This document shows, in pieces, positions 1 through 64,000 of a DNA stretch of 64,000 nt. Made by a program: the position numbers and the translations under genes. The notes beneath the pieces are model-generated. The model was given only the letters and a program-made list of their open reading frames with translations. It was not told the origin of the DNA and searched no databases. Position 1 is the stretch's first letter. Each line of letters starts with the position of its first letter. The stretch is from an uncultured bacterium (GTDB lineage Bacteria; DUMJ01), in the NCBI GenBank assembly GCA_937958695.1, contig CALGNK010000003.1:32457-96456 (forward strand), in the 5' to 3' direction.

Positions 1-141
1 AATCTAGACCTAATAGAGATATTAAAACTAGGTATAGCCTGTGGTACTGCAAATACACTTGAGTTTGGAGCCTGTGTCTTTAGAAAGGATGAAGTAGAAA
101 GAGTTAAAGAGGAAATAGAAATAGAAGAATTACCACTCTAA
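1..141 (+). CDS. PfkB-family sugar-phosphate kinase, C-terminal fragment
   Basis: The window opens inside a reading frame that runs 46 codons to a TAA at 139-141. The peptide contains [17 protein letters not shown] followed by a charged helix. This matches the C-terminal helix and the conserved GAANT-x(4)-GA segment of PfkB/ribokinase-like hexose-phosphate kinases (1-phosphofructokinase FruK, tagatose-6-phosphate kinase LacC). The catalytic Asp and substrate-binding parts lie upstream of the window, so the substrate cannot be told. Its stop overlaps the stop of the convergent cysE gene by four bases. Confidence 0.7.
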
Positions 142-812
142 TCGGATACCTTTGTTAGAATAGAAGCTAAGTCTTGCTTTAATCTTGCTATTTCCTCCTT
201 TAGTATTTTTACCTCTTCCTCTAATCTCTCTATCATTTCATACTCTATATCAGGGACATCTCCATGGGCTAACTGTTCCGCTGGTGTAAGTTTATGGCCA
301 TTTCTTCTAACTATCTTTCCAGGAACTCCTACCACAGTAAAGTTAGGAGGTATAGATTTTAAGACTACAGAACCAGCACCTATCTTCACATTATCACCTA
401 TAGTAATTGGACCCAGTATCTTTGCCCCTGCACCAACTACTATGTTATTACCTAATGTAGGATGCCTCTTGCCTTTATGTTTTCCAGTTCCTCCTAAAGT
501 AACTCCTTGATAGAGTAAAACATCATCTCCAATCTCCGTTGTCTCTCCTATTACTACCCCCATCCCATGGTCTATAAAGAATCCCTTACCTATCTTAGCA
601 GCAGGGTGTATCTCTATGCCCGTCAATCTTCTAACTATAAAAGAGATGCATATAGCTATAGACCTAAGGCCTCTCTGCCAAAACCAATGGGCTATTCTAT
701 GTCCTAAGATAGCATGAAACCCAGGATAAAAGAGTATAACCTGTAAAGCATTTCTAGCTGCAGGATCTTTCTCAAAAACAGCCATAAAATCAGCCTTTAG
801 TGTCTCAAACAT
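138..812 (-). CDS. cysE: Serine O-acetyltransferase CysE
   Basis: Makes O-acetyl-L-serine from serine and acetyl-CoA, the first step of cysteine synthesis. An N-terminal helical region carries DPAAR (residues 16-20). It is followed by left-handed beta-helix hexapeptide repeats with the active-site pair D81-H82 in [12 protein letters not shown] and the acetyl-CoA loop [13 protein letters not shown] (107-119). After the hexapeptides, residues 189-220 form a predicted coiled coil, longer than in short CysE proteins. I start at the ATG at 812, which begins MFETLKADF like other CysE proteins and has GGAGG five bases upstream. An in-frame ATG at 824 lies within the bases that form this Shine-Dalgarno. 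The gene is single and is divergent from lipB. Confidence 0.93.
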
Positions 813-836
813 AACGTCCTCCATCTAAATATTACT

Positions 837-842
837 ATTATA
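837..842 (-). promoter_or_regulatory. -10 box of the cysE promoter
   Basis: TATAAT on the - strand, ending 24 bases before the cysE ATG at 812. The predicted start of transcription leaves a leader just long enough for the GGAGG. No convincing -35 hexamer is visible. The 113-bp cysE-lipB gap holds this and the lipB promoter back to back. Confidence 0.5.
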
Positions 843-898
843 ATAATTATTATATAGTTTAGCATACCCAAAAGTAAATAGAAAGACGTATATTGTGG

Positions 899-904
899 TA
901 TAAT
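899..904 (+). promoter_or_regulatory. -10 box of the lipB-lipA operon promoter
   Basis: TATAAT on the + strand, 33 bases before the lipB ATG at 938. A GGAG at 927-930 serves as ribosome binding site. No good -35 box is seen at the usual distance. Confidence 0.5.
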
Positions 905-937
905 GGATTTTAAGAAGACTATCGCTGGAGAAATAAT

Positions 938-1633
938 ATGGAAGTTATCGATACTGAGTTAAAAGAGAAGGTAACCACATTTATAGATTTAGGGCTAAGA
1001 GGATATAGAGAAGTTGAGAAAATACAAGAAGATATAGTAGAGGGGGTAATAAAAGGTATATTATCCGAACATATCATCCTAGTAGAACATCCCTCAGTAG
1101 TTACATTGGGCAAAAGCACAAAAGAAGAGGAGGTTTTTATAGAGGACCCTAGAAAGATAAAAGAAAGAGGGATAGAAATATACAAAACTAAAAGAGGGGG
1201 GAGCATTACTCTACATGAGCCGGGGCAATTGGTAGTTTATCCCATAATAAGGATAGAAAATAGAGATGTACATAAATATGTCAGAAAACTGGAAGAGGTA
1301 GTAATAGAGCTCCTAGACATATATAATATAAAGGCGGTAAGAAAAGAGAAGTATACTGGAGTATGGATAGATGAAAAAAGGAAGATATGCTCTATAGGGG
1401 TTGCAGTCAAAAAATGGGTAACCTACCATGGTTTGGCGTTAAACGTAAATAATAAGCTAGAAGACTTCAAACTATTTCGTCCCTGTGGATTAGAAGGAGT
1501 GGAGATGGTTTCTATAGAAAAGATTTTAGGGTTTAAAATTGATATGAACGAACTAAAAGAGAAATTCATTCATATATTTAGTGTTATATTTAATAGGAGA
1601 TTAATTAAATATGGCGAAACCTATTTGGCTTAG
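938..1633 (+). CDS. lipB: Octanoyl-[ACP]:protein octanoyltransferase LipB
   Basis: Moves octanoate from acyl carrier protein onto lipoyl domains; LipA then inserts sulfur. Visible family marks are RGGSITLHEPGQ at residues 86-97 (usually RGGxxTxHGPGQ; here HE replaces HG), the lysine of KICSIG (K149), WVTYHGLALN at 160-169 and the nucleophile C183 in RPCG. The 231-residue length is normal. The gene overlaps lipA by 23 bases, so the two are translationally linked. With lipA it gives de novo lipoate synthesis, expected to serve a glycine cleavage system or 2-oxoacid dehydrogenase encoded outside the window. Confidence 0.93.
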   Translation: MEVIDTELKEKVTTFIDLGLRGYREVEKIQEDIVEGVIKGILSEHIILVEHPSVVTLGKSTKEEEVFIEDPRKIKERGIEIYKTKRGGSITLHEPGQLVVYPIIRIENRDVHKYVRKLEEVVIELLDIYNIKAVRKEKYTGVWIDEKRKICSIGVAVKKWVTYHGLALNVNNKLEDFKLFRPCGLEGVEMVSIEKILGFKIDMNELKEKFIHIFSVIFNRRLIKYGETYLA

Positions 1634-2480
1634 AAAGAGGATAAGTATAGAGAACATCAATGCAATAAGGGTTGAACATATATTAAAAGATGGAGCGCTA
1701 CATACTGTATGTGAGTCTGCCCTCTGCCCTAATATATCGGAATGCTTTAACCAAGGAACAGCAACCTTTCTGATACTCGGAGATATATGTACTAGAAATT
1801 GCAGATTCTGTGCTATAAAAAAGGGTAGGCCAAATCAGGTAGACCCTGAAGAGCCCAAGAAGGTAGCCAAAGCGGTAGAACTTTTAGGACTGAAATATGT
1901 AGTTATTACATCAGTCACTAGGGATGATTTACCAAAAGGAGGTGCGGATAAGTTTAGAGAGACTATATTAGAGATAAGAAAGAATAATAGGGAGACAAAG
2001 ATTGAGGTTTTGATACCTGATTTTAAGGGGGATAGAGATGCTTTAGAAGAGGTATTATCCGCTTTCCCAGATGTTCTAAATCACAATATAGAAACAGTTC
2101 CTTCTCTTTATCCTATTGTAAGGCCTATGGCAGACTTCGGAAGGTCACTAAATATCCTCTATTGGACTAAAGAGTACAATTCTAGTATAATTACAAAGTC
2201 TGGAATTATGGTAGGATTAGGAGAAACAGAGAAGGAGTTATATAGTGTATTTAAAATGCTAACAGATGTTGGTTGCGATATTATTACAATAGGACAGTAT
2301 CTACAACCAACTAAAGAACATTTACCAGTAAAGGAGTATATATCTCCTGAAAGATTCAAAGAGATAGAAGAATTAGCATATAAGGCCGGATTTAAATATG
2401 TAGTATCTGGACCTTTTGTAAGGAGCTCTTATTTTGCCCACAAAGGTTATGAAAAAATATCGGAGGTGAAAAATAAATGA
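1611..2480 (+). CDS. lipA: Lipoyl synthase LipA (radical SAM)
   Basis: Inserts two sulfurs into protein-bound octanoate. Both iron-sulfur sites are complete: the auxiliary cluster cysteines C34, C39 and C45 (CESALCPNISEC) and the radical SAM cysteines C60, C64 and C67 (CTRNCRFC). The late RSSY motif is present at 271-274, supplying the serine ligand of the auxiliary cluster. Length of 289 residues is typical. The start lies inside lipB, and the stop overlaps the ATG of the next gene as ATGA, so lipB, lipA and the periplasmic protein downstream form one operon. Confidence 0.95.
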   Translation: MAKPIWLRKRISIENINAIRVEHILKDGALHTVCESALCPNISECFNQGTATFLILGDICTRNCRFCAIKKGRPNQVDPEEPKKVAKAVELLGLKYVVITSVTRDDLPKGGADKFRETILEIRKNNRETKIEVLIPDFKGDRDALEEVLSAFPDVLNHNIETVPSLYPIVRPMADFGRSLNILYWTKEYNSSIITKSGIMVGLGETEKELYSVFKMLTDVGCDIITIGQYLQPTKEHLPVKEYISPERFKEIEELAYKAGFKYVVSGPFVRSSYFAHKGYEKISEVKNK

Positions 2481-3184
2481 AAAGATTTTTAGGTTTACTG
2501 CTTTCAGTAATTATTAGTATTTCTATTCTAAGTATTGGCTATGCTCAAACCTCAAAACCATTAATCCAGGTAAGTGTAAAGGTCATAGTAACAGACCCCT
2601 TAAAGTATGACCTTGGTAAAACCATTCCAGAGGTAGATGTAGACAAGCTTAATCTTACCCCGGAACAAAGGGATAAGTTAACAAAACTTAGAGAGAAGTT
2701 GCAAGAAAATGAAATAAAATATCAGAGGCAATTTGCCAATATCTGGAATAAGACACTAAAGCCTGCTGTTCAAAAGTCTGACCAAAATACCATAAAAAAG
2801 GCTAAGGAGGAGCTACTACATACACTTAAAGAGCTACAAAAAGCCAGGATAAATTACTATTTTGAGATGCAAAAGATCTTGACCCAGGAACAGCTGAAAC
2901 ACTTCCCTATACTTTTTACTAAGGAACAGGTAGAAAAATTTGAAAAGATTAGAGAAGACTATGATGAGGGAAGACTTAACTTAGATATAGCTAGGATGAT
3001 AGAGGCTTATAAGGTGCAGGAACTTAGAAAAGGTAATGCTTCTACGAAAGAGATAAATACAAGGGTAGCCCTCATAGTAGCTATAGACAACAAAAAGAAA
3101 GATGATCTAATAAATTATAGAGTTGCATTAAGAGAAGTCCTCACGAAAGAACAGAGAGAGGTTTTATTTGCGGAGAAAAAGTAG
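2477..3184 (+). CDS. Exported Spy/CpxP-like coiled-coil protein
   Basis: A signal peptide covers residues 1-23, with likely cleavage after the A of GYA. The mature protein is alpha-helical and highly charged. It carries LTPEQRDKL at 60-68 and similar LT-x-EQ segments further on (LTQEQLKHF, LTKEQREVLF). The LTxxQ repeat is the hallmark of the periplasmic Spy/CpxP group of chaperone or metal-stress proteins, although overall similarity cannot be tested here. Translation is coupled to lipA by an ATGA overlap, an unexpected partner. Function is inferred only at the level of an extracytoplasmic helical protein. Confidence 0.6.
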   Translation: MKRFLGLLLSVIISISILSIGYAQTSKPLIQVSVKVIVTDPLKYDLGKTIPEVDVDKLNLTPEQRDKLTKLREKLQENEIKYQRQFANIWNKTLKPAVQKSDQNTIKKAKEELLHTLKELQKARINYYFEMQKILTQEQLKHFPILFTKEQVEKFEKIREDYDEGRLNLDIARMIEAYKVQELRKGNASTKEINTRVALIVAIDNKKKDDLINYRVALREVLTKEQREVLFAEKK

Positions 3185-3186
3185 CT

Positions 3187-4260
3187 ATGGATAAATTAGA
3201 TATCCTCCTAAAAGATCTTACTGAAACCCCAGGTATAAGTAGCTTTGAAGATAGGATAAGGGAAAGGTTGAGGTATTATTTCTCTCCTCTTGGAGAGATA
3301 ATTACAGATAGATTAGGTAGCATCCTTTGTGAAAAAAGGGGAGAGTGTAGTTATCCAAGAATTATGATTGCTAGTCATATGGATGAGATAGGATTCATTG
3401 TAAAGTACATAACCGATGAAGGATTCATCAAGTTTGCCCCTATAGGAGGCTGGTGGAGCCAAGTTTTACCATCTCAGAGAGTAATAGTATATTCCAAAAA
3501 AGGAGAGTTCCTAGGAGTAGTAGGGTCAAAACCGCCACATCTACTTCCACCTGAAGAGAGGGAAAAGACGGTAAAACTTGAAGATCTCTTTATAGATATA
3601 GGGGCAAAAAGCAAGGAAGAAGTAGAAGGTGAGTTTGGAATAAAGCCAGGTTCGCCTATAGTTCCCTGGTCTCCATATCAGGTCATAGGTAAAGACGGTA
3701 AATTTTTAATGGGTAAGGCTTGGGATGACAGGATTGGTTGCGCAGTAATGATAAGGACCTTAGAGAATCTAAAAGGAGAGAAGCATCCAAACACCGTTAT
3801 AGGGGTTGGAACTGTTCAAGAAGAGGTTGGTTTAAGAGGTGCCGAGACAAGTGTAAAATTAGCTAAACCTGATGTTGCCTTTGTTTTAGAGTCTGGTATA
3901 GCAGGAGATACGCCTAACGTGAAGAAAGAGGAATCTGACATCAAACTCGGTAAGGGTCCATCCATTGGTATGATGGATAGTAGTATGCTACCAAATAGAA
4001 AACTGGTAGAGTTTGTAGAAGAGACCGCTAATGAATTGGGAATCCCATATCAGTATGAGTTTATGCTTAGGGGAGGAGAGGACGGAGGAAGAATACATCT
4101 ATACAATTCTGGAGTTCCTACTGTAACAATAAATGTACCTGCTAGATATATCCATAGCCATACCGGGATAATCCATAGGGATGATTTTGAAAATGCGGTA
4201 AAGCTATTAACCGCCCTAATTAAAAGACTAGATGCAGAGAGGGTATCGAAGCTAATATGA
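3187..4260 (+). CDS. M42-family metallo-aminopeptidase (FrvX-like)
   Basis: Cytosolic co-catalytic zinc aminopeptidase of the tetrahedral M42 group, which trims peptides in many thermophiles. Ligands are visible in order: H64 and D66 in SHMDEIGF, D180 in AWDDRIGC, the catalytic pair E212-E213 in VQEEVGLRGA, and the late His in the YIHSHTG segment. The usual GGTDA is GGEDGG here. Length of 357 is standard. The ATG follows the previous stop by two bases. The stop overlaps the start of gltX as ATGA, so the gene lies inside the lipB-gltX transcript. Some family members were first called endoglucanases; peptidase is the better-founded assignment. Confidence 0.88.
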   Translation: MDKLDILLKDLTETPGISSFEDRIRERLRYYFSPLGEIITDRLGSILCEKRGECSYPRIMIASHMDEIGFIVKYITDEGFIKFAPIGGWWSQVLPSQRVIVYSKKGEFLGVVGSKPPHLLPPEEREKTVKLEDLFIDIGAKSKEEVEGEFGIKPGSPIVPWSPYQVIGKDGKFLMGKAWDDRIGCAVMIRTLENLKGEKHPNTVIGVGTVQEEVGLRGAETSVKLAKPDVAFVLESGIAGDTPNVKKEESDIKLGKGPSIGMMDSSMLPNRKLVEFVEETANELGIPYQYEFMLRGGEDGGRIHLYNSGVPTVTINVPARYIHSHTGIIHRDDFENAVKLLTALIKRLDAERVSKLI

Positions 4261-5633
4261 GTGTACGAGTCAGATTTGCCCCTAGTCCTACCGGACATCT
4301 ACACATAGGGACAGCAAGAACCGCATTATTTAACTGGTTATTTGCAAGAAAAGAAAAAGGAACTTTTATATTGAGGATAGAGGATACCGATCTAGAGAGG
4401 TCAAAGAAAGAGTTTGAAGTTTCTATCTTAGATGATTTAAGATGGCTTGGCTTAGATTGGGATGAATTCTATAGACAGAGTGATAGACTCAGTATCTACA
4501 GAGAGATAGCAGAAAAGCTACTTTCAGAAGGTAAGGCTTATGAATGTTTCTGTACTAAAGAAGAGTTAGAAAAACTAAGGGGCAAAGGGTACGATAGGCG
4601 ATGCTTAAAACTCTCTGAAGCAGAAAAGGAAACATTAAGGAAAGAGAGAAAACCTGCTATAAGGTTGTACGTTCCAAAGGATGGGGAGACGAGATTTAAC
4701 GACTATCTTCATGGAGAGTTATGTTTTCAGAATAATGTCATAGATGACTTCGTTATACTAAAGTCAGATGGAACCCCTACCTACAACTTTAGCGTGGTAG
4801 TTGATGATATAGATATGAGGATAACTCATATAATAAGGGGCGAAGATCATATTTCTAATACTCCAAAACAGATACATATATATAATGCTCTAGGCATTGA
4901 AACGCCCATATTTATACATATACCGATGATTTTAGGACAGGATAAGGCTAAGCTAAGTAAGAGACATGGAGCCACTTCAATAGGAGAGTATCGTAGTATG
5001 GGTTATCTATCCGAAGCTATGGTAAATTTCTTAGCGCTTATGGGGGCTTCTTACAATGATAAACAGGTCCTATCTTTAGAAGAACTTGTAGAAATATTTT
5101 CACTAGAGAATCTGAGTAAAAATCCAGCTATATTTGATATAAAAAAGTTAGACTTCCTCTCCCAAGAGCATATAAGAAGAAAGTCTATAGAAGCGCTTAC
5201 CCAATTAACCATTCAGTTTCTAAAAGAGAAAAGATTAGAGCATTGGACCATAGATAAATCCTACCTAACTAGGGTACTCAGCATTCTTCAGACCCGCATT
5301 AAAACCCTAAAAGATGTCATTATTATGGGAGATTATTTCTTTACAGAAGAATTCTCAAGAGATGTAGAAATACCAATAGAAGAGAAGAAAAGGCTTAACT
5401 ATATTCTACCAGAACTAGTAGACGCCCTAAACAAGGTAGATGATTGGAATGCTACTAATCTAGAAAATAAAACAAGAACGTTTATAGCAGAAAAAATGCT
5501 AGACTCAAGATGGTTCTTACAATCATTAAGGATTATAATCTCTGGCAAAAAGGTCACCCCAAGTCTCTTTGAGACGTTAGAAGTCTTAGGGAAAGAAAAG
5601 ACGATTGATAGAATTAAGAAGGGGATGGATTAA
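4257..5633 (+). CDS. gltX: Glutamyl-tRNA synthetase
   Basis: Class I synthetase charging tRNA-Glu. It starts VRVRFAPSPTGHLHIG, with the HIGH signature as HIGT (residues 16-19). It also has RIEDTDLERS and the KMSKS loop as KLSKR near residue 240. Residues in the CFCTKEEL...DRRC region look like the zinc-binding insertion of bacterial GluRS. The C-terminal helical anticodon-binding part is complete. Length of 458 fits. It is last in the operon, and its TAA overlaps the stop of the convergent glycosidase gene. Whether it is discriminating or also charges tRNA-Gln cannot be judged without looking for gatCAB or glnS. Confidence 0.95.
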   Translation: MSVRVRFAPSPTGHLHIGTARTALFNWLFARKEKGTFILRIEDTDLERSKKEFEVSILDDLRWLGLDWDEFYRQSDRLSIYREIAEKLLSEGKAYECFCTKEELEKLRGKGYDRRCLKLSEAEKETLRKERKPAIRLYVPKDGETRFNDYLHGELCFQNNVIDDFVILKSDGTPTYNFSVVVDDIDMRITHIIRGEDHISNTPKQIHIYNALGIETPIFIHIPMILGQDKAKLSKRHGATSIGEYRSMGYLSEAMVNFLALMGASYNDKQVLSLEELVEIFSLENLSKNPAIFDIKKLDFLSQEHIRRKSIEALTQLTIQFLKEKRLEHWTIDKSYLTRVLSILQTRIKTLKDVIIMGDYFFTEEFSRDVEIPIEEKKRLNYILPELVDALNKVDDWNATNLENKTRTFIAEKMLDSRWFLQSLRIIISGKKVTPSLFETLEVLGKEKTIDRIKKGMD

Positions 5634-8005
5634 TCCGTCCCCTTCTTAACAAAGATCTCGTAATTTCCTCCAGGAAGCTCTATTAAATTTCTAAAAGGTG
5701 TCTCCTTTTTATTTATAACTAAAGTCGGATTAGGTATATCCAAGGCAGATAAAATTAGTCTAATTTTCATTTCCTTCGGAGAACATAAGCTTATTAGTAT
5801 CGAGTCTCTACCTTTTTCCCACCTTACACTGATATCTCCCTTTAAAGTTGGAATTATCCCTTCAGCCCAATCAAGACCAATTAGATGCGGTTTTATATCT
5901 ACTTTCCTAAAACCAGGCTCGGCAGGTCTAATTCCCAATATAGAAGCTACAGATTCATATATAGGAACCGCCGACCAGCCGTGACATTCACTTCTAGGAT
6001 TCTCAAAGGTCTCTGGAAACGTGGTAATATTCATATCTAACAGCTCTTTCCAACGATTGAGTAGAACAGGTCCATATTTATTATAGAGATTAGTCTTATC
6101 TAGAGCTCTAAAAAGGAAATATGAATGAGCAATAGATACTTCACTAATACTCTTATCTTCAATAGCTTTTTCAATAATAAACTTAGCCCTATCGCCCTTT
6201 ACTAATTCATTTAGTACTGCCCAAATCTGACAATGCTGGCTAAACTGTCTGGTACTTATCCCGTCTTTGAATAGACCAATTTCCTCATCCAAACAGTACC
6301 ACTTTATTGCCTTATCAATCCTCATACTCCTCGTTTTATATTCCTTAAAAAGATTCCTCGAGTTTATAAATAGCATAAGATTACTAGCAATCTTAAGGGT
6401 ATAACTATAGATAAGACTATAGATAGTAGCAATATCAGAATTAAAAACAGGAGGAATCCCCCAATTCCATCCTTCAACCCAATCAACATAAGGCCAATAG
6501 CCTATCTTACCTATAAGATTTTCTCTAGTTAGATGCCTCTCAAACCAGTTCAAGATGCTATCAATAGTTGGTCTATATCTTCTTATCAATTCTGTTTCAC
6601 CAGAGTATAGCACATAATCTCTCAACATAAGTATCCAGTAGAGAGAAAAAATAGGAATTACCTGAGGAGCCACAGAAGGATATCTACTCTGTAAAAGTCC
6701 TGTTGGAAGTAAGGAGCTATGAAAATCGTAGAGGGCTTTTTTAGCTAGTCTATAATCTTTTGAAATTTGATACATATAGAGAGATTCTAACATTGAGTCC
6801 ATTATATACTGCATTTGTTCATAGTACGGACAATCCTCATACGTCTCATGAATACTCTTCTTAAGAGTCCTTATAGAAACTTCCCATACTTTGTTTAACT
6901 TTTCATCAGAACAGTTAAATCTTCCGTCTACACTGAGAGGATAGCCTATCTCTCTAAACCAGATTCTATCAATAATAACAGGAGAAGAAGAAACGTCTAT
7001 ATCAACCTTAATAAATCTAAATGTCCTAAACCAAAATGGTTCATAATAATCTTCCTTTCCTGAGGGATAAAAAGTATCTGTATCTCCTAAAATAACACCG
7101 TTAATGTCATCTCTAACTCCTTTTCTTAAGGTTCCATTGGAGTCTTTATGCAAGAAACATTCCCCATATGTAAACTTAATAACACTTCCATATCCATCTC
7201 TTACTTTGATACAGGGAAACCCAGTGGTAAGTTCACCGGCATCTAGCAAAAAAGAGTAAGATTTATTTGGCTCTAGAGTAACACTTGGAGTAAAAGATTC
7301 TGGTATTACTCTTACAAAGTCCTTGTCCTCCTGATACAACATTGGTATATCTCTTTCAACTAGGGACCAATTAGGTAAGAGTTCATTTAGTTTTATCTCC
7401 GGATTAAACGCTAAGTCTTTATCTTTTGAAATTATCTTAGCATTTTCCCAAGTTGTGTCATTAAAATCTACCAAATGCCAATTGTAAGGTATAAGCTCTC
7501 CTTTTACCACCTCCACCTCACCAACTAGAGGCATATGTTTAGATGGTATAAAGGCTATGCTTCTATCCCTATAGACTCGCCAAGATTCGTCAGTAATAAT
7601 TTTTTCTATTAGATTTCCATCTCTGTCTAATAAGTCTCCCTCTAAGATAAAACCCGCAGTAGCAGTTCTAAATACAGAACCAGGACCACCTCTATGATAG
7701 ATCCAAGGTTCCGCAATGTAGTAATGGATTACTAATGAAGAAATAACATTCCATCCTTTCTTTAGGAGCCTATTATCTATCTCGATTGTATCAAAATAAT
7801 ATCTCCATCTATCCCCTTTCTCCGGACCAAAACCTATAGGACATCCATTTAGGTATAGTTTATACCTACTATCAGCTGTAACCTTTATAAGGAATCTATA
7901 GTTAGCATCCTCTAGATAAAATCTCTTTCTAAAATAGCATAGAACATTTTTATTAGAATTACTCTGAGGGATCTCTTCATCCCATATCCATCTTGCCTCA
8001 AGCAT
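5630..8005 (-). CDS. GH78-type alpha-L-rhamnosidase-like glycosidase
   Basis: Predicted inverting glycosidase acting on rhamnose-like residues of oligosaccharides. N-terminal beta-sandwich domains begin ARWIWDEE with FRKRFYL and Y-x-LYLNG, as in GH78 N-domains. They are followed by an (alpha/alpha)6 barrel carrying the EDCPYYEQMQYIMD segment that replaces the commoner DCPTRxE, and by WPYVDWVEGWNWG. No signal peptide is visible, so it is probably cytosolic. I take the ATG at 8005 because it has GGAG upstream; a frame opens 23 codons earlier without one. It is a single gene between two convergent/divergent neighbours. Substrate is inferred from family only. Confidence 0.78.
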   Translation of the reverse strand: MLEARWIWDEEIPQSNSNKNVLCYFRKRFYLEDANYRFLIKVTADSRYKLYLNGCPIGFGPEKGDRWRYYFDTIEIDNRLLKKGWNVISSLVIHYYIAEPWIYHRGGPGSVFRTATAGFILEGDLLDRDGNLIEKIITDESWRVYRDRSIAFIPSKHMPLVGEVEVVKGELIPYNWHLVDFNDTTWENAKIISKDKDLAFNPEIKLNELLPNWSLVERDIPMLYQEDKDFVRVIPESFTPSVTLEPNKSYSFLLDAGELTTGFPCIKVRDGYGSVIKFTYGECFLHKDSNGTLRKGVRDDINGVILGDTDTFYPSGKEDYYEPFWFRTFRFIKVDIDVSSSPVIIDRIWFREIGYPLSVDGRFNCSDEKLNKVWEVSIRTLKKSIHETYEDCPYYEQMQYIMDSMLESLYMYQISKDYRLAKKALYDFHSSLLPTGLLQSRYPSVAPQVIPIFSLYWILMLRDYVLYSGETELIRRYRPTIDSILNWFERHLTRENLIGKIGYWPYVDWVEGWNWGIPPVFNSDIATIYSLIYSYTLKIASNLMLFINSRNLFKEYKTRSMRIDKAIKWYCLDEEIGLFKDGISTRQFSQHCQIWAVLNELVKGDRAKFIIEKAIEDKSISEVSIAHSYFLFRALDKTNLYNKYGPVLLNRWKELLDMNITTFPETFENPRSECHGWSAVPIYESVASILGIRPAEPGFRKVDIKPHLIGLDWAEGIIPTLKGDISVRWEKGRDSILISLCSPKEMKIRLILSALDIPNPTLVINKKETPFRNLIELPGGNYEIFVKKGTD

Positions 8006-8080
8006 CTCTCCTATTCTCCTTTTAAAATTTTTATAAACACATAGTTTATAAATTATTTTATCAAAATTCCCCAAGTGCTG

Positions 8081-8110
8081 TTGACAATAAGATAAGAAAA
8101 GAGATAAACT
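8081..8110 (+). promoter_or_regulatory. Promoter of the sugar-nucleotide gene
   Basis: A perfect TTGACA (8081-8086) and TAAACT (8105-8110) separated by 18 bp. They lie 48 bases before the ATG at 8159, which has GGGGAG at 8147-8152. Confidence 0.6.
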
Positions 8111-8158
8111 ATTAGTAGAAATTAATTAAAAAATCCCTCTAAGAAAGGGGAGATAATT

Positions 8159-10660
8159 ATGATAAAAGGGATGATATTAGGGGCAGGAGAGGGAACAAGG
8201 CTAAGACCTCTTACTTCAAACCATCCAAAGCCAATGGTGCCTGTTTTAAATAGACCTATCATGGAACATATCATAAGGCTATTAAAAAAGCACAATATAA
8301 CAGAGCTTTGGTGTAATCTCTATTATCTTCCTGATGAGATACAGAACTACTTTGGAGACGGGTCCAGTTTAGGCGTTCATATCTCCTTTAAGCTAGAAGA
8401 AAAACTGCCTGGAACTGCTGGAGGAGTAAAAAATTTAGAGGAATATTTTGATGATACCTTTATAGTTATAAGTGGGGATGCTATTACAGATATAGACTTA
8501 ACCTCTGCTATAAATTTTCATAAAGAGAAAGGTGCCATAGCGACAATAATACTAGCCCATGTAGAAAATCCTCTAGAGTTTGGAGTAGTTATTACCGATG
8601 AAGAAGGACGTATAGAGAAGTTCTTAGAGAAGCCTGGATGGAGCGAAGTTTTTAGTGATACGGTTAATACCGGTATATACATCTTGGAACCAAAGGTCTT
8701 TGATTTTATCCCTCAAGGAAAGGATTTTGACTTTAGTAAGGACCTATTTCCTCTATTATTAGAAGATAGACAACCCTTATATGGGTTTATAGCTCATGGA
8801 TATTGGTGTGATGTAGGGAACGTAGAAAGTTATATGAAGGTTCACTATGATGCCTTATCAGGAAAGGTAAAACTTGATATCCCTGGACAAGAGATAGCAC
8901 CAGGGGTATGGGTAGGAAAAGGAGTAAGTATATCATCTAACGCAATTATAAAGGGACCGGTATTAATAGGTGATAACGTTCAGATAAAAGATACAGCAAG
9001 AATAATGGAATTTTCTGTTATAGGCGACAATACACTAATAGATACTAATGCCTTATTGCTTAGAAGTATAGTATGGGCTAACTCTTACATAGGAGAATCA
9101 TCTACTATTACTAACGCAATAATAGGTAAGAAAGTCATTATAAAGGGTAGAGTTAGAGTTGGGGAGAATGCGGTAGTATCTGATGAGTGTTTTGTGGATG
9201 AAGGAACCCTTATAAAGCCTGGAGTAAAGGTATGGCCCTCAAAGAGTATAGAAAAGGGGACGGTGCTCTCTTCAAGTCTTGTTTGGGGAACCGGATGGAG
9301 AAAACTATACTTTTCTAATGGGACTATATTTGGCTTAGCTAATGTAGAGATAAATCCTGAATTCGCAGCCAAATTAGGGACTGCCTTTGGAGGCATATTA
9401 GAAAAAGGGTCGGAGGTAGTTTCTAGTAGGGATGCGAATAGGTCTTCTAGAATGATAAAAAGGGCTATAGTATCTGGTATTGCAAGTGCAGGTGTCAACG
9501 TAGTAGACCTACAGACAACACCTCCACCGGTAGCTCATTATTTTGCTAGAACAGAAGGACTCTCAGGAGGGGTTCAAGTTTCCACATCTCCATTTGACCC
9601 TAGAAGTGTGGACATAAAGTTCTTTGATAGTTTAGGGATAACTATTAATAGAGATACAGAGCGAAAAATAGAAACACTATTTGTAAGGGAAGATGCAAGA
9701 AGAACGTATCTATACGACATTGGAGAGATAAGATATGCGCCTAGGGCTATTGAGTCTTATATAGCGGGATTCTTATCAAAGATAAATATAGATGCAATAA
9801 AAAGTGTTGGGAAAAAGGTGGTAATAGACTATAGTTTTGGAACAACCAGTATGGTACTTCCATCAATACTTGGAAGGTTGGGATGCGAAGTCGTATCAAT
9901 AAATGCATTTATAGATGAAAGGAAGTTAGCAAAAACACGGGAGGAGTTTCAGTTCAGTATAAATCAATTATCTCAGATAGTTACAACACTAAGAGCAGAT
10001 CTAGGTATACTGATAGATAGTCAGGGGGAAAAGATATTTGTCTTAGATGAAAAGGGTTCTTTAATCTCAGATGAAGACTTAGCTTATATCCTTGCATTTT
10101 TAGCAATCAGAACTCAAGCTAAAAAAGACGTAGCATTTCCCATCTATATGCCAAGGGTCTTTGAAGAGGGGCTAAAACATTATGGTGGGAATATTGTATG
10201 GACCAAATCTTCTGATAGAGCTATAATGGAGGCTTCAACTAGAGATCATATAGTATTTGCTGGTGATGGAAGAGGAGGAGCCATATTTCCACAATTTCAG
10301 TTTACCTATGACGGAATGTTTGGATTTGTCAAACTACTAGAGTTTCTTGCCAAAGAAAACATACCACTCTCACAGTTAAGGGATTTGGTTCCTCCATACT
10401 CACTTGTAAAATCTAAAGTTAACTGCCCTTGGGAACATAAAGGAAGAGTAATGAGAGAATTATTGGAGAAAAAATATACTAACGAGGTAGATTATACCGA
10501 AGGAATAAGGGTCCTAACAGACGATGGATGGTTTCTAGTTCTCTCAGACCCAAATCGTCCTGAGTTTCACATATACGCAGAAGGAAAGGCTATAAGGCAG
10601 GCTGAAAGATTAGCGCAAGAAGCGGTAGAGATGGTAAATAGCGTAATACCTAAAGAATAA
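8159..10660 (+). CDS. Mannose-1-P guanylyltransferase-like/hexapeptide/phosphohexomutase-like protein
   Basis: Three joined domains are visible. Residues 1-235 are a nucleotidyltransferase with GAGEGTRLRPLT and PKPMVPVLNRP, the GDP-mannose/ADP-glucose pyrophosphorylase signature, plus ISGDAITD for the metal Asp. Residues 245-380 are left-handed beta-helix hexapeptides. Residues 385-833 resemble phosphomannomutase. In the mutase part the usual TASHNP phosphoserine loop reads VSTSPFDP and the DGDGDR metal loop reads AGDGRGG, so mutase activity is probably lost or changed. Fused proteins of this kind are known in cyanobacteria and Firmicutes. The likely role is supply or regulation of activated sugar for cell-surface polysaccharide; nucleotide specificity is not certain. 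Confidence 0.82.
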   Translation: MIKGMILGAGEGTRLRPLTSNHPKPMVPVLNRPIMEHIIRLLKKHNITELWCNLYYLPDEIQNYFGDGSSLGVHISFKLEEKLPGTAGGVKNLEEYFDDTFIVISGDAITDIDLTSAINFHKEKGAIATIILAHVENPLEFGVVITDEEGRIEKFLEKPGWSEVFSDTVNTGIYILEPKVFDFIPQGKDFDFSKDLFPLLLEDRQPLYGFIAHGYWCDVGNVESYMKVHYDALSGKVKLDIPGQEIAPGVWVGKGVSISSNAIIKGPVLIGDNVQIKDTARIMEFSVIGDNTLIDTNALLLRSIVWANSYIGESSTITNAIIGKKVIIKGRVRVGENAVVSDECFVDEGTLIKPGVKVWPSKSIEKGTVLSSSLVWGTGWRKLYFSNGTIFGLANVEINPEFAAKLGTAFGGILEKGSEVVSSRDANRSSRMIKRAIVSGIASAGVNVVDLQTTPPPVAHYFARTEGLSGGVQVSTSPFDPRSVDIKFFDSLGITINRDTERKIETLFVREDARRTYLYDIGEIRYAPRAIESYIAGFLSKINIDAIKSVGKKVVIDYSFGTTSMVLPSILGRLGCEVVSINAFIDERKLAKTREEFQFSINQLSQIVTTLRADLGILIDSQGEKIFVLDEKGSLISDEDLAYILAFLAIRTQAKKDVAFPIYMPRVFEEGLKHYGGNIVWTKSSDRAIMEASTRDHIVFAGDGRGGAIFPQFQFTYDGMFGFVKLLEFLAKENIPLSQLRDLVPPYSLVKSKVNCPWEHKGRVMRELLEKKYTNEVDYTEGIRVLTDDGWFLVLSDPNRPEFHIYAEGKAIRQAERLAQEAVEMVNSVIPKE

Positions 10661-10662
10661 TA

Positions 10663-11187
10663 TTAAACTAACTTAACCGTCTTTATGGGGGTGTATACAG
10701 GCCCTGTAGAAAATAGTTGACTTTGCATTAATGTAATAGAATCTACAATAAATGAGTATGGACCAAATTCTTTACCCTTAGGAAGCTTCTTTAAACTCTT
10801 TTTTACTCTCCCCAAAGTGATATGTGGGGAAAATAGTTTATCTGCAGGCTGAAATCCCTCTCGCAATAGAGAGCCTTCTATCGCATAGGCGACATTCTTT
10901 AAGGTCTCGCTTCCTTCTCCTATGCCAACCCATAATACATGAGGGAAGCTTCCTATACCCTTTAATTCTACCTTAAATGGAGAGAACTTATTCCCTACAT
11001 CATCCAAAATCTCTTCCAACTTTGAAATTTTATCTTCCTCTACCTCTCCTATAAACCTAATGGTTATGTGGAAATTCTCCTTCTCAACCCATTTTACATC
11101 AGAGATGCTACATTTCAAAGAATTGACAAGCTTATATAACTCTTCTCTTATATCCTCCGGTAATTCAACTGCTATAAAGACTCTCAT
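10663..11187 (-). CDS. thpR: RNA 2',3'-cyclic phosphodiesterase ThpR
   Basis: 2H phosphoesterase that opens 2',3'-cyclic phosphate on RNA ends (formerly LigT). Both HxT signatures are present: H40-I-T42 in FHITIRF and H122-I-T124 in SPHITLGR. I choose the ATG at 11187, which starts MRVFIAVELP as in relatives. It is preceded by AGGAGA, and its ATG overlaps the cinA stop as ATGA; ten codons upstream also lie in frame. Resulting length is 174. It is the last gene of the long - strand train. In Deinococcus-Thermus, cinA-thpR is followed by recA; here it is not. Confidence 0.9.
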   Translation of the reverse strand: MRVFIAVELPEDIREELYKLVNSLKCSISDVKWVEKENFHITIRFIGEVEEDKISKLEEILDDVGNKFSPFKVELKGIGSFPHVLWVGIGEGSETLKNVAYAIEGSLLREGFQPADKLFSPHITLGRVKKSLKKLPKGKEFGPYSFIVDSITLMQSQLFSTGPVYTPIKTVKLV

Positions 11188-12377
11188 ATAGATCTCCTCA
11201 ACATATCTAAAGCCCATTGAACAGCCAAGAATCTAATCCTAGATCTGTCTCCTTCTAGTTGAAAATCCCTACAGATAGCATTATTATCCTTTACTATCCC
11301 AATACAAATGTACCCAATAGGTCTATCGGTATCTCCAGCGGTTGGCCCTGCATTTCCAGTGATACCTATACCTATATCTGCAGAGAGCTTTTCCTTGGCT
11401 ATTCTAGCAAGACTTTCAGCCATTTCTAAACTTACTTCACCTGCATCAAATATATAAGGAGGGATACCTAGAGTCCTTTTAGCCCAATGAGAGTAAGGAA
11501 CAAACCCGCCTTTAAAAACTTTGGAACTACCAGGAATACTAGTTATTCTTTCTGACAATAAACCTCCCGTACATGATTCTGCGATAGCCAATGTAAGAGA
11601 GTTCTCCACTAGTTTTTTTACTACAACTTCTACTAAAGTTTCATCTCTATCGGTAAATATATAATCCCCTAATCTTTCTTTTACTCTTTCAAAAAGTTCC
11701 CTTGCATTTTCTCCTTTTATGAAAAGCTTTATCTCTAAAGGCTCTCCTATAAGAATATCAACGCTTGATTGATTTTCTTTTATAATATCCAAGATCTTAG
11801 ATTCAACCATAGATTCTCCAAGTCCAAAGACTCTTAATGTAAAGTAAGGTATATTCTGTAGATAGAGAACTTCTAACCTTTTTTTAATAGTATTTTCCCA
11901 GATATCCCTAGCCTCTCTAGGAACTCCAGGTAGAACAACTATATCCTTTCCATTATGTTTAATCCAGAATCCAGGGGCAACCCCCACATTGTTTCTTAAA
12001 ACTTCTCCTCCTTTAGGGATAAATGCCTCCTTAGTCGAACCTGGACCTAATGGCCTATTCCTCATAGAGAAATAGTATTTGACATTTTCAAAAGCCTCCT
12101 CAGAGAATACTAATGGTAGACCAGTAAAGAGAGATACTGCTTCTCTAGTCAGGTCATCATGTGTGGGACCTAAACCTCCAGTAATCAATATAAAGTTTGC
12201 TTCTTTTGTTGCAAATCTTAGACTGTCTACAATATCAGCTATACTATCTCCAACGTTGAGCATACCCTTTACTTTTATACCAAGTTTAACAAGGTCTTGG
12301 GCTATAAATACCGCATTGGTATTTACTGTAGCTCCTCTTAAAAGCTCATTCCCTACTCCTATAATATAGGCTTCCAT
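11184..12377 (-). CDS. cinA: CinA: COG1058/PncC-type nicotinamide-nucleotide amidohydrolase
   Basis: Two domains. Residues 1-240 are the molybdopterin-binding-like domain, with GNELLRGATVNTN, TGGLGPTHDD and VVLPGVP. Residues about 250-397 are the PncC-type NMN deamidase, with AESCTGGLLSERIT and GITGNAGPT. CinA recycles pyridine nucleotides in many bacteria and is competence-linked in some. Length of 397 is normal. The gene follows rimO by only four bases and overlaps thpR as ATGA, so it belongs to the same transcript. Confidence 0.93.
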   Translation of the reverse strand: MEAYIIGVGNELLRGATVNTNAVFIAQDLVKLGIKVKGMLNVGDSIADIVDSLRFATKEANFILITGGLGPTHDDLTREAVSLFTGLPLVFSEEAFENVKYYFSMRNRPLGPGSTKEAFIPKGGEVLRNNVGVAPGFWIKHNGKDIVVLPGVPREARDIWENTIKKRLEVLYLQNIPYFTLRVFGLGESMVESKILDIIKENQSSVDILIGEPLEIKLFIKGENARELFERVKERLGDYIFTDRDETLVEVVVKKLVENSLTLAIAESCTGGLLSERITSIPGSSKVFKGGFVPYSHWAKRTLGIPPYIFDAGEVSLEMAESLARIAKEKLSADIGIGITGNAGPTAGDTDRPIGYICIGIVKDNNAICRDFQLEGDRSRIRFLAVQWALDMLRRSI

Positions 12378-12381
12378 AGTA

Positions 12382-13689
12382 CTAATCCCTCCAGATTCTT
12401 CCCCAAAAATCGTATCCTTCTACTTTTTCTATAGTAATTTCTACAAACTTACCTAGTATATCTTCTTTACTCTTTATAAAGACTCTAGAATCAATCTCAG
12501 GGGCATCCATATATGTCCTTCCTATAAATATACTACAATCATCTATAGTTCTATCAAGTTTATTTTCAACTAAAACTCTAAATCTTTTCCCTATAAGACT
12601 CCTATGAAAATCTAATGTAATTTTCTCTTGCAAAACTTGAGCTTTTTTCATCCTAAATCTCTTAACTCTTTCTGGTATAGGGTCTCCAAGTTCATAAGCA
12701 GGTGTCCCCTCTTCTTGTGAATAGGCAAAGAATCCTACCCTATGTATTCTTGTTCTATCAAGAAATTCCAGAAGATTTTCAAAAGCATTTTGTGTTTCAG
12801 TAGGGTATCCTATAATAAAAGAACTCCTTATAATTACATCTGGAATTTCCCTAACCAGTCTTATGGCCTTCTCTGCAACTTCTCTATTTGGTCTGCCCAT
12901 ACTTGTAAGAACAGAGTTATCGATATGCTGTAGAGGTATATCAACATACTTTACAATCTTATCTAGATTACATATGGCGGTTACTAAGTTTTCATCAACT
13001 CTACTTGGATATAGATACATTAGCCTTATCCAAAAATCTCCACTCATATGGTTTAAATCCTTCAAAAGGTCAACAAGATTATAATCCTTATACTTATAAC
13101 TAGTTAAATCTTGAGCCACTAAGACAATTTCTTTACTTCCTTTAGCCAAAGCTCCTTCTGCTTCCCTAAGAATCTCTTCCGGATCTCTCACTTGCAAATT
13201 ACCCCTTATCAAAGGTATGGCGCAATATCTGCATCTATTGTTACATCCATCAGCAATCTTGAGATAGTATACTAAAGAGGGTTTCTCTACCTTAAATTTT
13301 AAGAGGTCATTCAAATTACCATCTTTCATAAATCTATTCCCATTTAAAACTCTATTAACAATATCAGGGAATTCTCTTATATTACCAAGACCTATAACCG
13401 CATCTACCTCTGGGAATTCATCAAAAAGCTCTTCTAAATATCTCTGTGCTAAACAACCGGTAATAATAAATCTTACTCCGGTCTTCTTTTTTCGATCTAT
13501 AAATCTTAATATATAATTTATAGCCTCTTCCTTAGCAGTTTTAATAAAACCACAGGTATTTAGAATAATAATATCAGCCTTATTTATGTCTTCTACAACA
13601 TCAAAACTAGATTCCTTTAATACTGTAGCTATACCAGAGGAATCAACTTCATTCTTGAAACAGCCTAAAGTATGTATATAGACCTTCAT
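12382..13689 (-). CDS. rimO: Ribosomal protein S12 methylthiotransferase RimO
   Basis: Radical SAM enzyme that adds a methylthio group to Asp of ribosomal protein S12. An N-terminal UPF0004 domain has three cluster cysteines, C10, C46 and C79. The radical SAM motif is CNNRCRYC (C149, C153, C156). A C-terminal TRAM domain ends the protein. RimO rather than MiaB is indicated by the opening HTLGCFKNEVDSS and by LMYLYPSR. The start overlaps the rodZ stop by four bases. Confidence 0.92.
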   Translation of the reverse strand: MKVYIHTLGCFKNEVDSSGIATVLKESSFDVVEDINKADIIILNTCGFIKTAKEEAINYILRFIDRKKKTGVRFIITGCLAQRYLEELFDEFPEVDAVIGLGNIREFPDIVNRVLNGNRFMKDGNLNDLLKFKVEKPSLVYYLKIADGCNNRCRYCAIPLIRGNLQVRDPEEILREAEGALAKGSKEIVLVAQDLTSYKYKDYNLVDLLKDLNHMSGDFWIRLMYLYPSRVDENLVTAICNLDKIVKYVDIPLQHIDNSVLTSMGRPNREVAEKAIRLVREIPDVIIRSSFIIGYPTETQNAFENLLEFLDRTRIHRVGFFAYSQEEGTPAYELGDPIPERVKRFRMKKAQVLQEKITLDFHRSLIGKRFRVLVENKLDRTIDDCSIFIGRTYMDAPEIDSRVFIKSKEDILGKFVEITIEKVEGYDFWGRIWRD

Positions 13690-14462
13690 TCTGGCAAAAA
13701 TTCTCTTTCTAGCACCTCACCCTTCTTACCTAAAATGCCTAAATCTTTCCCATTCACTGTAATACTAATACCACCTGCATTACCAGTTCTAACGATTATT
13801 TTTTCTTTTCCTTTCCAAGAATAGAAATCTCCATTATTTAAGAATCCCTCGAATACCTTATTCCCATCTACTATAACCCTAAGCCAAGAATAGTCTAAGC
13901 CCTTTATCTCTACGGATACCTCTCTCTTCTCTGGTATCACCTGAGCTGGGGTCTCCTTAATAGTAACCTTTTCTTCTTTAGGTTTGGGTTCTTCTGAGAC
14001 CAGTTTTTCAAGAGGCTGAAGTTCTTCTTTAGTAGGTTTTTCTATCTGTTGCGATATTTCTACCCTATTACGTGTCTCCCGCCTTACAATAAAACCTAAA
14101 GGTCCCTGGCGAAAGGCTATAAGGAATATAAATACAATAATGATAACTATTATAATAATAAGAAGGAATAGAGGCTTTAGCTTTCTAATATCCCTTTTTT
14201 CCTCTTCTTCTAAATTGCCAGCTAATCTTAATTCCTCATCTAGAATGGTGGATAGTTTATTGTAATCAAGATTAAGTAGAGATGCGTATATCTTTAAAAA
14301 ACCACGAATATATACAGGCTCTTGTAACTCCTTATAATCACCGTTTTCCAAAGCCAATATCGTACTTTTCTTCAATTTAGTAGCCTTAGCAGCTTCTTCT
14401 ATGCTAAGGTTAAGACTTTCCCTTCTTTCTCTCAGTATTTCTCCTAATTTTCTCTCACTCAC
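13686..14462 (-). CDS. rodZ: RodZ-like cytoskeletal membrane protein (HTH, TM, DUF4115)
   Basis: Cytosolic helix-turn-helix at residues 1-70 (LGEILRERRESLNLSIEEAA..., SxxLALENGDY), one membrane helix at about 97-117, a linker rich in Lys/Glu/Pro, and an outside DUF4115 domain at 185-258 (WLRVIVDGNKVFEGFLNNGD). This is the RodZ/YmfM architecture linking MreB to the membrane during rod-shape growth. Position next to rimO and cinA, downstream of ftsK, repeats the order seen in Firmicutes. Both ends overlap their neighbours by four bases. Confidence 0.85.
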   Translation of the reverse strand: MSERKLGEILRERRESLNLSIEEAAKATKLKKSTILALENGDYKELQEPVYIRGFLKIYASLLNLDYNKLSTILDEELRLAGNLEEEEKRDIRKLKPLFLLIIIIVIIIVFIFLIAFRQGPLGFIVRRETRNRVEISQQIEKPTKEELQPLEKLVSEEPKPKEEKVTIKETPAQVIPEKREVSVEIKGLDYSWLRVIVDGNKVFEGFLNNGDFYSWKGKEKIIVRTGNAGGISITVNGKDLGILGKKGEVLEREFLPE

Positions 14463-15349
14463 TTTTCAAAAGGTATTCCATCGTAAGCTGGAGCCACTGC
14501 CCTCCCCACTACTCCTACTAATACACACATAGTAACTATATAAGGTATCATCTGAATAAACTGAGTAGGTATACCAAAACCTTCTAATCTCATTCTGAAG
14601 GCTTCGGCTAGACCAAAAAGAAAACAGGCAGAGAAAGAGCCTAAAGGAGTCCATCTACCAAATATCATTCCTGCTAAAGCTATAAAACCCCTCCCGGTAG
14701 TCATACCTTCAACAAAGACCCTAGCATGTTCTAGACTTAAGAAAGCTCCACCTAATCCCCCAAGGACTCCACTTATAAGCACTCCGCTATATCTCATTTT
14801 TATAACATCTACACCGAGGCTATCGGCTGCATAAGGATTTTCTCCACAGGCCCTAAGCCTTAATCCATATCTAGTCTTAAAAATAACTATCTGACTTATT
14901 ATAATTACAGCAAACATTATAACTATAAGAGGAGAGATCTGCCAGTTTGTACCGGGAAAACGCCACTGAACCATTCCCTCTATATGTGGAGAAGAACCAG
15001 CTGCTTTAAAGATTAATCTAGACAGGAAAGTGGTAAGTCCTGTAGCCATTATATTTAGCGCAGTTCCACTTATTATCTGGTTTATTCTAAATGTTATAGA
15101 AACTACTGCATGTATAAGGGCAATCAAAAAGCCAAACGACATAGCAGTCAAGAGCCCAATCCAAGGATTATTAGTAAAATAAGTCCCTACAACTGCCCCA
15201 AATGCACCTACTAACATTATACCCTCTAAAGCTATATTTACTACTCCACCACGTTCGCTAAACACACCACCCAACGAGGCGAAGGTTAATGGAACCGACA
15301 TCCTTAATGCTGAAATCAAAAGTTCCAGTGATAAGATTCCACTAATCAT
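14459..15349 (-). CDS. BMP-type nucleoside ABC importer, permease 2
   Basis: Polytopic inner-membrane protein of the BPD_transp_2 family. It contains the conserved ERGGVVNIALEGIMLVGA and the cytosolic coupling segment GLRLRACGENPYAADSLG. This permease type (NupQ/YufQ) pairs with a BmpA-like binding protein and an RbsA-like ATPase to import purine nucleosides. It overlaps the partner permease by four bases. Confidence 0.88.
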   Translation of the reverse strand: MISGILSLELLISALRMSVPLTFASLGGVFSERGGVVNIALEGIMLVGAFGAVVGTYFTNNPWIGLLTAMSFGFLIALIHAVVSITFRINQIISGTALNIMATGLTTFLSRLIFKAAGSSPHIEGMVQWRFPGTNWQISPLIVIMFAVIIISQIVIFKTRYGLRLRACGENPYAADSLGVDVIKMRYSGVLISGVLGGLGGAFLSLEHARVFVEGMTTGRGFIALAGMIFGRWTPLGSFSACFLFGLAEAFRMRLEGFGIPTQFIQMIPYIVTMCVLVGVVGRAVAPAYDGIPFEK

Positions 15350-16425
15350 TCGCTTTCCCTCTCTAATCTCTGTAGTAGTCTGAATATAAACTCGTTTCCG
15401 ATAGCTACAAAGATAATGATTATCGCCTGAATCACACGGATAAGTTCTCTAGGGGTATTTGTAAAGACATCCATAGCTAGAGCACCTCTATCCAATACGC
15501 CAAAGAGTATACTGGCAAATACTATCCCTATAGGGCTACTCTTTCCAAGAAGAGCTACCGCTATCCCGGTAAAACCAGTTCCTCGAGAAAATCCATCCAA
15601 AAATCTATATCTATAACCCATAACATCATTTACACCAGCAAGTCCTCCCAAGGCTCCACTGAGAAACATAACAAGTATCATAATATAACTGGGATTTATA
15701 CCACCATATCTACTTGCCTTAGGATTCAACCCTACTGCTTTTATCTCATATCCCCATTTTGTTCTTTCTAGAAGATACCAAATCATTATACAGAATACAA
15801 TCGCTATGAAAAATGTATAATTTAGAGGAACACTAGGAGAAAGATTTATGCCAAGTTTGTTGAATAGTGGATATACCCTAGGTATGATAGAACCACTAAA
15901 TAATTCTTTCGTCTGTGGTATAGGATTTATCTGTCCTGGTTCCTTGAAAGGATTATTCACTAGATAATTGGTAAGAGCCATCGCTATAAAATTTAACATT
16001 ATGGTAATTATAACCTCGTGGGCTCCAAAGCGTGCTTTAAGATAACCAGCAATTACTCCCCATAAGCCACCAAAAATCATAGCAAATATCAATCCCATAG
16101 GAATTCCAATTATAGGATGTACATTAAAGGTTATACCAAACCATGCGCAGGCAAAAGCCCCTATATATAACTGCCCCTCAACACCTATATTGAAAAGACC
16201 TCCTTTAAAGGCTAAGGCAACTGCTAGCCCGCTAAATATAAGTGGGGTAGCATTAAAGAGTACATAACCCCAACCGTTTATACTAGTTACAGAGTTTATG
16301 AGTAATATCTTATATACGTAGAAAGGATTTTCTCCAAGGATATACATAACTATAGCGCCTACAGAAAATGCTAACAAAACAGCCAAAAAAGGAGCTAATA
16401 TATTTATTAAAATTCGTCTTATCAT
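15346..16425 (-). CDS. BMP-type nucleoside ABC importer, permease 1
   Basis: Longer partner permease (NupP/YufP-like, 359 residues). About ten membrane helices, the conserved FKGGLFNIGVEGQLYIGA, and the coupling loop KWGYEIKAVGLNPKASRYGG are present. It lies one base after the ATPase gene and overlaps the second permease. Heterodimeric permease pairs like this are typical of the nucleoside branch, unlike homodimeric ribose permeases. Confidence 0.88.
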   Translation of the reverse strand: MIRRILINILAPFLAVLLAFSVGAIVMYILGENPFYVYKILLINSVTSINGWGYVLFNATPLIFSGLAVALAFKGGLFNIGVEGQLYIGAFACAWFGITFNVHPIIGIPMGLIFAMIFGGLWGVIAGYLKARFGAHEVIITIMLNFIAMALTNYLVNNPFKEPGQINPIPQTKELFSGSIIPRVYPLFNKLGINLSPSVPLNYTFFIAIVFCIMIWYLLERTKWGYEIKAVGLNPKASRYGGINPSYIMILVMFLSGALGGLAGVNDVMGYRYRFLDGFSRGTGFTGIAVALLGKSSPIGIVFASILFGVLDRGALAMDVFTNTPRELIRVIQAIIIIFVAIGNEFIFRLLQRLERESE

Positions 16426-16426
16426 A

Positions 16427-17923
16427 TCAGTCTTTCCTTGCCCCTGTCATATATAATCCTAATGTTGCTTCATCCACTTCTTTTGGAGAAATTATCCCTA
16501 CTATCTCACCATTATATATAACTGCTATCCTATCGCTTAGAGTCATTATTTCATCCAGGTCGGAAGAGTATAAAAGTACTGACATACCTTTTTTTCTTGC
16601 AGACAAAAGTAGATTATGAACCATCTCTGTAGCCCCTATATCCAACCCTCTAGTTGGCTGAGAGGCTATAAGTACTTCTGGTTCAGAGTAAAACTCTCTT
16701 CCAAGGATAACCTTCTGTTGATTCCCGCCAGAGAGAAATCTAACATTCTTATCTACAGAGGATGTTCTTATATCATAGGCTTTCACTATATTACTCGCAG
16801 TTTCCTTTATTACAGGAAGGTTTAATTTTCCTCCTACCGAGTAAGGTTCTTTATAGTGTCTCCCAAGTATAATATTTTCTGCTACCGTAAAATCCAAAAT
16901 AAGTCCAGTTGTTTGCCTATCCTCCGGGATAAAACCTATCCCTATCTCTCTCAAACTCCTAGGGTCTAGATGTTGAACCTCCCTACCTTTATAAAAGATT
17001 TTACCCTTTTCAGGTTTTAATAAACCGGTTATTATTTCTAAAAGTTCTTTCTGGCCATTACCCTCTATTCCAGCTAATCCTAATATTTCCTTTTTATAGA
17101 GGGTTAGATTGATATTCTTTAATCTTGGAGGTAAACTTATACCTTCAAGTCTTAAGACCTCATCACCACGTTCATAAGCTTCAATCTGCGGAGATTCCAA
17201 AGTTTTACCTATCATAAGACGAGCCAAAGTCTCCTCATCAGCTTCCTTTCCTTCTAACTCACCAACCACCTTGCCTCTCCTCATTACTGTTATCCTATCA
17301 GAAATTCTAAGGACCTCTTTAAGCTTATGGGAGATAAATATAATTGTCTTTCCCTGTCTTTTAAGATTTTCCAAGATCTCAAAGAGTTCTTCTATCTCCT
17401 GAGGTATAAGGAGTGCTGTAGGTTCATCCAAAATTAAAATCTCTGCGCCTCGATATAAAAGTTTTATCAACTCTACTTTCTGGAGTATCCCTACCGAGAG
17501 GTCTTCTACTTTTTCTTCAAGTGGGACAGATAATCCATAAGAATCCATTAATTTTTTTAATTCTAAGCATATAGAATCTTTATCTAAGACACCTCTTTTT
17601 ATCACTTCTTTACCTAGTATTATATTTTCCCAAACAGTAAAAGGAGGAACGAGCATAAAGTGCTGGTGAACCATCCCTATCCCTAAGCTAATAGCAACAG
17701 AAGGGTTAGAGATTTCAACCTTCTTCCCCTTATAAAATATCTCGCCCCTGTCGGGGCGGATAAGACCATAAATAATGTTCATTAAAGTAGTCTTGCCCGC
17801 CCCGTTCTCTCCAATGATAGAATGTATTTCACCCTGCCGAATCTTTATCTCTACATTATCATTTGCCAAAACTCCAGGGAAATGCTTTGTTATACCCCTA
17901 GTTTCAAGTATATATTCTGCCAT
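16427..17923 (-). CDS. BMP-type nucleoside ABC importer, double ATPase
   Basis: Two fused ABC domains in 498 residues (NupO/RbsA type). The first half has an intact Walker A GENGAGKTT and Walker B ILILDEPTA. The second half has GIEGNGQKEL in place of a full P-loop but keeps LSGGNQQKVILGRE. Asymmetry of this sort is normal for RbsA-like proteins. It is placed directly after the binding-protein gene and before both permeases. Confidence 0.92.
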   Translation of the reverse strand: MAEYILETRGITKHFPGVLANDNVEIKIRQGEIHSIIGENGAGKTTLMNIIYGLIRPDRGEIFYKGKKVEISNPSVAISLGIGMVHQHFMLVPPFTVWENIILGKEVIKRGVLDKDSICLELKKLMDSYGLSVPLEEKVEDLSVGILQKVELIKLLYRGAEILILDEPTALLIPQEIEELFEILENLKRQGKTIIFISHKLKEVLRISDRITVMRRGKVVGELEGKEADEETLARLMIGKTLESPQIEAYERGDEVLRLEGISLPPRLKNINLTLYKKEILGLAGIEGNGQKELLEIITGLLKPEKGKIFYKGREVQHLDPRSLREIGIGFIPEDRQTTGLILDFTVAENIILGRHYKEPYSVGGKLNLPVIKETASNIVKAYDIRTSSVDKNVRFLSGGNQQKVILGREFYSEPEVLIASQPTRGLDIGATEMVHNLLLSARKKGMSVLLYSSDLDEIMTLSDRIAVIYNGEIVGIISPKEVDEATLGLYMTGARKD

Positions 17924-17924
17924 T

Positions 17925-18911
17925 TTACCTAGATGATGGAACGACTATCCTACCCGCAATAATGTCTAATCTCAGTTGAGCTACCTTCTTTCTAACAGAA
18001 TCTGGTATAAGCTTTGCGTTATACTTATCGTAGGCAACCCCTACTCCATCTTCCTTAAGGCCATACACCTTCACACCACCCGTAAACTTACCCTTTACCA
18101 GATCTTCTACAGTCTTATATATAGCAACATCTACCTTCTTTAACATGCTAGTCAAGACATAACCTGGAGCTATCCAATTTTGATTCGAATCCACCCCAAT
18201 AGCAAACTTTTTCATCTCCTTAGCAGCCTCTATAACACCCTCTCCAGAGGCACCTGAGGCGTGATAGACTATATCAGCACCTTGCTTAAACTGAGACATC
18301 GCTAACTCTTTACCTTTTACGGGGTCCTTAAAAGCCTCACCGGTAACACCAATATAGTTTACCAAAACTTCCGCCTTTGGATTTACATACTTTACTCCAG
18401 CCCTGTATCCGACCTCGAATTTATGGATCAATGCCATATCCATTCCACCAACAAATCCAACCTTATTTGTCTTAGTCATAAGGCCAGCAATAGCTCCAAC
18501 CAAGAAGGAACCCTCATGCTCTTGGAATACCAGAGAACGGACATTAGGTAAACCCTCTATTACGCCATCTACTATAGCAAATTTAGTATTTGGAAATTCC
18601 TTCGCCACCTTAGTAAGGGCATCTGTAAATAAGAAACCAACTCCTACTACCAGGTCATAACCCTGTTCAGCCAAAAGTCTAAGTAACTCTTCTCTATTAG
18701 CTCCACCCTCGCCTGGTTCTACATCTTTACCTTCTACTCCTAATCTCTTTATCGCTTCTTGTAGTCCCCTATATGCTGCATCGTTAAAGCTTTTATCACC
18801 CCTTCCACCCACATCATACACTATCCCTACCTTTATTTTAGCGGTATAGCCAAAAGTGCTAAAAGAAAACAGTAAACTTAAAACCAAAATCCCAATCAAA
18901 AACTTCTTCAT
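17925..18911 (-). CDS. BMP-family nucleoside-binding protein
   Basis: Periplasmic or surface binding component of the importer. Residues 1-23 are a signal peptide (TFGYTA followed by KIKVGIVYD). There is no lipobox cysteine, so unlike BmpA/PnrA lipoproteins it looks soluble. Family marks are GVGFLFTDAL, FQEHEGSFLVGA(I/V)AG, GGMDMALIHKFEVGYRAG and GVDSNQNW. A strong GGAGGG precedes the ATG. It begins 40 bp after ftsK, the longest gap in this gene train, where a minor promoter could lie though none is clear. Confidence 0.9.
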   Translation of the reverse strand: MKKFLIGILVLSLLFSFSTFGYTAKIKVGIVYDVGGRGDKSFNDAAYRGLQEAIKRLGVEGKDVEPGEGGANREELLRLLAEQGYDLVVGVGFLFTDALTKVAKEFPNTKFAIVDGVIEGLPNVRSLVFQEHEGSFLVGAIAGLMTKTNKVGFVGGMDMALIHKFEVGYRAGVKYVNPKAEVLVNYIGVTGEAFKDPVKGKELAMSQFKQGADIVYHASGASGEGVIEAAKEMKKFAIGVDSNQNWIAPGYVLTSMLKKVDVAIYKTVEDLVKGKFTGGVKVYGLKEDGVGVAYDKYNAKLIPDSVRKKVAQLRLDIIAGRIVVPSSR

Positions 18912-18951
18912 AACTGATCCCTCCTATCAAAAATTTTCATTGTTATCATTT

Positions 18952-20820
18952 CTAATCCCTTCTAACAACTCTTACTCTCCCATCCTCTCCCCTTTCAACA
19001 TAACCTTCAGCTTCAAGAAGGTCTATAATCCTAGCAGCTCTACCATAGCCTATCCTAAATGTCCTCTGTAAGAGACTAGTAGATATAGTTCCTCTCTGCT
19101 TGAGTATCCTTTTGGCTTCTTCTAAATATTCGTCGTCACTATCACTACCACCTCCCCCTCCTAAGATCATATCCTCTTCTTCCAGTTCCTCATGAGTAAC
19201 TACATAATTGGGAATCCCTTGAGCCTTCCAAAAATTTAAAACCCTTTCTATTTCATCATCTGAGACATATGCCCCCTGAACCCTTATAGGCTTCATAGCC
19301 CATATAGGAGAATATAACATATCTCCCTTTCCTAAAAGTTTCTCTGCTCCACCAATATCAAGTATAACACGAGAGTCTGCCTGAGAAGATACCGCAAATG
19401 CTATCCTAGATGGGAAGTTAGCCTTTATTAAACCAGTTATAACATCTACAGATGGTCTTTGGGTAGCTATTATAAGATGTATCCCAGTGGCTCTTGCCAT
19501 CTGAGCAAGTCTACATATAAGCTTTTCTATCTCCTTCGGAGCCACCATCATAAGGTCAGCTAACTCATCCACTATAACGACGATATAATAAAGTGGAGAA
19601 TCTTTATATTTCTGATTATAGCCCTGTATATTCCTTACCCCTTCTTTTCTAAAGATTTCATACCTATTATCCATTTCTCTAGTTAACCTTCGGAGTAATT
19701 TTACAGATAACTCCGGTTCTGTAATGATTGGTGCCCAAAGATGAGGAAGGTCCTCATACTGGGTAAGCTCTACCCGTTTGGGATCTACCATAGTTATTCT
19801 TAATATTGATGGATCTGACTTATAGAGGAGACTCATTATAAGAGCATTTAGACAGACACTCTTTCCAGATCCGGTAGTTCCACCTATCAATAGATGAGGC
19901 ATCTCTTCTAGACTATCAGCAATGATATTTCCGGCTATATCCTTTCCTATACCCAAAGTAAGACGAGATTTATTATTAACAAACTCTTCACTTTCTATTA
20001 TCTCTCTTATTGTAACTAGAGTTATCTTTTTGTTAGGAACCTCTATTCCCAAAAGAGATTTGCCTGGTATAGGAGATTCTATTCTTATCTGAGGAGCAGC
20101 TAAAGCCAAAGCAATATCATTAGATAACTTTGTAATAGAGCTAACCTTTACTCCTGTAGCAAGAGAGAGTTCATATCTAGTTACTGTGGGGCCAACTACC
20201 GCATTTACAACCTTTGCTGAAACACCAAAGCTTTCCAAAGTTGCCTCTAAGAGTTCCGCATTATGCCCTATATCCTCATTCTTCTGTCTCTTTGGGGGCT
20301 CATTTAGAAGCGAAAATGGAGGCATCTTAAAGGAAGTGTTAGGAGTATCTATGGCAACAGATCCTGGCTTTCTCTCACCTTTCTTAGATTTAGAATCCTT
20401 CCCCCTTACCTGTTTTTTCTCATCTATATCAAATCTAGGTATATTTATCTCCTTTTTGACTTTTGAAGATACAGTCTTTCTCTGTAAGATGTTAAGCTTT
20501 TTTACTATAAGAAATACTACAGGTAAAACAACAAGTAGGACAAATGGGATATCTGAACGAACTATCCCCTTTAGATAGAAACCTAAATCTCCAGCAATAT
20601 TAAACAGCACAGCTAATGGAAAAGACCAGAGCAAAAACCAATACAATCTTGGGATAAGTAGAAACAAACATAAAACAAAACCCCAATATCCTAGATATTT
20701 AAATGGATAAGATAAAAGGGGAGGGTTCCAAAAAAGGCCTAACAATAAAATAATAAATAAAAGGATGGAGAAGGTTATCCTAGAAGATGCCACACCTTTC
20801 GATTTTCTCTTTTTTCTCAT
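18952..20820 (-). CDS. ftsK: DNA translocase FtsK/SpoIIIE
   Basis: Septal DNA pump that clears chromosomes from the division site. About four membrane helices lie in residues 15-110, followed by a short linker. The motor domain carries Walker A GGTTGSGKS, IVIVDELADLMM and MARATGIHLIIATQRPSVDVITG. A C-terminal gamma winged helix (about 565-622, RTFRIGYGRAARIIDLLE) reads polar sequences (KOPS/SRS). The 622-residue length is short because the linker is small. The start overlaps the rnj stop by four bases. Confidence 0.93.
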   Translation of the reverse strand: MRKKRKSKGVASSRITFSILLFIILLLGLFWNPPLLSYPFKYLGYWGFVLCLFLLIPRLYWFLLWSFPLAVLFNIAGDLGFYLKGIVRSDIPFVLLVVLPVVFLIVKKLNILQRKTVSSKVKKEINIPRFDIDEKKQVRGKDSKSKKGERKPGSVAIDTPNTSFKMPPFSLLNEPPKRQKNEDIGHNAELLEATLESFGVSAKVVNAVVGPTVTRYELSLATGVKVSSITKLSNDIALALAAPQIRIESPIPGKSLLGIEVPNKKITLVTIREIIESEEFVNNKSRLTLGIGKDIAGNIIADSLEEMPHLLIGGTTGSGKSVCLNALIMSLLYKSDPSILRITMVDPKRVELTQYEDLPHLWAPIITEPELSVKLLRRLTREMDNRYEIFRKEGVRNIQGYNQKYKDSPLYYIVVIVDELADLMMVAPKEIEKLICRLAQMARATGIHLIIATQRPSVDVITGLIKANFPSRIAFAVSSQADSRVILDIGGAEKLLGKGDMLYSPIWAMKPIRVQGAYVSDDEIERVLNFWKAQGIPNYVVTHEELEEEDMILGGGGGSDSDDEYLEEAKRILKQRGTISTSLLQRTFRIGYGRAARIIDLLEAEGYVERGEDGRVRVVRRD

Positions 20821-22454
20821 ACCTCTACCAAAACAGGAATAATCACAGGTCTTCTCCTAGTTTTTTCGTAGATAAATCTACCAACTACATCTCTTATTAT
20901 ATCATTAGATACAACTGGAGTATTTGATGTAACTAGAGCTCGAAAAGTCTCGCGCTTCAATTCTTCTATAAATATATCCTCATCTTTATATACAACACCC
21001 CTAGCAACCACCTCAGGTATTCCCAAGATCTCTTCCTTCTCTTTGTCTACCGTTACTACCATAACTACTATACCATCTTGGGCTAATTTCTGTCTATCTC
21101 TTAAGACCATTCCACCCTCTCCCAACTCAAGCCCATCCACCATTATCATGCCAGATTGGACATGACCTACCACTTCTACCGTATCTCTCCTTATCTCTAA
21201 AATATCTCCATTTCTTAATCTAAATATGTGGTCTTCTGGCAAACCTAGAGAGGCAATAAGCTTAGAGTGGGCAACCTGATGTCTCATCTCTCCATGGATT
21301 GGAACAAAATATTCTGGTTTTAATAAACTATACATAAGTTTTAGCTCCTCTACACTACCATGTCCAGATACATGAACACCAGGGGTGGTGGTATAGATTA
21401 CCTCTGCCCCTTTAGAAAAGAGAGCATTTATAGTTCTGGCAACCATCTTCTCATTACCAGGAACAGGAGTGGCTGCAATTACAACGGTATCTCCAGCTTC
21501 TATAGCTATTGACTTATATTCCTGAAATGCAAGGCGTGTTAAAGCGGACATAGGTTCACCTTGTGAACCACTAGTAAGTATAATAAGTTTATTCTTTTTA
21601 AAATTAGACAAGGACTGATCTTTTATCAATGTGTTTGGTGGAATATCCAAATATCCAAGTTTACTAGCAGTATTAACAGTCCCATTCATACTTTTACCTA
21701 TCACTGCAACAAACCTATTATATTTATATGCGATGTTAAATACCTGCTGAATACGATGTATGTTACTCGCAAAGGTGGTAACAAAAACTCTACCCAGAGA
21801 TTCTTTCACTATGGAGTCTAAAGTATCTCCAACTACCCTTTCAGATGGGGTATAACCAGGTCTCTCAGCGTTAGTAGAATCCGAAAGTAAAAGCTTTACT
21901 CCCTTCTCTCCTAAGGAAGAAAGCGTAAAAAAATCCGTCTTTTTACCATCTACAGGTGTATGATCGAACTTAAAGTCTCCGCTATGGACTACAACTCCAA
22001 CAGGAGAATGAATCGCTATCCCAACATTACCAGGAACACTATGATTCACATTAAAGAAATCAAAGGATAAAGGACCAATTCCTATCCTAGATCTTTCCTG
22101 TATCTCTACCAACTTTACATTATTACTCAATCCAAAATCTTTCAATCTAGCAGTTACCATACCAAGGGTAAGTCTAGTCCCAATTATCGGTGCACTAACA
22201 GTCTTTAGGAGATACGGAAGAGAACCAACATGGTCTTCATGACAATGGGTAAGGATTATACCTTTGACTTTGCTCTTATTTGCCTCTATATAAGAGATAT
22301 CAGGGATTACATAATCAACTCCAGGCATTTCATCCGTAGGAAACATAAGTCCACTATCAATAACAACTAACACCCCATCATACTCTACCACCAACATATT
22401 TTTCCCTATTTCCCCTAACCCTCCTAGGGGAATAATCCTTAATCTATCAGACAT
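20817..22454 (-). CDS. rnj: Ribonuclease J
   Basis: Metallo-beta-lactamase/beta-CASP nuclease acting in mRNA decay and 5' maturation. The zinc motif is H70-C-H72-E-D74-H75, followed by NVNHSVPGNVG, the SGDFKFD Asp and late SGHGSVEEL and PIHGE histidines. Length of 545 and a C-terminal domain ending in IPVLVEV fit RNase J. Its place between dapA and ftsK matches rnjB of Firmicutes, and PNPase is in the same gene train. Confidence 0.94.
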   Translation of the reverse strand: MSDRLRIIPLGGLGEIGKNMLVVEYDGVLVVIDSGLMFPTDEMPGVDYVIPDISYIEANKSKVKGIILTHCHEDHVGSLPYLLKTVSAPIIGTRLTLGMVTARLKDFGLSNNVKLVEIQERSRIGIGPLSFDFFNVNHSVPGNVGIAIHSPVGVVVHSGDFKFDHTPVDGKKTDFFTLSSLGEKGVKLLLSDSTNAERPGYTPSERVVGDTLDSIVKESLGRVFVTTFASNIHRIQQVFNIAYKYNRFVAVIGKSMNGTVNTASKLGYLDIPPNTLIKDQSLSNFKKNKLIILTSGSQGEPMSALTRLAFQEYKSIAIEAGDTVVIAATPVPGNEKMVARTINALFSKGAEVIYTTTPGVHVSGHGSVEELKLMYSLLKPEYFVPIHGEMRHQVAHSKLIASLGLPEDHIFRLRNGDILEIRRDTVEVVGHVQSGMIMVDGLELGEGGMVLRDRQKLAQDGIVVMVVTVDKEKEEILGIPEVVARGVVYKDEDIFIEELKRETFRALVTSNTPVVSNDIIRDVVGRFIYEKTRRRPVIIPVLVEV

Positions 22455-22459
22455 AAAAG

Positions 22460-23347
22460 TTATATAAGGCTTAACTGCTTCAAAGCTTCTCTTATTACAT
22501 TGATCTCCTTTTCCCCAGCCCTTACCAGAGGTAATCTAGGAGGTCCTACATCAAAACCAATTAGTTTCATAGCTTCTTTTAGAGGGATAGGATTAGTTGT
22601 AACAAAAAGGGCTTTAAAGATAGGGAAAAGTCTCTTATTTATCTGAATCGCCTTATTAACATCTCCAGAAACAAAACTCTCCATCATCTCTTTTATCTCT
22701 CTGCCAACTATATGGCTAGCTACACTTATAACACCATACCCTCCTACGCTAAGAAGGGGCATAGTAAAAGAATCATCTCCGCTGTATATAACAAAATCAT
22801 CCCTATTTAAACCCCTCAATATCTCCACCGCTTGATCTGTACTCTGGCTAGCTTCTTTTATAGCAACTATATTCTTTACCTCATTAGCAAGTCTAACAAC
22901 TGTTATAGGGAGTATATTTACTCCAGTCCTAGAAGGTATATTATAAAGAATAACCGGCAACTTAGTGGCTTGAGCTATAGCCTTAAAGTGTTCGTATAAG
23001 CCGTCCTGAGGTGGTTTGTTATAGTAAGGAGCAACCAAAAGTATCCCATCTACACCAATCTCCTCGGCAGATTTTGTAAGCTCTATACTTTCTTTAGTGT
23101 TATAATTACCAGTTCCTGCTATTACACTAGCTTTACCTTTTACTGTCTCCTTTACCGCCTTAAATAATTCTAATTTTTCCTCGTGGGCAAGTGTTGGAGA
23201 TTCTCCTGTTGTCCCAGCAACCAATATACCATCAGAACCCTCGGCAATTAACTTTTCTGCTAATTCACAGGCTCTCTTAACATCTAAAGAATAGTCCTCT
23301 TTAAAAGGGGTAACCATTGCTGTAATAAGTCTACCAAACATAAACAT
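22460..23347 (-). CDS. dapA: 4-hydroxy-tetrahydrodipicolinate synthase DapA
   Basis: Condenses pyruvate with aspartate semialdehyde in lysine/diaminopimelate synthesis. A TIM barrel with GTTGESPTL, LYNIPSRTGVN (catalytic Tyr) and the Schiff-base Lys in IVAIKEAS near residue 162. Length of 295 is standard. Two closely spaced ATGs (23347 and 23341) could start it; GGAGGG lies within the end of dapB. Three bases separate it from dapB. Confidence 0.95.
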   Translation of the reverse strand: MFMFGRLITAMVTPFKEDYSLDVKRACELAEKLIAEGSDGILVAGTTGESPTLAHEEKLELFKAVKETVKGKASVIAGTGNYNTKESIELTKSAEEIGVDGILLVAPYYNKPPQDGLYEHFKAIAQATKLPVILYNIPSRTGVNILPITVVRLANEVKNIVAIKEASQSTDQAVEILRGLNRDDFVIYSGDDSFTMPLLSVGGYGVISVASHIVGREIKEMMESFVSGDVNKAIQINKRLFPIFKALFVTTNPIPLKEAMKLIGFDVGPPRLPLVRAGEKEINVIREALKQLSLI

Positions 23348-23350
23348 AAT

Positions 23351-24121
23351 TTATATCACCAACCCTCCTGGAAATAATAATTTATCTAAACCATAAACTA
23401 GACCTTTAATCTTGTCTATATTCCTTAAGGCATAGATAACTCCAGGCATAAACGACTCTCTAGAGATAGAATCATGCCTTATAGATAAGGTCTGCCCTAA
23501 GGAACCAAATATAATTTCCTGATGCGCTACCAAACCAGGTAATCTTACACTGTGTATATTTATACCTTCAACTGTCTTTCCCCTAGCTTCAGAAGAATAT
23601 ACTGCTGGAGTAAATTTTTTCTTTTCTGAGATAGCCTTAGCAGTAGCTATAGACGTTCCTGAGGGAGAATCTAACTTGCCATCGTGGTGCAATTCTATAA
23701 TCTCAACATTATCCATAAATGGAGCTATCAGCTCTGCACATTTAATCATCAAGACAGCGCCTATAGCAAAATTTGGAGCTATAAGAACTCTTCCATTATT
23801 TTCCTCTATAAAATTCTTTAATTCAGCTAAATCTTCCTGAGTAAAACCTGTTGTCCCAACTATTACAGGCACATTATTCTTGACCCCTATCTTTATATTC
23901 TCAATAGCAGGTTCTCTTTTTGTAAAATCAACTATGGCAGAAGGTTCTTTCTCTCTTATAACAGCTTCTAGATTATCCTTTATAACAACACCCAAAATAT
24001 TATCACCTACACCTCTTACATCTATACCCCCAACCACCTCCATATCATTCTCTTTAGAGACAGCTTTTATCACTTCTTGTCCCATTCTGCCATAAGCACC
24101 ACACACTATCACTTTAATCAT
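23351..24121 (-). CDS. dapB: 4-hydroxy-tetrahydrodipicolinate reductase DapB
   Basis: NAD(P)H-dependent reductase after DapA in the lysine pathway. The nucleotide-binding start is GAYGRMGQEV. The central segment ELHHDGKLDSPSGTS contains the catalytic His-His and Lys and the substrate loop. Length of 256 is usual. It is placed between dut and dapA with gaps of a few bases, so the two lysine genes are made together. Confidence 0.95.
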   Translation of the reverse strand: MIKVIVCGAYGRMGQEVIKAVSKENDMEVVGGIDVRGVGDNILGVVIKDNLEAVIREKEPSAIVDFTKREPAIENIKIGVKNNVPVIVGTTGFTQEDLAELKNFIEENNGRVLIAPNFAIGAVLMIKCAELIAPFMDNVEIIELHHDGKLDSPSGTSIATAKAISEKKKFTPAVYSSEARGKTVEGINIHSVRLPGLVAHQEIIFGSLGQTLSIRHDSISRESFMPGVIYALRNIDKIKGLVYGLDKLLFPGGLVI

Positions 24122-24126
24122 AATTT

Positions 24127-24567
24127 TTACCTCCTACCAGTATGGCCAAAGCCTCCATTATTTCTTTCTGTAGTAGAAAGATTTTCAACTTCTAATATCT
24201 CTGCGTGAACAATTGGAGCTATGACCAACTGAGCAATTCTATCTCCAATATTTACTCTAAATGGCTCATTGCCAAGATTCATAAGAATAACCTTTACTTC
24301 ACCTCTATAGTCACTATCTATAGTTCCGGGACTGTTTAAAACAAAAACTCCGTAATTTTTGGCAAGTCCACTTCTAGACCTAATCTGCCCTTCATATCCT
24401 TGAGGAATCTCAACCGCTATACCAGTAGATACTATCTCCCATCTCCCTGGAGGAATTATCTTCTCCTCAGCTGAATAAAGATCCAAGCCTGAAGAACCTC
24501 CGGTCATATAAGTAGGAATAAAACCGTTAGAGTTTAGCTTTTTAAGTAAGACTTTAACACTCTCCAT
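24127..24567 (-). CDS. dut: dUTP diphosphatase
   Basis: Trimeric all-beta dUTPase lowering dUTP and feeding dUMP. Motifs: SSGLDLYSAEE, RSRSGLAKN, GTIDSDYRGE (with the catalytic Asp), GDRIAQLVIAP and the Gly-rich C-terminal arm GGFGHTGR. The start lies inside the end of the M16 peptidase gene (34-bp overlap), so expression is tied to that gene. Confidence 0.95.
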   Translation of the reverse strand: MESVKVLLKKLNSNGFIPTYMTGGSSGLDLYSAEEKIIPPGRWEIVSTGIAVEIPQGYEGQIRSRSGLAKNYGVFVLNSPGTIDSDYRGEVKVILMNLGNEPFRVNIGDRIAQLVIAPIVHAEILEVENLSTTERNNGGFGHTGRR

Positions 24568-25781
24568 AATCTCTCCCCTATCTTTCTACCATCTCTTCCT
24601 AAAACCGCTATACCAAGTTCATTATTAAACAGTCTGCAAGATACTTCCTTTATATCCTTTGAAGTAATCTCTTGAATCTTAGCAAGCATCTCTTCTATAG
24701 GAATAACCCTTCCGTAAGAATAAAATGACTTGGCTAGATACTCCATCCTACCAAATGTTCCTTCTGTTCCTAATATCAAACCAGATGAAAGATGAGCTTT
24801 AGCCCTTTCCAACTCATCATCAGTTATAGCCTCATTACAGAGAGCTTTATACTCATCTAAGATGATCCTTAGGACCTCTTCATTTGAATCACTTCCAGTT
24901 CCAACATAGGAAGCAAAAGCCCCTGTATCTTTAAACGTGAGAAGATAAGAATATAGAGAATAGGCTAGTCCTCTCTCTTCTCTTATCTTTTGAAAGAGCC
25001 TTGCCCCCATACTGTTAGACAGTATTACGGTCAAAGCGCTTGCTGGATAAAGATACGGTTCACTATAAGATATCCCTGGGCCCACAAGGACTATATGGGT
25101 AACCTCTGTATCATCATCCTCACAGACAAGTTCAGGATCCACATCTGGAGGAGAAAAAGACTTATTAGTATTTGATTTTCTCTTAGTTAAAGGATATTGA
25201 GAAATGACATTTTCAACATCTCTCTCATCAATATCTCCAGCTATTGTTATAAGAAGGTTATCGGAAGTATAGTTCTCCATCCAGAAAGACCTAAGTCTAT
25301 CTGGATTAGCTTCTATCAAATCCTCTATCCTACCAAGAGGAGAATATGTCAACGGATGATCCCCCCATATGGCCTTAAGCCCCATATCATGAACTCTCTG
25401 TTCAGGGTTATCCATATATGACTTATACTCTTCAATCACTATCCTCTTCTCTTTTTCTACATCCTTCTCTCTAAATGCTGGATAACTCAACATTTGTGCT
25501 AATAAGTCAATAGCTGCCAAAGCATACTTCTTTAAAACCTTTACATAGAAACAGGTATTATCACGTTCGGTAAAAGCATTAGCCTCTGTACCTAACTTAT
25601 CGAATTCCAAGGCCAACGATTTAGCATCTTTTTCTTCAGTTCCCTGAAATATCAAATGCTCTATAAGATGAGAATAACCTTTCTCGCCACTTCTTTCTGT
25701 GCGAGAACCAGTAAAATACCAAAACCCTATACTAACTGACTTAGCCCCTTGGACTCTGTCTAGCAGGATTACTTTCGACGT
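24534..25781 (-). CDS. M16-family zinc peptidase; start codon not canonical
   Basis: Pitrilysin/insulinase-type peptidase of the MlpA/YmxG group, which sits next to pnp in Firmicutes. The first ATG/GTG/TTG in the frame is the TTG at 25655, but that would remove the zinc motif HLIEH, encoded at 25656-25670. The conserved stretch before it (RVQGAKSVSIGFWYFTGSR) is also coded upstream. The frame is open back to a TAG at 25797-25799. AGGAGGG at 25792-25798 is a strong ribosome site, yet only codons such as ACG (25781), ATC (25769) or CTG (25766) follow. I mark 25781 as an approximate 5' end. The distal zinc Glu lies in VIEEYKSYMDN. A sequencing indel or a -1 frameshift from pnp are alternatives. 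Confidence 0.8.
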   Translation of the reverse strand, partial: TSKVILLDRVQGAKSVSIGFWYFTGSRTERSGEKGYSHLIEHLIFQGTEEKDAKSLALEFDKLGTEANAFTERDNTCFYVKVLKKYALAAIDLLAQMLSYPAFREKDVEKEKRIVIEEYKSYMDNPEQRVHDMGLKAIWGDHPLTYSPLGRIEDLIEANPDRLRSFWMENYTSDNLLITIAGDIDERDVENVISQYPLTKRKSNTNKSFSPPDVDPELVCEDDDTEVTHIVLVGPGISYSEPYLYPASALTVILSNSMGARLFQKIREERGLAYSLYSYLLTFKDTGAFASYVGTGSDSNEEVLRIILDEYKALCNEAITDDELERAKAHLSSGLILGTEGTFGRMEYLAKSFYSYGRVIPIEEMLAKIQEITSKDIKEVSCRLFNNELGIAVLGRDGRKIGERLWRVLKSYLKS

Positions 25782-27931
25782 TGATCGATAACCCTCCTAG
25801 GCTCTTCCTTTTCTATTTGAACTAATCCTTTTCTAGTAAGATTTATTCTTCCTAGATTATCTATTTCATAGACTTTAACTAAGACTGTGTCTCCAGGTTT
25901 AAAAATCTTGTTTATAGGACCTCTTAACTTCTCCATCTGAGAAACATGCAGCAAGCCTTCTTTACCTGGAAGTATCTCTACAAAAATTCCATAATCCGCA
26001 ACCCTAGTGACTTTCCCTTCGTATATCTGTCCTTTTTCTACTTCCCTAGCTATTTCTTCTATCTTACTCTTAGCGATCTTTCCAGAGACTTCATCCTGAG
26101 AATAGATATATATCTTTCCATCCTGTTCTATATCTATCTTTACATCGGTCTCTTCTATTATCTTCTTTATGACTTTTCCTCCAGGACCTATAATATCTCC
26201 TATCTTATCAGGAGAAACGGTAAGGGCAAATATCCTTGGAGCATATGGGGAAAGATTAGCTCTTGGAGCTGGAATTGTTTGTAGAATCTTATCTATTATG
26301 ATCTCTCTAGCCTCTTTAGCTTGATACAGAGCCTTCTCAAGAATGTATATAGGAATACCATTGAATCTCTTTGTATCAAGCTGAACAGCAGTGATACCCC
26401 TCTTACTACCAGCTATCTTAAAGTCCATCTCTCCATAGGCATCCTCTAAACCTTGTATATCGGTAAGGGTAACCCACTCTTCATCACTCCTAGAGACAAG
26501 TCCGATAGCTATACCAGCTACAGGGGCTTTTATAGGAACTCCTGCATCCATAAGAGCCAGAGTACTTCCACAAGTACTTGCCATAGATGTAGACCCATTA
26601 GATTCTAGAACATCAGATACTACTCTAATGGTATACGGGAATACCTCCTCGCTAGGAATAACTGGAACCAGGGCTTTTTCTGCCAATGCTCCATGTCCAA
26701 TCTCTCTTCTTCCAGGACCTCTAAGGGGTCTTATCTCTCCTACAGAGTATGGGGGAAAATTGTAATGATGCATATACCTTTTACTCTCTTCTATACCAAG
26801 GTCATCTATTATCTGCTCTTCTCCTTTAGAACCAAGAGTTACTACTGTTAATACCTGAGTCTCTCCTCTAGTGAATACTGCACTACCATGAGTTCTAGGA
26901 AGTAAACCTACCTCGCAAGAGATAGGTCTTAATTGATTAAAAGCCCTACCATCTGCCCTTGTCCGTTCATCTAGAACAATACGCTCTAGTATCTCCCTCT
27001 CCATAGCTTTAAAGACCATCTTGACCATAACAGGATTAGATTCAAGCTTTTCTCTTAAGATTTCCCCTTCTTCTCCCATCTCTAAAAGAGCATTCTCTAT
27101 AAGCTCAGAAGGTTCTTTAGACATTCTGGCTTCTCTTTCTTTTTTAGCCCTTATCCTTAGGATCTCATTAATCCTATCATAAGTTGTTCTTCTTATAAAC
27201 TCCTCTATCTCTGGGTCTGGCTGGATAATTGTATAACTGTTAAATGGAATTATTTCCTCTTTTGCCATCTGAATAAATTCTTCCTGAAGATAGATATTCT
27301 CTCTGATATAGTCCATTGCTCTATGTAAAGCCTCTATGTACTTATCTTCAGATATCTCATTGGCCTGTGTCTCTATCATGACGATATTCTCTTTCGTTCC
27401 AACTACTAATAGGTCTAAATCACTCTTTTCTAGCTGGGAAGAGAAAGGATTGAAAATAAACTCTCCATCTAGTAGTCCAACCTTAACTGCTCCGATTGGT
27501 CCATTAAATGGGGCTCCTGTAAGACAAAGGGCAGTAGATGCTCCCCACAAACCTAAAAGCTCTGGGGTATTCTCTTGGTCAGCAGACAGAGTAGTTACAA
27601 TAATCTGAACGCCATGGAAAAATCCCTCAGGAAAAAGAGGTCTTATAGGCCTATCTACTATTCTAGCATTTAAGATGGCCCTTTCAGATGGCCTACCTTC
27701 TCTCTTTATAAATCCACCCGGGATTTTACCAGCAGCATATAATCTATCTTCAAAATCTACTGTTAAGGGCAGAAAATCGGCATCCTTTTCTGGCTCATCA
27801 GATATAACCACAGTGACCAGTACAACGCTATCTCCATACCTTACAAGAACTGAAGATGTAGCCTGCTTAGCCAATCTTCCTGTTTCTAATATTAATTTCC
27901 TTCCTAAAAAATCCTTCTCTAATTTTACCAT
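25769..27931 (-). CDS. pnp: Polynucleotide phosphorylase
   Basis: 3'-5' phosphorolytic exoribonuclease of mRNA decay. Two RNase PH domains carry the active-site region GSTSMASTCGSTLALMDAG and DIQGLEDAYGEMDFK. They are followed by a KH domain (IGDIIGPGGKVIKKI) and an S1 domain (GQIYEGKVTRVADYGIFVEI). Length of 720 is normal. Directly follows rpsO by five bases. Its end overlaps the open frame of the M16 gene. Confidence 0.96.
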   Translation of the reverse strand: MVKLEKDFLGRKLILETGRLAKQATSSVLVRYGDSVVLVTVVISDEPEKDADFLPLTVDFEDRLYAAGKIPGGFIKREGRPSERAILNARIVDRPIRPLFPEGFFHGVQIIVTTLSADQENTPELLGLWGASTALCLTGAPFNGPIGAVKVGLLDGEFIFNPFSSQLEKSDLDLLVVGTKENIVMIETQANEISEDKYIEALHRAMDYIRENIYLQEEFIQMAKEEIIPFNSYTIIQPDPEIEEFIRRTTYDRINEILRIRAKKEREARMSKEPSELIENALLEMGEEGEILREKLESNPVMVKMVFKAMEREILERIVLDERTRADGRAFNQLRPISCEVGLLPRTHGSAVFTRGETQVLTVVTLGSKGEEQIIDDLGIEESKRYMHHYNFPPYSVGEIRPLRGPGRREIGHGALAEKALVPVIPSEEVFPYTIRVVSDVLESNGSTSMASTCGSTLALMDAGVPIKAPVAGIAIGLVSRSDEEWVTLTDIQGLEDAYGEMDFKIAGSKRGITAVQLDTKRFNGIPIYILEKALYQAKEAREIIIDKILQTIPAPRANLSPYAPRIFALTVSPDKIGDIIGPGGKVIKKIIEETDVKIDIEQDGKIYIYSQDEVSGKIAKSKIEEIAREVEKGQIYEGKVTRVADYGIFVEILPGKEGLLHVSQMEKLRGPINKIFKPGDTVLVKVYEIDNLGRINLTRKGLVQIEKEEPRRVIDQRRK

Positions 27932-27936
27932 AGTCT

Positions 27937-28218
27937 TTATGCCCTAAGTCCCAGCTCCCTTACAAGCTCTCGATATTTATCTGTATCCTTCCTTCGAAGA
28001 TACTCTAAGAGTCTTCTCCTATGCCCTACCATCATAAGAAGACCACGCCTCGAATGGAAGTCTTTCTTATGAACTTTTAGATGTTCAGTCAATCTATTAA
28101 TCCTTTCTGATAGTAGAGCTATCTGTACTTCTATAGACCCCGTATCTCTATCGTGTAGCTGGTATTTACTAATAACTTCCATCTTTTCCTCTTTACTAAG
28201 ACTCAAATCTATATTCAC
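27937..28218 (-). CDS. rpsO: 30S ribosomal protein S15
   Basis: Small-subunit protein binding 16S rRNA; 93 residues with [27 protein letters not shown] and [12 protein letters not shown]. First gene of the long - strand gene train. GGAGGTG stands before the ATG, and the short leader (about 22 nt) leaves no room for the E. coli-type S15 autoregulatory fold. Confidence 0.97.
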
Positions 28219-28247
28219 CTCCGTATTCGGTAATCTTTTTATTTTTT

Positions 28248-28276
28248 ATTCTAACATAAAAATATCTAATATACAA
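28248..28276 (-). promoter_or_regulatory. Promoter of the rpsO gene train
   Basis: On the - strand TTGTAT (28271-28276) and TAGAAT (28248-28253) are separated by exactly 17 bp, and TG stands one base before the -10, making it an extended -10 promoter. It is the only convincing promoter seen in front of the 17.5-kb run of - strand genes that ends with thpR. Confidence 0.7.
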
Positions 28277-28462
28277 TTAACCGATTGTACTAGCCTGTAA
28301 TCAATGTATTTACCTATCAATTAACTTAAATAGTACCAATGTTCCTAGCAACTCTTGCAGGTCTTAAAAATTTCCAAAGTGAGCGGTCAAAATGATTAAA
28401 GCTCAGACCAATTGTAAAACCACATTTACACAGTATTGACTGAAAGTATTAAAATATTTATT
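28254..28462. other. rpsO-rlmI divergent intergenic region
   Basis: Holds the rpsO promoter at the left edge and the rlmI promoter at the right edge. Between 28280 and 28420 I see no gene, terminator or repeat of note. Confidence 0.5.
28425..28455 (+). promoter_or_regulatory. Promoter of rlmI, apparently leaderless
   Basis: TTTACA (28425-28430) and TAAAAT (28450-28455) with a long 19-bp spacer. Transcription would begin at about 28462, next to the ATG at 28463. No Shine-Dalgarno precedes that ATG. Confidence 0.45.
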
Positions 28463-29641
28463 ATGGCAAAGGTTATATTAAAGAAGAGAGAACACCTAGA
28501 TATATTAAGGGGGTTCCCCTGGATATACAATAATGAGATAGCAAAAATAGAAGGTGACTTTTCTCCAGGAGACATAGTCGATATATATGATATAAAAAAT
28601 ACCTTCTTAGGTAGAGGCTACATAAATCCAAAATCAAAGATCACTGTAAGGGTCCTAACTAGAAGGGATGAAGCGATAGATAGAGACTTCTTCTTTAAGA
28701 GGATAGTCCAAGCATGGGAGTATAGAAAGAAAATCGTAGATACAACTTCCTGCAGGGTAGTATTTGGAGAGGCAGATATGATTCCTGGATTAATTGTAGA
28801 TAAATTCGAAGATATACTTGTAATCCAGACCCTTGCATTAGGAATAGATAGATTTAAAGATATTATCGTCGATATATTAGATGAGATTCTCCAACCAAGA
28901 GGAATATATGAAAGAAATGATGTTCCAGTCAGAGAGGTAGAGGGACTTCCACAAAAAAAAGGTTTCCTAAAGGGAATATTCGACACAAAGGTCGAGATAA
29001 AAGAGAATGGTCTAAGTATAATTGTAGATGTAGAAAATGGACAGAAGACAGGATACTTTTTAGATCAGAGAGAAAATAGAAATGCATTGAAGGGCATTGT
29101 AGAAGGGGCTGAAGTACTTGATGCATTCTGCTATACAGGTTCTTTTGCCCTACACTCTGCAAAATTTGGGGCTAGTAAGATTATTGCTGTAGATTCATCT
29201 TCTAGTGCATTAGAACTTGCCAGAAAAAATGCAGAACTCAATGGGTTCTCAGAGAAGATAGAGTTTATAGAAGAAGATGTATTTGACATTTTGGTAGAAT
29301 TCTATAAGAGTGGAAGGACATTTGATGTTATTATACTAGACCCTCCAGCCTTTGCTAAATCCCAAAGACATATTGAAGGTGCTATTAGAGGCTACAAAGA
29401 GATAAACCTAAGGGCTATAAAGATGATACGGGATGGAGGATTTTTGGTTACTTGCTCCTGCTCTCAGCATATCACTCCGGCAATCTTTCAAGAGATAATA
29501 AACTCTGCTATGATAGACGCAAATAAGATGCTTAGACTTGTAGAATTTAGGACCCAAGCTAAGGACCATCCTATACTTCTATCCTATCCAGAATCCTTGT
29601 ATCTTAAGTGTGGTATATATCAGGTTCTAAGAAAAAGCTAG
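28463..29641 (+). CDS. RlmI-like 23S rRNA (cytosine-C5)-methyltransferase
   Basis: SAM-dependent RNA m5C methyltransferase family. An N-terminal PUA domain begins AKVILKKREHLDILRGFPWIY, a middle RlmI-type domain follows, and the Rossmann domain has LDAFCYTGSFAL for SAM, motif IV LDPPAFAKS and motif VI VTCSCSQH. The ATG at 28463 is chosen because homologous proteins begin with this MAKVxLKK segment; the frame is open nine codons upstream. Relatives modify C1962 of 23S rRNA. Divergent from rpsO, single gene. Confidence 0.85.
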   Translation: MAKVILKKREHLDILRGFPWIYNNEIAKIEGDFSPGDIVDIYDIKNTFLGRGYINPKSKITVRVLTRRDEAIDRDFFFKRIVQAWEYRKKIVDTTSCRVVFGEADMIPGLIVDKFEDILVIQTLALGIDRFKDIIVDILDEILQPRGIYERNDVPVREVEGLPQKKGFLKGIFDTKVEIKENGLSIIVDVENGQKTGYFLDQRENRNALKGIVEGAEVLDAFCYTGSFALHSAKFGASKIIAVDSSSSALELARKNAELNGFSEKIEFIEEDVFDILVEFYKSGRTFDVIILDPPAFAKSQRHIEGAIRGYKEINLRAIKMIRDGGFLVTCSCSQHITPAIFQEIINSAMIDANKMLRLVEFRTQAKDHPILLSYPESLYLKCGIYQVLRKS

Positions 29642-29646
29642 AATAG

Positions 29647-30786
29647 TTATAACTTTATTGTAAAGAGTACTACTATTGCAGAAACGAGCATCAATATAGC
29701 GGTAGAGATAAATATACTACCTATACCCCAGGCAGAACCTATAAGTCCTCCAATAAAAGGACCACCAAACATCCCTATCCCGTATATTGCTTGAAAAAAT
29801 CCCATAGCAGTAGCCCTCTTCTCTATTGGAACCTCTAATATGCTTAAGCCCATAAGAACAGGATAATTCACACCTCTAGAGATGCCACCTAGACATTGTA
29901 AAAGACTAAGCAAAAAGAAATTTTTCGTAAACGGAACAAAAAGCGAGGAAACCATAGCAAAGATAAAACCAAAGAAGAGAAGTGATCTTTTTGAGAATCT
30001 AGCAAAAAAGGTCCCACTATTTAGTAGCGAAGCAATAGCTGCCGGGATGGAAGAAAGGAAGGTCAATATCCCTAAAGAGCTCTTAGAAAATCCTATATTA
30101 GTAGCATAAACCGGCAAAAACCCGTAAGTAGTGACAAAAGAAAAATACTGAACCAAGATGGCTAAAACAGATGATATTAATAAAAGAGGTGTACTTCCAA
30201 CCTTTATTAACTCTGTCAAGGAGAGATTATTAGATTTCTGAGAAATATCTTCTTTTATCAATAGTGCCGGCATTAAACCTAAAAGCGCTACTATACCTGC
30301 AAGATAAAAAGGAGCTATCCAACCGATACTCTGAGCTATAAATCCTCCAAGTAATGTAGCTACCAGTTGACCTGATTGGGTAAAGAAGTTTAAGAGGCTT
30401 AATGAGGATATAACCTTTGAAGGATCAAAATAGCTGGAGAAAAGGGTAGTAAATGCCACCCAAGTGGTAGCAGAAACACCACTTAATCCCCTAAAGATCA
30501 AAAGTCCCAAAGAGGATTTGGTTAATGCCAGGCCAAAACCACTAAGTACTGAAAAGATAAAGCCCAATATTATAAATGGTTTTCTCTTTTGAATTCTATC
30601 AGACCATATCCCAAGCGGAACTCTCAATAAGAACTGTGTAAACCCATAAGAACCCACAATAAGTCCTATCATCTTTAAAGAGCTCCCTAAAAATTCTGCA
30701 TATGGAGAAAGTATAGGGGTATAAACATAAAGAGAAAACCAGAAGAAAAAAGTAGAGATGAAAAAGTATAACAACTTATCTTTCAA
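29647..30786 (-). CDS. MFS transporter
   Basis: Twelve-helix major facilitator protein of 379 residues. Motif A is present after helix 2 (PLGIWSDRIQKRK) and GGISRGVNYPVLMG marks the second half. The substrate cannot be told; the general form is that of drug/metabolite efflux carriers. It appears to begin with TTG at 30786, 16 bases after the 3' end of tRNA-Ser, so it would be translated from the tail released after tRNA processing or from an unseen promoter. Confidence 0.8.
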   Translation of the reverse strand: MKDKLLYFFISTFFFWFSLYVYTPILSPYAEFLGSSLKMIGLIVGSYGFTQFLLRVPLGIWSDRIQKRKPFIILGFIFSVLSGFGLALTKSSLGLLIFRGLSGVSATTWVAFTTLFSSYFDPSKVISSLSLLNFFTQSGQLVATLLGGFIAQSIGWIAPFYLAGIVALLGLMPALLIKEDISQKSNNLSLTELIKVGSTPLLLISSVLAILVQYFSFVTTYGFLPVYATNIGFSKSSLGILTFLSSIPAAIASLLNSGTFFARFSKRSLLFFGFIFAMVSSLFVPFTKNFFLLSLLQCLGGISRGVNYPVLMGLSILEVPIEKRATAMGFFQAIYGIGMFGGPFIGGLIGSAWGIGSIFISTAILMLVSAIVVLFTIKL

Positions 30787-30802
30787 CTTTAGCTCTCTTT
30801 CC

Positions 30803-30889
30803 TGGCGGAGGGGGAGGGATTCGAACCCCCGGGCCTCATCGGCCAGCGATTTTCAAGACCGCCGCAATAAACCACTCTGCCACCCCTCC
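30803..30889 (-). tRNA. tRNA-Ser (UGA)
   Basis: Class II tRNA with a perfect seven-pair acceptor stem (GGAGGGG at 30883-30889 against CCCCTCC at 30807-30813), discriminator G and an encoded CCA (30803-30805). The anticodon loop is CTTGAAA with TGA at 30853-30855. A long variable arm (GCTGGCCGATGAGGCC) is typical of serine, and GGTTCGAATCC forms the T loop. Its 5' end is one base after the stop codon of the upstream protein gene. Confidence 0.97.
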
Positions 30890-30890
30890 G

Positions 30891-31232
30891 TTAGCAGGTA
30901 AGATGCAAGGCGCATACAACCTTACTTTTATCACTAGTTTGATTATATATCTCTACTGCCCTACCAGTCAACTCTGCTATAAGTTGAATATTATTCTCTC
31001 TTAGATACTTCTCTACCTCTGGTAAGACTCTTAGCATACCATAAGCTCCGGTCCCAACTATAAGGACTTTAGGCTTAGTTTCAACTATTTCTATTATATC
31101 TGATATATGTAATTCGTGTCCCTCTTCTCTCCACCAGTCATTCTCTACCCTATCTGGAAAGACAATCACATCAGAAAAATATGAAATACCATCTATAACA
31201 ACCTTACCAAACTCATAATGTTCTATATTCAT
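30891..31232 (-). CDS. Mth938-like domain protein (DUF498)
   Basis: Small 113-residue protein of the Mth938/DUF498 family, a Rossmann-like fold also found in complex I assembly factor NDUFAF3. Typical features are the start IEHYEFGKVVIDGISYFSDVIVFP (shown in part), the central KVLIVGTGAYGMLRV and LTGRAVEIYNQ. Biochemical role is not established. It overlaps the OYE-family gene by four bases and abuts tRNA-Ser. Confidence 0.8.
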   Translation of the reverse strand: MNIEHYEFGKVVIDGISYFSDVIVFPDRVENDWWREEGHELHISDIIEIVETKPKVLIVGTGAYGMLRVLPEVEKYLRENNIQLIAELTGRAVEIYNQTSDKSKVVCALHLTC

Positions 31233-32242
31233 CTTAAATTCCTACTCCAACTTCCTCTTTCTAAGAATTCCCTTCCCACAGAGGGATTAACTATGCAAGA
31301 TATAGGAATTCTTCTCCTTAAATATCCATGGCACATTATATTACACTGTTTACAAGCATCTATAAGCTCAAATCTTCCATCCTGAATCTTTTTGGGAAGA
31401 AATGGATCGGTCAATAAAGACCTTCCTATAGCAACAAAATCTGCATAACCTTCTCCTAGCTTACTATCAGCCAGATCAGGAACATACATCTTTCCCACCA
31501 TAATGACTGGTACATCTACCTGCTTTTTAACTTCTCTAGCTAAAGCACCATAATCATGGGAACCCGGAGCAGTACTAGGGGATATATCAAGTATGTCTAA
31601 GCCTTCTCTTTTGAGTTCCTTGCCAAATAAAATAGTATCCTCCAATGAATATCCACCATCCCTCCACTCTACTGGAGTATGGCGATAGAGTATCAAGAAT
31701 CTATCGTTTGCTATAGACCTTAGTCCTCTGATAACATCCAAAGCAAATCTCATCCTTCTATAAACATCCCCACCATACTCATCATTACGTCTATTAAATA
31801 TAGGAGAAAAGAATTGATTCATCATAAAGCCGTGTGCCCCATGAGGTTCTACTCCATCAAAGCCAGCTTCTAGACAAACCTTACTAGCATATACAAAATC
31901 TTCTATAAGTGACTTTATTTCATCTATGGGGATATCTGTAACATCTCTACGAGGCTGAGGATTACTCCTTATAGTCAGCTGGACAAAGGCATTCGCTCCA
32001 CCTTTGTGGATATTATCCGCTAGGAGCTTTAATCTATCCTGAAAATTTTTATTACGAAATAGATGCGTAGGGGTTCCCTCTATTATTATACTTCCAACTC
32101 CTCCTAGAGCTCTCTTTGCATAGTAGGCTATAGATTTATCTGTGATTATCCCAAAGTTGGTAGCCATAGGTGGCATTACTATTCTATTTTTAAAGTATAC
32201 ACTTTTAATAGAAATAGGTGAAAAGAGATGTTTATAACTCAT
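31229..32242 (-). CDS. Short Old Yellow Enzyme-family flavin oxidoreductase
   Basis: FMN TIM barrel of the NADH:flavin oxidoreductase/2,4-dienoyl-CoA reductase group: KNRIVMPPMATNFG, FDGVEPHGAHGFMMNQFFSP, RRNDEYGGDVYRRM and MVGKMYVPD. The C-terminal cysteines CKQCNIMCHG...SC keep the 4Fe-4S site of the long dienoyl-CoA reductase type. The protein ends at 337 residues, before the FAD/NAD(P)H domains of that type. Electrons must then come from a separate partner. The next gene upstream, 9 bp away, is a PP-loop enzyme. Substrate unknown. Confidence 0.8.
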   Translation of the reverse strand: MSYKHLFSPISIKSVYFKNRIVMPPMATNFGIITDKSIAYYAKRALGGVGSIIIEGTPTHLFRNKNFQDRLKLLADNIHKGGANAFVQLTIRSNPQPRRDVTDIPIDEIKSLIEDFVYASKVCLEAGFDGVEPHGAHGFMMNQFFSPIFNRRNDEYGGDVYRRMRFALDVIRGLRSIANDRFLILYRHTPVEWRDGGYSLEDTILFGKELKREGLDILDISPSTAPGSHDYGALAREVKKQVDVPVIMVGKMYVPDLADSKLGEGYADFVAIGRSLLTDPFLPKKIQDGRFELIDACKQCNIMCHGYLRRRIPISCIVNPSVGREFLERGSWSRNLR

Positions 32243-32251
32243 TTAATCACC

Positions 32252-33208
32252 TCATATCCTAATCTTTTCAATCTCCTCTTCATCTAGAGATACCGACTCA
32301 AATATATAACTTTCTCCAGAACTTCTTAAAACCTTTACCCTAATAGGCGTATCCTTTGGAGCATCACTATATCTAATCAATACCCTAATAGCAGTCTCTA
32401 TAAGCTCACCTTCTACTATTATACCAGTAGGACCAGGATAATCAATAGTAAAGAACATATATCTCCATATCTTAGAATTTCTTAGAAGTTTATTCTCTCT
32501 CTCGTTACGTCCTATTAAAAACCAGCTACCGTCAATATAAAAATGTCTTCCAATTCTTAGTAATTCAAACTCTTCTCTTGTAGGTCTTCCTTTTATACCT
32601 ATGAGAAACTTCAGTCTTTTGGAAAACTGAATATCTGTAAGCAGACATCCCCCCGCTGGTGTTTTATATTCTTCTATACCAAAAAGTCTTGCCAATTCAA
32701 ACTGCCTACTTCTTTTTCTTCCAGATATATCATAAAGCCATTCTCTCTTTATCCAACCCATCTCTTCAGGAATAGTTGGAGGTAATAAGGCTCCAGAAAG
32801 AGGCCTTACTACTAATCCCTCTGCCCCGGCAGACCTTTCAACCTCTTTTAAAGCCCACTTATTCTGAGACATTGGTCTTTCTCCTAAGACTTCTCCGGTT
32901 ATTATAAATTTGGCGTTATACTCATCTAATAAATCTTTAGCCTTCCTAATCATAAGGGCATGACAGTCTATACAGGGATTCATATTCTTTCCGTATCCGT
33001 GTGGAGGAGAAAGGAGTACACTAATGAATTCCTCCGTTATATCGATACTTATCACTGGAACTCCTAAGATCTTGCTACCATAATCTATATCCGGAGAATA
33101 AAAAGGAGTAACGAAACTTATCGGTATAACCTCAATTCCATTGGACATCATTATCTTTATAGCTAAGAGGCTGTCAAGTCCACCTGAGTATAGTGCTAGA
33201 GCTCTCAT
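32252..33208 (-). CDS. PP-loop ATPase, MnmA/ThiI-like (possible tRNA or sulfur-transfer enzyme)
   Basis: N-terminal ATP pyrophosphatase with the PP-loop SGGLDS (8-13), then CIDCHALMIRKAK with paired cysteines and PAGGCLLTD with a third conserved cysteine. This arrangement belongs to a group usually annotated as predicted tRNA thiouridylase-like. The C-terminal 100 residues are beta-rich and may bind RNA. It adenylates a substrate, most likely tRNA, before sulfur or amine transfer; the exact product is unknown. Overlaps divIVA by four bases. Confidence 0.7.
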   Translation of the reverse strand: MRALALYSGGLDSLLAIKIMMSNGIEVIPISFVTPFYSPDIDYGSKILGVPVISIDITEEFISVLLSPPHGYGKNMNPCIDCHALMIRKAKDLLDEYNAKFIITGEVLGERPMSQNKWALKEVERSAGAEGLVVRPLSGALLPPTIPEEMGWIKREWLYDISGRKRSRQFELARLFGIEEYKTPAGGCLLTDIQFSKRLKFLIGIKGRPTREEFELLRIGRHFYIDGSWFLIGRNERENKLLRNSKIWRYMFFTIDYPGPTGIIVEGELIETAIRVLIRYSDAPKDTPIRVKVLRSSGESYIFESVSLDEEEIEKIRI

Positions 33209-33642
33209 TCTTCAAGTAACTTTCTATAGGATTCAAGCATATTTACAAATTTGGCTTTAAACTCCTTGTACACAGCCTTAAGCTTTTCTATCTCCATCTC
33301 TATCTGAGCCTTTTCTTCTTCTGCTTTTCTTATAATCTCCCTAGCAGAATTCTGCGCAGAATTTATTATAGACCTTCTTTCCTCTTCTGTAGTCTTTCTC
33401 AATTCGTTCATCGCCTGTTGAGTAGAGAGTAATGTCTCTTTAAGAAGAGTCTCTATATTCCTATAGTACTCCAATTGTCCTTCTAAATCCTTCAACCTTT
33501 CTTCAAGAGTTTTATTTTCTTCTATAAGAATAGCCCATTCATCCGCCAGTTGAGAAAGATACTCCTTTACTTCATCTATATCATACCCACGAAATCTCCT
33601 AGAGAACTCCTTATTTTGTATATCTAGAGGAGTTCTATACAT
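33205..33642 (-). CDS. divIVA: DivIVA-domain cell-division/polarity protein
   Basis: 145 residues. The N-terminal membrane-binding DivIVA motif (TPLDIQNKEFSRRFRGYDIDEV, shown here only as its core FRGYDIDEVKEYL) is followed by a continuous charged coiled coil to the end. It marks negatively curved membrane at septa and poles. It follows pyrE by four bases, an unusual partnership that probably reflects compaction of the operon. Confidence 0.88.
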   Translation of the reverse strand: MYRTPLDIQNKEFSRRFRGYDIDEVKEYLSQLADEWAILIEENKTLEERLKDLEGQLEYYRNIETLLKETLLSTQQAMNELRKTTEEERRSIINSAQNSAREIIRKAEEEKAQIEMEIEKLKAVYKEFKAKFVNMLESYRKLLEE

Positions 33643-33646
33643 AAAA

Positions 33647-34210
33647 CTATCTCCTACTCCCAGGCTTTACTATTGGTAGATTATCCTTACAGAGTGGACA
33701 CTCCTCTGGAGTATAGGTTGACAACGATACATAAACTAGAGAGCTAACAGGTATCCCATCCACCTCACTGATATTACCTCTATTTACTATGCTAGAGATA
33801 CCTACAACATTTCCCCTCCAAGATAAGACTAAGTCCTTCAATTCTCTCACTGTTCCTGCAGTGGTAATAACGTCTTCTACTATAAGTACGTTTTCACCCT
33901 CGCTAATAGTAAAGCCTCTTCTAAAGGTCAAAATACCTGATTCCCTTTCAGCAAAGATACTTCTAACCCCTAAAGCCCTAGCGGTCTCATAGGCAATAGT
34001 GATACCTCCTATAGCTGGTCCAACAACTAAGTTTATATCTTTATCACTAAAAAGTTCTGCAATCTTACTGGCAAGAAAAGCATTATCCTCCGGATACTGA
34101 GATACCAGTGCACACTGTACATAGGTATCACTATGAAGCCCAGAAGAGAGTAAAAAGTGTCCTTTCATTATCGCTTTTCTTTTATAAAGTAATTCTAGTG
34201 CCTCATTCAC
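33647..34210 (-). CDS. pyrE: Orotate phosphoribosyltransferase
   Basis: Makes OMP from orotate and PRPP. The PRPP loop VLIVEDVITTAGTVRE is clear, with GHFLLSSGLHSDTY near the start and VVGPAIGGI. The C-terminal CPLCKDNLP resembles the thermophilic long form of PyrE. No other pyrimidine gene is near. First gene of the pyrE-divIVA-PP-loop-OYE-DUF498-tRNA unit. Confidence 0.93.
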   Translation of the reverse strand: MNEALELLYKRKAIMKGHFLLSSGLHSDTYVQCALVSQYPEDNAFLASKIAELFSDKDINLVVGPAIGGITIAYETARALGVRSIFAERESGILTFRRGFTISEGENVLIVEDVITTAGTVRELKDLVLSWRGNVVGISSIVNRGNISEVDGIPVSSLVYVSLSTYTPEECPLCKDNLPIVKPGSRR

Positions 34211-34250
34211 AGTAGGTTGCCTCCTATCAAGATTAATATTACTCTAAATG

Positions 34251-34256
34251 ATTATA
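34251..34256 (-). promoter_or_regulatory. -10 box of the pyrE operon
   Basis: TATAAT on the - strand, 40 bases before the pyrE ATG; no good -35 is visible. Confidence 0.45.
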
Positions 34257-34547
34257 ACACATCTGAAGTTCGGATATCTGAATCCAGATAAAAAATACCC
34301 CCTGGATGAGACCAACTATAAAACTATACAAAGATTCTTAAAAACATGCTTACTAGGTATAACAATGGCATACGAAGTACTTAGGTGATGATAATTTTGT
34401 ATTTTTAGGTAGATTTTGCAGGGTTATGGGTCTTATATGGGGTAAAAATTTATAGAAATTTTTGATGTAAGATGCCCTGGTAGGGTATTTTCATATACCC
34501 GGTGTGAGCATAGAGACATAGGATGTCCGAATTTTATCTAAGGACTC
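34257..34547. other. Unassigned 290-bp intergenic stretch with long-range inverted repeat
   Basis: No gene with codon usage like its neighbours is present. Bases 34266-34278 can pair with 34522-34534 over 13 bp (two G-T pairs), enclosing about 245 nt, as a closing helix of a structured RNA would. A small inner hairpin GGGTAT/ATACCC lies at 34483-34500. No known RNA family is recognised. Confidence 0.3.
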
Positions 34548-34575
34548 TTGACATTTTTCCCTTGGGGATTATAAT
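34548..34575 (+). promoter_or_regulatory. Strong promoter of the HTH-radical SAM-cupin operon
   Basis: Consensus TTGACA (34548-34553) and TATAAT (34570-34575) with a 16-bp spacer. The ribosome site GGAGG precedes the ATG at 34609. Confidence 0.85.
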
Positions 34576-34588
34576 TCTATATAGAATT
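34573..34588. promoter_or_regulatory. Palindromic operator overlapping -10 and start of transcription
   Basis: AATTCTATATAGAATT, a perfect 16-bp palindrome covering the last three bases of the -10 box and the start-site region, 20 bp before the gene of a winged-helix protein. This is the usual place for a repressor site. Autoregulation by that protein is inferred. Confidence 0.6.
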
Positions 34589-34608
34589 TTGGTTTTTTTG
34601 GAGGAACT

Positions 34609-35319
34609 ATGGGAATTACAGAGAGAAGGATAGAGTTTATAAAGGCACTAAGTGAGTTGAACAAGAGATATAATAAGCCTGTACATTATTCTCTAGTAGC
34701 AGAAACCTTAGGTGTAAGTAAATGGACTGCTTATGATTTACTCACTGCACTTAAGGATGAAGGTTATGTAGAATGCGTCTATAATCTTAATGAAAAAGGA
34801 GGTAGAAGCACATTAGCATTTAGAGTTACACCTAAAGGGGAACGTTTAGTCTCTGTAGAAGAAAGAAAAGAAAATCTGAATAAAATAGTAGAAGAAGTAA
34901 AAAATAGACTTAGTGTTTTTAATAGATTGTCTCTAAATGAAATCCTCCAAGTTGATCTAAACGACACCTATACAATTAAGTCTCCACTCTTAAGAGCTCT
35001 CAATATAAGCGCTATACTCTTTATTATAAGTCAAAAGCTATCTATAAATTGGGATAATGTATCTTCAAGCTATAAGACACTCTCAGCAAGTATAGACCCT
35101 CAAAGTGGTCTATTGGGTCTGACTGCACTCTTTATAGGTATTATTGTAGCTAAGGCAGGTTTAAGCAAATACAGCAATATTATAAACCCTAAAATCAATG
35201 CTCTATTAAATAGGTATAAGGAGATCCTTAATGAGTTATCAGGTAAAGAAAAGGAGATCCTTTTTGATATTACCAAAGAGATATATGGAGGGAAAATTTT
35301 AATAGGAGAGGAGGAATAG
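34609..35319 (+). CDS. Winged-helix regulator with helical C-terminal domain
   Basis: Residues 1-75 form a winged helix (VHYSLVAETLGVSKWTAYDLLTALKDEGYVE, core GVSKWTAYDLLTALKDEGY, wing with GGRSTLAFRVTPKGE). The remaining 150 residues are helical, with a hydrophobic stretch SGLLGLTALFIGIIVAKAG that may be a buried effector or dimer helix or a membrane contact. I do not recognise the C-terminal family. It is the first gene of an operon with a radical SAM protein five bases downstream, and an operator-like palindrome lies on its own promoter. Confidence 0.65.
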   Translation: MGITERRIEFIKALSELNKRYNKPVHYSLVAETLGVSKWTAYDLLTALKDEGYVECVYNLNEKGGRSTLAFRVTPKGERLVSVEERKENLNKIVEEVKNRLSVFNRLSLNEILQVDLNDTYTIKSPLLRALNISAILFIISQKLSINWDNVSSSYKTLSASIDPQSGLLGLTALFIGIIVAKAGLSKYSNIINPKINALLNRYKEILNELSGKEKEILFDITKEIYGGKILIGEEE

Positions 35320-35323
35320 GCTT

Positions 35324-36694
35324 ATGGCATTTTTTGATTTTGCTAAACGTTATGTTGGGGGATTGGTTATAGAAGAGGGATTAAACTATCTGGCCAAGAA
35401 CCCAGAAAAAAATATAGAAAAACTCATTAACTTAGCAAGAAGATTTGCAAAGGCAGAATGGCATCAGAAACAGCTAGAACATGTAGCAAATCTGTTACTC
35501 AATGATACTCCACAGAGGGAGTTCGCTATAAGACTATTAAAGAATACCCATCCAAACGTTAGGACAAAGATGTTTGTAGACTTCTTTGTCAATGCTGTAT
35601 TTTTAGGAGTCCCCAGACAAATAGAGATGAGCGAAAAACTTGGCGTTCATATCCCTTGGTTTATACTTATAGATCCAACAACTAGCTGTAATCTCAGATG
35701 TATCGGATGTTGGGCAGGTGAATACCAGCAACACTTCAGCTTGGGTAAAGACCTCATGGATAGGATAATAAAAGAGGCAAAAGAGTTAGGCATCTACTTT
35801 ATAACGGTATCCGGCGGAGAACCTTTTCTTAGCAAAGAATTTTTAGAAGTGGTAGAGAAGCATGATGACGTCTTATTCCATGTCTATACTAATGGAACAC
35901 TTATAGACGAGAAGATGGCAAAGAAGATTGTAGAACTTGGAAACATTGCACCTGCTATAAGTATAGAAGGCTTTGAAAAGGAGACAGATGAAAGACGAGG
36001 TAAAGGCGTCTATACTAAGGTAATGCGTGCAATGGATCTGCTAAGAGAGAATGGAGCAATATTTGGATTCTCTATCACTGCAACACGTAAAAACATAGAT
36101 GTTATCACAAGCGATGAATTTATAGACCATCTTATCGATAAAGGTGTTGCCTTTGGATGGGTATTTATGTATGTCCCCATAGGAAGAGATCCTGACTTTA
36201 GTCTCATGCTTACCCCCGAAGAAAGAGCTAAAGTAAGGAGTGCGGTGCATCATTGGAGAAATGATAAGCCTGTATTTGTTGCAGACTTCTGGAATGATGG
36301 TCCATATACTGGTGGATGTATAGCAGGTGGCAGAAACTACTTCCATATAAATGGTAAGGGTGACGTAGAACCATGTGCTTTTGTACACTTTTCAGTAGAT
36401 AATATAAGGGAGAAAAGTCTAATTGAGGTGCTAAAGTCTCCATTCTTTGCCGAATATCAGAAGAGGATACCATTTAGCGAAAACTTATTAAGACCTTGCC
36501 CTATAGTTGATAATCCTTGGGCTCTAAGGGAGATAGTAACTAAAGTAGGGGCTAAATCTACAGATGGAGGCTCTGAAGGATTACTTACACCAGAAATGGC
36601 AGAAAAACTTGATGACTATGCTAATAGGTGGAAAAACGTATCAGATAAGATATGGGAAGAGAATTACATAAAGAAAGAAGAAAAGGTGAGATAG
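35324..36694 (+). CDS. Radical SAM/SPASM-type protein of unknown substrate
   Basis: The radical SAM cysteine motif is CNLRCIGC within DPTTSCNLRCIGCWAGEY, with SGGEPFL as the SAM-binding GGE. A helical domain of about 110 residues precedes the barrel. The C-terminal part has TGGCIAGGRNYFHINGKGD, VEPCAF and RPCPIVDNP, cysteines consistent with a SPASM-like auxiliary cluster. The protein ends in a Lys/Glu-rich tail. Such proteins modify peptides, enzymes or small molecules; no precursor peptide is visible nearby. The next gene, one base away, is a cupin. Confidence 0.75.
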   Translation: MAFFDFAKRYVGGLVIEEGLNYLAKNPEKNIEKLINLARRFAKAEWHQKQLEHVANLLLNDTPQREFAIRLLKNTHPNVRTKMFVDFFVNAVFLGVPRQIEMSEKLGVHIPWFILIDPTTSCNLRCIGCWAGEYQQHFSLGKDLMDRIIKEAKELGIYFITVSGGEPFLSKEFLEVVEKHDDVLFHVYTNGTLIDEKMAKKIVELGNIAPAISIEGFEKETDERRGKGVYTKVMRAMDLLRENGAIFGFSITATRKNIDVITSDEFIDHLIDKGVAFGWVFMYVPIGRDPDFSLMLTPEERAKVRSAVHHWRNDKPVFVADFWNDGPYTGGCIAGGRNYFHINGKGDVEPCAFVHFSVDNIREKSLIEVLKSPFFAEYQKRIPFSENLLRPCPIVDNPWALREIVTKVGAKSTDGGSEGLLTPEMAEKLDDYANRWKNVSDKIWEENYIKKEEKVR

Positions 36695-36695
36695 T

Positions 36696-37028
36696 ATGGA
36701 ACGGGCGAAGGAATCTGAAAAGGGATTTAGACACGGAAACTGGGGCCCTAAGTATATAATGAGAGGGCCCCGTATTGAGTGGGGAGTACTTAAACTCATT
36801 CCTGGAAAAGAATTAGGGGCGCATTATCATAAAGAAGTTGAAGAGACATTTTATGTAATCTCAGGTAAGGCTCAAATGATAGTAGACGGGGAAAGGTTTG
36901 AAATCACAACAGGAGATGCTATAAGAGTCGAAGCTCCTGAGGAACACAATATCGTAAATCCATCAGAAGACTTCCTCGCTATATTTATTAAGTCTCCATA
37001 TCTTCCTGAAGATAAATATACTAAGTGA
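36696..37028 (+). CDS. Single-domain cupin
   Basis: 110 residues with both cupin motifs. Motif 1 is GAHYHKEVEETFYVISG (two His and Glu metal ligands) and motif 2 is GDAIRVEAPEEHNIVN (third His). It probably binds a metal and a small carboxylate or sugar. It completes the three-gene operon with the winged-helix protein and the radical SAM protein, so it may sense or convert the radical SAM product. Function inferred from position only. Confidence 0.75.
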   Translation: MERAKESEKGFRHGNWGPKYIMRGPRIEWGVLKLIPGKELGAHYHKEVEETFYVISGKAQMIVDGERFEITTGDAIRVEAPEEHNIVNPSEDFLAIFIKSPYLPEDKYTK

Positions 37029-37042
37029 TACCACTAGCGCCC

Positions 37043-38050
37043 CTACCCCTTAATTAGTAGTTTTCTATTTTTGAACACTAACGGAATTCCTAGTAGTATT
37101 ATTGAATAATATGTTACAATCCTATATATTGTGATCCCTAATAGGAGAGATTTAGGAGAAAAGGCACTAGCCTTAAAAAATGTATAGAAGACAGCCTCTA
37201 TGCCACCGCTAGCGCCTGGGGTAGGTATATAAGAGGCTAGAGAAGAGAGTAATATTTGTATGCTAAAAAACGACAAAAAGTTTATTTTTAGTCCTGTAAG
37301 GCCTACTATAGGTAAGAAAAGGAGATAGGAGTAGATTAGTATCAACACAAGCATCAAAGAAAAGTCTGTAAATATTATCTTTTTATTCTTCCATAATTCG
37401 TAGAAACTCAACTTTAGATTATCTATCCACATATATGCCCTTTCTTCCCATCTTCCTACGAAGTTTTCTAGCTTCTTTATCTTTTTAAGTTTTACTATAA
37501 TATACTTAAACAGATCTGGCTTTGCCATAGCTAGCCAGGTAAGAAACGTTGATAAAAGACTACTCGCAAAACCCAATATCAACATTGTCTTACCAATATT
37601 CCACTGTGGTAGATGAGGAAGGACAAATATAAGCGCATATATATCGATCCCCATTACAATCATTAGGTATTCAAAGGTCCTAAAAATGATAATATTTGTA
37701 GCATTTTCGCTTTTTACCCCCTTCTTCGTTAAGAAATATATCTGAAATGGCTGTCCACCCATAGAAGATGGAGTTATGGCAGAAAAGAAAGAGTATACAA
37801 TGCAGGCTTCTAAAGCATCTATATAACTTATATTCTCTTTTAAAGATGTAAGTAAAAGGCGAAGCTTAAAACCATCTATAAATATACAAATTGCATTTAC
37901 TGTCACTCCTACAATAATAAGCTCTAAGGCATCCTTTTCTAGAAGATTAGATAGAGAAACCTTTTCTTTAACTACAGAGTTAATAACCAAGATAACCGAT
38001 ATACTAGCCAAAAGAGCTACTACTATGTTTACAATAATCTTACGATTCAT
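37043..38050 (-). CDS. UPF0104/LPG-synthase-TM-like membrane protein
   Basis: Eight or nine membrane helices in 335 residues. Family marks are SAITPSSMGGQPFQIYFLTKKG and the late SYIPTPGASGGIEAVFYTFF (cores ITPSSMGGQP and PTPGASGGIE). This is the flippase-like domain of MprF/AglD without the catalytic domain, linked to lipid or polyprenyl-sugar transfer. The ATG at 38050 lies nine bases after a TATAAT and lacks a ribosome site, so the mRNA is likely leaderless. Divergent from acpS. Confidence 0.8.
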   Translation of the reverse strand: MNRKIIVNIVVALLASISVILVINSVVKEKVSLSNLLEKDALELIIVGVTVNAICIFIDGFKLRLLLTSLKENISYIDALEACIVYSFFSAITPSSMGGQPFQIYFLTKKGVKSENATNIIIFRTFEYLMIVMGIDIYALIFVLPHLPQWNIGKTMLILGFASSLLSTFLTWLAMAKPDLFKYIIVKLKKIKKLENFVGRWEERAYMWIDNLKLSFYELWKNKKIIFTDFSLMLVLILIYSYLLFLPIVGLTGLKINFLSFFSIQILLSSLASYIPTPGASGGIEAVFYTFFKASAFSPKSLLLGITIYRIVTYYSIILLGIPLVFKNRKLLIKG

Positions 38051-38059
38051 TAGAATTAT

Positions 38060-38089
38060 ATTATAACATCTAATCGATTGTAGTATAAT
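38060..38089. promoter_or_regulatory. Back-to-back -10 boxes for UPF0104 gene (-) and acpS (+)
   Basis: TATAAT on the - strand at 38060-38065, nine bases from the ATG at 38050; TATAAT on the + strand at 38084-38089, eleven bases from the ATG at 38101. Neither ATG has a Shine-Dalgarno, and neither -10 has a clear -35. Confidence 0.5.
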
Positions 38090-38100
38090 AATAGTTAATT

Positions 38101-38463
38101 ATGCTAGGTATTGATATTGTAAGTGTAGAAAGGATAGAAAAGATAATACAGAGAAAAGAGAGATTTCTAACTAAAATCTTCTCTGAAGAAGAAGTCCAAG
38201 AGATCAAGAATAGAAAAAATTTTTATGAAGCCTTAGCTGGCAAATTTGCCTGTAAGGAGGCAGTAATAAAGGCTCTAGGTGGCGGACTTTCCCCTAAAGA
38301 TATATCTGTTATGCATAAAAAAGACGGTTCCCCTTATGTCATACTGAGTAGTAGGGCTAAGAAAAAATTTGAAAGTTTTATGGTAAACAGTATAGCGGTT
38401 AGTATAAGTCATGATGGGGGATTTGCAATAGCGGTAGCTATACTGGTAAAGGAGGCAATATAG
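38101..38463 (+). CDS. acpS: Holo-[acyl-carrier-protein] synthase AcpS
   Basis: Transfers phosphopantetheine from CoA to ACP. It starts MLGIDIVSVERIE (metal Asp) and has GKFACKEAVIKALG (metal Glu), then AVSISHDGGFAIAVAI. Length of 120 is typical. First gene of a + strand run to anmK and beyond. Translation probably starts on a leaderless mRNA. Confidence 0.94.
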   Translation: MLGIDIVSVERIEKIIQRKERFLTKIFSEEEVQEIKNRKNFYEALAGKFACKEAVIKALGGGLSPKDISVMHKKDGSPYVILSSRAKKKFESFMVNSIAVSISHDGGFAIAVAILVKEAI

Positions 38464-38464
38464 G

Positions 38465-39646
38465 ATGCTAGAATATCTAAGAGGGAAAGAATCAAGAGTA
38501 ATAATTGGATTAATGTCTGGGACATCCGCTGATGGGGTTGATGCTAGTATAGTAAGGATAAGGGGACATGCCAAAGATTCTAAGATAGAGCTTATACATC
38601 ACTATCACTATGAATATCCCAAAGAGATAAAGGAACTTATTTATAGATTATTCGACATAGAGAAGACTAATATCCCTTTCTTATCTAGTATGAATTTCTT
38701 ATTAGGAGAGATCTTTGCAGATACAGCTATAGAAGCAATAAAAGAGTCTGGATTATCGCAAAACGATATAGACCTTATAGCTAGCCATGGGCAAACCGTT
38801 TTCCATTCTCCATATCCACAAAAATTGGGAGATTTTCAAACAAGGTCTACCCTTCAGATAGGGGAAGGATCAGTTATAGCAGAAAAAACAGGTATAACAA
38901 CAATATGTGACTTCCGAGTTAGAGATATGGCAGCTGGTGGACATGGTGCACCTCTAGTTCCATTTGCAGATTGGGTGCTATTCACTAGTGAAGAGTTTAC
39001 CAGAGGAGTGCTTAATATAGGAGGTATAGCAAATATTACCATTCTTCCAAAGGATGCTAATATAGATGATGTCTTGGCATTTGATACCGGACCTGGGAAT
39101 ATGGTTATAGATGAAGTTGTAAGAGAGATATCTAATGGTGAACTAAACTTTGACAAAGATGGAAGTATCGCTAGGAAAGGCAAGATCTCTAATAAATTGT
39201 TAGAGATATTACTATCACATCCATATTTCAGTCTTTCTCCTCCAAAATCAACTGGAAGAGAAATCTTCGGCAGATTATTTGCTATAAACCTCTATAAAAG
39301 AGGGAAATCTCTCGGACTTAGTGATGAGGACATAGTAGCTACTGCTACAGCTCTTACTGCAACTACTATAGCCAATTCTATTAAACAATTTGGAATAGAA
39401 GAGTTAATAATAGGCGGTGGAGGGGTTTATAACAGTTATCTAATAGAACTGATAAAAAATTTACTACCAGGTATAAAGATAAAAACCCATGAGGATTTTG
39501 GAATCCCAAATCAGGCTAAAGAGGCTTTGGCATTTGCCATACTTGCAAACGAGGTGGTTTTTGGTTCTCCTAATAATGTCCCTAGCGCTACTGGAGCTAA
39601 GAAAAAAGTAATACTAGGTAAAATCATACCAGGAGGTAGATTATGA
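38465..39646 (+). CDS. anmK: Anhydro-N-acetylmuramic acid kinase
   Basis: Recycles cell-wall 1,6-anhydro-MurNAc to MurNAc-6-phosphate. An ASKHA-fold kinase starting GLMSGTSADGVDAS, with DTGPGNMVIDE and GGGGVYNSYLIE. Length of 393 is normal. Lies one base after acpS and overlaps the next gene by four bases. No murQ is in the window. Confidence 0.93.
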   Translation: MLEYLRGKESRVIIGLMSGTSADGVDASIVRIRGHAKDSKIELIHHYHYEYPKEIKELIYRLFDIEKTNIPFLSSMNFLLGEIFADTAIEAIKESGLSQNDIDLIASHGQTVFHSPYPQKLGDFQTRSTLQIGEGSVIAEKTGITTICDFRVRDMAAGGHGAPLVPFADWVLFTSEEFTRGVLNIGGIANITILPKDANIDDVLAFDTGPGNMVIDEVVREISNGELNFDKDGSIARKGKISNKLLEILLSHPYFSLSPPKSTGREIFGRLFAINLYKRGKSLGLSDEDIVATATALTATTIANSIKQFGIEELIIGGGGVYNSYLIELIKNLLPGIKIKTHEDFGIPNQAKEALAFAILANEVVFGSPNNVPSATGAKKKVILGKIIPGGRL

Positions 39647-40194
39647 CCCACACGATATTAATAGCTGGTTATGGAGGACAAGGCATCCTATTTCTAGGGC
39701 AGTTCTTTGCCTATCTTGGGATGTTTAATAATATGCATGTAACCTGGGTTCCATCTTATGGCCCAGAGATGAGAGGAGGTTCGGCAAACTGTTCTGTTGT
39801 TATCTCCTCAGAAGATATAAAATTTCCTATAGTAAAAAATCCCGAGACAGTTATAATTATGAATGAACCTTCTTATAAGAGATTCAAGGATAAGTTTTCT
39901 CCAAGATATAAGATAATAAATACATCTCTAGTCAGTCCAGAGTTTGATAATAGCACAGTAGGAATCCCTGCATCTAAGATAGCAGAAAACTTAGGCAATG
40001 TAAGAACAACCAATATGGTAATGGCGGGATGTTACGTAGAAATTATAAAGGACCTTGATACTTCCAAAGTTGAAGAGATACTTAAGAATCTCTTAAGAGA
40101 AAAGGAACATCTATTAGACATAAACCTCAAGGCATTTGAGGCAGGAAGAAGATATATTGGAGGTAAGGAATGGAAAGAATTACAGAAAGGTTAA
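39643..40194 (+). CDS. 2-oxoacid:acceptor oxidoreductase gamma subunit (orphan)
   Basis: 183 residues of the PorG/VorC/KorC family: IAGYGGQGILFLGQ at the start, WVPSYGPEMRGGSANCSVV, and NTSLV with TTNMVMAGCYVE. In complete enzymes this subunit joins alpha and beta subunits that bind thiamine diphosphate and ferredoxin-type clusters. None of these is adjacent: anmK is upstream and a peptidase overlaps by 25 bases downstream. The partner genes must be elsewhere or the gene is repurposed. Confidence 0.85.
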   Translation: MTHTILIAGYGGQGILFLGQFFAYLGMFNNMHVTWVPSYGPEMRGGSANCSVVISSEDIKFPIVKNPETVIIMNEPSYKRFKDKFSPRYKIINTSLVSPEFDNSTVGIPASKIAENLGNVRTTNMVMAGCYVEIIKDLDTSKVEEILKNLLREKEHLLDINLKAFEAGRRYIGGKEWKELQKG

Positions 40195-41228
40195 TATCTC
40201 TTTTGAAGGTTTCAAGTCCAGCAGGAAAAGAACAAGAGGTAGCTAGGATTATAAGGGAATGGGTGGAAGGTTGGGGATACTCAGTTATCGAAGATGATAT
40301 AGGCAATATGTTTATAACCTCTGATAAGACACCTAAACTGTTCCTAAATGCACATATGGATACGGTAGTCCCTTGCGATAATGTAAATCCAATTATAGAA
40401 GGAGATATCATAAGATCTGATGGGAAAACAATTCTTGGTGCAGATGACAAAGTTGGAATAGCTGTAATCTTAGAGCTTTTAGAGAACCACAAAGATAATC
40501 CATTGCCTATTCAAGTAATATTCACTGTGCAAGAAGAGATTGGACTTGTAGGAGCAAAAGCAATAAAGAGAGATATGATAAAAGCTCCGTATGGTTTTAC
40601 ACTAGATGCAGGTGGTCCTGTTGGTAATGTAATTATAGGGGCTCCTTCACAATTTACATGGACATACAAGATCTACGGGGTAGCAGCTCATGCAGGAGCT
40701 TATCCGGAAAAAGGAGTAAACGCTATACTTCTAGCCTCTAAACTAATAACACATCTTCCCATCGGGAGGATAAACGATATGACTACTGGAAACGTAGGGG
40801 TAATCTCAGGTGGAAGGGCTACAAATATAATCCCTGACGAGGTGGAACTGAGAGGAGAGTATAGGAGTAGGGATGAAGGGTATCTGTATGCTCTGTTGAA
40901 CAATCTTGAGAAGGCATCTAGCATCGTAGAAGAGGGTGGAGGAAAGACAAGATTAGAGTATAGGAAAGAATATACACGTTTTGACCTAAAGGATAGCGAG
41001 TTTTTAAAAAAGGTCATAGACATTATGAAAAGCAATGGTTTCAATCCAAATACTATATATATGGGAGGAGGAAGCGATGCAAATATCTTTAATGAACAAG
41101 GTATACCAACACTACTCTTAGGGATAAGTGGTAGTGAAGCCCATTCCACAAGAGAGTATGCAAGGATAAGCGAGATAAAAGAAGGATACAGATTAATAGA
41201 AACGGTAGTAAAGAGATTAACTGAATAG
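40170..41228 (+). CDS. PepT-like M20-family peptidase
   Basis: Two-zinc peptidase of the peptidase T-like group. H62 and D64 lie in LNAHMDTV, D92 in GADDKVG, E122-E123 in VQEEIG, an Asp in TLDAGG and a late His in SEAHSTREY. The dimerisation domain begins at YGVAAHAGAYPEKGVNA. Length of 352. It starts within the end of the gamma-subunit gene and is followed by GGAGGAGG for the VOC gene. Likely a cytosolic tripeptidase or similar aminopeptidase. Confidence 0.87.
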   Translation: MERITERLISLLKVSSPAGKEQEVARIIREWVEGWGYSVIEDDIGNMFITSDKTPKLFLNAHMDTVVPCDNVNPIIEGDIIRSDGKTILGADDKVGIAVILELLENHKDNPLPIQVIFTVQEEIGLVGAKAIKRDMIKAPYGFTLDAGGPVGNVIIGAPSQFTWTYKIYGVAAHAGAYPEKGVNAILLASKLITHLPIGRINDMTTGNVGVISGGRATNIIPDEVELRGEYRSRDEGYLYALLNNLEKASSIVEEGGGKTRLEYRKEYTRFDLKDSEFLKKVIDIMKSNGFNPNTIYMGGGSDANIFNEQGIPTLLLGISGSEAHSTREYARISEIKEGYRLIETVVKRLTE

Positions 41229-41240
41229 GAGGAGGTAAAA

Positions 41241-41645
41241 ATGATTACAGGTATAGGACATGTAGCATATAGGGTCTCAAATCTAGAGGAATCACTAAAG
41301 TTCTATTGTGATATATTGGGATTCAAAGAGGCGTTCAGACTATACAATGACCAAGGAGAGCTCTGGATAGTTTATCTAAAGATAAGCGAAAATAACTTTA
41401 TAGAATTATTCCCTTACAAAGGAGAACTAGAAAAGGGTTATAATAACAGAAGTTTTCAACATCTATGCCTTTTAGTAGACGACATAGATAAAACCTTAGA
41501 TGATCTTTCGAAAAGAGGTTTAATAATTAATGGTAAGCCAAATAAGGGCAAGGATGGAAATTACCAATACTGGCTGACTGATCCTGATGGAAATAGGATT
41601 GAGCTTATGCAGATTATGCCTGATTCCTTACAGGCAAAGTCTTAA
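41241..41645 (+). CDS. VOC/glyoxalase-family protein
   Basis: 134 residues folding as two beta-alpha-beta-beta-beta units. Possible metal ligands are H7 (GIGHVAYRV), a Glu in NNFIELFPY, the His in SFQHLCLLVDD and a Glu in RIELMQ, the pattern of metal-dependent glyoxalase I/epimerase-like proteins. Strong ribosome site GGAGGAGG. It sits before a pectin-fragment lyase-like gene, so an isomerase role in sugar catabolism is possible but not shown. Confidence 0.75.
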   Translation: MITGIGHVAYRVSNLEESLKFYCDILGFKEAFRLYNDQGELWIVYLKISENNFIELFPYKGELEKGYNNRSFQHLCLLVDDIDKTLDDLSKRGLIINGKPNKGKDGNYQYWLTDPDGNRIELMQIMPDSLQAKS

Positions 41646-41662
41646 AGGAAGAGGTATCTTAA

Positions 41663-42799
41663 ATGAGGGGTAAAACATCTCATATAGAGTTCGTAAAAGA
41701 GAAAGACAGAGACACAGGAGTTATAGTCACAAGACTTACGGATGGTATTGGTAATAGTATACATCCTTACTTCACGCAGACACTTGTATCAGAAGACTCT
41801 AAGATCTTACTTATAGAGTCTACAAGGTCAGGTAGATGGCAGTTATTTAGCCTTGAAATAGACACTGGTGTCTTGGTTCAACTCACAGACGACTTTAATA
41901 TCTTTCCACACAGATCTTGCCTAGATCCAAAGAGACTTATTGCATACTATTGGGACGGAAGAATACTTAAATCTGTTGAACTACAGACATTAAAGACAGA
42001 AGAAATATATGTAGCTCCATTCGGATTCCATACAGGAATACTCTCTCTTTCAGGAGACGGAAGATACTTAACTTTTGTCTATTCAGAAGACCTAGAGATG
42101 AGTACTGGGACAGGGGCTCAGTATTCTCAGATGTTAGAACATCTCTATAGAAGACCATCAAGTGTGATAATGAGGATAGATTTAGTAGATGAGAGGATAG
42201 AAGCGGTGTGGGGAGAAAGAGAATGGATAAGCCATGTAAACATAAGTCCAATAGACCCAAATATAATACTCTTCTGCCACGAAGGACCTTGGCATCTGGT
42301 TCAGAGGATGTGGATAGTAAGGGCTGATACACATGAGATATACCCAATCCTAGAGCAGAAAAGATATCTAGAGAGGGCTGGTCATGAATACTTCACCAAG
42401 AGTGGAAAGGTAGTTACCCAGTACAGTGTTAGAGAGACACCAAAATCTACAGAATGGACATTTTTTGATGTCATATTAGATACCGATGGAAATATCTTGG
42501 GTAAATACAGATATCCTGGTCCCTCACCAACACATATACAGACGAATCCAACGGAAGACCTATTTGTTGGAGACGGAGCTTTTCCTACACCTGAATTCAA
42601 AGACGGGAGAAATTACATAGGACTGATAAGACATAAAGAAGATATATGCGAGGTAACTCCACTCTGTCATCATGATTCTTCTTGGCTAACCCAAGAATCC
42701 CATCCACATCCAATATTTACACCTGATGGTAAGAATATAATATTTACCTCTGATAGGGAGGGTGTCTGTAACGTATATCTGGTTCCGGTTATAACCTAA
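41663..42799 (+). CDS. Oligogalacturonate lyase-like beta-propeller (PL22 type)
   Basis: 378-residue seven-bladed beta-propeller related to oligogalacturonide lyases, which split unsaturated or saturated digalacturonate in the cytosol. Family-like segments are WISHVNISPIDPNIILFCHEGPWH (core HVNISP and FCHEGPWHLVQRMW), GHEYFTKSG and THIQTNP, with several His that bind Mn in characterised members. No signal peptide. Together with the importer genes downstream it suggests use of plant cell-wall fragments; the true substrate may differ. Confidence 0.78.
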   Translation: MRGKTSHIEFVKEKDRDTGVIVTRLTDGIGNSIHPYFTQTLVSEDSKILLIESTRSGRWQLFSLEIDTGVLVQLTDDFNIFPHRSCLDPKRLIAYYWDGRILKSVELQTLKTEEIYVAPFGFHTGILSLSGDGRYLTFVYSEDLEMSTGTGAQYSQMLEHLYRRPSSVIMRIDLVDERIEAVWGEREWISHVNISPIDPNIILFCHEGPWHLVQRMWIVRADTHEIYPILEQKRYLERAGHEYFTKSGKVVTQYSVRETPKSTEWTFFDVILDTDGNILGKYRYPGPSPTHIQTNPTEDLFVGDGAFPTPEFKDGRNYIGLIRHKEDICEVTPLCHHDSSWLTQESHPHPIFTPDGKNIIFTSDREGVCNVYLVPVIT

Positions 42800-42801
42800 A
42801 T

Positions 42802-42867
42802 TCTTAAAAAGAATTTAATAATCTCTTAACTCTTTCTTAACATAATCTTATATTTATCTTAACATAC
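42802..42867. repeat. Array of six 11-bp TCTTAA boxes
   Basis: Units begin at 42802, 42813, 42824, 42835, 42846 and 42857, exactly 11 bp apart. TTAA stands at 42804, 42815, 42826, 42837 and 42859; the fifth unit has TTAT at 42848. Four units read TCTTAAC or TCTTAAA. The array lies between two convergent genes. Helically phased direct repeats of this type resemble PhoP/OmpR-class boxes (TTAACA every 11 bp in Bacillus); the binder is unknown. Confidence 0.7.
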
Positions 42868-42984
42868 TAGTTTTAATCTATATATAGATTTAAAGATTAA
42901 GATTTTTATAACTTAGCAGTCTAGTTATCTCTTAAACCTCCTCTTCATATATTTGGGCTAGGGGATCCTAGCCCAAAAATTTTT
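42868..42984 (+). ncRNA. Possible small RNA after the 11-bp array
   Basis: A TATATA at 42879-42884 could be a -10 box about 20 bp after the last TCTTAAC box. A transcript starting near 42890 would be about 95 nt and end in the strong terminator at 42952-42984. It contains CCTCCTCTTC (42937-42946), complementary to a Shine-Dalgarno sequence. The alternative is that this is only the 3' tail and terminator of the preceding lyase mRNA. Confidence 0.3.
42952..42984 (+). terminator. Rho-independent terminator
   Basis: A perfect 11-bp stem (TTTGGGCTAGG at 42952-42962, CCTAGCCCAAA at 42967-42977) with a four-base loop, followed by AATTTTT. It ends + strand transcription. On the - strand there is no U run after the stem, so hpt transcripts may not stop here. 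Confidence 0.85.
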
Positions 42985-43492
42985 ATTCCTCCAAGACAAC
43001 TATATCTAGTAGATTTCTATATCTCTCTTTATAATCTAGTCCATAACCTACTACAAACACATCGGGAATTTCAAATCCTCTATAATCTACAGGGATATCT
43101 ACTATACGTCTACTAGGACAATCTAAAAGTGTACAGACTTTTAGGGACATAGGGTTCCTTGCCCTTAGATTCCTCAAGAGATATCCAAGGGTAAGGCCAG
43201 TATCTACTATATCCTCAACAACGATAACATCCTTTTGATGTATGTCTACATCCAAATCCTTTGTAATCCTTACCACCCCAGAAGAACTTCCACTGTACTT
43301 AGATATAGCCATAAAGTCTATAATAAACGGTATACTAAGATATCGGGTTAGATCAATGGCAAAATATACAGCACCCTTTAAGATACATATCAAGATTGGT
43401 TCTCTCTCTGAATAATCTCTAGAAATCTCTCTACCAAGTTCTTCTATCCTTTTTTTAATCTCTTCTCTAGGAATCAACAGTCTCTCTTTCAT
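42983..43492 (-). CDS. hpt: Hypoxanthine phosphoribosyltransferase
   Basis: Purine salvage enzyme making IMP/GMP. The PRPP loop VIVVEDIVDTGLTLGYLL is clear, with CILKGAVYFAIDL and SKYSGSSSGVV and the C-terminal DVFVVGYGLDY that binds the base. Length of 169 is usual. Start overlaps the upstream kinase fusion gene by four bases, so the two are co-translated. The nucleoside importer at 14-19 kb could feed this pathway. Confidence 0.93.
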   Translation of the reverse strand: MKERLLIPREEIKKRIEELGREISRDYSEREPILICILKGAVYFAIDLTRYLSIPFIIDFMAISKYSGSSSGVVRITKDLDVDIHQKDVIVVEDIVDTGLTLGYLLRNLRARNPMSLKVCTLLDCPSRRIVDIPVDYRGFEIPDVFVVGYGLDYKERYRNLLDIVVLEE

Positions 43493-44418
43493 ATGAGTCC
43501 AAACTTCCTAAGTATATTCTTATAATCCTTCCCATATATCATCTTAATATTCACATCTGGATAAAGCTCCTTAAGCCGTTTAATCTTTCTATTCTTATAA
43601 TTAACTAGTCTTTGTCTTTGAGTTGTAAGCTCAATGTATAGGTCAAAGTCTGGCAGATAGAAATCTGGAGTAAAAGCAGAAATTATATTGCCTTCACTGT
43701 CACACTCTAGGATAAAGGTCTTAGGCTCATAAAGCCATCTAATTCCGTAAAAGTCTAAAAGTTTGGCAAACTCTTCCTCAGACGAATGGGCAAAGTGAGG
43801 AATATAACCTGTAGCATCTTTAGGATATTCAGAAACACCTTCGAATTTTACATAGCTATTTCTCTCTGCAATCTTTATTGCCCTTGTTATCATCTTAACT
43901 GCACCAGAAACATCAAAGTAATCCATATTTATTATAAGACTATAGAGAGAAGGATCGTGCCAATCTCCTCCAAATATCTTGTTTATATATAAGTCTCTTC
44001 TACGATCCTGCTCCGATATAAGTCTCAAAGCACTAACCTTATCCAGTTTATACTGTTTGATCACTTCAAGCACTCTACTTTCAATAGAACCGATAAGCTT
44101 TACATGAAATGCGTAGGGATGATTTCTAAAGAGGAACTGGCCTCCCCTTCCAAGAAGGACTATAGGCTTTTCCTCAGCTATTTCTAAAATAAGTCTATTC
44201 ATAAGTTCTATATACTTCTTTCTTGTATCACTAAAAGGCTGAATAGAACTCTCCTCTAAAGATTCTAACTGCTCTTCGGTAAGGCCATGCTTAACCATAG
44301 ATTCATTAATGTACTTCTTGTTTACAAGGAAAAACTTAAGCCCTTTAGCTAATCTCTCTGCAACCTCTGTCCCATTGCAACCAAACTCTCTAGATATGGT
44401 GATAATTTTTATATCCAT
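43489..44418 (-). CDS. Cytidylate kinase-like domain fused to PD-(D/E)XK nuclease-like domain
   Basis: Residues 1-185 match the cytidylate-kinase-like family (ITISREFGCNGTEVAERLA, YINESMV, LLGRGGQFLF, EQDRRRDLYI), whose P-loop lacks the usual GK[ST]. Residues 210-309 look like a small restriction-endonuclease fold: SSEEEFAKLLDFYGIRWLYEP (core EEEFAKLL, with E231), FTPDFYLP with D252, YIELTTQ with E263. The lysine expected after E263 is Thr, so cleavage activity is doubtful unless another Lys substitutes. The gene overlaps hpt. The fusion is unusual, and what it phosphorylates or binds is unknown. Confidence 0.65.
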   Translation of the reverse strand: MDIKIITISREFGCNGTEVAERLAKGLKFFLVNKKYINESMVKHGLTEEQLESLEESSIQPFSDTRKKYIELMNRLILEIAEEKPIVLLGRGGQFLFRNHPYAFHVKLIGSIESRVLEVIKQYKLDKVSALRLISEQDRRRDLYINKIFGGDWHDPSLYSLIINMDYFDVSGAVKMITRAIKIAERNSYVKFEGVSEYPKDATGYIPHFAHSSEEEFAKLLDFYGIRWLYEPKTFILECDSEGNIISAFTPDFYLPDFDLYIELTTQRQRLVNYKNRKIKRLKELYPDVNIKMIYGKDYKNILRKFGLI

Positions 44419-44489
44419 CTTAAGAATATTTTACCAAAAATAAACCCGTCCTCATAGTCTGATCTGTAATCACTTCTCAAAAAGAGATC

Positions 44490-44539
44490 TCCTTTCTGAT
44501 TAGAATTTGTATATTATAATAAAAGACAATCAGAAAGGA
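44490..44539. promoter_or_regulatory. 12-bp inverted repeat flanking a bidirectional -10 box
   Basis: TCCTTTCTGATT (44490-44501) and AATCAGAAAGGA (44528-44539) are perfect inverted copies 26 bp apart. Between them ATTATAAT provides TATAAT on both strands (44513-44520). The - strand copy would serve the kinase-hpt operon. It may be a two-site operator or a hairpin. Confidence 0.5.
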
Positions 44540-44592
44540 AACATATTAATTGTATTATACAAAATTTACCTAATCTCAAAAACAATAAACTG

Positions 44593-44667
44593 TTTTAATA
44601 ATTCTTTAATGTAGTATTAAATACCCCTTAATTAGTCTTTAAATAACACTTAAAGTAAAAGCTTTAA
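44593..44667. repeat. Second array of 11-bp phased TTAA boxes
   Basis: TTAA stands at 44595, 44606, 44617, 44628, 44639 and 44650, every 11 bp without exception, with a further TTAA out of phase at 44664. Flanks are mostly CT before and A or T after. It is 180 bp upstream of the kinase fusion gene and 62 bp before the next promoter. It resembles the array at 42802-42867. Confidence 0.7.
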
Positions 44668-44728
44668 TCTATAAACGTTATGACGTATAAGCATGGGGCA
44701 AAATTTTTAAGGAGATATACTTGGTCTG

Positions 44729-44757
44729 TTGCACTTGAAGACGTTTTCAAGTATAAT
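44729..44757 (+). promoter_or_regulatory. Promoter of the family-5 binding-protein gene with LacI-type operator
   Basis: TTGCAC (44729-44734) and TATAAT (44752-44757), 17 bp apart. The spacer holds ACTTGAAGACGTTTTCAAGT (44733-44752), a 20-bp palindrome with one mismatched pair and a central CG. Its core TGAAGACGTTTTCA differs from the catabolite-repression (cre) consensus at one position. A LacI-family regulator is inferred; its gene is not in the window. Confidence 0.65.
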
Positions 44758-44779
44758 ATAAATGGAATGGGAGGTGATA

Positions 44780-44791
44780 ATGAATCTATAG
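44780..44791 (+). other. Three-codon leader frame (Met-Asn-Leu-stop)
   Basis: ATG AAT CTA TAG directly follows an excellent ribosome site (GGGAGGTGATA). It would be the first frame on the mRNA, which starts near 44764. Further down AAAAGGGAGG occurs twice, each followed by GATTTAT; the second copy serves the ATG at 44890. A control role is possible but unproved. Confidence 0.3.
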
Positions 44792-44889
44792 ATAGCATTA
44801 TAAAGATTAATCTCTTATACACTCAAGTCTAGATACCCTAAAAGGGAGGGATTTATTTTAAAAATTTATAAAAAGGGAGGAAGAGATTT

Positions 44890-46884
44890 ATGAAAAAGTA
44901 TTTATATAGATCTATTCTATTAGGATTGGTTATTATACTTCTAGCAAGTATAGTGCCTATGTCTTTTTCTCAGGAGGCAAAGTTTCATAAACAGTACAAT
45001 ACACCTACAGACTACTATAAGCTTACCGGTAAGAGGATAGCCAAGTATAACGAAGCCCCTATGTTAGCAGAACTTGTAAAACAGAAGAAATTACCTCCAG
45101 TAGAGCAGAGACTACCAAAAGAGCCTATCGTTATAGACCCCGTAGAAGAGATAGGACAGTATGGTGGAAGGGCTAGGGTCATAGGTCCTATAGATGGATA
45201 TGGAGATACAGAGGCATTTCGTCCCCATGAAGGTATTCTAAGAGTAGGCCAGGATGGATTTTCTGTAGTACCTAATATAGCAAAGAACTGGAGTTTTAGT
45301 GAAGGTGGTAAGGTTCTTACTATCTATCTACGTGATGGGATGAAGTGGTCAGATGGACAACCTTTTACAGCTGACGATATTATGTTCTGGTACGAAGATG
45401 TGTTATTGAACGACGAACTTATGCCAACGAAACCTGTAGAGTGGTCTCCTGGTGGGAAACTTATGAAGTTAGAAAAGATAAGTAAATATGCGGTTAAAGC
45501 TACTTTTGCCGTTCCTTATCCAACTGCAATCCTTCACCTAGCACATTCAGCAGGAGTAGCAGGAAGATTTTTCCTTCCTAAACATTATCTTAAGCAATTT
45601 CATCCTAAATATACACCTATGGATAAGCTATTAGAACTTGCCAAGAAGGATGGCTTAGATACGTGGTATAAACTATTCCAAAAATATGGAGATTACTATG
45701 GAGGTTCCGGTATAAGGATAGCTCCTGGCGCTCCTACCCTTCAGACATTCTATGTGGAGAAAAAGGGTTTAGACTTTGTTGTCCTAAAGAGGAATCCATA
45801 CTATTGGAAGGTAGATACTGCTGGTAACCAGCTACCCTATATAGATGAGATTTTTGTCTCAGATATTAGGAATAAAGAGGTAGCAAATATGAAGATAGCA
45901 GCAGGAGAAGTAGACCTAGCAGAGATAAATACTATTATGGAAGATTATCCATTCTACATGGAAAATAGAGAGAAGGGTAATTATAGAGTTCTACTCTGGC
46001 AATCAATCATAGGTGCAGATGTAGCTTATCAACTTAACCTTACTTATAAAGAAGACACAGTACTCAGAGATATCTTTAGGGATGTAAGATTTAGAAGAGC
46101 CCTCTCATTAGCTCTAAATAGGGACGAAATAAATAAGGTACTCTATCTAGGGTTAGGAACACCGAGACAAGCAACGGTAATTCCTCAGTCTCCTTATTAC
46201 GAGGAGGCTTTTGCCAAAGCTTATATAGAATATAATCCTAAGGAGGCTAATAGACTCTTAGATGAGATGGGGCTAAAGCGTGGACCGGATGGATATAGAC
46301 TGAGACCAGATGGTAAAAGACTAGAGATACTCCTCGAATATGAAGACGTAGAGACACCAAAAGGGAAGACATCTGAAATGGCGGTTCACTATTGGGATGC
46401 TATAGGAATAAAGGTAACTGCTAAGGAGATAAGTTCAAGTTTGAAGAGCCAAAGGACATCCGCAAACCTTATTCAGATGGGGTTATGGCACGCTGATAGG
46501 GCTGGATTTTTATTTACTGTAGAACCATACTATTGGGTCCCTACAGAGGTAAGAAGTGAAGCCCCTTGGTGTGTAGAATGGGCTAGATGGTTTGCTACTG
46601 GAGGTAAAGCCGGCGAAGAACCTCCCCCAGAGATAAAGAGGATAAGAGAAGCTTGGGAAAAGATGAAATCTACTATGAGTGAAAAAGAGAGGATTAAACT
46701 TGCCAAGGAGATACTCAAATCTAACGCAGAAAATCTATGGACCATAGGGACAGTTGGATTAGCTCCACATCCAGTTGTAGTAAAGAATAATCTAAGGAAT
46801 GTTCCTGAAAAAGGACTATGGGGTTGGGACCTAAGAAGGTTTACCTCCTATGCACCTGAGACATTCTTCTTTAAGCAGAAGTAA
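44890..46884 (+). CDS. Family-5 (Opp/Dpp-type) ABC substrate-binding protein
   Basis: 664 residues with a signal peptide (membrane core LLGLVIILLASIV, cleavage after SFS near residue 27). The SBP_bac_5 fold shows WSFSEGGKVLTIYLRDGMKWSDG (core LRDGMKWSDGQPFTADD) and RFRRALSLALNRDEIN. The protein is longer than peptide-binding relatives. In Thermotogales many proteins of this family bind oligosaccharides, and the carbohydrate setting suggests the same here. No permease or ATPase gene adjoins it, and a terminator follows immediately, so it is an orphan binding protein. Confidence 0.88.
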   Translation: MKKYLYRSILLGLVIILLASIVPMSFSQEAKFHKQYNTPTDYYKLTGKRIAKYNEAPMLAELVKQKKLPPVEQRLPKEPIVIDPVEEIGQYGGRARVIGPIDGYGDTEAFRPHEGILRVGQDGFSVVPNIAKNWSFSEGGKVLTIYLRDGMKWSDGQPFTADDIMFWYEDVLLNDELMPTKPVEWSPGGKLMKLEKISKYAVKATFAVPYPTAILHLAHSAGVAGRFFLPKHYLKQFHPKYTPMDKLLELAKKDGLDTWYKLFQKYGDYYGGSGIRIAPGAPTLQTFYVEKKGLDFVVLKRNPYYWKVDTAGNQLPYIDEIFVSDIRNKEVANMKIAAGEVDLAEINTIMEDYPFYMENREKGNYRVLLWQSIIGADVAYQLNLTYKEDTVLRDIFRDVRFRRALSLALNRDEINKVLYLGLGTPRQATVIPQSPYYEEAFAKAYIEYNPKEANRLLDEMGLKRGPDGYRLRPDGKRLEILLEYEDVETPKGKTSEMAVHYWDAIGIKVTAKEISSSLKSQRTSANLIQMGLWHADRAGFLFTVEPYYWVPTEVRSEAPWCVEWARWFATGGKAGEEPPPEIKRIREAWEKMKSTMSEKERIKLAKEILKSNAENLWTIGTVGLAPHPVVVKNNLRNVPEKGLWGWDLRRFTSYAPETFFFKQK

Positions 46885-46909
46885 TCATAAGAGGCTAAGT
46901 TAAATATTG

Positions 46910-46952
46910 GCTGACAGGTAACAATCAGTTGATCTGTTGCCTGTCAGCTTTT
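46910..46952 (+). terminator. Rho-independent terminator after the binding-protein gene
   Basis: A 14-bp stem (GCTGACAGGTAACA at 46910-46923 with TGTTGCCTGTCAGC at 46935-46948, one T-G pair) followed by TTTT. The following gene begins 25 bases later. Confidence 0.85.
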
Positions 46953-46976
46953 ATAATTACAGTAGGAGGAAAAAGT

Positions 46977-47498
46977 ATGAAGTTAAAGGCGATCTTCTTT
47001 GATCTAGGGGACACATTGATGGATGAGACAACCGAGATTAAAGACCAAAATCTTGTAACTATAGATGCAGAATTAGTAGATGGAGCTAAAGAGATACTGA
47101 TAAAATTAAAAGAGATCGGTTACAAGATAGCGCTAGTTGCAGATACAAAAATTGGTACATATAAGAATGTTTTAGGTAAATTTGATATGTTTAGGTATTT
47201 TGACTGCTTTGCTATATCTGAAGAATTAGGATTTCAAAAGCCAGACCCAAGAATATTTCTATTTGCTCTAGATTCATTAGGCATAGAAGAGAAGGACTAT
47301 AAAAATGTTGTAATGGTAGGGAATAATCTAAGAAGAGATATCGTTGGTGCTAATAGACTTGGCATTATATCTGTATGGTTTCATTGGAATGATAGATACC
47401 CATCTAAGCCAGAAAATGAAGAAGAGATACCGAAATTTGAGATAAAACATCTCTCAGAATTACTGGAGGTGATAGAGAGGTTAGAGAAGAGCTCCTAA
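46977..47498 (+). CDS. HAD-superfamily hydrolase
   Basis: 174-residue phosphatase-like protein. Motif I is FFDLGDTLMD with the nucleophile Asp and acid Asp. Motif III is FQKPDPRIF. Motif IV reads VGNNLRRDIVGA, where GN replaces the commoner GD. It could dephosphorylate a sugar phosphate; substrate unknown. The ATG at 46977 has AGGAGG upstream; the frame opens 48 bases earlier inside the terminator, which is not credible as a start. Confidence 0.82.
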   Translation: MKLKAIFFDLGDTLMDETTEIKDQNLVTIDAELVDGAKEILIKLKEIGYKIALVADTKIGTYKNVLGKFDMFRYFDCFAISEELGFQKPDPRIFLFALDSLGIEEKDYKNVVMVGNNLRRDIVGANRLGIISVWFHWNDRYPSKPENEEEIPKFEIKHLSELLEVIERLEKSS

Positions 47499-47550
47499 GT
47501 TGGAAGACTAATTATATTGATTTCTCTTACTCTACTATAATAGAATTTAT

Positions 47551-47580
47551 TTGACTTAGACTTTATAAAGACTTTATAAA
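47551..47580 (+). promoter_or_regulatory. Promoter with tandem 11-bp repeats before the sugar-binding protein
   Basis: TTGACT (47551-47556) and TATAAA (47575-47580) lie 18 bp apart. GACTTTATAAA occurs twice in tandem (47559-47569, 47570-47580), so the repeat fills the spacer and the -10. A second -10, TATAAT, is at 47536-47541. Confidence 0.5.
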
Positions 47581-47601
47581 TAAATTTTGGAGGTGAAAGA
47601 G

Positions 47602-48963
47602 ATGTTTAGGTGTAAAAGTCTTTCGGTTTGGAAGGTTTTGATAGTTTTAATCCTTTCCTCTCTAGTAGTGAGTTCTTCTGTCTATGCCCAAAAGGCAACT
47701 GTAACTATTCTATGGAGAGATGACCCAGATGAGGTCCCAGTCTTAGATACTCTAATTGCTAATTTTAATAAGACTCATCCTAAGATAGAGGTTAAGGCAA
47801 TTGTAGTTCCCTATGATGAATATGACCCCAAACTTTTCTCCATGTGGGCAGCTGGCACTCCACCAGATATTTTCTGGTGTGCTGCAGAGTCTGGGTATGT
47901 AGACCATGCGATAAGAGATATGAACTTTACGTTAAATACCTTTATAGAAAGGGATAAGAAGTCTATAAACTTAAATGATTTTTATTCGGCAGCAATAGAA
48001 GGAGCCACCTTTAGAGGAGATATAAAGGGACTTCCATTTGCTCAGGCTTATACAGCAGTATTCTACAATGCAACCTTATTTGACAATGCAGGGATAAAAT
48101 ATCCTGCCACCAATTGGATAGATAAATCTTGGACTTGGGACAAGATGGTAGAGATAGCTAAGAAATTAACAAAGGATATAAACGGTGATGGAAGAATAGA
48201 CCAGTATGGACTTTTAGATACTAGAGACCTTTTTGAGATAGCTTGGGCATGGGGCGGAGATATGTTCGATGCGGATGTGTATAAAGGCTATCCGCCTAAA
48301 AAGTTAGCTCTAGATAAAACTAAGAATTACAATGCACTGTTAAAGGCACTTCAAGAAAGAGCTGATTTGTTGTATAAACATAAGGTAAGCCCAACTCCAG
48401 CTACCTTACAAGTCATAGAACAAATGGGTTCTCCTTTGAAAACTGGAAAGGTTGGTATGGTAATAAGCGGTGACTGGGCTATATGGGGCGCAATGCCAAA
48501 GAATTACAAATGGGGAATTGCTGCAGTACCTTATAGTGTTCCAAATATAAAGAAGGTCTGTCTTTATACTGATCCTTTGGAGATAGCTAGAACATCTAAA
48601 TATATCAATGAGGCTTGGGAATTTGTTAAATATCTTGCAAGTCCTTCCGCTCAAAAGTTTCTTATAGAGAAGACTAGCCGTATATCCTCTAGAAGGTCCT
48701 TAAGGAAGGATTATATAGAGAAAATAAGTTCCTTCTTAGTTAATAGTAAGAGGGAGCTGGAGGAAGTATTAGATGGGGCATTTAGATATTGCCAGGAAGA
48801 TGCAGAGCATACTGTCTTTGGTTTCTATCAACTACAGTCTGTATGGACCTCTGAGACTGACCCTCTATGGCTTGGAAAGAAACAACCTAAAGAGGTATTA
48901 GATACCCTGATTCAGAAGGTAAACCAAACAATATTAGAGAATCTTAAAAAGATATCTAAGTAA
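47602..48963 (+). CDS. Family-1 sugar ABC substrate-binding protein
   Basis: Extracellular sugar receptor of the MalE/UgpB type. The signal peptide ends SSSVYA; mature protein starts QKATVTILWRDDPDE. It has FNKTHPKIEVKAIVVPYDEY (core HPKIEVK), GTPPDIFW, and KVGMVISGDWA. I start at the ATG at 47602 with GGAGGTG upstream. Two permease genes follow after a hairpin, forming a sugar importer. The ligand may be the pectin- or amino-sugar-type oligomers suggested by neighbouring enzymes. Confidence 0.9.
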   Translation: MFRCKSLSVWKVLIVLILSSLVVSSSVYAQKATVTILWRDDPDEVPVLDTLIANFNKTHPKIEVKAIVVPYDEYDPKLFSMWAAGTPPDIFWCAAESGYVDHAIRDMNFTLNTFIERDKKSINLNDFYSAAIEGATFRGDIKGLPFAQAYTAVFYNATLFDNAGIKYPATNWIDKSWTWDKMVEIAKKLTKDINGDGRIDQYGLLDTRDLFEIAWAWGGDMFDADVYKGYPPKKLALDKTKNYNALLKALQERADLLYKHKVSPTPATLQVIEQMGSPLKTGKVGMVISGDWAIWGAMPKNYKWGIAAVPYSVPNIKKVCLYTDPLEIARTSKYINEAWEFVKYLASPSAQKFLIEKTSRISSRRSLRKDYIEKISSFLVNSKRELEEVLDGAFRYCQEDAEHTVFGFYQLQSVWTSETDPLWLGKKQPKEVLDTLIQKVNQTILENLKKISK

Positions 48964-48971
48964 AATATTTC

Positions 48972-48997
48972 TGGGAGCTGGATCATTCCAGCTCCCA
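48972..48997 (+). promoter_or_regulatory. Intercistronic hairpin between binding protein and permease genes
   Basis: TGGGAGCTGG (48972-48981) and CCAGCTCCCA (48988-48997) form a perfect 10-bp stem with a six-base loop and no following T run. As between malE and malF in enteric bacteria, such a hairpin can protect the upstream mRNA so that the binding protein exceeds the permeases. Confidence 0.6.
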
Positions 48998-49017
48998 ACC
49001 ATAAATAATTGTAGGGA

Positions 49018-49929
49018 ATGGATATGAGAACTAATATAAGTGCTATATCGAAGAAAGAAGAAAGATATTTTTACCTTTTTATTTCACCCTGGATAATAGG
49101 TTTTTTAATTTTTATAATAGGTCCTATTATAGCTTCTCTATACTTTAGTTTTTGTAACTATGACGTTGTAACACCACCTGTTTGGACGGGCTTACAAAAC
49201 TATAAGAAGTTATTCTCTGATCCACTATTCTGGCGGGCATTAAAAGTCACATCTTATTACTCTTTACTTAGTGTCCCTCTAGGAATAATACTTTCTCTAA
49301 TCATAGCTATCCTTCTCAATCAAAAAATAAGAGGTTTAGTTTGGTTTAGGACAATATACTATGTCCCTTCTGTTATTTCTGGCGTTGCAGTATCACTCCT
49401 ATGGATGTGGATCTTTAATCCTGAATTTGGTATCCTTAATTTTCTTCTTTGGAAGCTGTTTCGTATTCATGGACCAGCTTGGCTTATGAGTGAAGAGTGG
49501 GTCATACCTGCTCTTATCATCATGAGCTTCTGGGGAATAGGGGGAGATATTGTAATATACCTAGCAGGTCTTCAAGGTATTCCTACGGAACTTTATGAAG
49601 CAGCAGAAATAGACGGAGCAAACTCCTGGAAAAAATTCATAAATATAACGATTCCAATGATGAGCCCCATATTGCTCTTTACCCTTGTAATGGGAATAAT
49701 AGGTTCCTTTCAGGTATTTACTCAGGCATATGTAATGACTAGAGGAGGTCCTCACTATGCTTCTTTATTCTATGTTCTTTATATCTACCAGAATGCATTT
49801 CAATTCTTTAATATGGGTTACGCATCAGCATTGTCTTGGATTCTTTTTATAATAATACTTTTATTAACATTACTTATCTTTAAGTCCTCGCCACTTTGGG
49901 TTTATTATGAGAGTACTAGAGAAAGGTAA
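49018..49929 (+). CDS. Sugar ABC importer permease, MalF type
   Basis: Six-helix permease (303 residues) of the carbohydrate CUT1 group. The ATPase-contact EAA loop reads ELYEAAEIDGANSWKKFINI. FYVPSVISG-like YYVPSVISGVAVSLLW and the GGP segment RGGPHYASLF are also present. Either ATG at 49018 or 49024 could start it. One base before the MalG-type gene. Confidence 0.92.
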   Translation: MDMRTNISAISKKEERYFYLFISPWIIGFLIFIIGPIIASLYFSFCNYDVVTPPVWTGLQNYKKLFSDPLFWRALKVTSYYSLLSVPLGIILSLIIAILLNQKIRGLVWFRTIYYVPSVISGVAVSLLWMWIFNPEFGILNFLLWKLFRIHGPAWLMSEEWVIPALIIMSFWGIGGDIVIYLAGLQGIPTELYEAAEIDGANSWKKFINITIPMMSPILLFTLVMGIIGSFQVFTQAYVMTRGGPHYASLFYVLYIYQNAFQFFNMGYASALSWILFIIILLLTLLIFKSSPLWVYYESTRER

Positions 49930-49938
49930 GTGTATAAT

Positions 49939-50784
49939 ATGTTAGGTAGCAAGAAAAAAGAGGAAATTCTAATAAAAACTATAGTGTATATGCTCCTTAT
50001 AATATCAAGCATTATTATCTTAATCCCTGTATTTTGGATGCTTTCAACCGCTATAAAAGAAGACTCAGAGGTCTATCTATTCCCACCTGAATGGATTCCT
50101 AAAAAGATATACCTGAGTAATTTTAGTAGAGCACTTACATTCCTACCCTTTGGCAGATATTTTATAAACACCAGTCTTATAACATTTCTATCAGTAATTG
50201 GACAGTTAATTTCGTCCTCGCTTGTAGCCTTTGGGTTTGCAAGACTTAGGGCTAGAGGTAAAGATTTACTATTTATGCTAGTCCTATCTACCATGATGAT
50301 ACCTTCTCAGATAACAATGATACCTATATTTATACTCTTTAAATTACTAAATTGGGTAGATACATTTAAACCTCTCATAGTTCCAAACTTTTTCGGCGGA
50401 GCATTCTTTATATTTCTATTGCGTCAGTTTTATATGACTATACCTATAGAGCTTGATGATGCAGCTAAGATTGATGGATGTAGTTACTTTGGAATCTATA
50501 CCAAAATAATCCTTCCTCTTACAAAACCTGCTTTAGCTACTGTAGCTATATTTACTTTTATGTGGACTTGGAATGACTTTATGGGTCCACTAATCTACCT
50601 CAATAGTAGAGAAAAATTGACATTAAGCCTAGCATTAAGTAGATTTACTGGTATGTATGGAATGACAGCCTGGAACTTATTAATGGCAGCATCGATAGTA
50701 GTAGCTCTACCTTGTTTTGTACTATTCTTCTTTGCCCAGAAGTATTTTATTCAGGGGATAGTGATAACAGGTTTAAAGGGTTAA
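49939..50784 (+). CDS. Sugar ABC importer permease, MalG type
   Basis: Partner permease with EAA loop ELDDAAKIDGCSYFGIYTKI, six helices and the end VITGLKG typical of MalG-like proteins. A GTG at 49930 and an ATG at 49939 are both possible starts; I prefer the ATG. No ABC ATPase gene is in this cluster, so the importer must borrow one, as MsmK/UgpC-type ATPases do in other bacteria. Confidence 0.92.
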   Translation: MLGSKKKEEILIKTIVYMLLIISSIIILIPVFWMLSTAIKEDSEVYLFPPEWIPKKIYLSNFSRALTFLPFGRYFINTSLITFLSVIGQLISSSLVAFGFARLRARGKDLLFMLVLSTMMIPSQITMIPIFILFKLLNWVDTFKPLIVPNFFGGAFFIFLLRQFYMTIPIELDDAAKIDGCSYFGIYTKIILPLTKPALATVAIFTFMWTWNDFMGPLIYLNSREKLTLSLALSRFTGMYGMTAWNLLMAASIVVALPCFVLFFFAQKYFIQGIVITGLKG

Positions 50785-50812
50785 TGAGAATAAATCTCTA
50801 GAAGGAGGAAAT

Positions 50813-51736
50813 ATGGAAAGGATATGGGCTTATTTAATTCACCTTGGTTATAATATGTGGCTTGATTGGGAGCACCCAAACTATAAAGACAGTGACATAG
50901 TATCTACAGACTTTCTCCGATGCGAAAAAGAAGTCTGGGATAGGTTAATAGAAGAAATACCTAAGAATGGGATAAATATGGTTTTGATAGACCTTGGTGA
51001 AGGAATAAGGTATAGAAGCCATCCAGAGATATCGATAAAAGGCTCTTGGGATGTTGAGCTACTGAAAGATGAAATAAAGAAGATGAGAGGTTTGGGCCTA
51101 GAAGTTATCCCAAAACTTAACTTCTCTACAACCCATGATAATTGGTTGGGTAAGTATGCTAGGATTGTTTCTACAGATGCTTATTATAATATCTGCAGAG
51201 ACTTAATAGAAGAGGTTATAGACATATTTGATAAGCCACGTTTTTTCCACCTTGGAATGGACGAAGAAACCTATGAGCATCAGAGGAATATGCTCTATGT
51301 AGTTATAAGGCAGTATGATCTATGGTGGAATGATCTCTATTTCTTGGTAAATGAAGTCGAGAAGAGGAATGTAAGGGCTTGGATCTGGTCTGACTATCTC
51401 TGGACTCACAAAGAAGAATTCTTCAAAAAGATGCCCAAAACAGTCTTACAGAGCAACTGGTATTATGGAAAAGAGTTCACCTCTGATATTGGATATGTCA
51501 AAGCCTATCTAGAGCTTAATGAAATGGGTTATGACCAGATGCCAACTGGAAGTAACTGGAGTTGTGAAGAGAACTTCCTCCTGACAGTTGAATTCTGCAA
51601 GAAACATATCTCTGAGGAGCACCTTTTAGGCTTCTTACAGACCTCCTGGCGCCCAACCACTATTAAGTGGCTAGATACGCACCTAGATGCCATCGATTTG
51701 GTAAAGAGAGGAAAAGAAATCTATATAAGCTCTTAG
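50813..51736 (+). CDS. GH20-like TIM-barrel protein
   Basis: 307 residues, cytosolic. The key segment FFHLGMDEETYEH resembles the HxGxDE catalytic motif of family 20 beta-hexosaminidases (Asp-Glu pair), with GLEVIPKLNFSTTHDNWLG before it and WIWSDYLW after. It lacks the N-terminal domain of true GH20 enzymes. Likely a glycosidase or related sugar-binding barrel. Preceded by GGAGG, 28 bases after the permease gene, so part of the importer operon. Confidence 0.65.
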   Translation: MERIWAYLIHLGYNMWLDWEHPNYKDSDIVSTDFLRCEKEVWDRLIEEIPKNGINMVLIDLGEGIRYRSHPEISIKGSWDVELLKDEIKKMRGLGLEVIPKLNFSTTHDNWLGKYARIVSTDAYYNICRDLIEEVIDIFDKPRFFHLGMDEETYEHQRNMLYVVIRQYDLWWNDLYFLVNEVEKRNVRAWIWSDYLWTHKEEFFKKMPKTVLQSNWYYGKEFTSDIGYVKAYLELNEMGYDQMPTGSNWSCEENFLLTVEFCKKHISEEHLLGFLQTSWRPTTIKWLDTHLDAIDLVKRGKEIYISS

Positions 51737-51743
51737 GATACTG

Positions 51744-51767
51744 ACGATAGTAAGATCTTATCGTTTT
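51744..51767 (+). terminator. Weak terminator after the GH20-like gene
   Basis: A 6-bp stem ACGATA (51744-51749) and TATCGT (51759-51764) followed by TTT. It overlaps the last codons of the convergent lipoprotein gene. Confidence 0.35.
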
Positions 51768-52309
51768 ATACTTGCTGATCCTTTATCAAACACTTGTCCT
51801 AAAGGAGCACCCTGAGTGTATAGCTTAAACTCATAATCCCCTGTCATACCATCTATAATCCCATCTCTACATCCATACCCATGGGGGAATGTAAAAGCAA
51901 GGTCATAGTAGTCGCCAGATTGGAAACTTATGATACTACCGCTTAATATAAAGACAATTAATGTTAGAAACATTTCATTCTCAGGAGTCACATATCCTTT
52001 AGCCTTTATCCTAGCCCTTAATTCGTCGGTACTGTCTCCGTATACATTAGCTTTTATAGTGCCAGATATTGTATAATTGTTATAAGTTCCACTATACATT
52101 ACTTCAACTACCCCATCAGTAAATTTCCCATCTAGGTCTTGGGTTAGACCATCGATATTAATATTAACCCCTAGAAACTTAAAGCTTTCGCTTTCTAATT
52201 TTCCCTGCCAATCACCTGAAAGATCCGGTATCTCGTATGTATAGCATCCCCCGAAAGCTCCAACTAAAAATACCCCCAGAATTATTAGTACTAATAATTT
52301 TCTTATCAT
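51758..52309 (-). CDS. Small putative lipoprotein, beta-rich
   Basis: 183 residues. The hydrophobic N-terminus ends GAFGGC, a lipobox-like site with Phe at -3 instead of the usual Leu/Ala. The mature part begins YTYEIPDLSGDWQGKLES, and the pattern of alternating hydrophobic residues suggests a beta barrel like lipocalins. No family recognised. It faces the ThuA-Gfo/Idh gene across a symmetric pair of promoters, which suggests shared control. Confidence 0.55.
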   Translation of the reverse strand: MIRKLLVLIILGVFLVGAFGGCYTYEIPDLSGDWQGKLESESFKFLGVNINIDGLTQDLDGKFTDGVVEVMYSGTYNNYTISGTIKANVYGDSTDELRARIKAKGYVTPENEMFLTLIVFILSGSIISFQSGDYYDLAFTFPHGYGCRDGIIDGMTGDYEFKLYTQGAPLGQVFDKGSASIKR

Positions 52310-52341
52310 AGTACTCCACCTCCAATTCTTGTTTTACCATC

Positions 52342-52361
52342 ATTATACCATATGGTATTAT
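52342..52361. promoter_or_regulatory. Symmetric back-to-back extended -10 promoters
   Basis: ATACCATATGGTAT (52345-52358) is a perfect palindrome. It places TGGTATTAT on the + strand (-10 at 52356-52361) and TGGTATAAT on the - strand (-10 at 52342-52347), each an extended -10. The + promoter also has TTTACC 17 bp upstream. The two polymerase sites overlap and should exclude each other. Confidence 0.6.
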
Positions 52362-52397
52362 TTATTAAAAAGATATACCGTAAAGGAGGATAAGGGT

Positions 52398-54035
52398 ATG
52401 AAGAAAGTCTTATATGTGTATGGAGGACCTGAGTTTCATCCAACAGAAAAGGGAGGGAATGTAATAAAAGCTCTTCTAGAAGAGGATAAAAGATTCGAAT
52501 TAGATATGACCAATGACCTTAACATCTTTGAAAATTTATCTAGTAGGGGATACTCAACTATAGTGCTATACACCACAGGCTTCTATAATGAACTAACCCC
52601 AGAAAGAGAAAAAGGACTTTTGGAGTTTGTTAGTAACGGGGGAGGATTTGTTGGAATCCATTCCGCAACCGATAGCTTTCGTGGTAGTCGAGCATACATA
52701 GATATGATAGGAGGAGAATTCTTAACCCATCCTCCTCAGCAAGAGTTTAAGGTATTTATAGCAGATAAAAATCATTATCTAACTGTTCGTATGCCAGACT
52801 TTAAGGTCTATGATGAGATGTACCATCTTCAAAGTTATGACCCTACAAAAGTAAATCTTATAGCATATACCATATGGCAGGGCAAAAAACTTCCTATGGT
52901 ATATACCCGTCAATATGGAAAAGGACGGGTAGTTTATCTGGCGAATGGACATTCTCTAGAGGTCTTGAACCATCCTGAAATTCAAAAGTTATTGGTACGT
53001 TCTATAGCCTGGACTTCTGGGGAAGAATTGACCAGAAAGACGATAAACTGTGGAATATGTGGTTATGGTGGTATGGGAAGATTCCACGCAGAAAAGATAA
53101 GTCAAACCGAAGGGTTTAATCTTATAGCGGTATGTGATATTAATTCTGAGAATTTAGAGTTGGCAAGGAGGGAATACCCAAATCTTAAAGGCTATTTTAT
53201 AAATCTAGAAGAAATGTTAGCCATTCAAGACTTAGAGTTAGTCTTTGTTGTGGTTCCCCATAACGCACATAGAGAAGTTGTGATAAGATGTCTGGATGCA
53301 GGGAAAAATGTCGTTTTAGAAAAGCCTATGAGTATAACTGTAGAAGAGGCTAATGCTATGATCTCTAAAGCCAACGAGACAGGGCTTATGCTCAGTGTAT
53401 TCCATAATCGTAGATGGGATAGTGATTATCTAACAATTAAAGAGATAATAAACAAAGGCTTAATAGGAGAAATCTTCCATATAGAGGCAGGACTTACAAA
53501 CTACAGGCACCCTGGGTTTACTTGGCGTTCAGATAAAGAGGCCTGTGGTAGTGTAATGCATGATTGGGGAGCTCACTTTATAGACTGGATCTTGAACCTT
53601 GTGCCGTCTAAGATTACTCAGATAACAGGAGATTTTCAGAAGAGAGTTTGGCATGTGGTAACCAATGAAGATCATGGAGAGGTGTTTATAAGGTTTGAGA
53701 ATGGAGTAACAGCTGATTTTATGATATCTGATATATCCGCTATACCAAGATCTAAGTGGCGTATCCTAGGGACAAAGGGAGCTATTGAAGCTAACTGGAA
53801 TAATGAAATAAGGCTTGTATCCTATGCGTCCGGAATAGCTCAGGATAGTTTGTTAAAGGTTGGAACAGAAAATCAGTGGAGTGAGTATTATAGGAATATA
53901 TTAGACCACCTGCTTATGAAAGAAGCACTGATAGTAAAACCAGAACAGGCGCGTAGAGTAATAGGAGTAATAGAAGCTGGTATAAAGAGCGCTCAGTTAG
54001 GGATTAGTGTTCCTCCGATAGAAGGATGCGAGTAA
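52398..54035 (+). CDS. ThuA-like domain fused to Gfo/Idh/MocA dehydrogenase
   Basis: Residues 1-210 match the ThuA-like (class I glutamine amidotransferase-like) fold: VLYVYGGPEFHPTEKGG, FVSNGGGFVGIHSATDSFRG (core GGFVGIHSATD). Residues 215-545 are an NAD(P)-dependent sugar oxidoreductase: CGYGGMGRFHAEK nucleotide loop, VVLEKPMSITVEEA with the catalytic Lys-Pro, and HDWGAHFIDWI with the His. ThuA and Gfo/Idh proteins act together in trehalose or keto-sugar catabolism, usually as separate genes. Start taken at the ATG with AAAGGAGG (52383-52389); 23 codons upstream lie over the promoter. Confidence 0.82.
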   Translation: MKKVLYVYGGPEFHPTEKGGNVIKALLEEDKRFELDMTNDLNIFENLSSRGYSTIVLYTTGFYNELTPEREKGLLEFVSNGGGFVGIHSATDSFRGSRAYIDMIGGEFLTHPPQQEFKVFIADKNHYLTVRMPDFKVYDEMYHLQSYDPTKVNLIAYTIWQGKKLPMVYTRQYGKGRVVYLANGHSLEVLNHPEIQKLLVRSIAWTSGEELTRKTINCGICGYGGMGRFHAEKISQTEGFNLIAVCDINSENLELARREYPNLKGYFINLEEMLAIQDLELVFVVVPHNAHREVVIRCLDAGKNVVLEKPMSITVEEANAMISKANETGLMLSVFHNRRWDSDYLTIKEIINKGLIGEIFHIEAGLTNYRHPGFTWRSDKEACGSVMHDWGAHFIDWILNLVPSKITQITGDFQKRVWHVVTNEDHGEVFIRFENGVTADFMISDISAIPRSKWRILGTKGAIEANWNNEIRLVSYASGIAQDSLLKVGTENQWSEYYRNILDHLLMKEALIVKPEQARRVIGVIEAGIKSAQLGISVPPIEGCE

Positions 54036-54069
54036 GACCTAAAGGCTAGCTATTTCTGTGATGTTATGC

Positions 54070-54075
54070 TAAAAT
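54070..54075 (+). promoter_or_regulatory. Extended -10 of the WYL regulator gene
   Basis: TGCTAAAAT: TG one base before TAAAAT, 29 bases before the TTG start. No -35. Confidence 0.4.
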
Positions 54076-54104
54076 GTTAGTAAAAATATAGTAGAGGGAA
54101 AGGG

Positions 54105-55115
54105 TTGGGGAAGAACAAAAATGATCTAAGGCGTGGTTTTAACAAGATTATTCTATTAAGGATATTTAAAATCTTTCAGAAGATAAGAGATTTATCTTAC
54201 CCTAATCTATCTAGACTAACAGAAGAACTTTCATACGAAATTGGTAATGTATCAGAAAGGACTATAAAGAGGGATATAGCAACACTAAAATATGACCTAG
54301 GACTTCCAATAGAATTTGATAAGAGAAAGGGAGGCTATTATCTAAAAGAAGAGTGTGAATTCCCTTTCCCTCCATTAAGTGGAGGAGAAGTCATCTCACT
54401 TCTAATAGCCACAAACCTACTTCAACAGTTTAAAGGGACACCATTAGAAAAAAGCTTGTCATCTCTAGAAAAGAAGTTAGAGACTTTCTTATCTGATAAA
54501 GTCTCTATAAATCCAAAAGAGTTAGAAATGGCTCTTTCAGTAAACATCTCTTATATAAAACTTAAGACAGATGTAAGTGATATATTTGATAAGATATTCA
54601 AGGCGATAAGAGAAAAACGAAGAGTTGTTATTAAATATCACTCGTTAAGTTCTAATGAGACTAGAGAGAGAAAGGTAGATCCGTATCATATATACAACTT
54701 CCAAGGGGTATGGTATTTTTGTGGATACTGTCATTTTAGAAAGGAAATTAGAGATTTTGCCCTCGATAGGATCATCAGTATAAAGATCCTTAGTGAGCAG
54801 TTCGAGATCTCTAAAGATTTTGATCTAAAAGAATATCTAAATCGAGCGTTCAGAATCTATAAGGGTGATACAAAAAAGATAAAGGTATGGTTCGACTCAT
54901 ACCAGGCTAGGTGGATAAAGGAAAGAATATGGCATGAGAGCCAAGAGATAGAAGACTTGGAAAACGGGGAAATAATACTCACTATAGAGGGAAATACTGA
55001 AGAGATAAAAAGATGGATTATGAGCTATGGTTCGCACTGTAAGGTCTTAGAGCCCGAATCACTCAAAAAAGAGATAGAAGAAGAAATAAAGAAGTTGTGT
55101 GAAATATATAAGTAA
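54105..55115 (+). CDS. WYL-domain transcriptional regulator next to cas genes
   Basis: N-terminal DeoR-type helix-turn-helix (RLTEELSYEIGNVSERTIKRDIATL, core SERTIKRDIATLK), then a WYL domain at about 170-245 (RRVVIKYHSLS, DPYHIYNFQGVWYFCGYC) and a C-terminal WCX-like extension. WYL domains bind nucleic acid or nucleotide ligands, and such proteins often control CRISPR-Cas and other defence genes. The start is a TTG preceded by GGGAAAGGG; no better start is in frame. A small hairpin separates it from cas6. Confidence 0.82.
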   Translation: MGKNKNDLRRGFNKIILLRIFKIFQKIRDLSYPNLSRLTEELSYEIGNVSERTIKRDIATLKYDLGLPIEFDKRKGGYYLKEECEFPFPPLSGGEVISLLIATNLLQQFKGTPLEKSLSSLEKKLETFLSDKVSINPKELEMALSVNISYIKLKTDVSDIFDKIFKAIREKRRVVIKYHSLSSNETRERKVDPYHIYNFQGVWYFCGYCHFRKEIRDFALDRIISIKILSEQFEISKDFDLKEYLNRAFRIYKGDTKKIKVWFDSYQARWIKERIWHESQEIEDLENGEIILTIEGNTEEIKRWIMSYGSHCKVLEPESLKKEIEEEIKKLCEIYK

Positions 55116-55134
55116 AGGGTCAATCTATGACCCT
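55116..55134 (+). promoter_or_regulatory. Hairpin between the WYL gene and cas6
   Basis: AGGGTCA (55116-55122) and TGACCCT (55128-55134), 7-bp stem with a five-base loop, directly after the WYL stop and without a T run. TAAAAT at 55144-55149 could be a -10 for cas6. It may be a weak terminator or an operator. Confidence 0.35.
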
Positions 55135-55165
55135 CTATAGTATTAAAATATAAAGGGTGATGGTT

Positions 55166-57719
<2,554 letters not shown>

Positions 57720-57721
57720 AA

Positions 57722-58633
57722 ATGAGTGAAACAATTAAGAACCGTTCAGAGATCTTATTCTTGTATGATGCTACAAATGTTAATCCTAATGGGGACCCGT
57801 TAGATGAGAACAAACCACGTATAGATGAAGAGACGGGAAGGAATATTATAACTGACGTAAGATTAAAAAGAACAATTAGAGATTATCTATTTGACTACAA
57901 GGGCAAGGAAGTTTTTATAAGAGAAATAAGGGAAGATGATGGAAACTTAAGGACTAAGGAAAAAAGATTAGAAGAATTCAAAGATAACGAAGAACTCATA
58001 GCAAAGTGCATAGATGTAAGACTCTTTGGAGCTACCACCGCAGTGAAAGATAAAACTATGACCCTAACAGGACCTGTTCAATTCAAATACGGTTACTCAT
58101 TACACCGAGTAGATCTGACTTATGTAAAGGGTACTACTGTCATGCCTTCTGCTCAAGACAGAAGGCAAGGGACTTTTACAGAGAAGTACATACTCCCATA
58201 CTCCCTAATTGTATTTTATGGCATTGTAAATGAAAATGCTGTCAAAACTCAAAATATCCCACTGACAGAAGAAGATATAGAACTATTACTAGAAGGCATG
58301 TGGAATGGGACAAAAAATCTTATATCGACATCTAAGGTTGGGCAGATGCCTAGACTTCTAATGCAGGTAATACATAAAGAATCTAATTACCACATAGGAG
58401 AATTAGATAAACGTGTAAGGTTTATCTCCAACAAAAACGACGAAGAGATAAGAGATATAACTGATGGAGTACTAGATATAAGTGAATTAGTAAAAACATT
58501 AAATGATAGCAAGGAGAGTATTATTAAGGTAAGGTACAAGGTAGATGAAAGAGTAAGGCTTTCGATAGATGGTAAAGAAGTTGCCTTAGAAGATGCTCTT
58601 ACCGAAGTTAGTCATGAACAGCTTCCTTTCTAG
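57722..58633 (+). CDS. cas7: Cascade backbone protein Cas7 (Csh2 type)
   Basis: Repeating backbone of the effector complex that coats the crRNA. It begins with the strand EILFLYDATNVNPNGDPL, a Cas7 signature, followed by TDVRLKRTIRDYL, DVRLFGAT and the thumb-region TGPVQFKYGYSLHRV. Length of 303 fits Csh2. Starts one base after cas8b with GAGGG before the ATG. Confidence 0.93.
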   Translation: MSETIKNRSEILFLYDATNVNPNGDPLDENKPRIDEETGRNIITDVRLKRTIRDYLFDYKGKEVFIREIREDDGNLRTKEKRLEEFKDNEELIAKCIDVRLFGATTAVKDKTMTLTGPVQFKYGYSLHRVDLTYVKGTTVMPSAQDRRQGTFTEKYILPYSLIVFYGIVNENAVKTQNIPLTEEDIELLLEGMWNGTKNLISTSKVGQMPRLLMQVIHKESNYHIGELDKRVRFISNKNDEEIRDITDGVLDISELVKTLNDSKESIIKVRYKVDERVRLSIDGKEVALEDALTEVSHEQLPF

Positions 58634-58642
58634 GAGGCAGAT

Positions 58643-59356
58643 ATGAAAGCCCTAATATTTGACATATGGGGAGACTTTGCCCACTTTAAAAGATTCTATA
58701 CAACCTCTTCTCCACTTACCTTTTCCTTTCCTCCCCCTCCTACAGTAAAAGGCATATTAGGGGCAATTATAGGATGTAGTAAGGATGACTATTTAAAGGT
58801 GTTCTCTAGAGATAGATGTGCTATAGCTATTCAAATCCTAAAACCAATAAAAAAGATAAGGCTTGGATTAAACCATATAAACACAAAGGGAAATTTTTGG
58901 CGTCCAACAAAGAAAGGAAAACATGAGGCTAGGACTCAGATACCATGTGAATTTCTAAAAGACCCTGCATACAGAATATACGTTTTCCATAGAGATGAAG
59001 AGATATTTGATAACTTAATAGAGAATCTAAAAGCTCATAAGACATTCTTTACCGTTTCTCTAGGGTTAAGTGAAATGTTAGCAGATTTTAAATATGTAGG
59101 CATTATGGATTTCGAAGAGGTCAGAGAAAAAGAGGAAGAAATCTCTTCTATCCTTCCTATAAATCTAATCTTAGATGGGATAGCACTTAGGGAAGGTTAT
59201 AGATACTTCAAAGATAGGATACCATTAGATATGGACAAAGATAGAATAGTAAACGTATACGAAGACGTCCTCTATGAATCTCAAGGTAAAAGGATCTATG
59301 CAAAGATAGAAAAATTCTGGAAAGGTGAAGATGGAACTTGCATCGTGTTTTTCTAG
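58643..59356 (+). CDS. cas5: Cascade subunit Cas5 (Cas5h)
   Basis: Binds the 5' handle of the crRNA. The N-terminal ferredoxin fold begins ALIFDIWGDFAHFKRFYTTSS, followed by FPPPPTVKGILGAIIGCSKDD, the Pro-rich/Gly-rich loop diagnostic of Cas5. Length of 237. GGAGG before the ATG; the end overlaps cas3 by 26 bases. Confidence 0.92.
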   Translation: MKALIFDIWGDFAHFKRFYTTSSPLTFSFPPPPTVKGILGAIIGCSKDDYLKVFSRDRCAIAIQILKPIKKIRLGLNHINTKGNFWRPTKKGKHEARTQIPCEFLKDPAYRIYVFHRDEEIFDNLIENLKAHKTFFTVSLGLSEMLADFKYVGIMDFEEVREKEEEISSILPINLILDGIALREGYRYFKDRIPLDMDKDRIVNVYEDVLYESQGKRIYAKIEKFWKGEDGTCIVFF

Positions 59357-61706
59357 TCTATACTCACACCCAGATAAACCCTTAGAGAGACACCTAGTAA
59401 ATGTAGCAAATCTAGCCACAAAGAACCTTGAAGAAAAGCCTATAGAGAATTTATACATACTTGATAGAGATACGATAAAAAAGATAGTAAAGATCTGTGG
59501 CTTATGTCACGATCTAGGCAAAGCTACCGGATATTTTCAAAAGTATCTTTTCTCTGATGGAAAAGAACAGGAAAAATTAAAGGCTATGAAGGAGACGCAT
59601 CATTCACTTCTATCATCAGTTATTTCCTTCTTCGTTACTTCTAAGGAATTTGAAAATGATGAAAATTTAAGCACAGAGCAAAAGTTAATTGCCTCCTTCG
59701 TAGCCTATCTATCTATAAAAAGACATCATGGAGACCTAGAAGATATACTAACTGAGAGTATACTAGATGAAGAGGATGAAGATCTTTTAAACAAACAGAT
59801 AGATAGCATTGATGATACAAAGTTTTCGTTACTTATAGGAATTTTAAAAAATAATGGTTTAAATACAAATTTAGATAAAATAATACTTAAAGAGAGTATT
59901 CATTATACTAAAGAGCATCTTATAAAGCTTAGGAGAAGATTCAGAAAGATAGAAGAGGAAAGGAATATAGAGCTATACTTACTAATGAACTTAATATTTT
60001 CTCTTCTTATAGATGCAGATAAAAACGAGGTTGGACTAAAAAACATCATAGAAAGAAAAAAGATAGAAATCCCCTATACTGTAGTTGATAGGTATAAAGC
60101 TAGTAAAGGATTTAGGGATACATATATAAATCAACTTAGGGAAGAAGCTTATAGAGAAGTAAATAATAAGGACTTAGACTTAAACCAGAGAATATACTCC
60201 TTGAATCTACCCACCGGATTGGGAAAGACTTTCGCATCCTTCGCCTTCGCCTTAAGACTTAGAGATAGGGTCTATAGGGAAAAGGGATATATACCTAGAA
60301 TAGTATATTCACTCCCATTCCTAAGCATAATAGACCAAAATGCCCAGGAGATAGAAAATATCTTCAAGATCAATGAGATTCCTCTAGATACAGATATATT
60401 CTTAAAGCATCATCATATGTCAGATGTTTATTATAAAAGAGATGATAATGAGTTTGAGTCAGAAGAGGCAAGGCTACTTATTGAAGGTTGGAATTCCGAG
60501 ATTGTAATCACTACTTTTGTTCAATTATTCCATACGTTAATCTCTAATAGGAATAAACCTCTAATCAGATTCCATAGATTAGCGGGAAGTATAATCATCC
60601 TAGATGAAATTCAAGCCATACCTTTTAAATACTGGCTTCTGTTAAAAGAAATACTTTCTACAATTGCCAGGAAACTAGATGTCTACATAATATTTGTTAC
60701 TGCAACACAGCCTCTAATTATGCCTAAAGAAGATATATATCAGCTTGTAGACTCAGAAAAGTACTTTAGACAGATGGAAAGAGTTATTATAAAAGTCAAA
60801 ACTAATGATAGGATAAGCTTAGATGAATTTATAAGAGAATTAGATTTAGAAGATAACAAAAGATACTTATTCATATTAAACACAATAAGCTCGGCAAGAG
60901 AATTTTATAAGTTATTAAAAGAAATGACAAATGAAGATGTTATCTATCTTTCATCTCACATCGTTCCGTATGATAGGCTAAATCGAATAGAAAAGATAAA
61001 GAGGGGAAAGGTTAGATTAGCGGTTACAACACAACTGGTAGAGGCTGGAGTCGATATAGACTTTGACGTGGTATATAGAGATATGGCTCCTCTAGACTCG
61101 ATAATTCAGGCAGTTGGCAGATGTAATAGGAATTGGGGGAAGAAAGGAGAAACAATTGTAGTATATCTAAAAGATGAGAATAGATCTTACGCCTCTTACA
61201 TATATGATTCGCTACTGTTAGATATAACATCTAGGATCTTATCTGAGAAGGAGGTTATAGAAGAGAGAGAATTTTGGAACATAGTTAATTCATATTACGT
61301 AGAGGTTCAAAAGAAGAAATCCAGCGATATATCTAGCGAATTTATAAATGCAATATACAGGCTAAAGTATAATAGCACTGATGAGACTATAGGAATCGAA
61401 GATTTCAAGTTGATAGAAGAAGATTATCGTAAATTTGAGGTCTTTATAGAATTAAACGATGAAGCAAGAGAAATATGGGAAAGATTTATAGAAATTAAAG
61501 GAATAAAAGACTTAATAGATCGTAGGATAGAATTTAACAAAATTAAAAAAGACTTCTACAAATATGTAGTTTCTATCCCAGTAAATGTGGAAAATATACC
61601 GCCTATAATAAATGGTTTTGGATATGTAAGTAATAGTTCTATTTCTGACTATTACGATGAGGCAACAGGATTTAAACCTAAAGGGGATACTATATTATTA
61701 TGGTAA
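59331..61706 (+). CDS. cas3: CRISPR nuclease-helicase Cas3
   Basis: HD nuclease fused to a superfamily 2 helicase. HD ligands: H21, H60-D61 (CHDLGKATGYFQKYL), H90-H91 and D228/D230. Helicase: Walker A LPTGLGKT (293-300), DEIQ (425-428) as the DExH box, FVTATQP (motif III), and the motif VI arginines in QAVGRCNRNW. All nuclease and ATPase motifs look intact, so interference should be functional. I start at the ATG at 59331 after GGTG; GTG at 59325 is also possible. Confidence 0.93.
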   Translation: MELASCFSSLYSHPDKPLERHLVNVANLATKNLEEKPIENLYILDRDTIKKIVKICGLCHDLGKATGYFQKYLFSDGKEQEKLKAMKETHHSLLSSVISFFVTSKEFENDENLSTEQKLIASFVAYLSIKRHHGDLEDILTESILDEEDEDLLNKQIDSIDDTKFSLLIGILKNNGLNTNLDKIILKESIHYTKEHLIKLRRRFRKIEEERNIELYLLMNLIFSLLIDADKNEVGLKNIIERKKIEIPYTVVDRYKASKGFRDTYINQLREEAYREVNNKDLDLNQRIYSLNLPTGLGKTFASFAFALRLRDRVYREKGYIPRIVYSLPFLSIIDQNAQEIENIFKINEIPLDTDIFLKHHHMSDVYYKRDDNEFESEEARLLIEGWNSEIVITTFVQLFHTLISNRNKPLIRFHRLAGSIIILDEIQAIPFKYWLLLKEILSTIARKLDVYIIFVTATQPLIMPKEDIYQLVDSEKYFRQMERVIIKVKTNDRISLDEFIRELDLEDNKRYLFILNTISSAREFYKLLKEMTNEDVIYLSSHIVPYDRLNRIEKIKRGKVRLAVTTQLVEAGVDIDFDVVYRDMAPLDSIIQAVGRCNRNWGKKGETIVVYLKDENRSYASYIYDSLLLDITSRILSEKEVIEEREFWNIVNSYYVEVQKKKSSDISSEFINAIYRLKYNSTDETIGIEDFKLIEEDYRKFEVFIELNDEAREIWERFIEIKGIKDLIDRRIEFNKIKKDFYKYVVSIPVNVENIPPIINGFGYVSNSSISDYYDEATGFKPKGDTILLW

Positions 61707-62197
61707 TACAGATCACAGGAACGATAGTTCAAAGTTATTATATCTGTCATAGACAATGCTGGCTTATGTCTAGGCAGATAGTCCCAGACCAAGATCATCC
61801 TTTTATAGAGATAGGACGATTAATTGATAGTGAAAGTTATGACAAAGATAGAAAGAAAATAGAACTTGAAGATATGGTTATTGATCTTATAAAAAGTGAA
61901 AAAGACAGTATATTAATAGGAGAGATAAAGAAAAGTTCTAGGGCAGAGGAAAGCGCTAAGATACAACTTGCATTTTATCTATACAGATTAAAGGAAATAG
62001 GCATTTCTGTGCGGGGAATACTACTTTTCCCAAAGGAAAGAAAAAGAATACCATTAGAATTAGACGATGATTTAGAAAGGAAAATTAATGAGATGTTTAA
62101 AGATATAGAGAAAATTCTTCAAAGCCCAATTCCCCCTTCAGCTCAGAAGATAAAATACTGCACTAATTGCGCATACAGGGAGTTCTGTTGGTCATGA
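61700..62197 (+). CDS. cas4: CRISPR adaptation nuclease Cas4
   Basis: RecB-like exonuclease that trims and orients prespacers. Iron-sulfur cysteines: C16/C20 (YICHRQCW) and the C-terminal trio C154, C157, C163 (YCTNCAYREFC). Nuclease residues: D62, E75 and K77 in GEIKKS, and Q in IQLAFYLY. Length of 165. Its stop overlaps the cas1 ATG as ATGA. Confidence 0.93.
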   Translation: MVIQITGTIVQSYYICHRQCWLMSRQIVPDQDHPFIEIGRLIDSESYDKDRKKIELEDMVIDLIKSEKDSILIGEIKKSSRAEESAKIQLAFYLYRLKEIGISVRGILLFPKERKRIPLELDDDLERKINEMFKDIEKILQSPIPPSAQKIKYCTNCAYREFCWS

Positions 62198-63189
62198 GCG
62201 AAAGTATCTATATATTTTCTAGTGGGGAGATAAAAAGAAAGCAGAACACGATATATTTTGAAAACGAAAAGGGAGACTACAAATATATACCCGTTGAAAA
62301 TACTAGAGACATTCATCTTTTTGGAGAAGTAACTTTAAACAAAGAGATATTAGAATTCTTTACTCAGAACGAGATACTAATACACTTTTACAACTACTAT
62401 GGATACTATGTGGGAAGCTATTACCCTAGGGAACACTATAATTCTGGCTATATGATATTAAAACAGGCAGAACACTATTTAGACTCTCAAAAAAGATTTC
62501 TATTAGCCTATAAATTTGTCTTGGGGGCTATATTAAATATAAAAAAGGTCCTAAGCTACTATATAAATCGAGGTATAGACCTAGATAAATACTTAGAGAA
62601 TATAGAACATCTTGAGAAATCTCTTTCGGGACAGGAAGATATAGAAGGACTAATGGCTATAGAGGGAAACATAAGAGATGTGTATTACTCTTCTTTCAAT
62701 CCGATTATAGATAGCGAAGAATTTGAGATAGACAAAAGGACAAAGAAACCACCAGAAAATAGAATGAATGCACTGATAAGTTTTGGAAATTCTCTACTAT
62801 ATACATATATTCTCTCTGAAATCTACAAGACCCATTTGGATCCAAGAATAGGTTTTCTACACGCCACAAATTTTAGAAGATTTACATTAAATCTTGATAT
62901 AGCTGAAATTTTTAAGCCAATTATAGTAGATAGAGTAATCTTCTATATAATTAACAAGAATATGATAAGCCCTGAAGACTTTGAAGAGAAACTTGGGGGG
63001 ATATATTTAAAAGAGTCTGGTAGGAAAGTCTTTATAGAAAGGCTAGAGGAAAAATTAAAAACCACTGTAAATTACAAAAAGATAGGGAAAGAGGTCTCTT
63101 ATAGAAGACTTATAAGACTTGAGCTATACAAACTAGAGAAACATCTTATTGGAGATGAAGAATATATCCCTTTAGTTTCTGAATGGTAG
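62194..63189 (+). CDS. cas1: CRISPR integrase Cas1
   Basis: Catalytic subunit of spacer integration. Metal ligands are E157 (MAIEGNIRDVYY), H223 (GFLHATNFRRF) and E238 (LDIAEIFKPIIVD, D235 nearby). The N-terminal beta domain and C-terminal helical domain are both complete in 332 residues, Cas1b type. The ATG at 62194 overlaps the cas4 stop; an earlier in-frame start inside cas4 is unlikely. Confidence 0.95.
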   Translation: MSESIYIFSSGEIKRKQNTIYFENEKGDYKYIPVENTRDIHLFGEVTLNKEILEFFTQNEILIHFYNYYGYYVGSYYPREHYNSGYMILKQAEHYLDSQKRFLLAYKFVLGAILNIKKVLSYYINRGIDLDKYLENIEHLEKSLSGQEDIEGLMAIEGNIRDVYYSSFNPIIDSEEFEIDKRTKKPPENRMNALISFGNSLLYTYILSEIYKTHLDPRIGFLHATNFRRFTLNLDIAEIFKPIIVDRVIFYIINKNMISPEDFEEKLGGIYLKESGRKVFIERLEEKLKTTVNYKKIGKEVSYRRLIRLELYKLEKHLIGDEEYIPLVSEW

Positions 63190-63193
63190 TTGA

Positions 63194-63199
63194 TATAAT
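63194..63199 (+). promoter_or_regulatory. -10 box close to the cas2 start
   Basis: TATAAT nine bases before the cas2 ATG at 63209. No Shine-Dalgarno precedes that ATG, so cas2 may have its own leaderless transcript. No clear -35. Confidence 0.4.
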
Positions 63200-63208
63200 T
63201 TATAGTAA

Positions 63209-63472
63209 ATGTATCTAATTATGGTTTACGACATTAATGAGGAAAGGGTTAATAAGGTATTAAAGGTTGGAAGAAAGTATCTAGAATGGGTTCAGAATTC
63301 TGTCCTAGAAGGGGAAATAACAGAAGCAAAATTTGAGAAGCTAAAGATGGAACTTATCAATATAATCAATCCAGAAGAAGATTCAGTAATCTTCTATATT
63401 ATGAGAACTACCAAATATACTAGTAGAGAGATTCTTGGAATAAGTAAGGGTGGGTTCCAAAGATTTCTATAA
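63209..63472 (+). CDS. cas2: CRISPR adaptation protein Cas2
   Basis: Small ferredoxin-fold partner of Cas1; starts MYLIMVYDINEERVNKVLKVGRKYL with D8 in the usual metal position (quoted core VYDINEERV). Length of 87 is standard. It lies 19 bases after cas1 without a normal ribosome site. It is the last cas gene; a transposase remnant follows 30-80 bases later. Confidence 0.94.
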   Translation: MYLIMVYDINEERVNKVLKVGRKYLEWVQNSVLEGEITEAKFEKLKMELINIINPEEDSVIFYIMRTTKYTSREILGISKGGFQRFL

Positions 63473-63502
63473 AATTTGTGATAAGTTGCATATTGTAGGG
63501 GT

Positions 63503-63805
63503 CGGGTCTGTCAAGAAGCTTGTGTAAATCCCCTGGTGTCTCATAATTACAGGTATCCTCAGAGTCTCTGTCTCTTGGAACGTTTATTCTTATTTTTCCT
63601 GATTTGCCATAGACCTCTTTAGATGTATATCCATTCCTAGAATTATCTGTCTTCTTATTCTCACGATCATATCTAGGATATCCAAGATGAGTATCCATTT
63701 CTCCCTCTAAGATTGCTTCTACCATTTCCTTTTCTAGCTGTGTAATAAATTCATCTACCTCATCCACAGATTATTTTACACCGCATTATTCATAGTTGAC
63801 TCCTG
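63503..63805 (-). mobile_element. Internally deleted IS256-family element (remnant)
   Basis: Contains the first part of an IS256/Mutator-type transposase on the - strand. About 25 bp further, GGGTCTGTCAAGAAGCTTGT at 63504-63523, continuing GTAAAT, resembles the ends of IS256-family elements. A GTGTAAA/GTCAA pair in inverted orientation occurs at 63774-63800 beyond the transposase start, with different spacing. I read this as a copy that lost most of its interior. Ends are approximate. Confidence 0.5.
63558..63767 (-). pseudogene. IS256-family transposase, N-terminal fragment
   Basis: About 70 codons match the start of Mutator-type transposases: a charged helix, then EMDTHLGYPRYDRENKKTDN and SRNGYTSKEV, then RINVPRDRDSE. 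After the last Glu the frame continues into sequence unrelated to transposase (63420-63557), and the DDE catalytic core is absent. It cannot be active. Confidence 0.8.
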
Positions 63806-63843
63806 GAAGTTTTTGTTAATATTCTACCAAAAGCTTCCAGGAG
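63800..63843. repeat. 16-bp imperfect inverted repeat next to the IS remnant
   Basis: CTCCTGGAAGTTTTTG (63800-63815) and CAAAAGCTTCCAGGAG (63828-63843) pair with one mismatch around a 12-base loop. No T run follows. It may be an IS end, a target-site structure or a terminator of the cas operon lacking its U tract. Confidence 0.5.
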
Positions 63844-63878
63844 ATTTAATTTGATTACGGGTTGGGAAGATCGGGGTA

Positions 63879-63908
63879 TTGACAGTAGTGATATAGATAT
63901 AGTATACT
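63879..63908 (+). promoter_or_regulatory. Promoter in the presumed CRISPR leader
   Basis: TTGACA (63879-63884) and TATACT (63903-63908), 18 bp apart. A second TTGACAG followed by GATATAG at 63933-63949 partly repeats the first box and its flank. Position downstream of cas2 and before a repeat-like sequence fits a CRISPR leader promoter. Confidence 0.5.
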
Positions 63909-63967
63909 TAGAATGCGAAAAGTAATCGCACCTTGACAGAAGGATATAGTAAGAGGAAAGAGTCCTT

Positions 63968-63996
63968 GTTAATTCTTATAAAGAGGAATTATAAAT
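63968..63996 (+). CRISPR. Possible first CRISPR repeat at the window edge
   Basis: GTTAATTCTTATAAAGAGGA and the next bases ATTATAAAT give a 29-base unit that looks like type I-B repeats (GTT start, AT-rich middle, GAGGAATT near the end). AATTC and GAATT form a short inverted repeat inside it. Only one copy is visible because the window stops four bases later, so this is a guess from position and form. Confidence 0.3.
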
Positions 63997-64000
63997 AGAG

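Follow-up and report, generated by a model that had tools for sequence, protein, structure and literature searches.

PHO boxes are built from direct repeats of 11 nt (PMC4415409). In cyanobacteria, the sites of SphR have the form CTTAACCT, repeated in tandem at least three times with linkers of 3 bp, while the pho boxes of E. coli sit 10 bp upstream of a TAN3T/A element (PMC1906773), at a strictly kept distance from the core promoter (PMC10294691). Direct repeats of this kind also serve ArcA of E. coli, whose sites comprise two to five repeats spaced 11 bp from centre to centre (PMC3798270). Literature searches on Bacillus PhoP boxes of the TTAACA type turned up no usable information. Among regulatory RNAs, RsaE/RoxS of Staphylococcus and Bacillus carry short, C-rich, unstructured stretches that can meet Shine-Dalgarno sequences, together with a strong terminator (PMC4409812).

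Here, we describe a PHO-box-type array in the genome of an uncultured bacterium. The window, that is, the whole 64,000-nt stretch of DNA that was analyzed, contains six TTAA units at 11-bp steps on the + strand (44595–44653), found by pattern search and supported by simulation. We read this array as a PHO-box operator-promoter which, together with a sister array some distance upstream, represents the + strand promoters of a single regulon, probably the Pho regulon (probability about 0.86).

Array geometry in the window and across the genus

A PHO-box assignment calls for at least two head-to-tail direct repeats of an 11-nt unit, a fixed distance to the -10 element with the -35 region covered, phosphate-acquisition genes downstream, and a PhoB-type regulator with a PhoR-type kinase in the genome. 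The six units in the window are repeats of this kind; at the other loci, the number of units ranges from three to six, usually four or more, and the core is YTTAA. An earlier note on this DNA had claimed an unbroken 11-bp phase, and every unit is where it should be, at 44595, 44606, 44617, 44628, 44639, and 44650. A further TTAA, at 44664, lies 14 rather than 11 bases past the last unit, and the predicted -10 hexamer TAATCT (44665–44670, + strand) begins inside it, 15 nt past the start of the last TTAA (44650). The spacers between units are not alike from one unit to the next. The partner array that the note had placed at 42802–42867 is also present, although its fifth unit is TTAT (42848) and its six units extend over 42804–42862 (+ strand). 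It is followed by the same hexamer, TAATCT (42874–42879, + strand), at the same 15-nt offset. The two arrays share their period and core, as the note had stated; their flanks, which it had described as different, share a TTAA-N10-TTAATCTATA element after both arrays.

We compared the genome of this window (G000; 2.09 Mb, 57 contigs) with two sister species of the same genus (G001 and G002). At least four units occur at eight places in G000, and the four-unit pattern recurs in both sister genomes, whereas 37 more distant genomes lack it. Read backwards as a control, it gave no match in the three genomes of the genus. Every array of at least four units in G000 lies between genes, and all of them except one, at a lacI-type gene, have a -10 element at the 15-nt offset. 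When ten array loci (corresponding to about eight independent ones, as the phoA and second solute-binding-protein promoters are probably related copies) were aligned by their last TTAA, TANNNT started 15 nt after it in nine; at any other offset from 5 to 35, it was found in at most three of the ten. With nine -10 hexamers at one fixed distance, the repeats therefore occupy the -35 region. A looser composite pattern with the spacing one base off gave as many hits as the controls, and a conserved three-unit match (G000:C1:17548 and its orthologues) was dropped as lying inside a coding gene.

Genes and putative small RNAs downstream of the arrays

At each array, genes were read on both strands, and the gene on the strand with the -10 element was taken as the target. 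The alkaline phosphatase gene phoA lies behind an array in all three species (L020 in G000, L086/L154 in G002, and L155 in G001), and pstS comes after it at the G000 locus. In G001, arrays also precede a 5'-nucleotidase gene (L124; Pfam 5_nucleotid_C) and a metallophosphatase gene followed by an SBP_bac_1 ABC transporter (L153). Two paralogous SBP_bac_5 genes lie behind arrays in G000, one in the window (44890) and one at L016. Phosphate-acquisition genes behind the arrays are thus represented by phoA, the 5'-nucleotidase, and the metallophosphatase-ABC operon, with the pstCAB operon not clearly included. The genes pstC, pstA, pstB, and phoU are present (the first three identified by sequence and order), and their operon has only a two-unit TTAACAATTTCTTAA without a -10 element at 15 nt. 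This two-unit element, upstream of pstC at L139 9165–9210, is kept in G002. No array was seen upstream of the second pstS or of the regulator gene.

The conserved targets also include some that are not obvious phosphate genes: a DUF4032 gene, a lacI-type gene, a small peptide gene, and putative small RNAs. The DUF4032 gene lies behind an array in three species. At the lacI-type gene, the array is conserved (L022 4053–4089, L151 6021–6057) and, at this locus alone, lacks a -10 at offset 15; it may serve as an upstream or repressing site. A gene for a hydrophobic peptide of 28 amino acids follows an array in all three species (L019 3830–3920 on the reverse strand, L147, and L148). Its frame is kept in the three species and it has a good ribosome-binding site, MMKRILIIFFGLSALLVLSSVGTLLKTF; the peptide has no Pfam match. 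Three candidate targets near arrays, rpmB/ilvA, leuD, and proA, were ruled out because the -10 elements lie on the opposite strand, facing putative small RNAs and the small peptide gene.

The sister array has no protein gene downstream, because its gap sits between two convergent genes. Instead, it faces a conserved block that we interpret as a putative small RNA of ~95 nt (42890–42985, + strand; predicted start), ending in a predicted intrinsic terminator (42952–42977, + strand) with a T-run on the + side only. This array is itself conserved in three species, with all 24 core columns invariant, compared to 23 of 35 spacer columns. Across the same species, the 70 nt at 42906–42975 are 97% invariant, with 57 bases as the longest invariant run, whereas the flanking genes are at 79% and 74%. 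The block has no ATG on the + strand. The body of the putative RNA contains ACCTCCTC, a Shine-Dalgarno-complementary stretch that is predicted to be unpaired.

Two more conserved non-coding blocks lie behind arrays, at L021 3880–3985 and L018 3955–4035 (reverse strand). They contain invariant runs of 53 and 83 bases, respectively, which extend into the terminator stems, and both have terminators and Shine-Dalgarno-complementary stretches. The putative RNAs of the window and L021 have TTAGCAGTCTAG in common, and those of L021 and L018 have AGGTAACCTC in common. None of the three blocks matches an Rfam family at gathering score, and the window block matches none even at E up to 1; nor does its putative RNA match RsaE/RoxS or any other Rfam covariance model. 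A search for further paralogues found none. Targets sought by pattern and duplex energy were not better than shuffled controls: the best pair, the proA start with the 42890 RNA (-33.4 kcal/mol), barely exceeded the best shuffle (-32.6). An own promoter and an own terminator, both by prediction, and a conserved non-coding body are all present. The stretch 42890–42985 and the L021 and L018 blocks are probably small RNAs, and this set is more novel than the array.

Origin of the array before the solute-binding-protein gene

A stretch of 145 bp around the array in the window (44570–44714, + strand) is 91% identical to the phoA-pstS promoter of G000 and its 5' leader (L020 4110–3966), and the likeness extends as far as the ribosome-binding site of phoA. 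The kinase and solute-binding-protein genes are ~200 bp apart in both sister species, which lack the promoter block; G000 has an extra ~265 bp here, consisting of an end fragment of an IS-like element and the promoter copy. The IS-like part (44459–44589), identified by comparison with the sister genomes, is the left part of the species-specific insertion and an end remnant of a repeated element. This element is present as a single remnant in G000, adjoining the copied phoA promoter, in about 14 copies in G002, and in several in G001. The promoter copy at the paralogous gene (L016) is more diverged, at 78% over 108 bp. The phoA promoter thus appears to have been copied in one piece. On sequence comparison, the array at 44593–44667 arose by recent duplication of the phoA-pstS promoter and was inserted before the solute-binding-protein gene.

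This target gene encodes an SBP_bac_5 extracellular solute-binding protein (44890–46884, + strand; translation and domain match). It has a second and older predicted promoter, TTGCAC-N17-TATAAT (44729–44757, + strand), with the palindrome CTTGAAGACGTTTTCAAG in the spacer; the palindrome and the -10 region are kept in both sisters. The palindrome, between -35 and -10, is possibly an operator for another regulator. A motif resembling it was seen in the leuD promoter (L145, L146).

Regulator, rival readings, and known systems

Regulators of the OmpR/PhoB type (PF00486) number one in G001, one in G002, and two in G000; therefore, exactly one is common to the three genomes. A PAS-containing kinase adjoins this shared regulator, which is encoded at L116 5467–6156; a PhoB-type regulator and an adjacent PhoR-type kinase are thus both present. 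The best solved-structure match of the regulator is RegX3, which has been named as a Pho regulator (PMC4415409). It scores 256.1 bits against the PhoB equivalog TIGR02154 (cut-off 296.2) and 295 against YycF, its top-scoring NCBIfam model (cut-off 340), and the partner kinase, for which PnpS is the best model, scores 364.4 bits against the PnpS/PhoR equivalog NF046044 (cut-off 400). All of these equivalog cut-offs are missed; thus, we refer to the two proteins as PhoB/PhoR-type without classing the regulator as PhoB itself. From its family, its uniqueness, and the target genes, we infer that the shared regulator binds the arrays. A second OmpR-type regulator with a kinase (L117 4768–6671) is found in G000 only, of the three genomes. 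It is unlikely to be the binder, because the sister genomes carry arrays but lack this second regulator.

Other explanations of the arrays were considered. A composition or repeat artefact without regulatory role, such as slippage in AT-rich DNA, would fit the frequency of TTAA, which occurs 438 times in this AT-rich window. However, the window contains the three-unit 11-bp pattern 6 times, where 0.03 would be expected, and of 300 order-3 Markov windows, each 64 kb long, 294 showed no chain of at least three units at 11 bp, the longest chain being four. When the local AT-rich gap was simulated 20,000 times with all periods between 8 and 15 allowed, chains again reached four units at most (seen 18 times), and never six. 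In the window itself, chains this long are found at 11 bp only, and other periods give none. Furthermore, the varied spacers are contrary to slippage, and the cores are invariant while the spacers drift and the -10 offset is fixed. Simulation and core-versus-spacer conservation rule out an artefact, to which we assign a negligible probability. The earlier note had seen the two arrays as bracketing a two-gene unit, with one protein acting on both sides by looping or as a nucleoid-type binder. They do flank an hpt phosphoribosyltransferase gene (42983–43492) and a cytidylate-kinase-like gene with a C-terminal extension (43489–44418) in the window, both identified by domain match and locus comparison. 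Nevertheless, this pair is on the - strand, whereas both arrays point to the + strand with -10 elements that face other genes, and the right-hand array is absent from both sisters, which keep the pair. Across 48 kinase loci, hpt and the kinase gene are adjacent in 47, a TTAA array is found beside the pair in two same-genus loci only, and 45 are array-free altogether; at L074, a three-unit match lies >3 kb away. The sister species and the wider kinase loci thus speak strongly against joint action on the pair, which we consider highly improbable. The two genes are neighbors rather than targets, and the pair is a bystander. There is good support for the note's other suggestion, a single regulon that has two target promoters.

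The strongest competitor to the Pho reading is that the arrays belong to a WalR/YycF-type regulon of the OmpR family, for envelope or general stress, of which phosphate genes are only a part. YycF is the top-scoring model for the regulator, the sister targets include the DUF4032 gene, the lacI gene, and the membrane peptide, and predicted YycF sites of S. epidermidis are TTAACA-like with an 11-bp step, one of them before pstS (PMC5405149). However, the array at 44593 copies the phoA-pstS promoter, several targets are phosphatases or nucleotidases, and no core envelope gene was seen among them. We therefore regard such a regulon as unlikely, although with a single shared regulator, phosphate and envelope functions may be merged.

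The kinase-like protein has a C-terminal domain of ~100 amino acids without a Pfam match. The kinase fusion is found next to hpt in many Bacillota-type genomes, and the Actinomycetota contig L074 matches only the C-terminal part of the protein.

Under the Pho reading, phosphate limitation would lead the PhoR/PnpS-like kinase to phosphorylate the one OmpR/PhoB-type regulator that all three genomes have. Dimers of this regulator would line up head to tail along the repeats, on a single face of the helix, and bring RNA polymerase to the -10 element, with transcription predicted to start near 44677 and 42886. In this species, the solute-binding-protein gene at 44890 would have gained phosphate control in addition to the older promoter (44729). 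As a promoter of the same type, the sister array at 42804 would drive the conserved ~95-nt RNA in three species. We give slightly better than even odds to a broader proposal: that the Pho regulon includes a 28-amino-acid membrane peptide and no fewer than three small RNAs whose motifs block Shine-Dalgarno sequences, such that the response to phosphate starvation takes place largely at the RNA level, and that whole copies of the phoA promoter, one of them next to an IS-like remnant, also recruit new transporter genes.

A TTAA array with a -10 element fifteen bases on would make regulon membership assignable from sequence alone, and a control code becomes readable for a lineage without close relatives in the genome set. 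The locus also provides a clean case in which a promoter was copied to a new gene, an event that can be dated because the sister species lack the copy, and indicates a set of small RNAs that are probably part of the phosphate response.

The arrays most resemble known sites in their geometry. Like the SphR Pho boxes, they have a YTTAA core, an 11-bp unit, and at least three units in tandem, and they too precede phoA and pst genes. They occur in another lineage, however, and are longer, with a stricter TTAA and a fixed 15-nt offset to the -10, and would also drive putative small RNAs. With the PhoB boxes of E. coli, they share 11-nt direct repeats that replace the -35 and keep a constant distance to a TAN3T -10, but the core is TTAA instead of CTGTCAT, and the distance to the -10 is about 8 bp (from the last 8-bp repeat) instead of 10 bp. 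ArcA sites likewise combine an OmpR-family regulator with 11-bp direct repeats, although regulator and core are different, and the arrays described here are uninterrupted and at one promoter position. RoxS is controlled by the OmpR-type regulator ResD. The putative small RNAs resemble RsaE/RoxS in their C-rich stretches that could meet Shine-Dalgarno sequences, their strong terminator, and OmpR-type control, which is proposed here; they differ in having no Rfam match, another sequence, and phosphate as the proposed signal.
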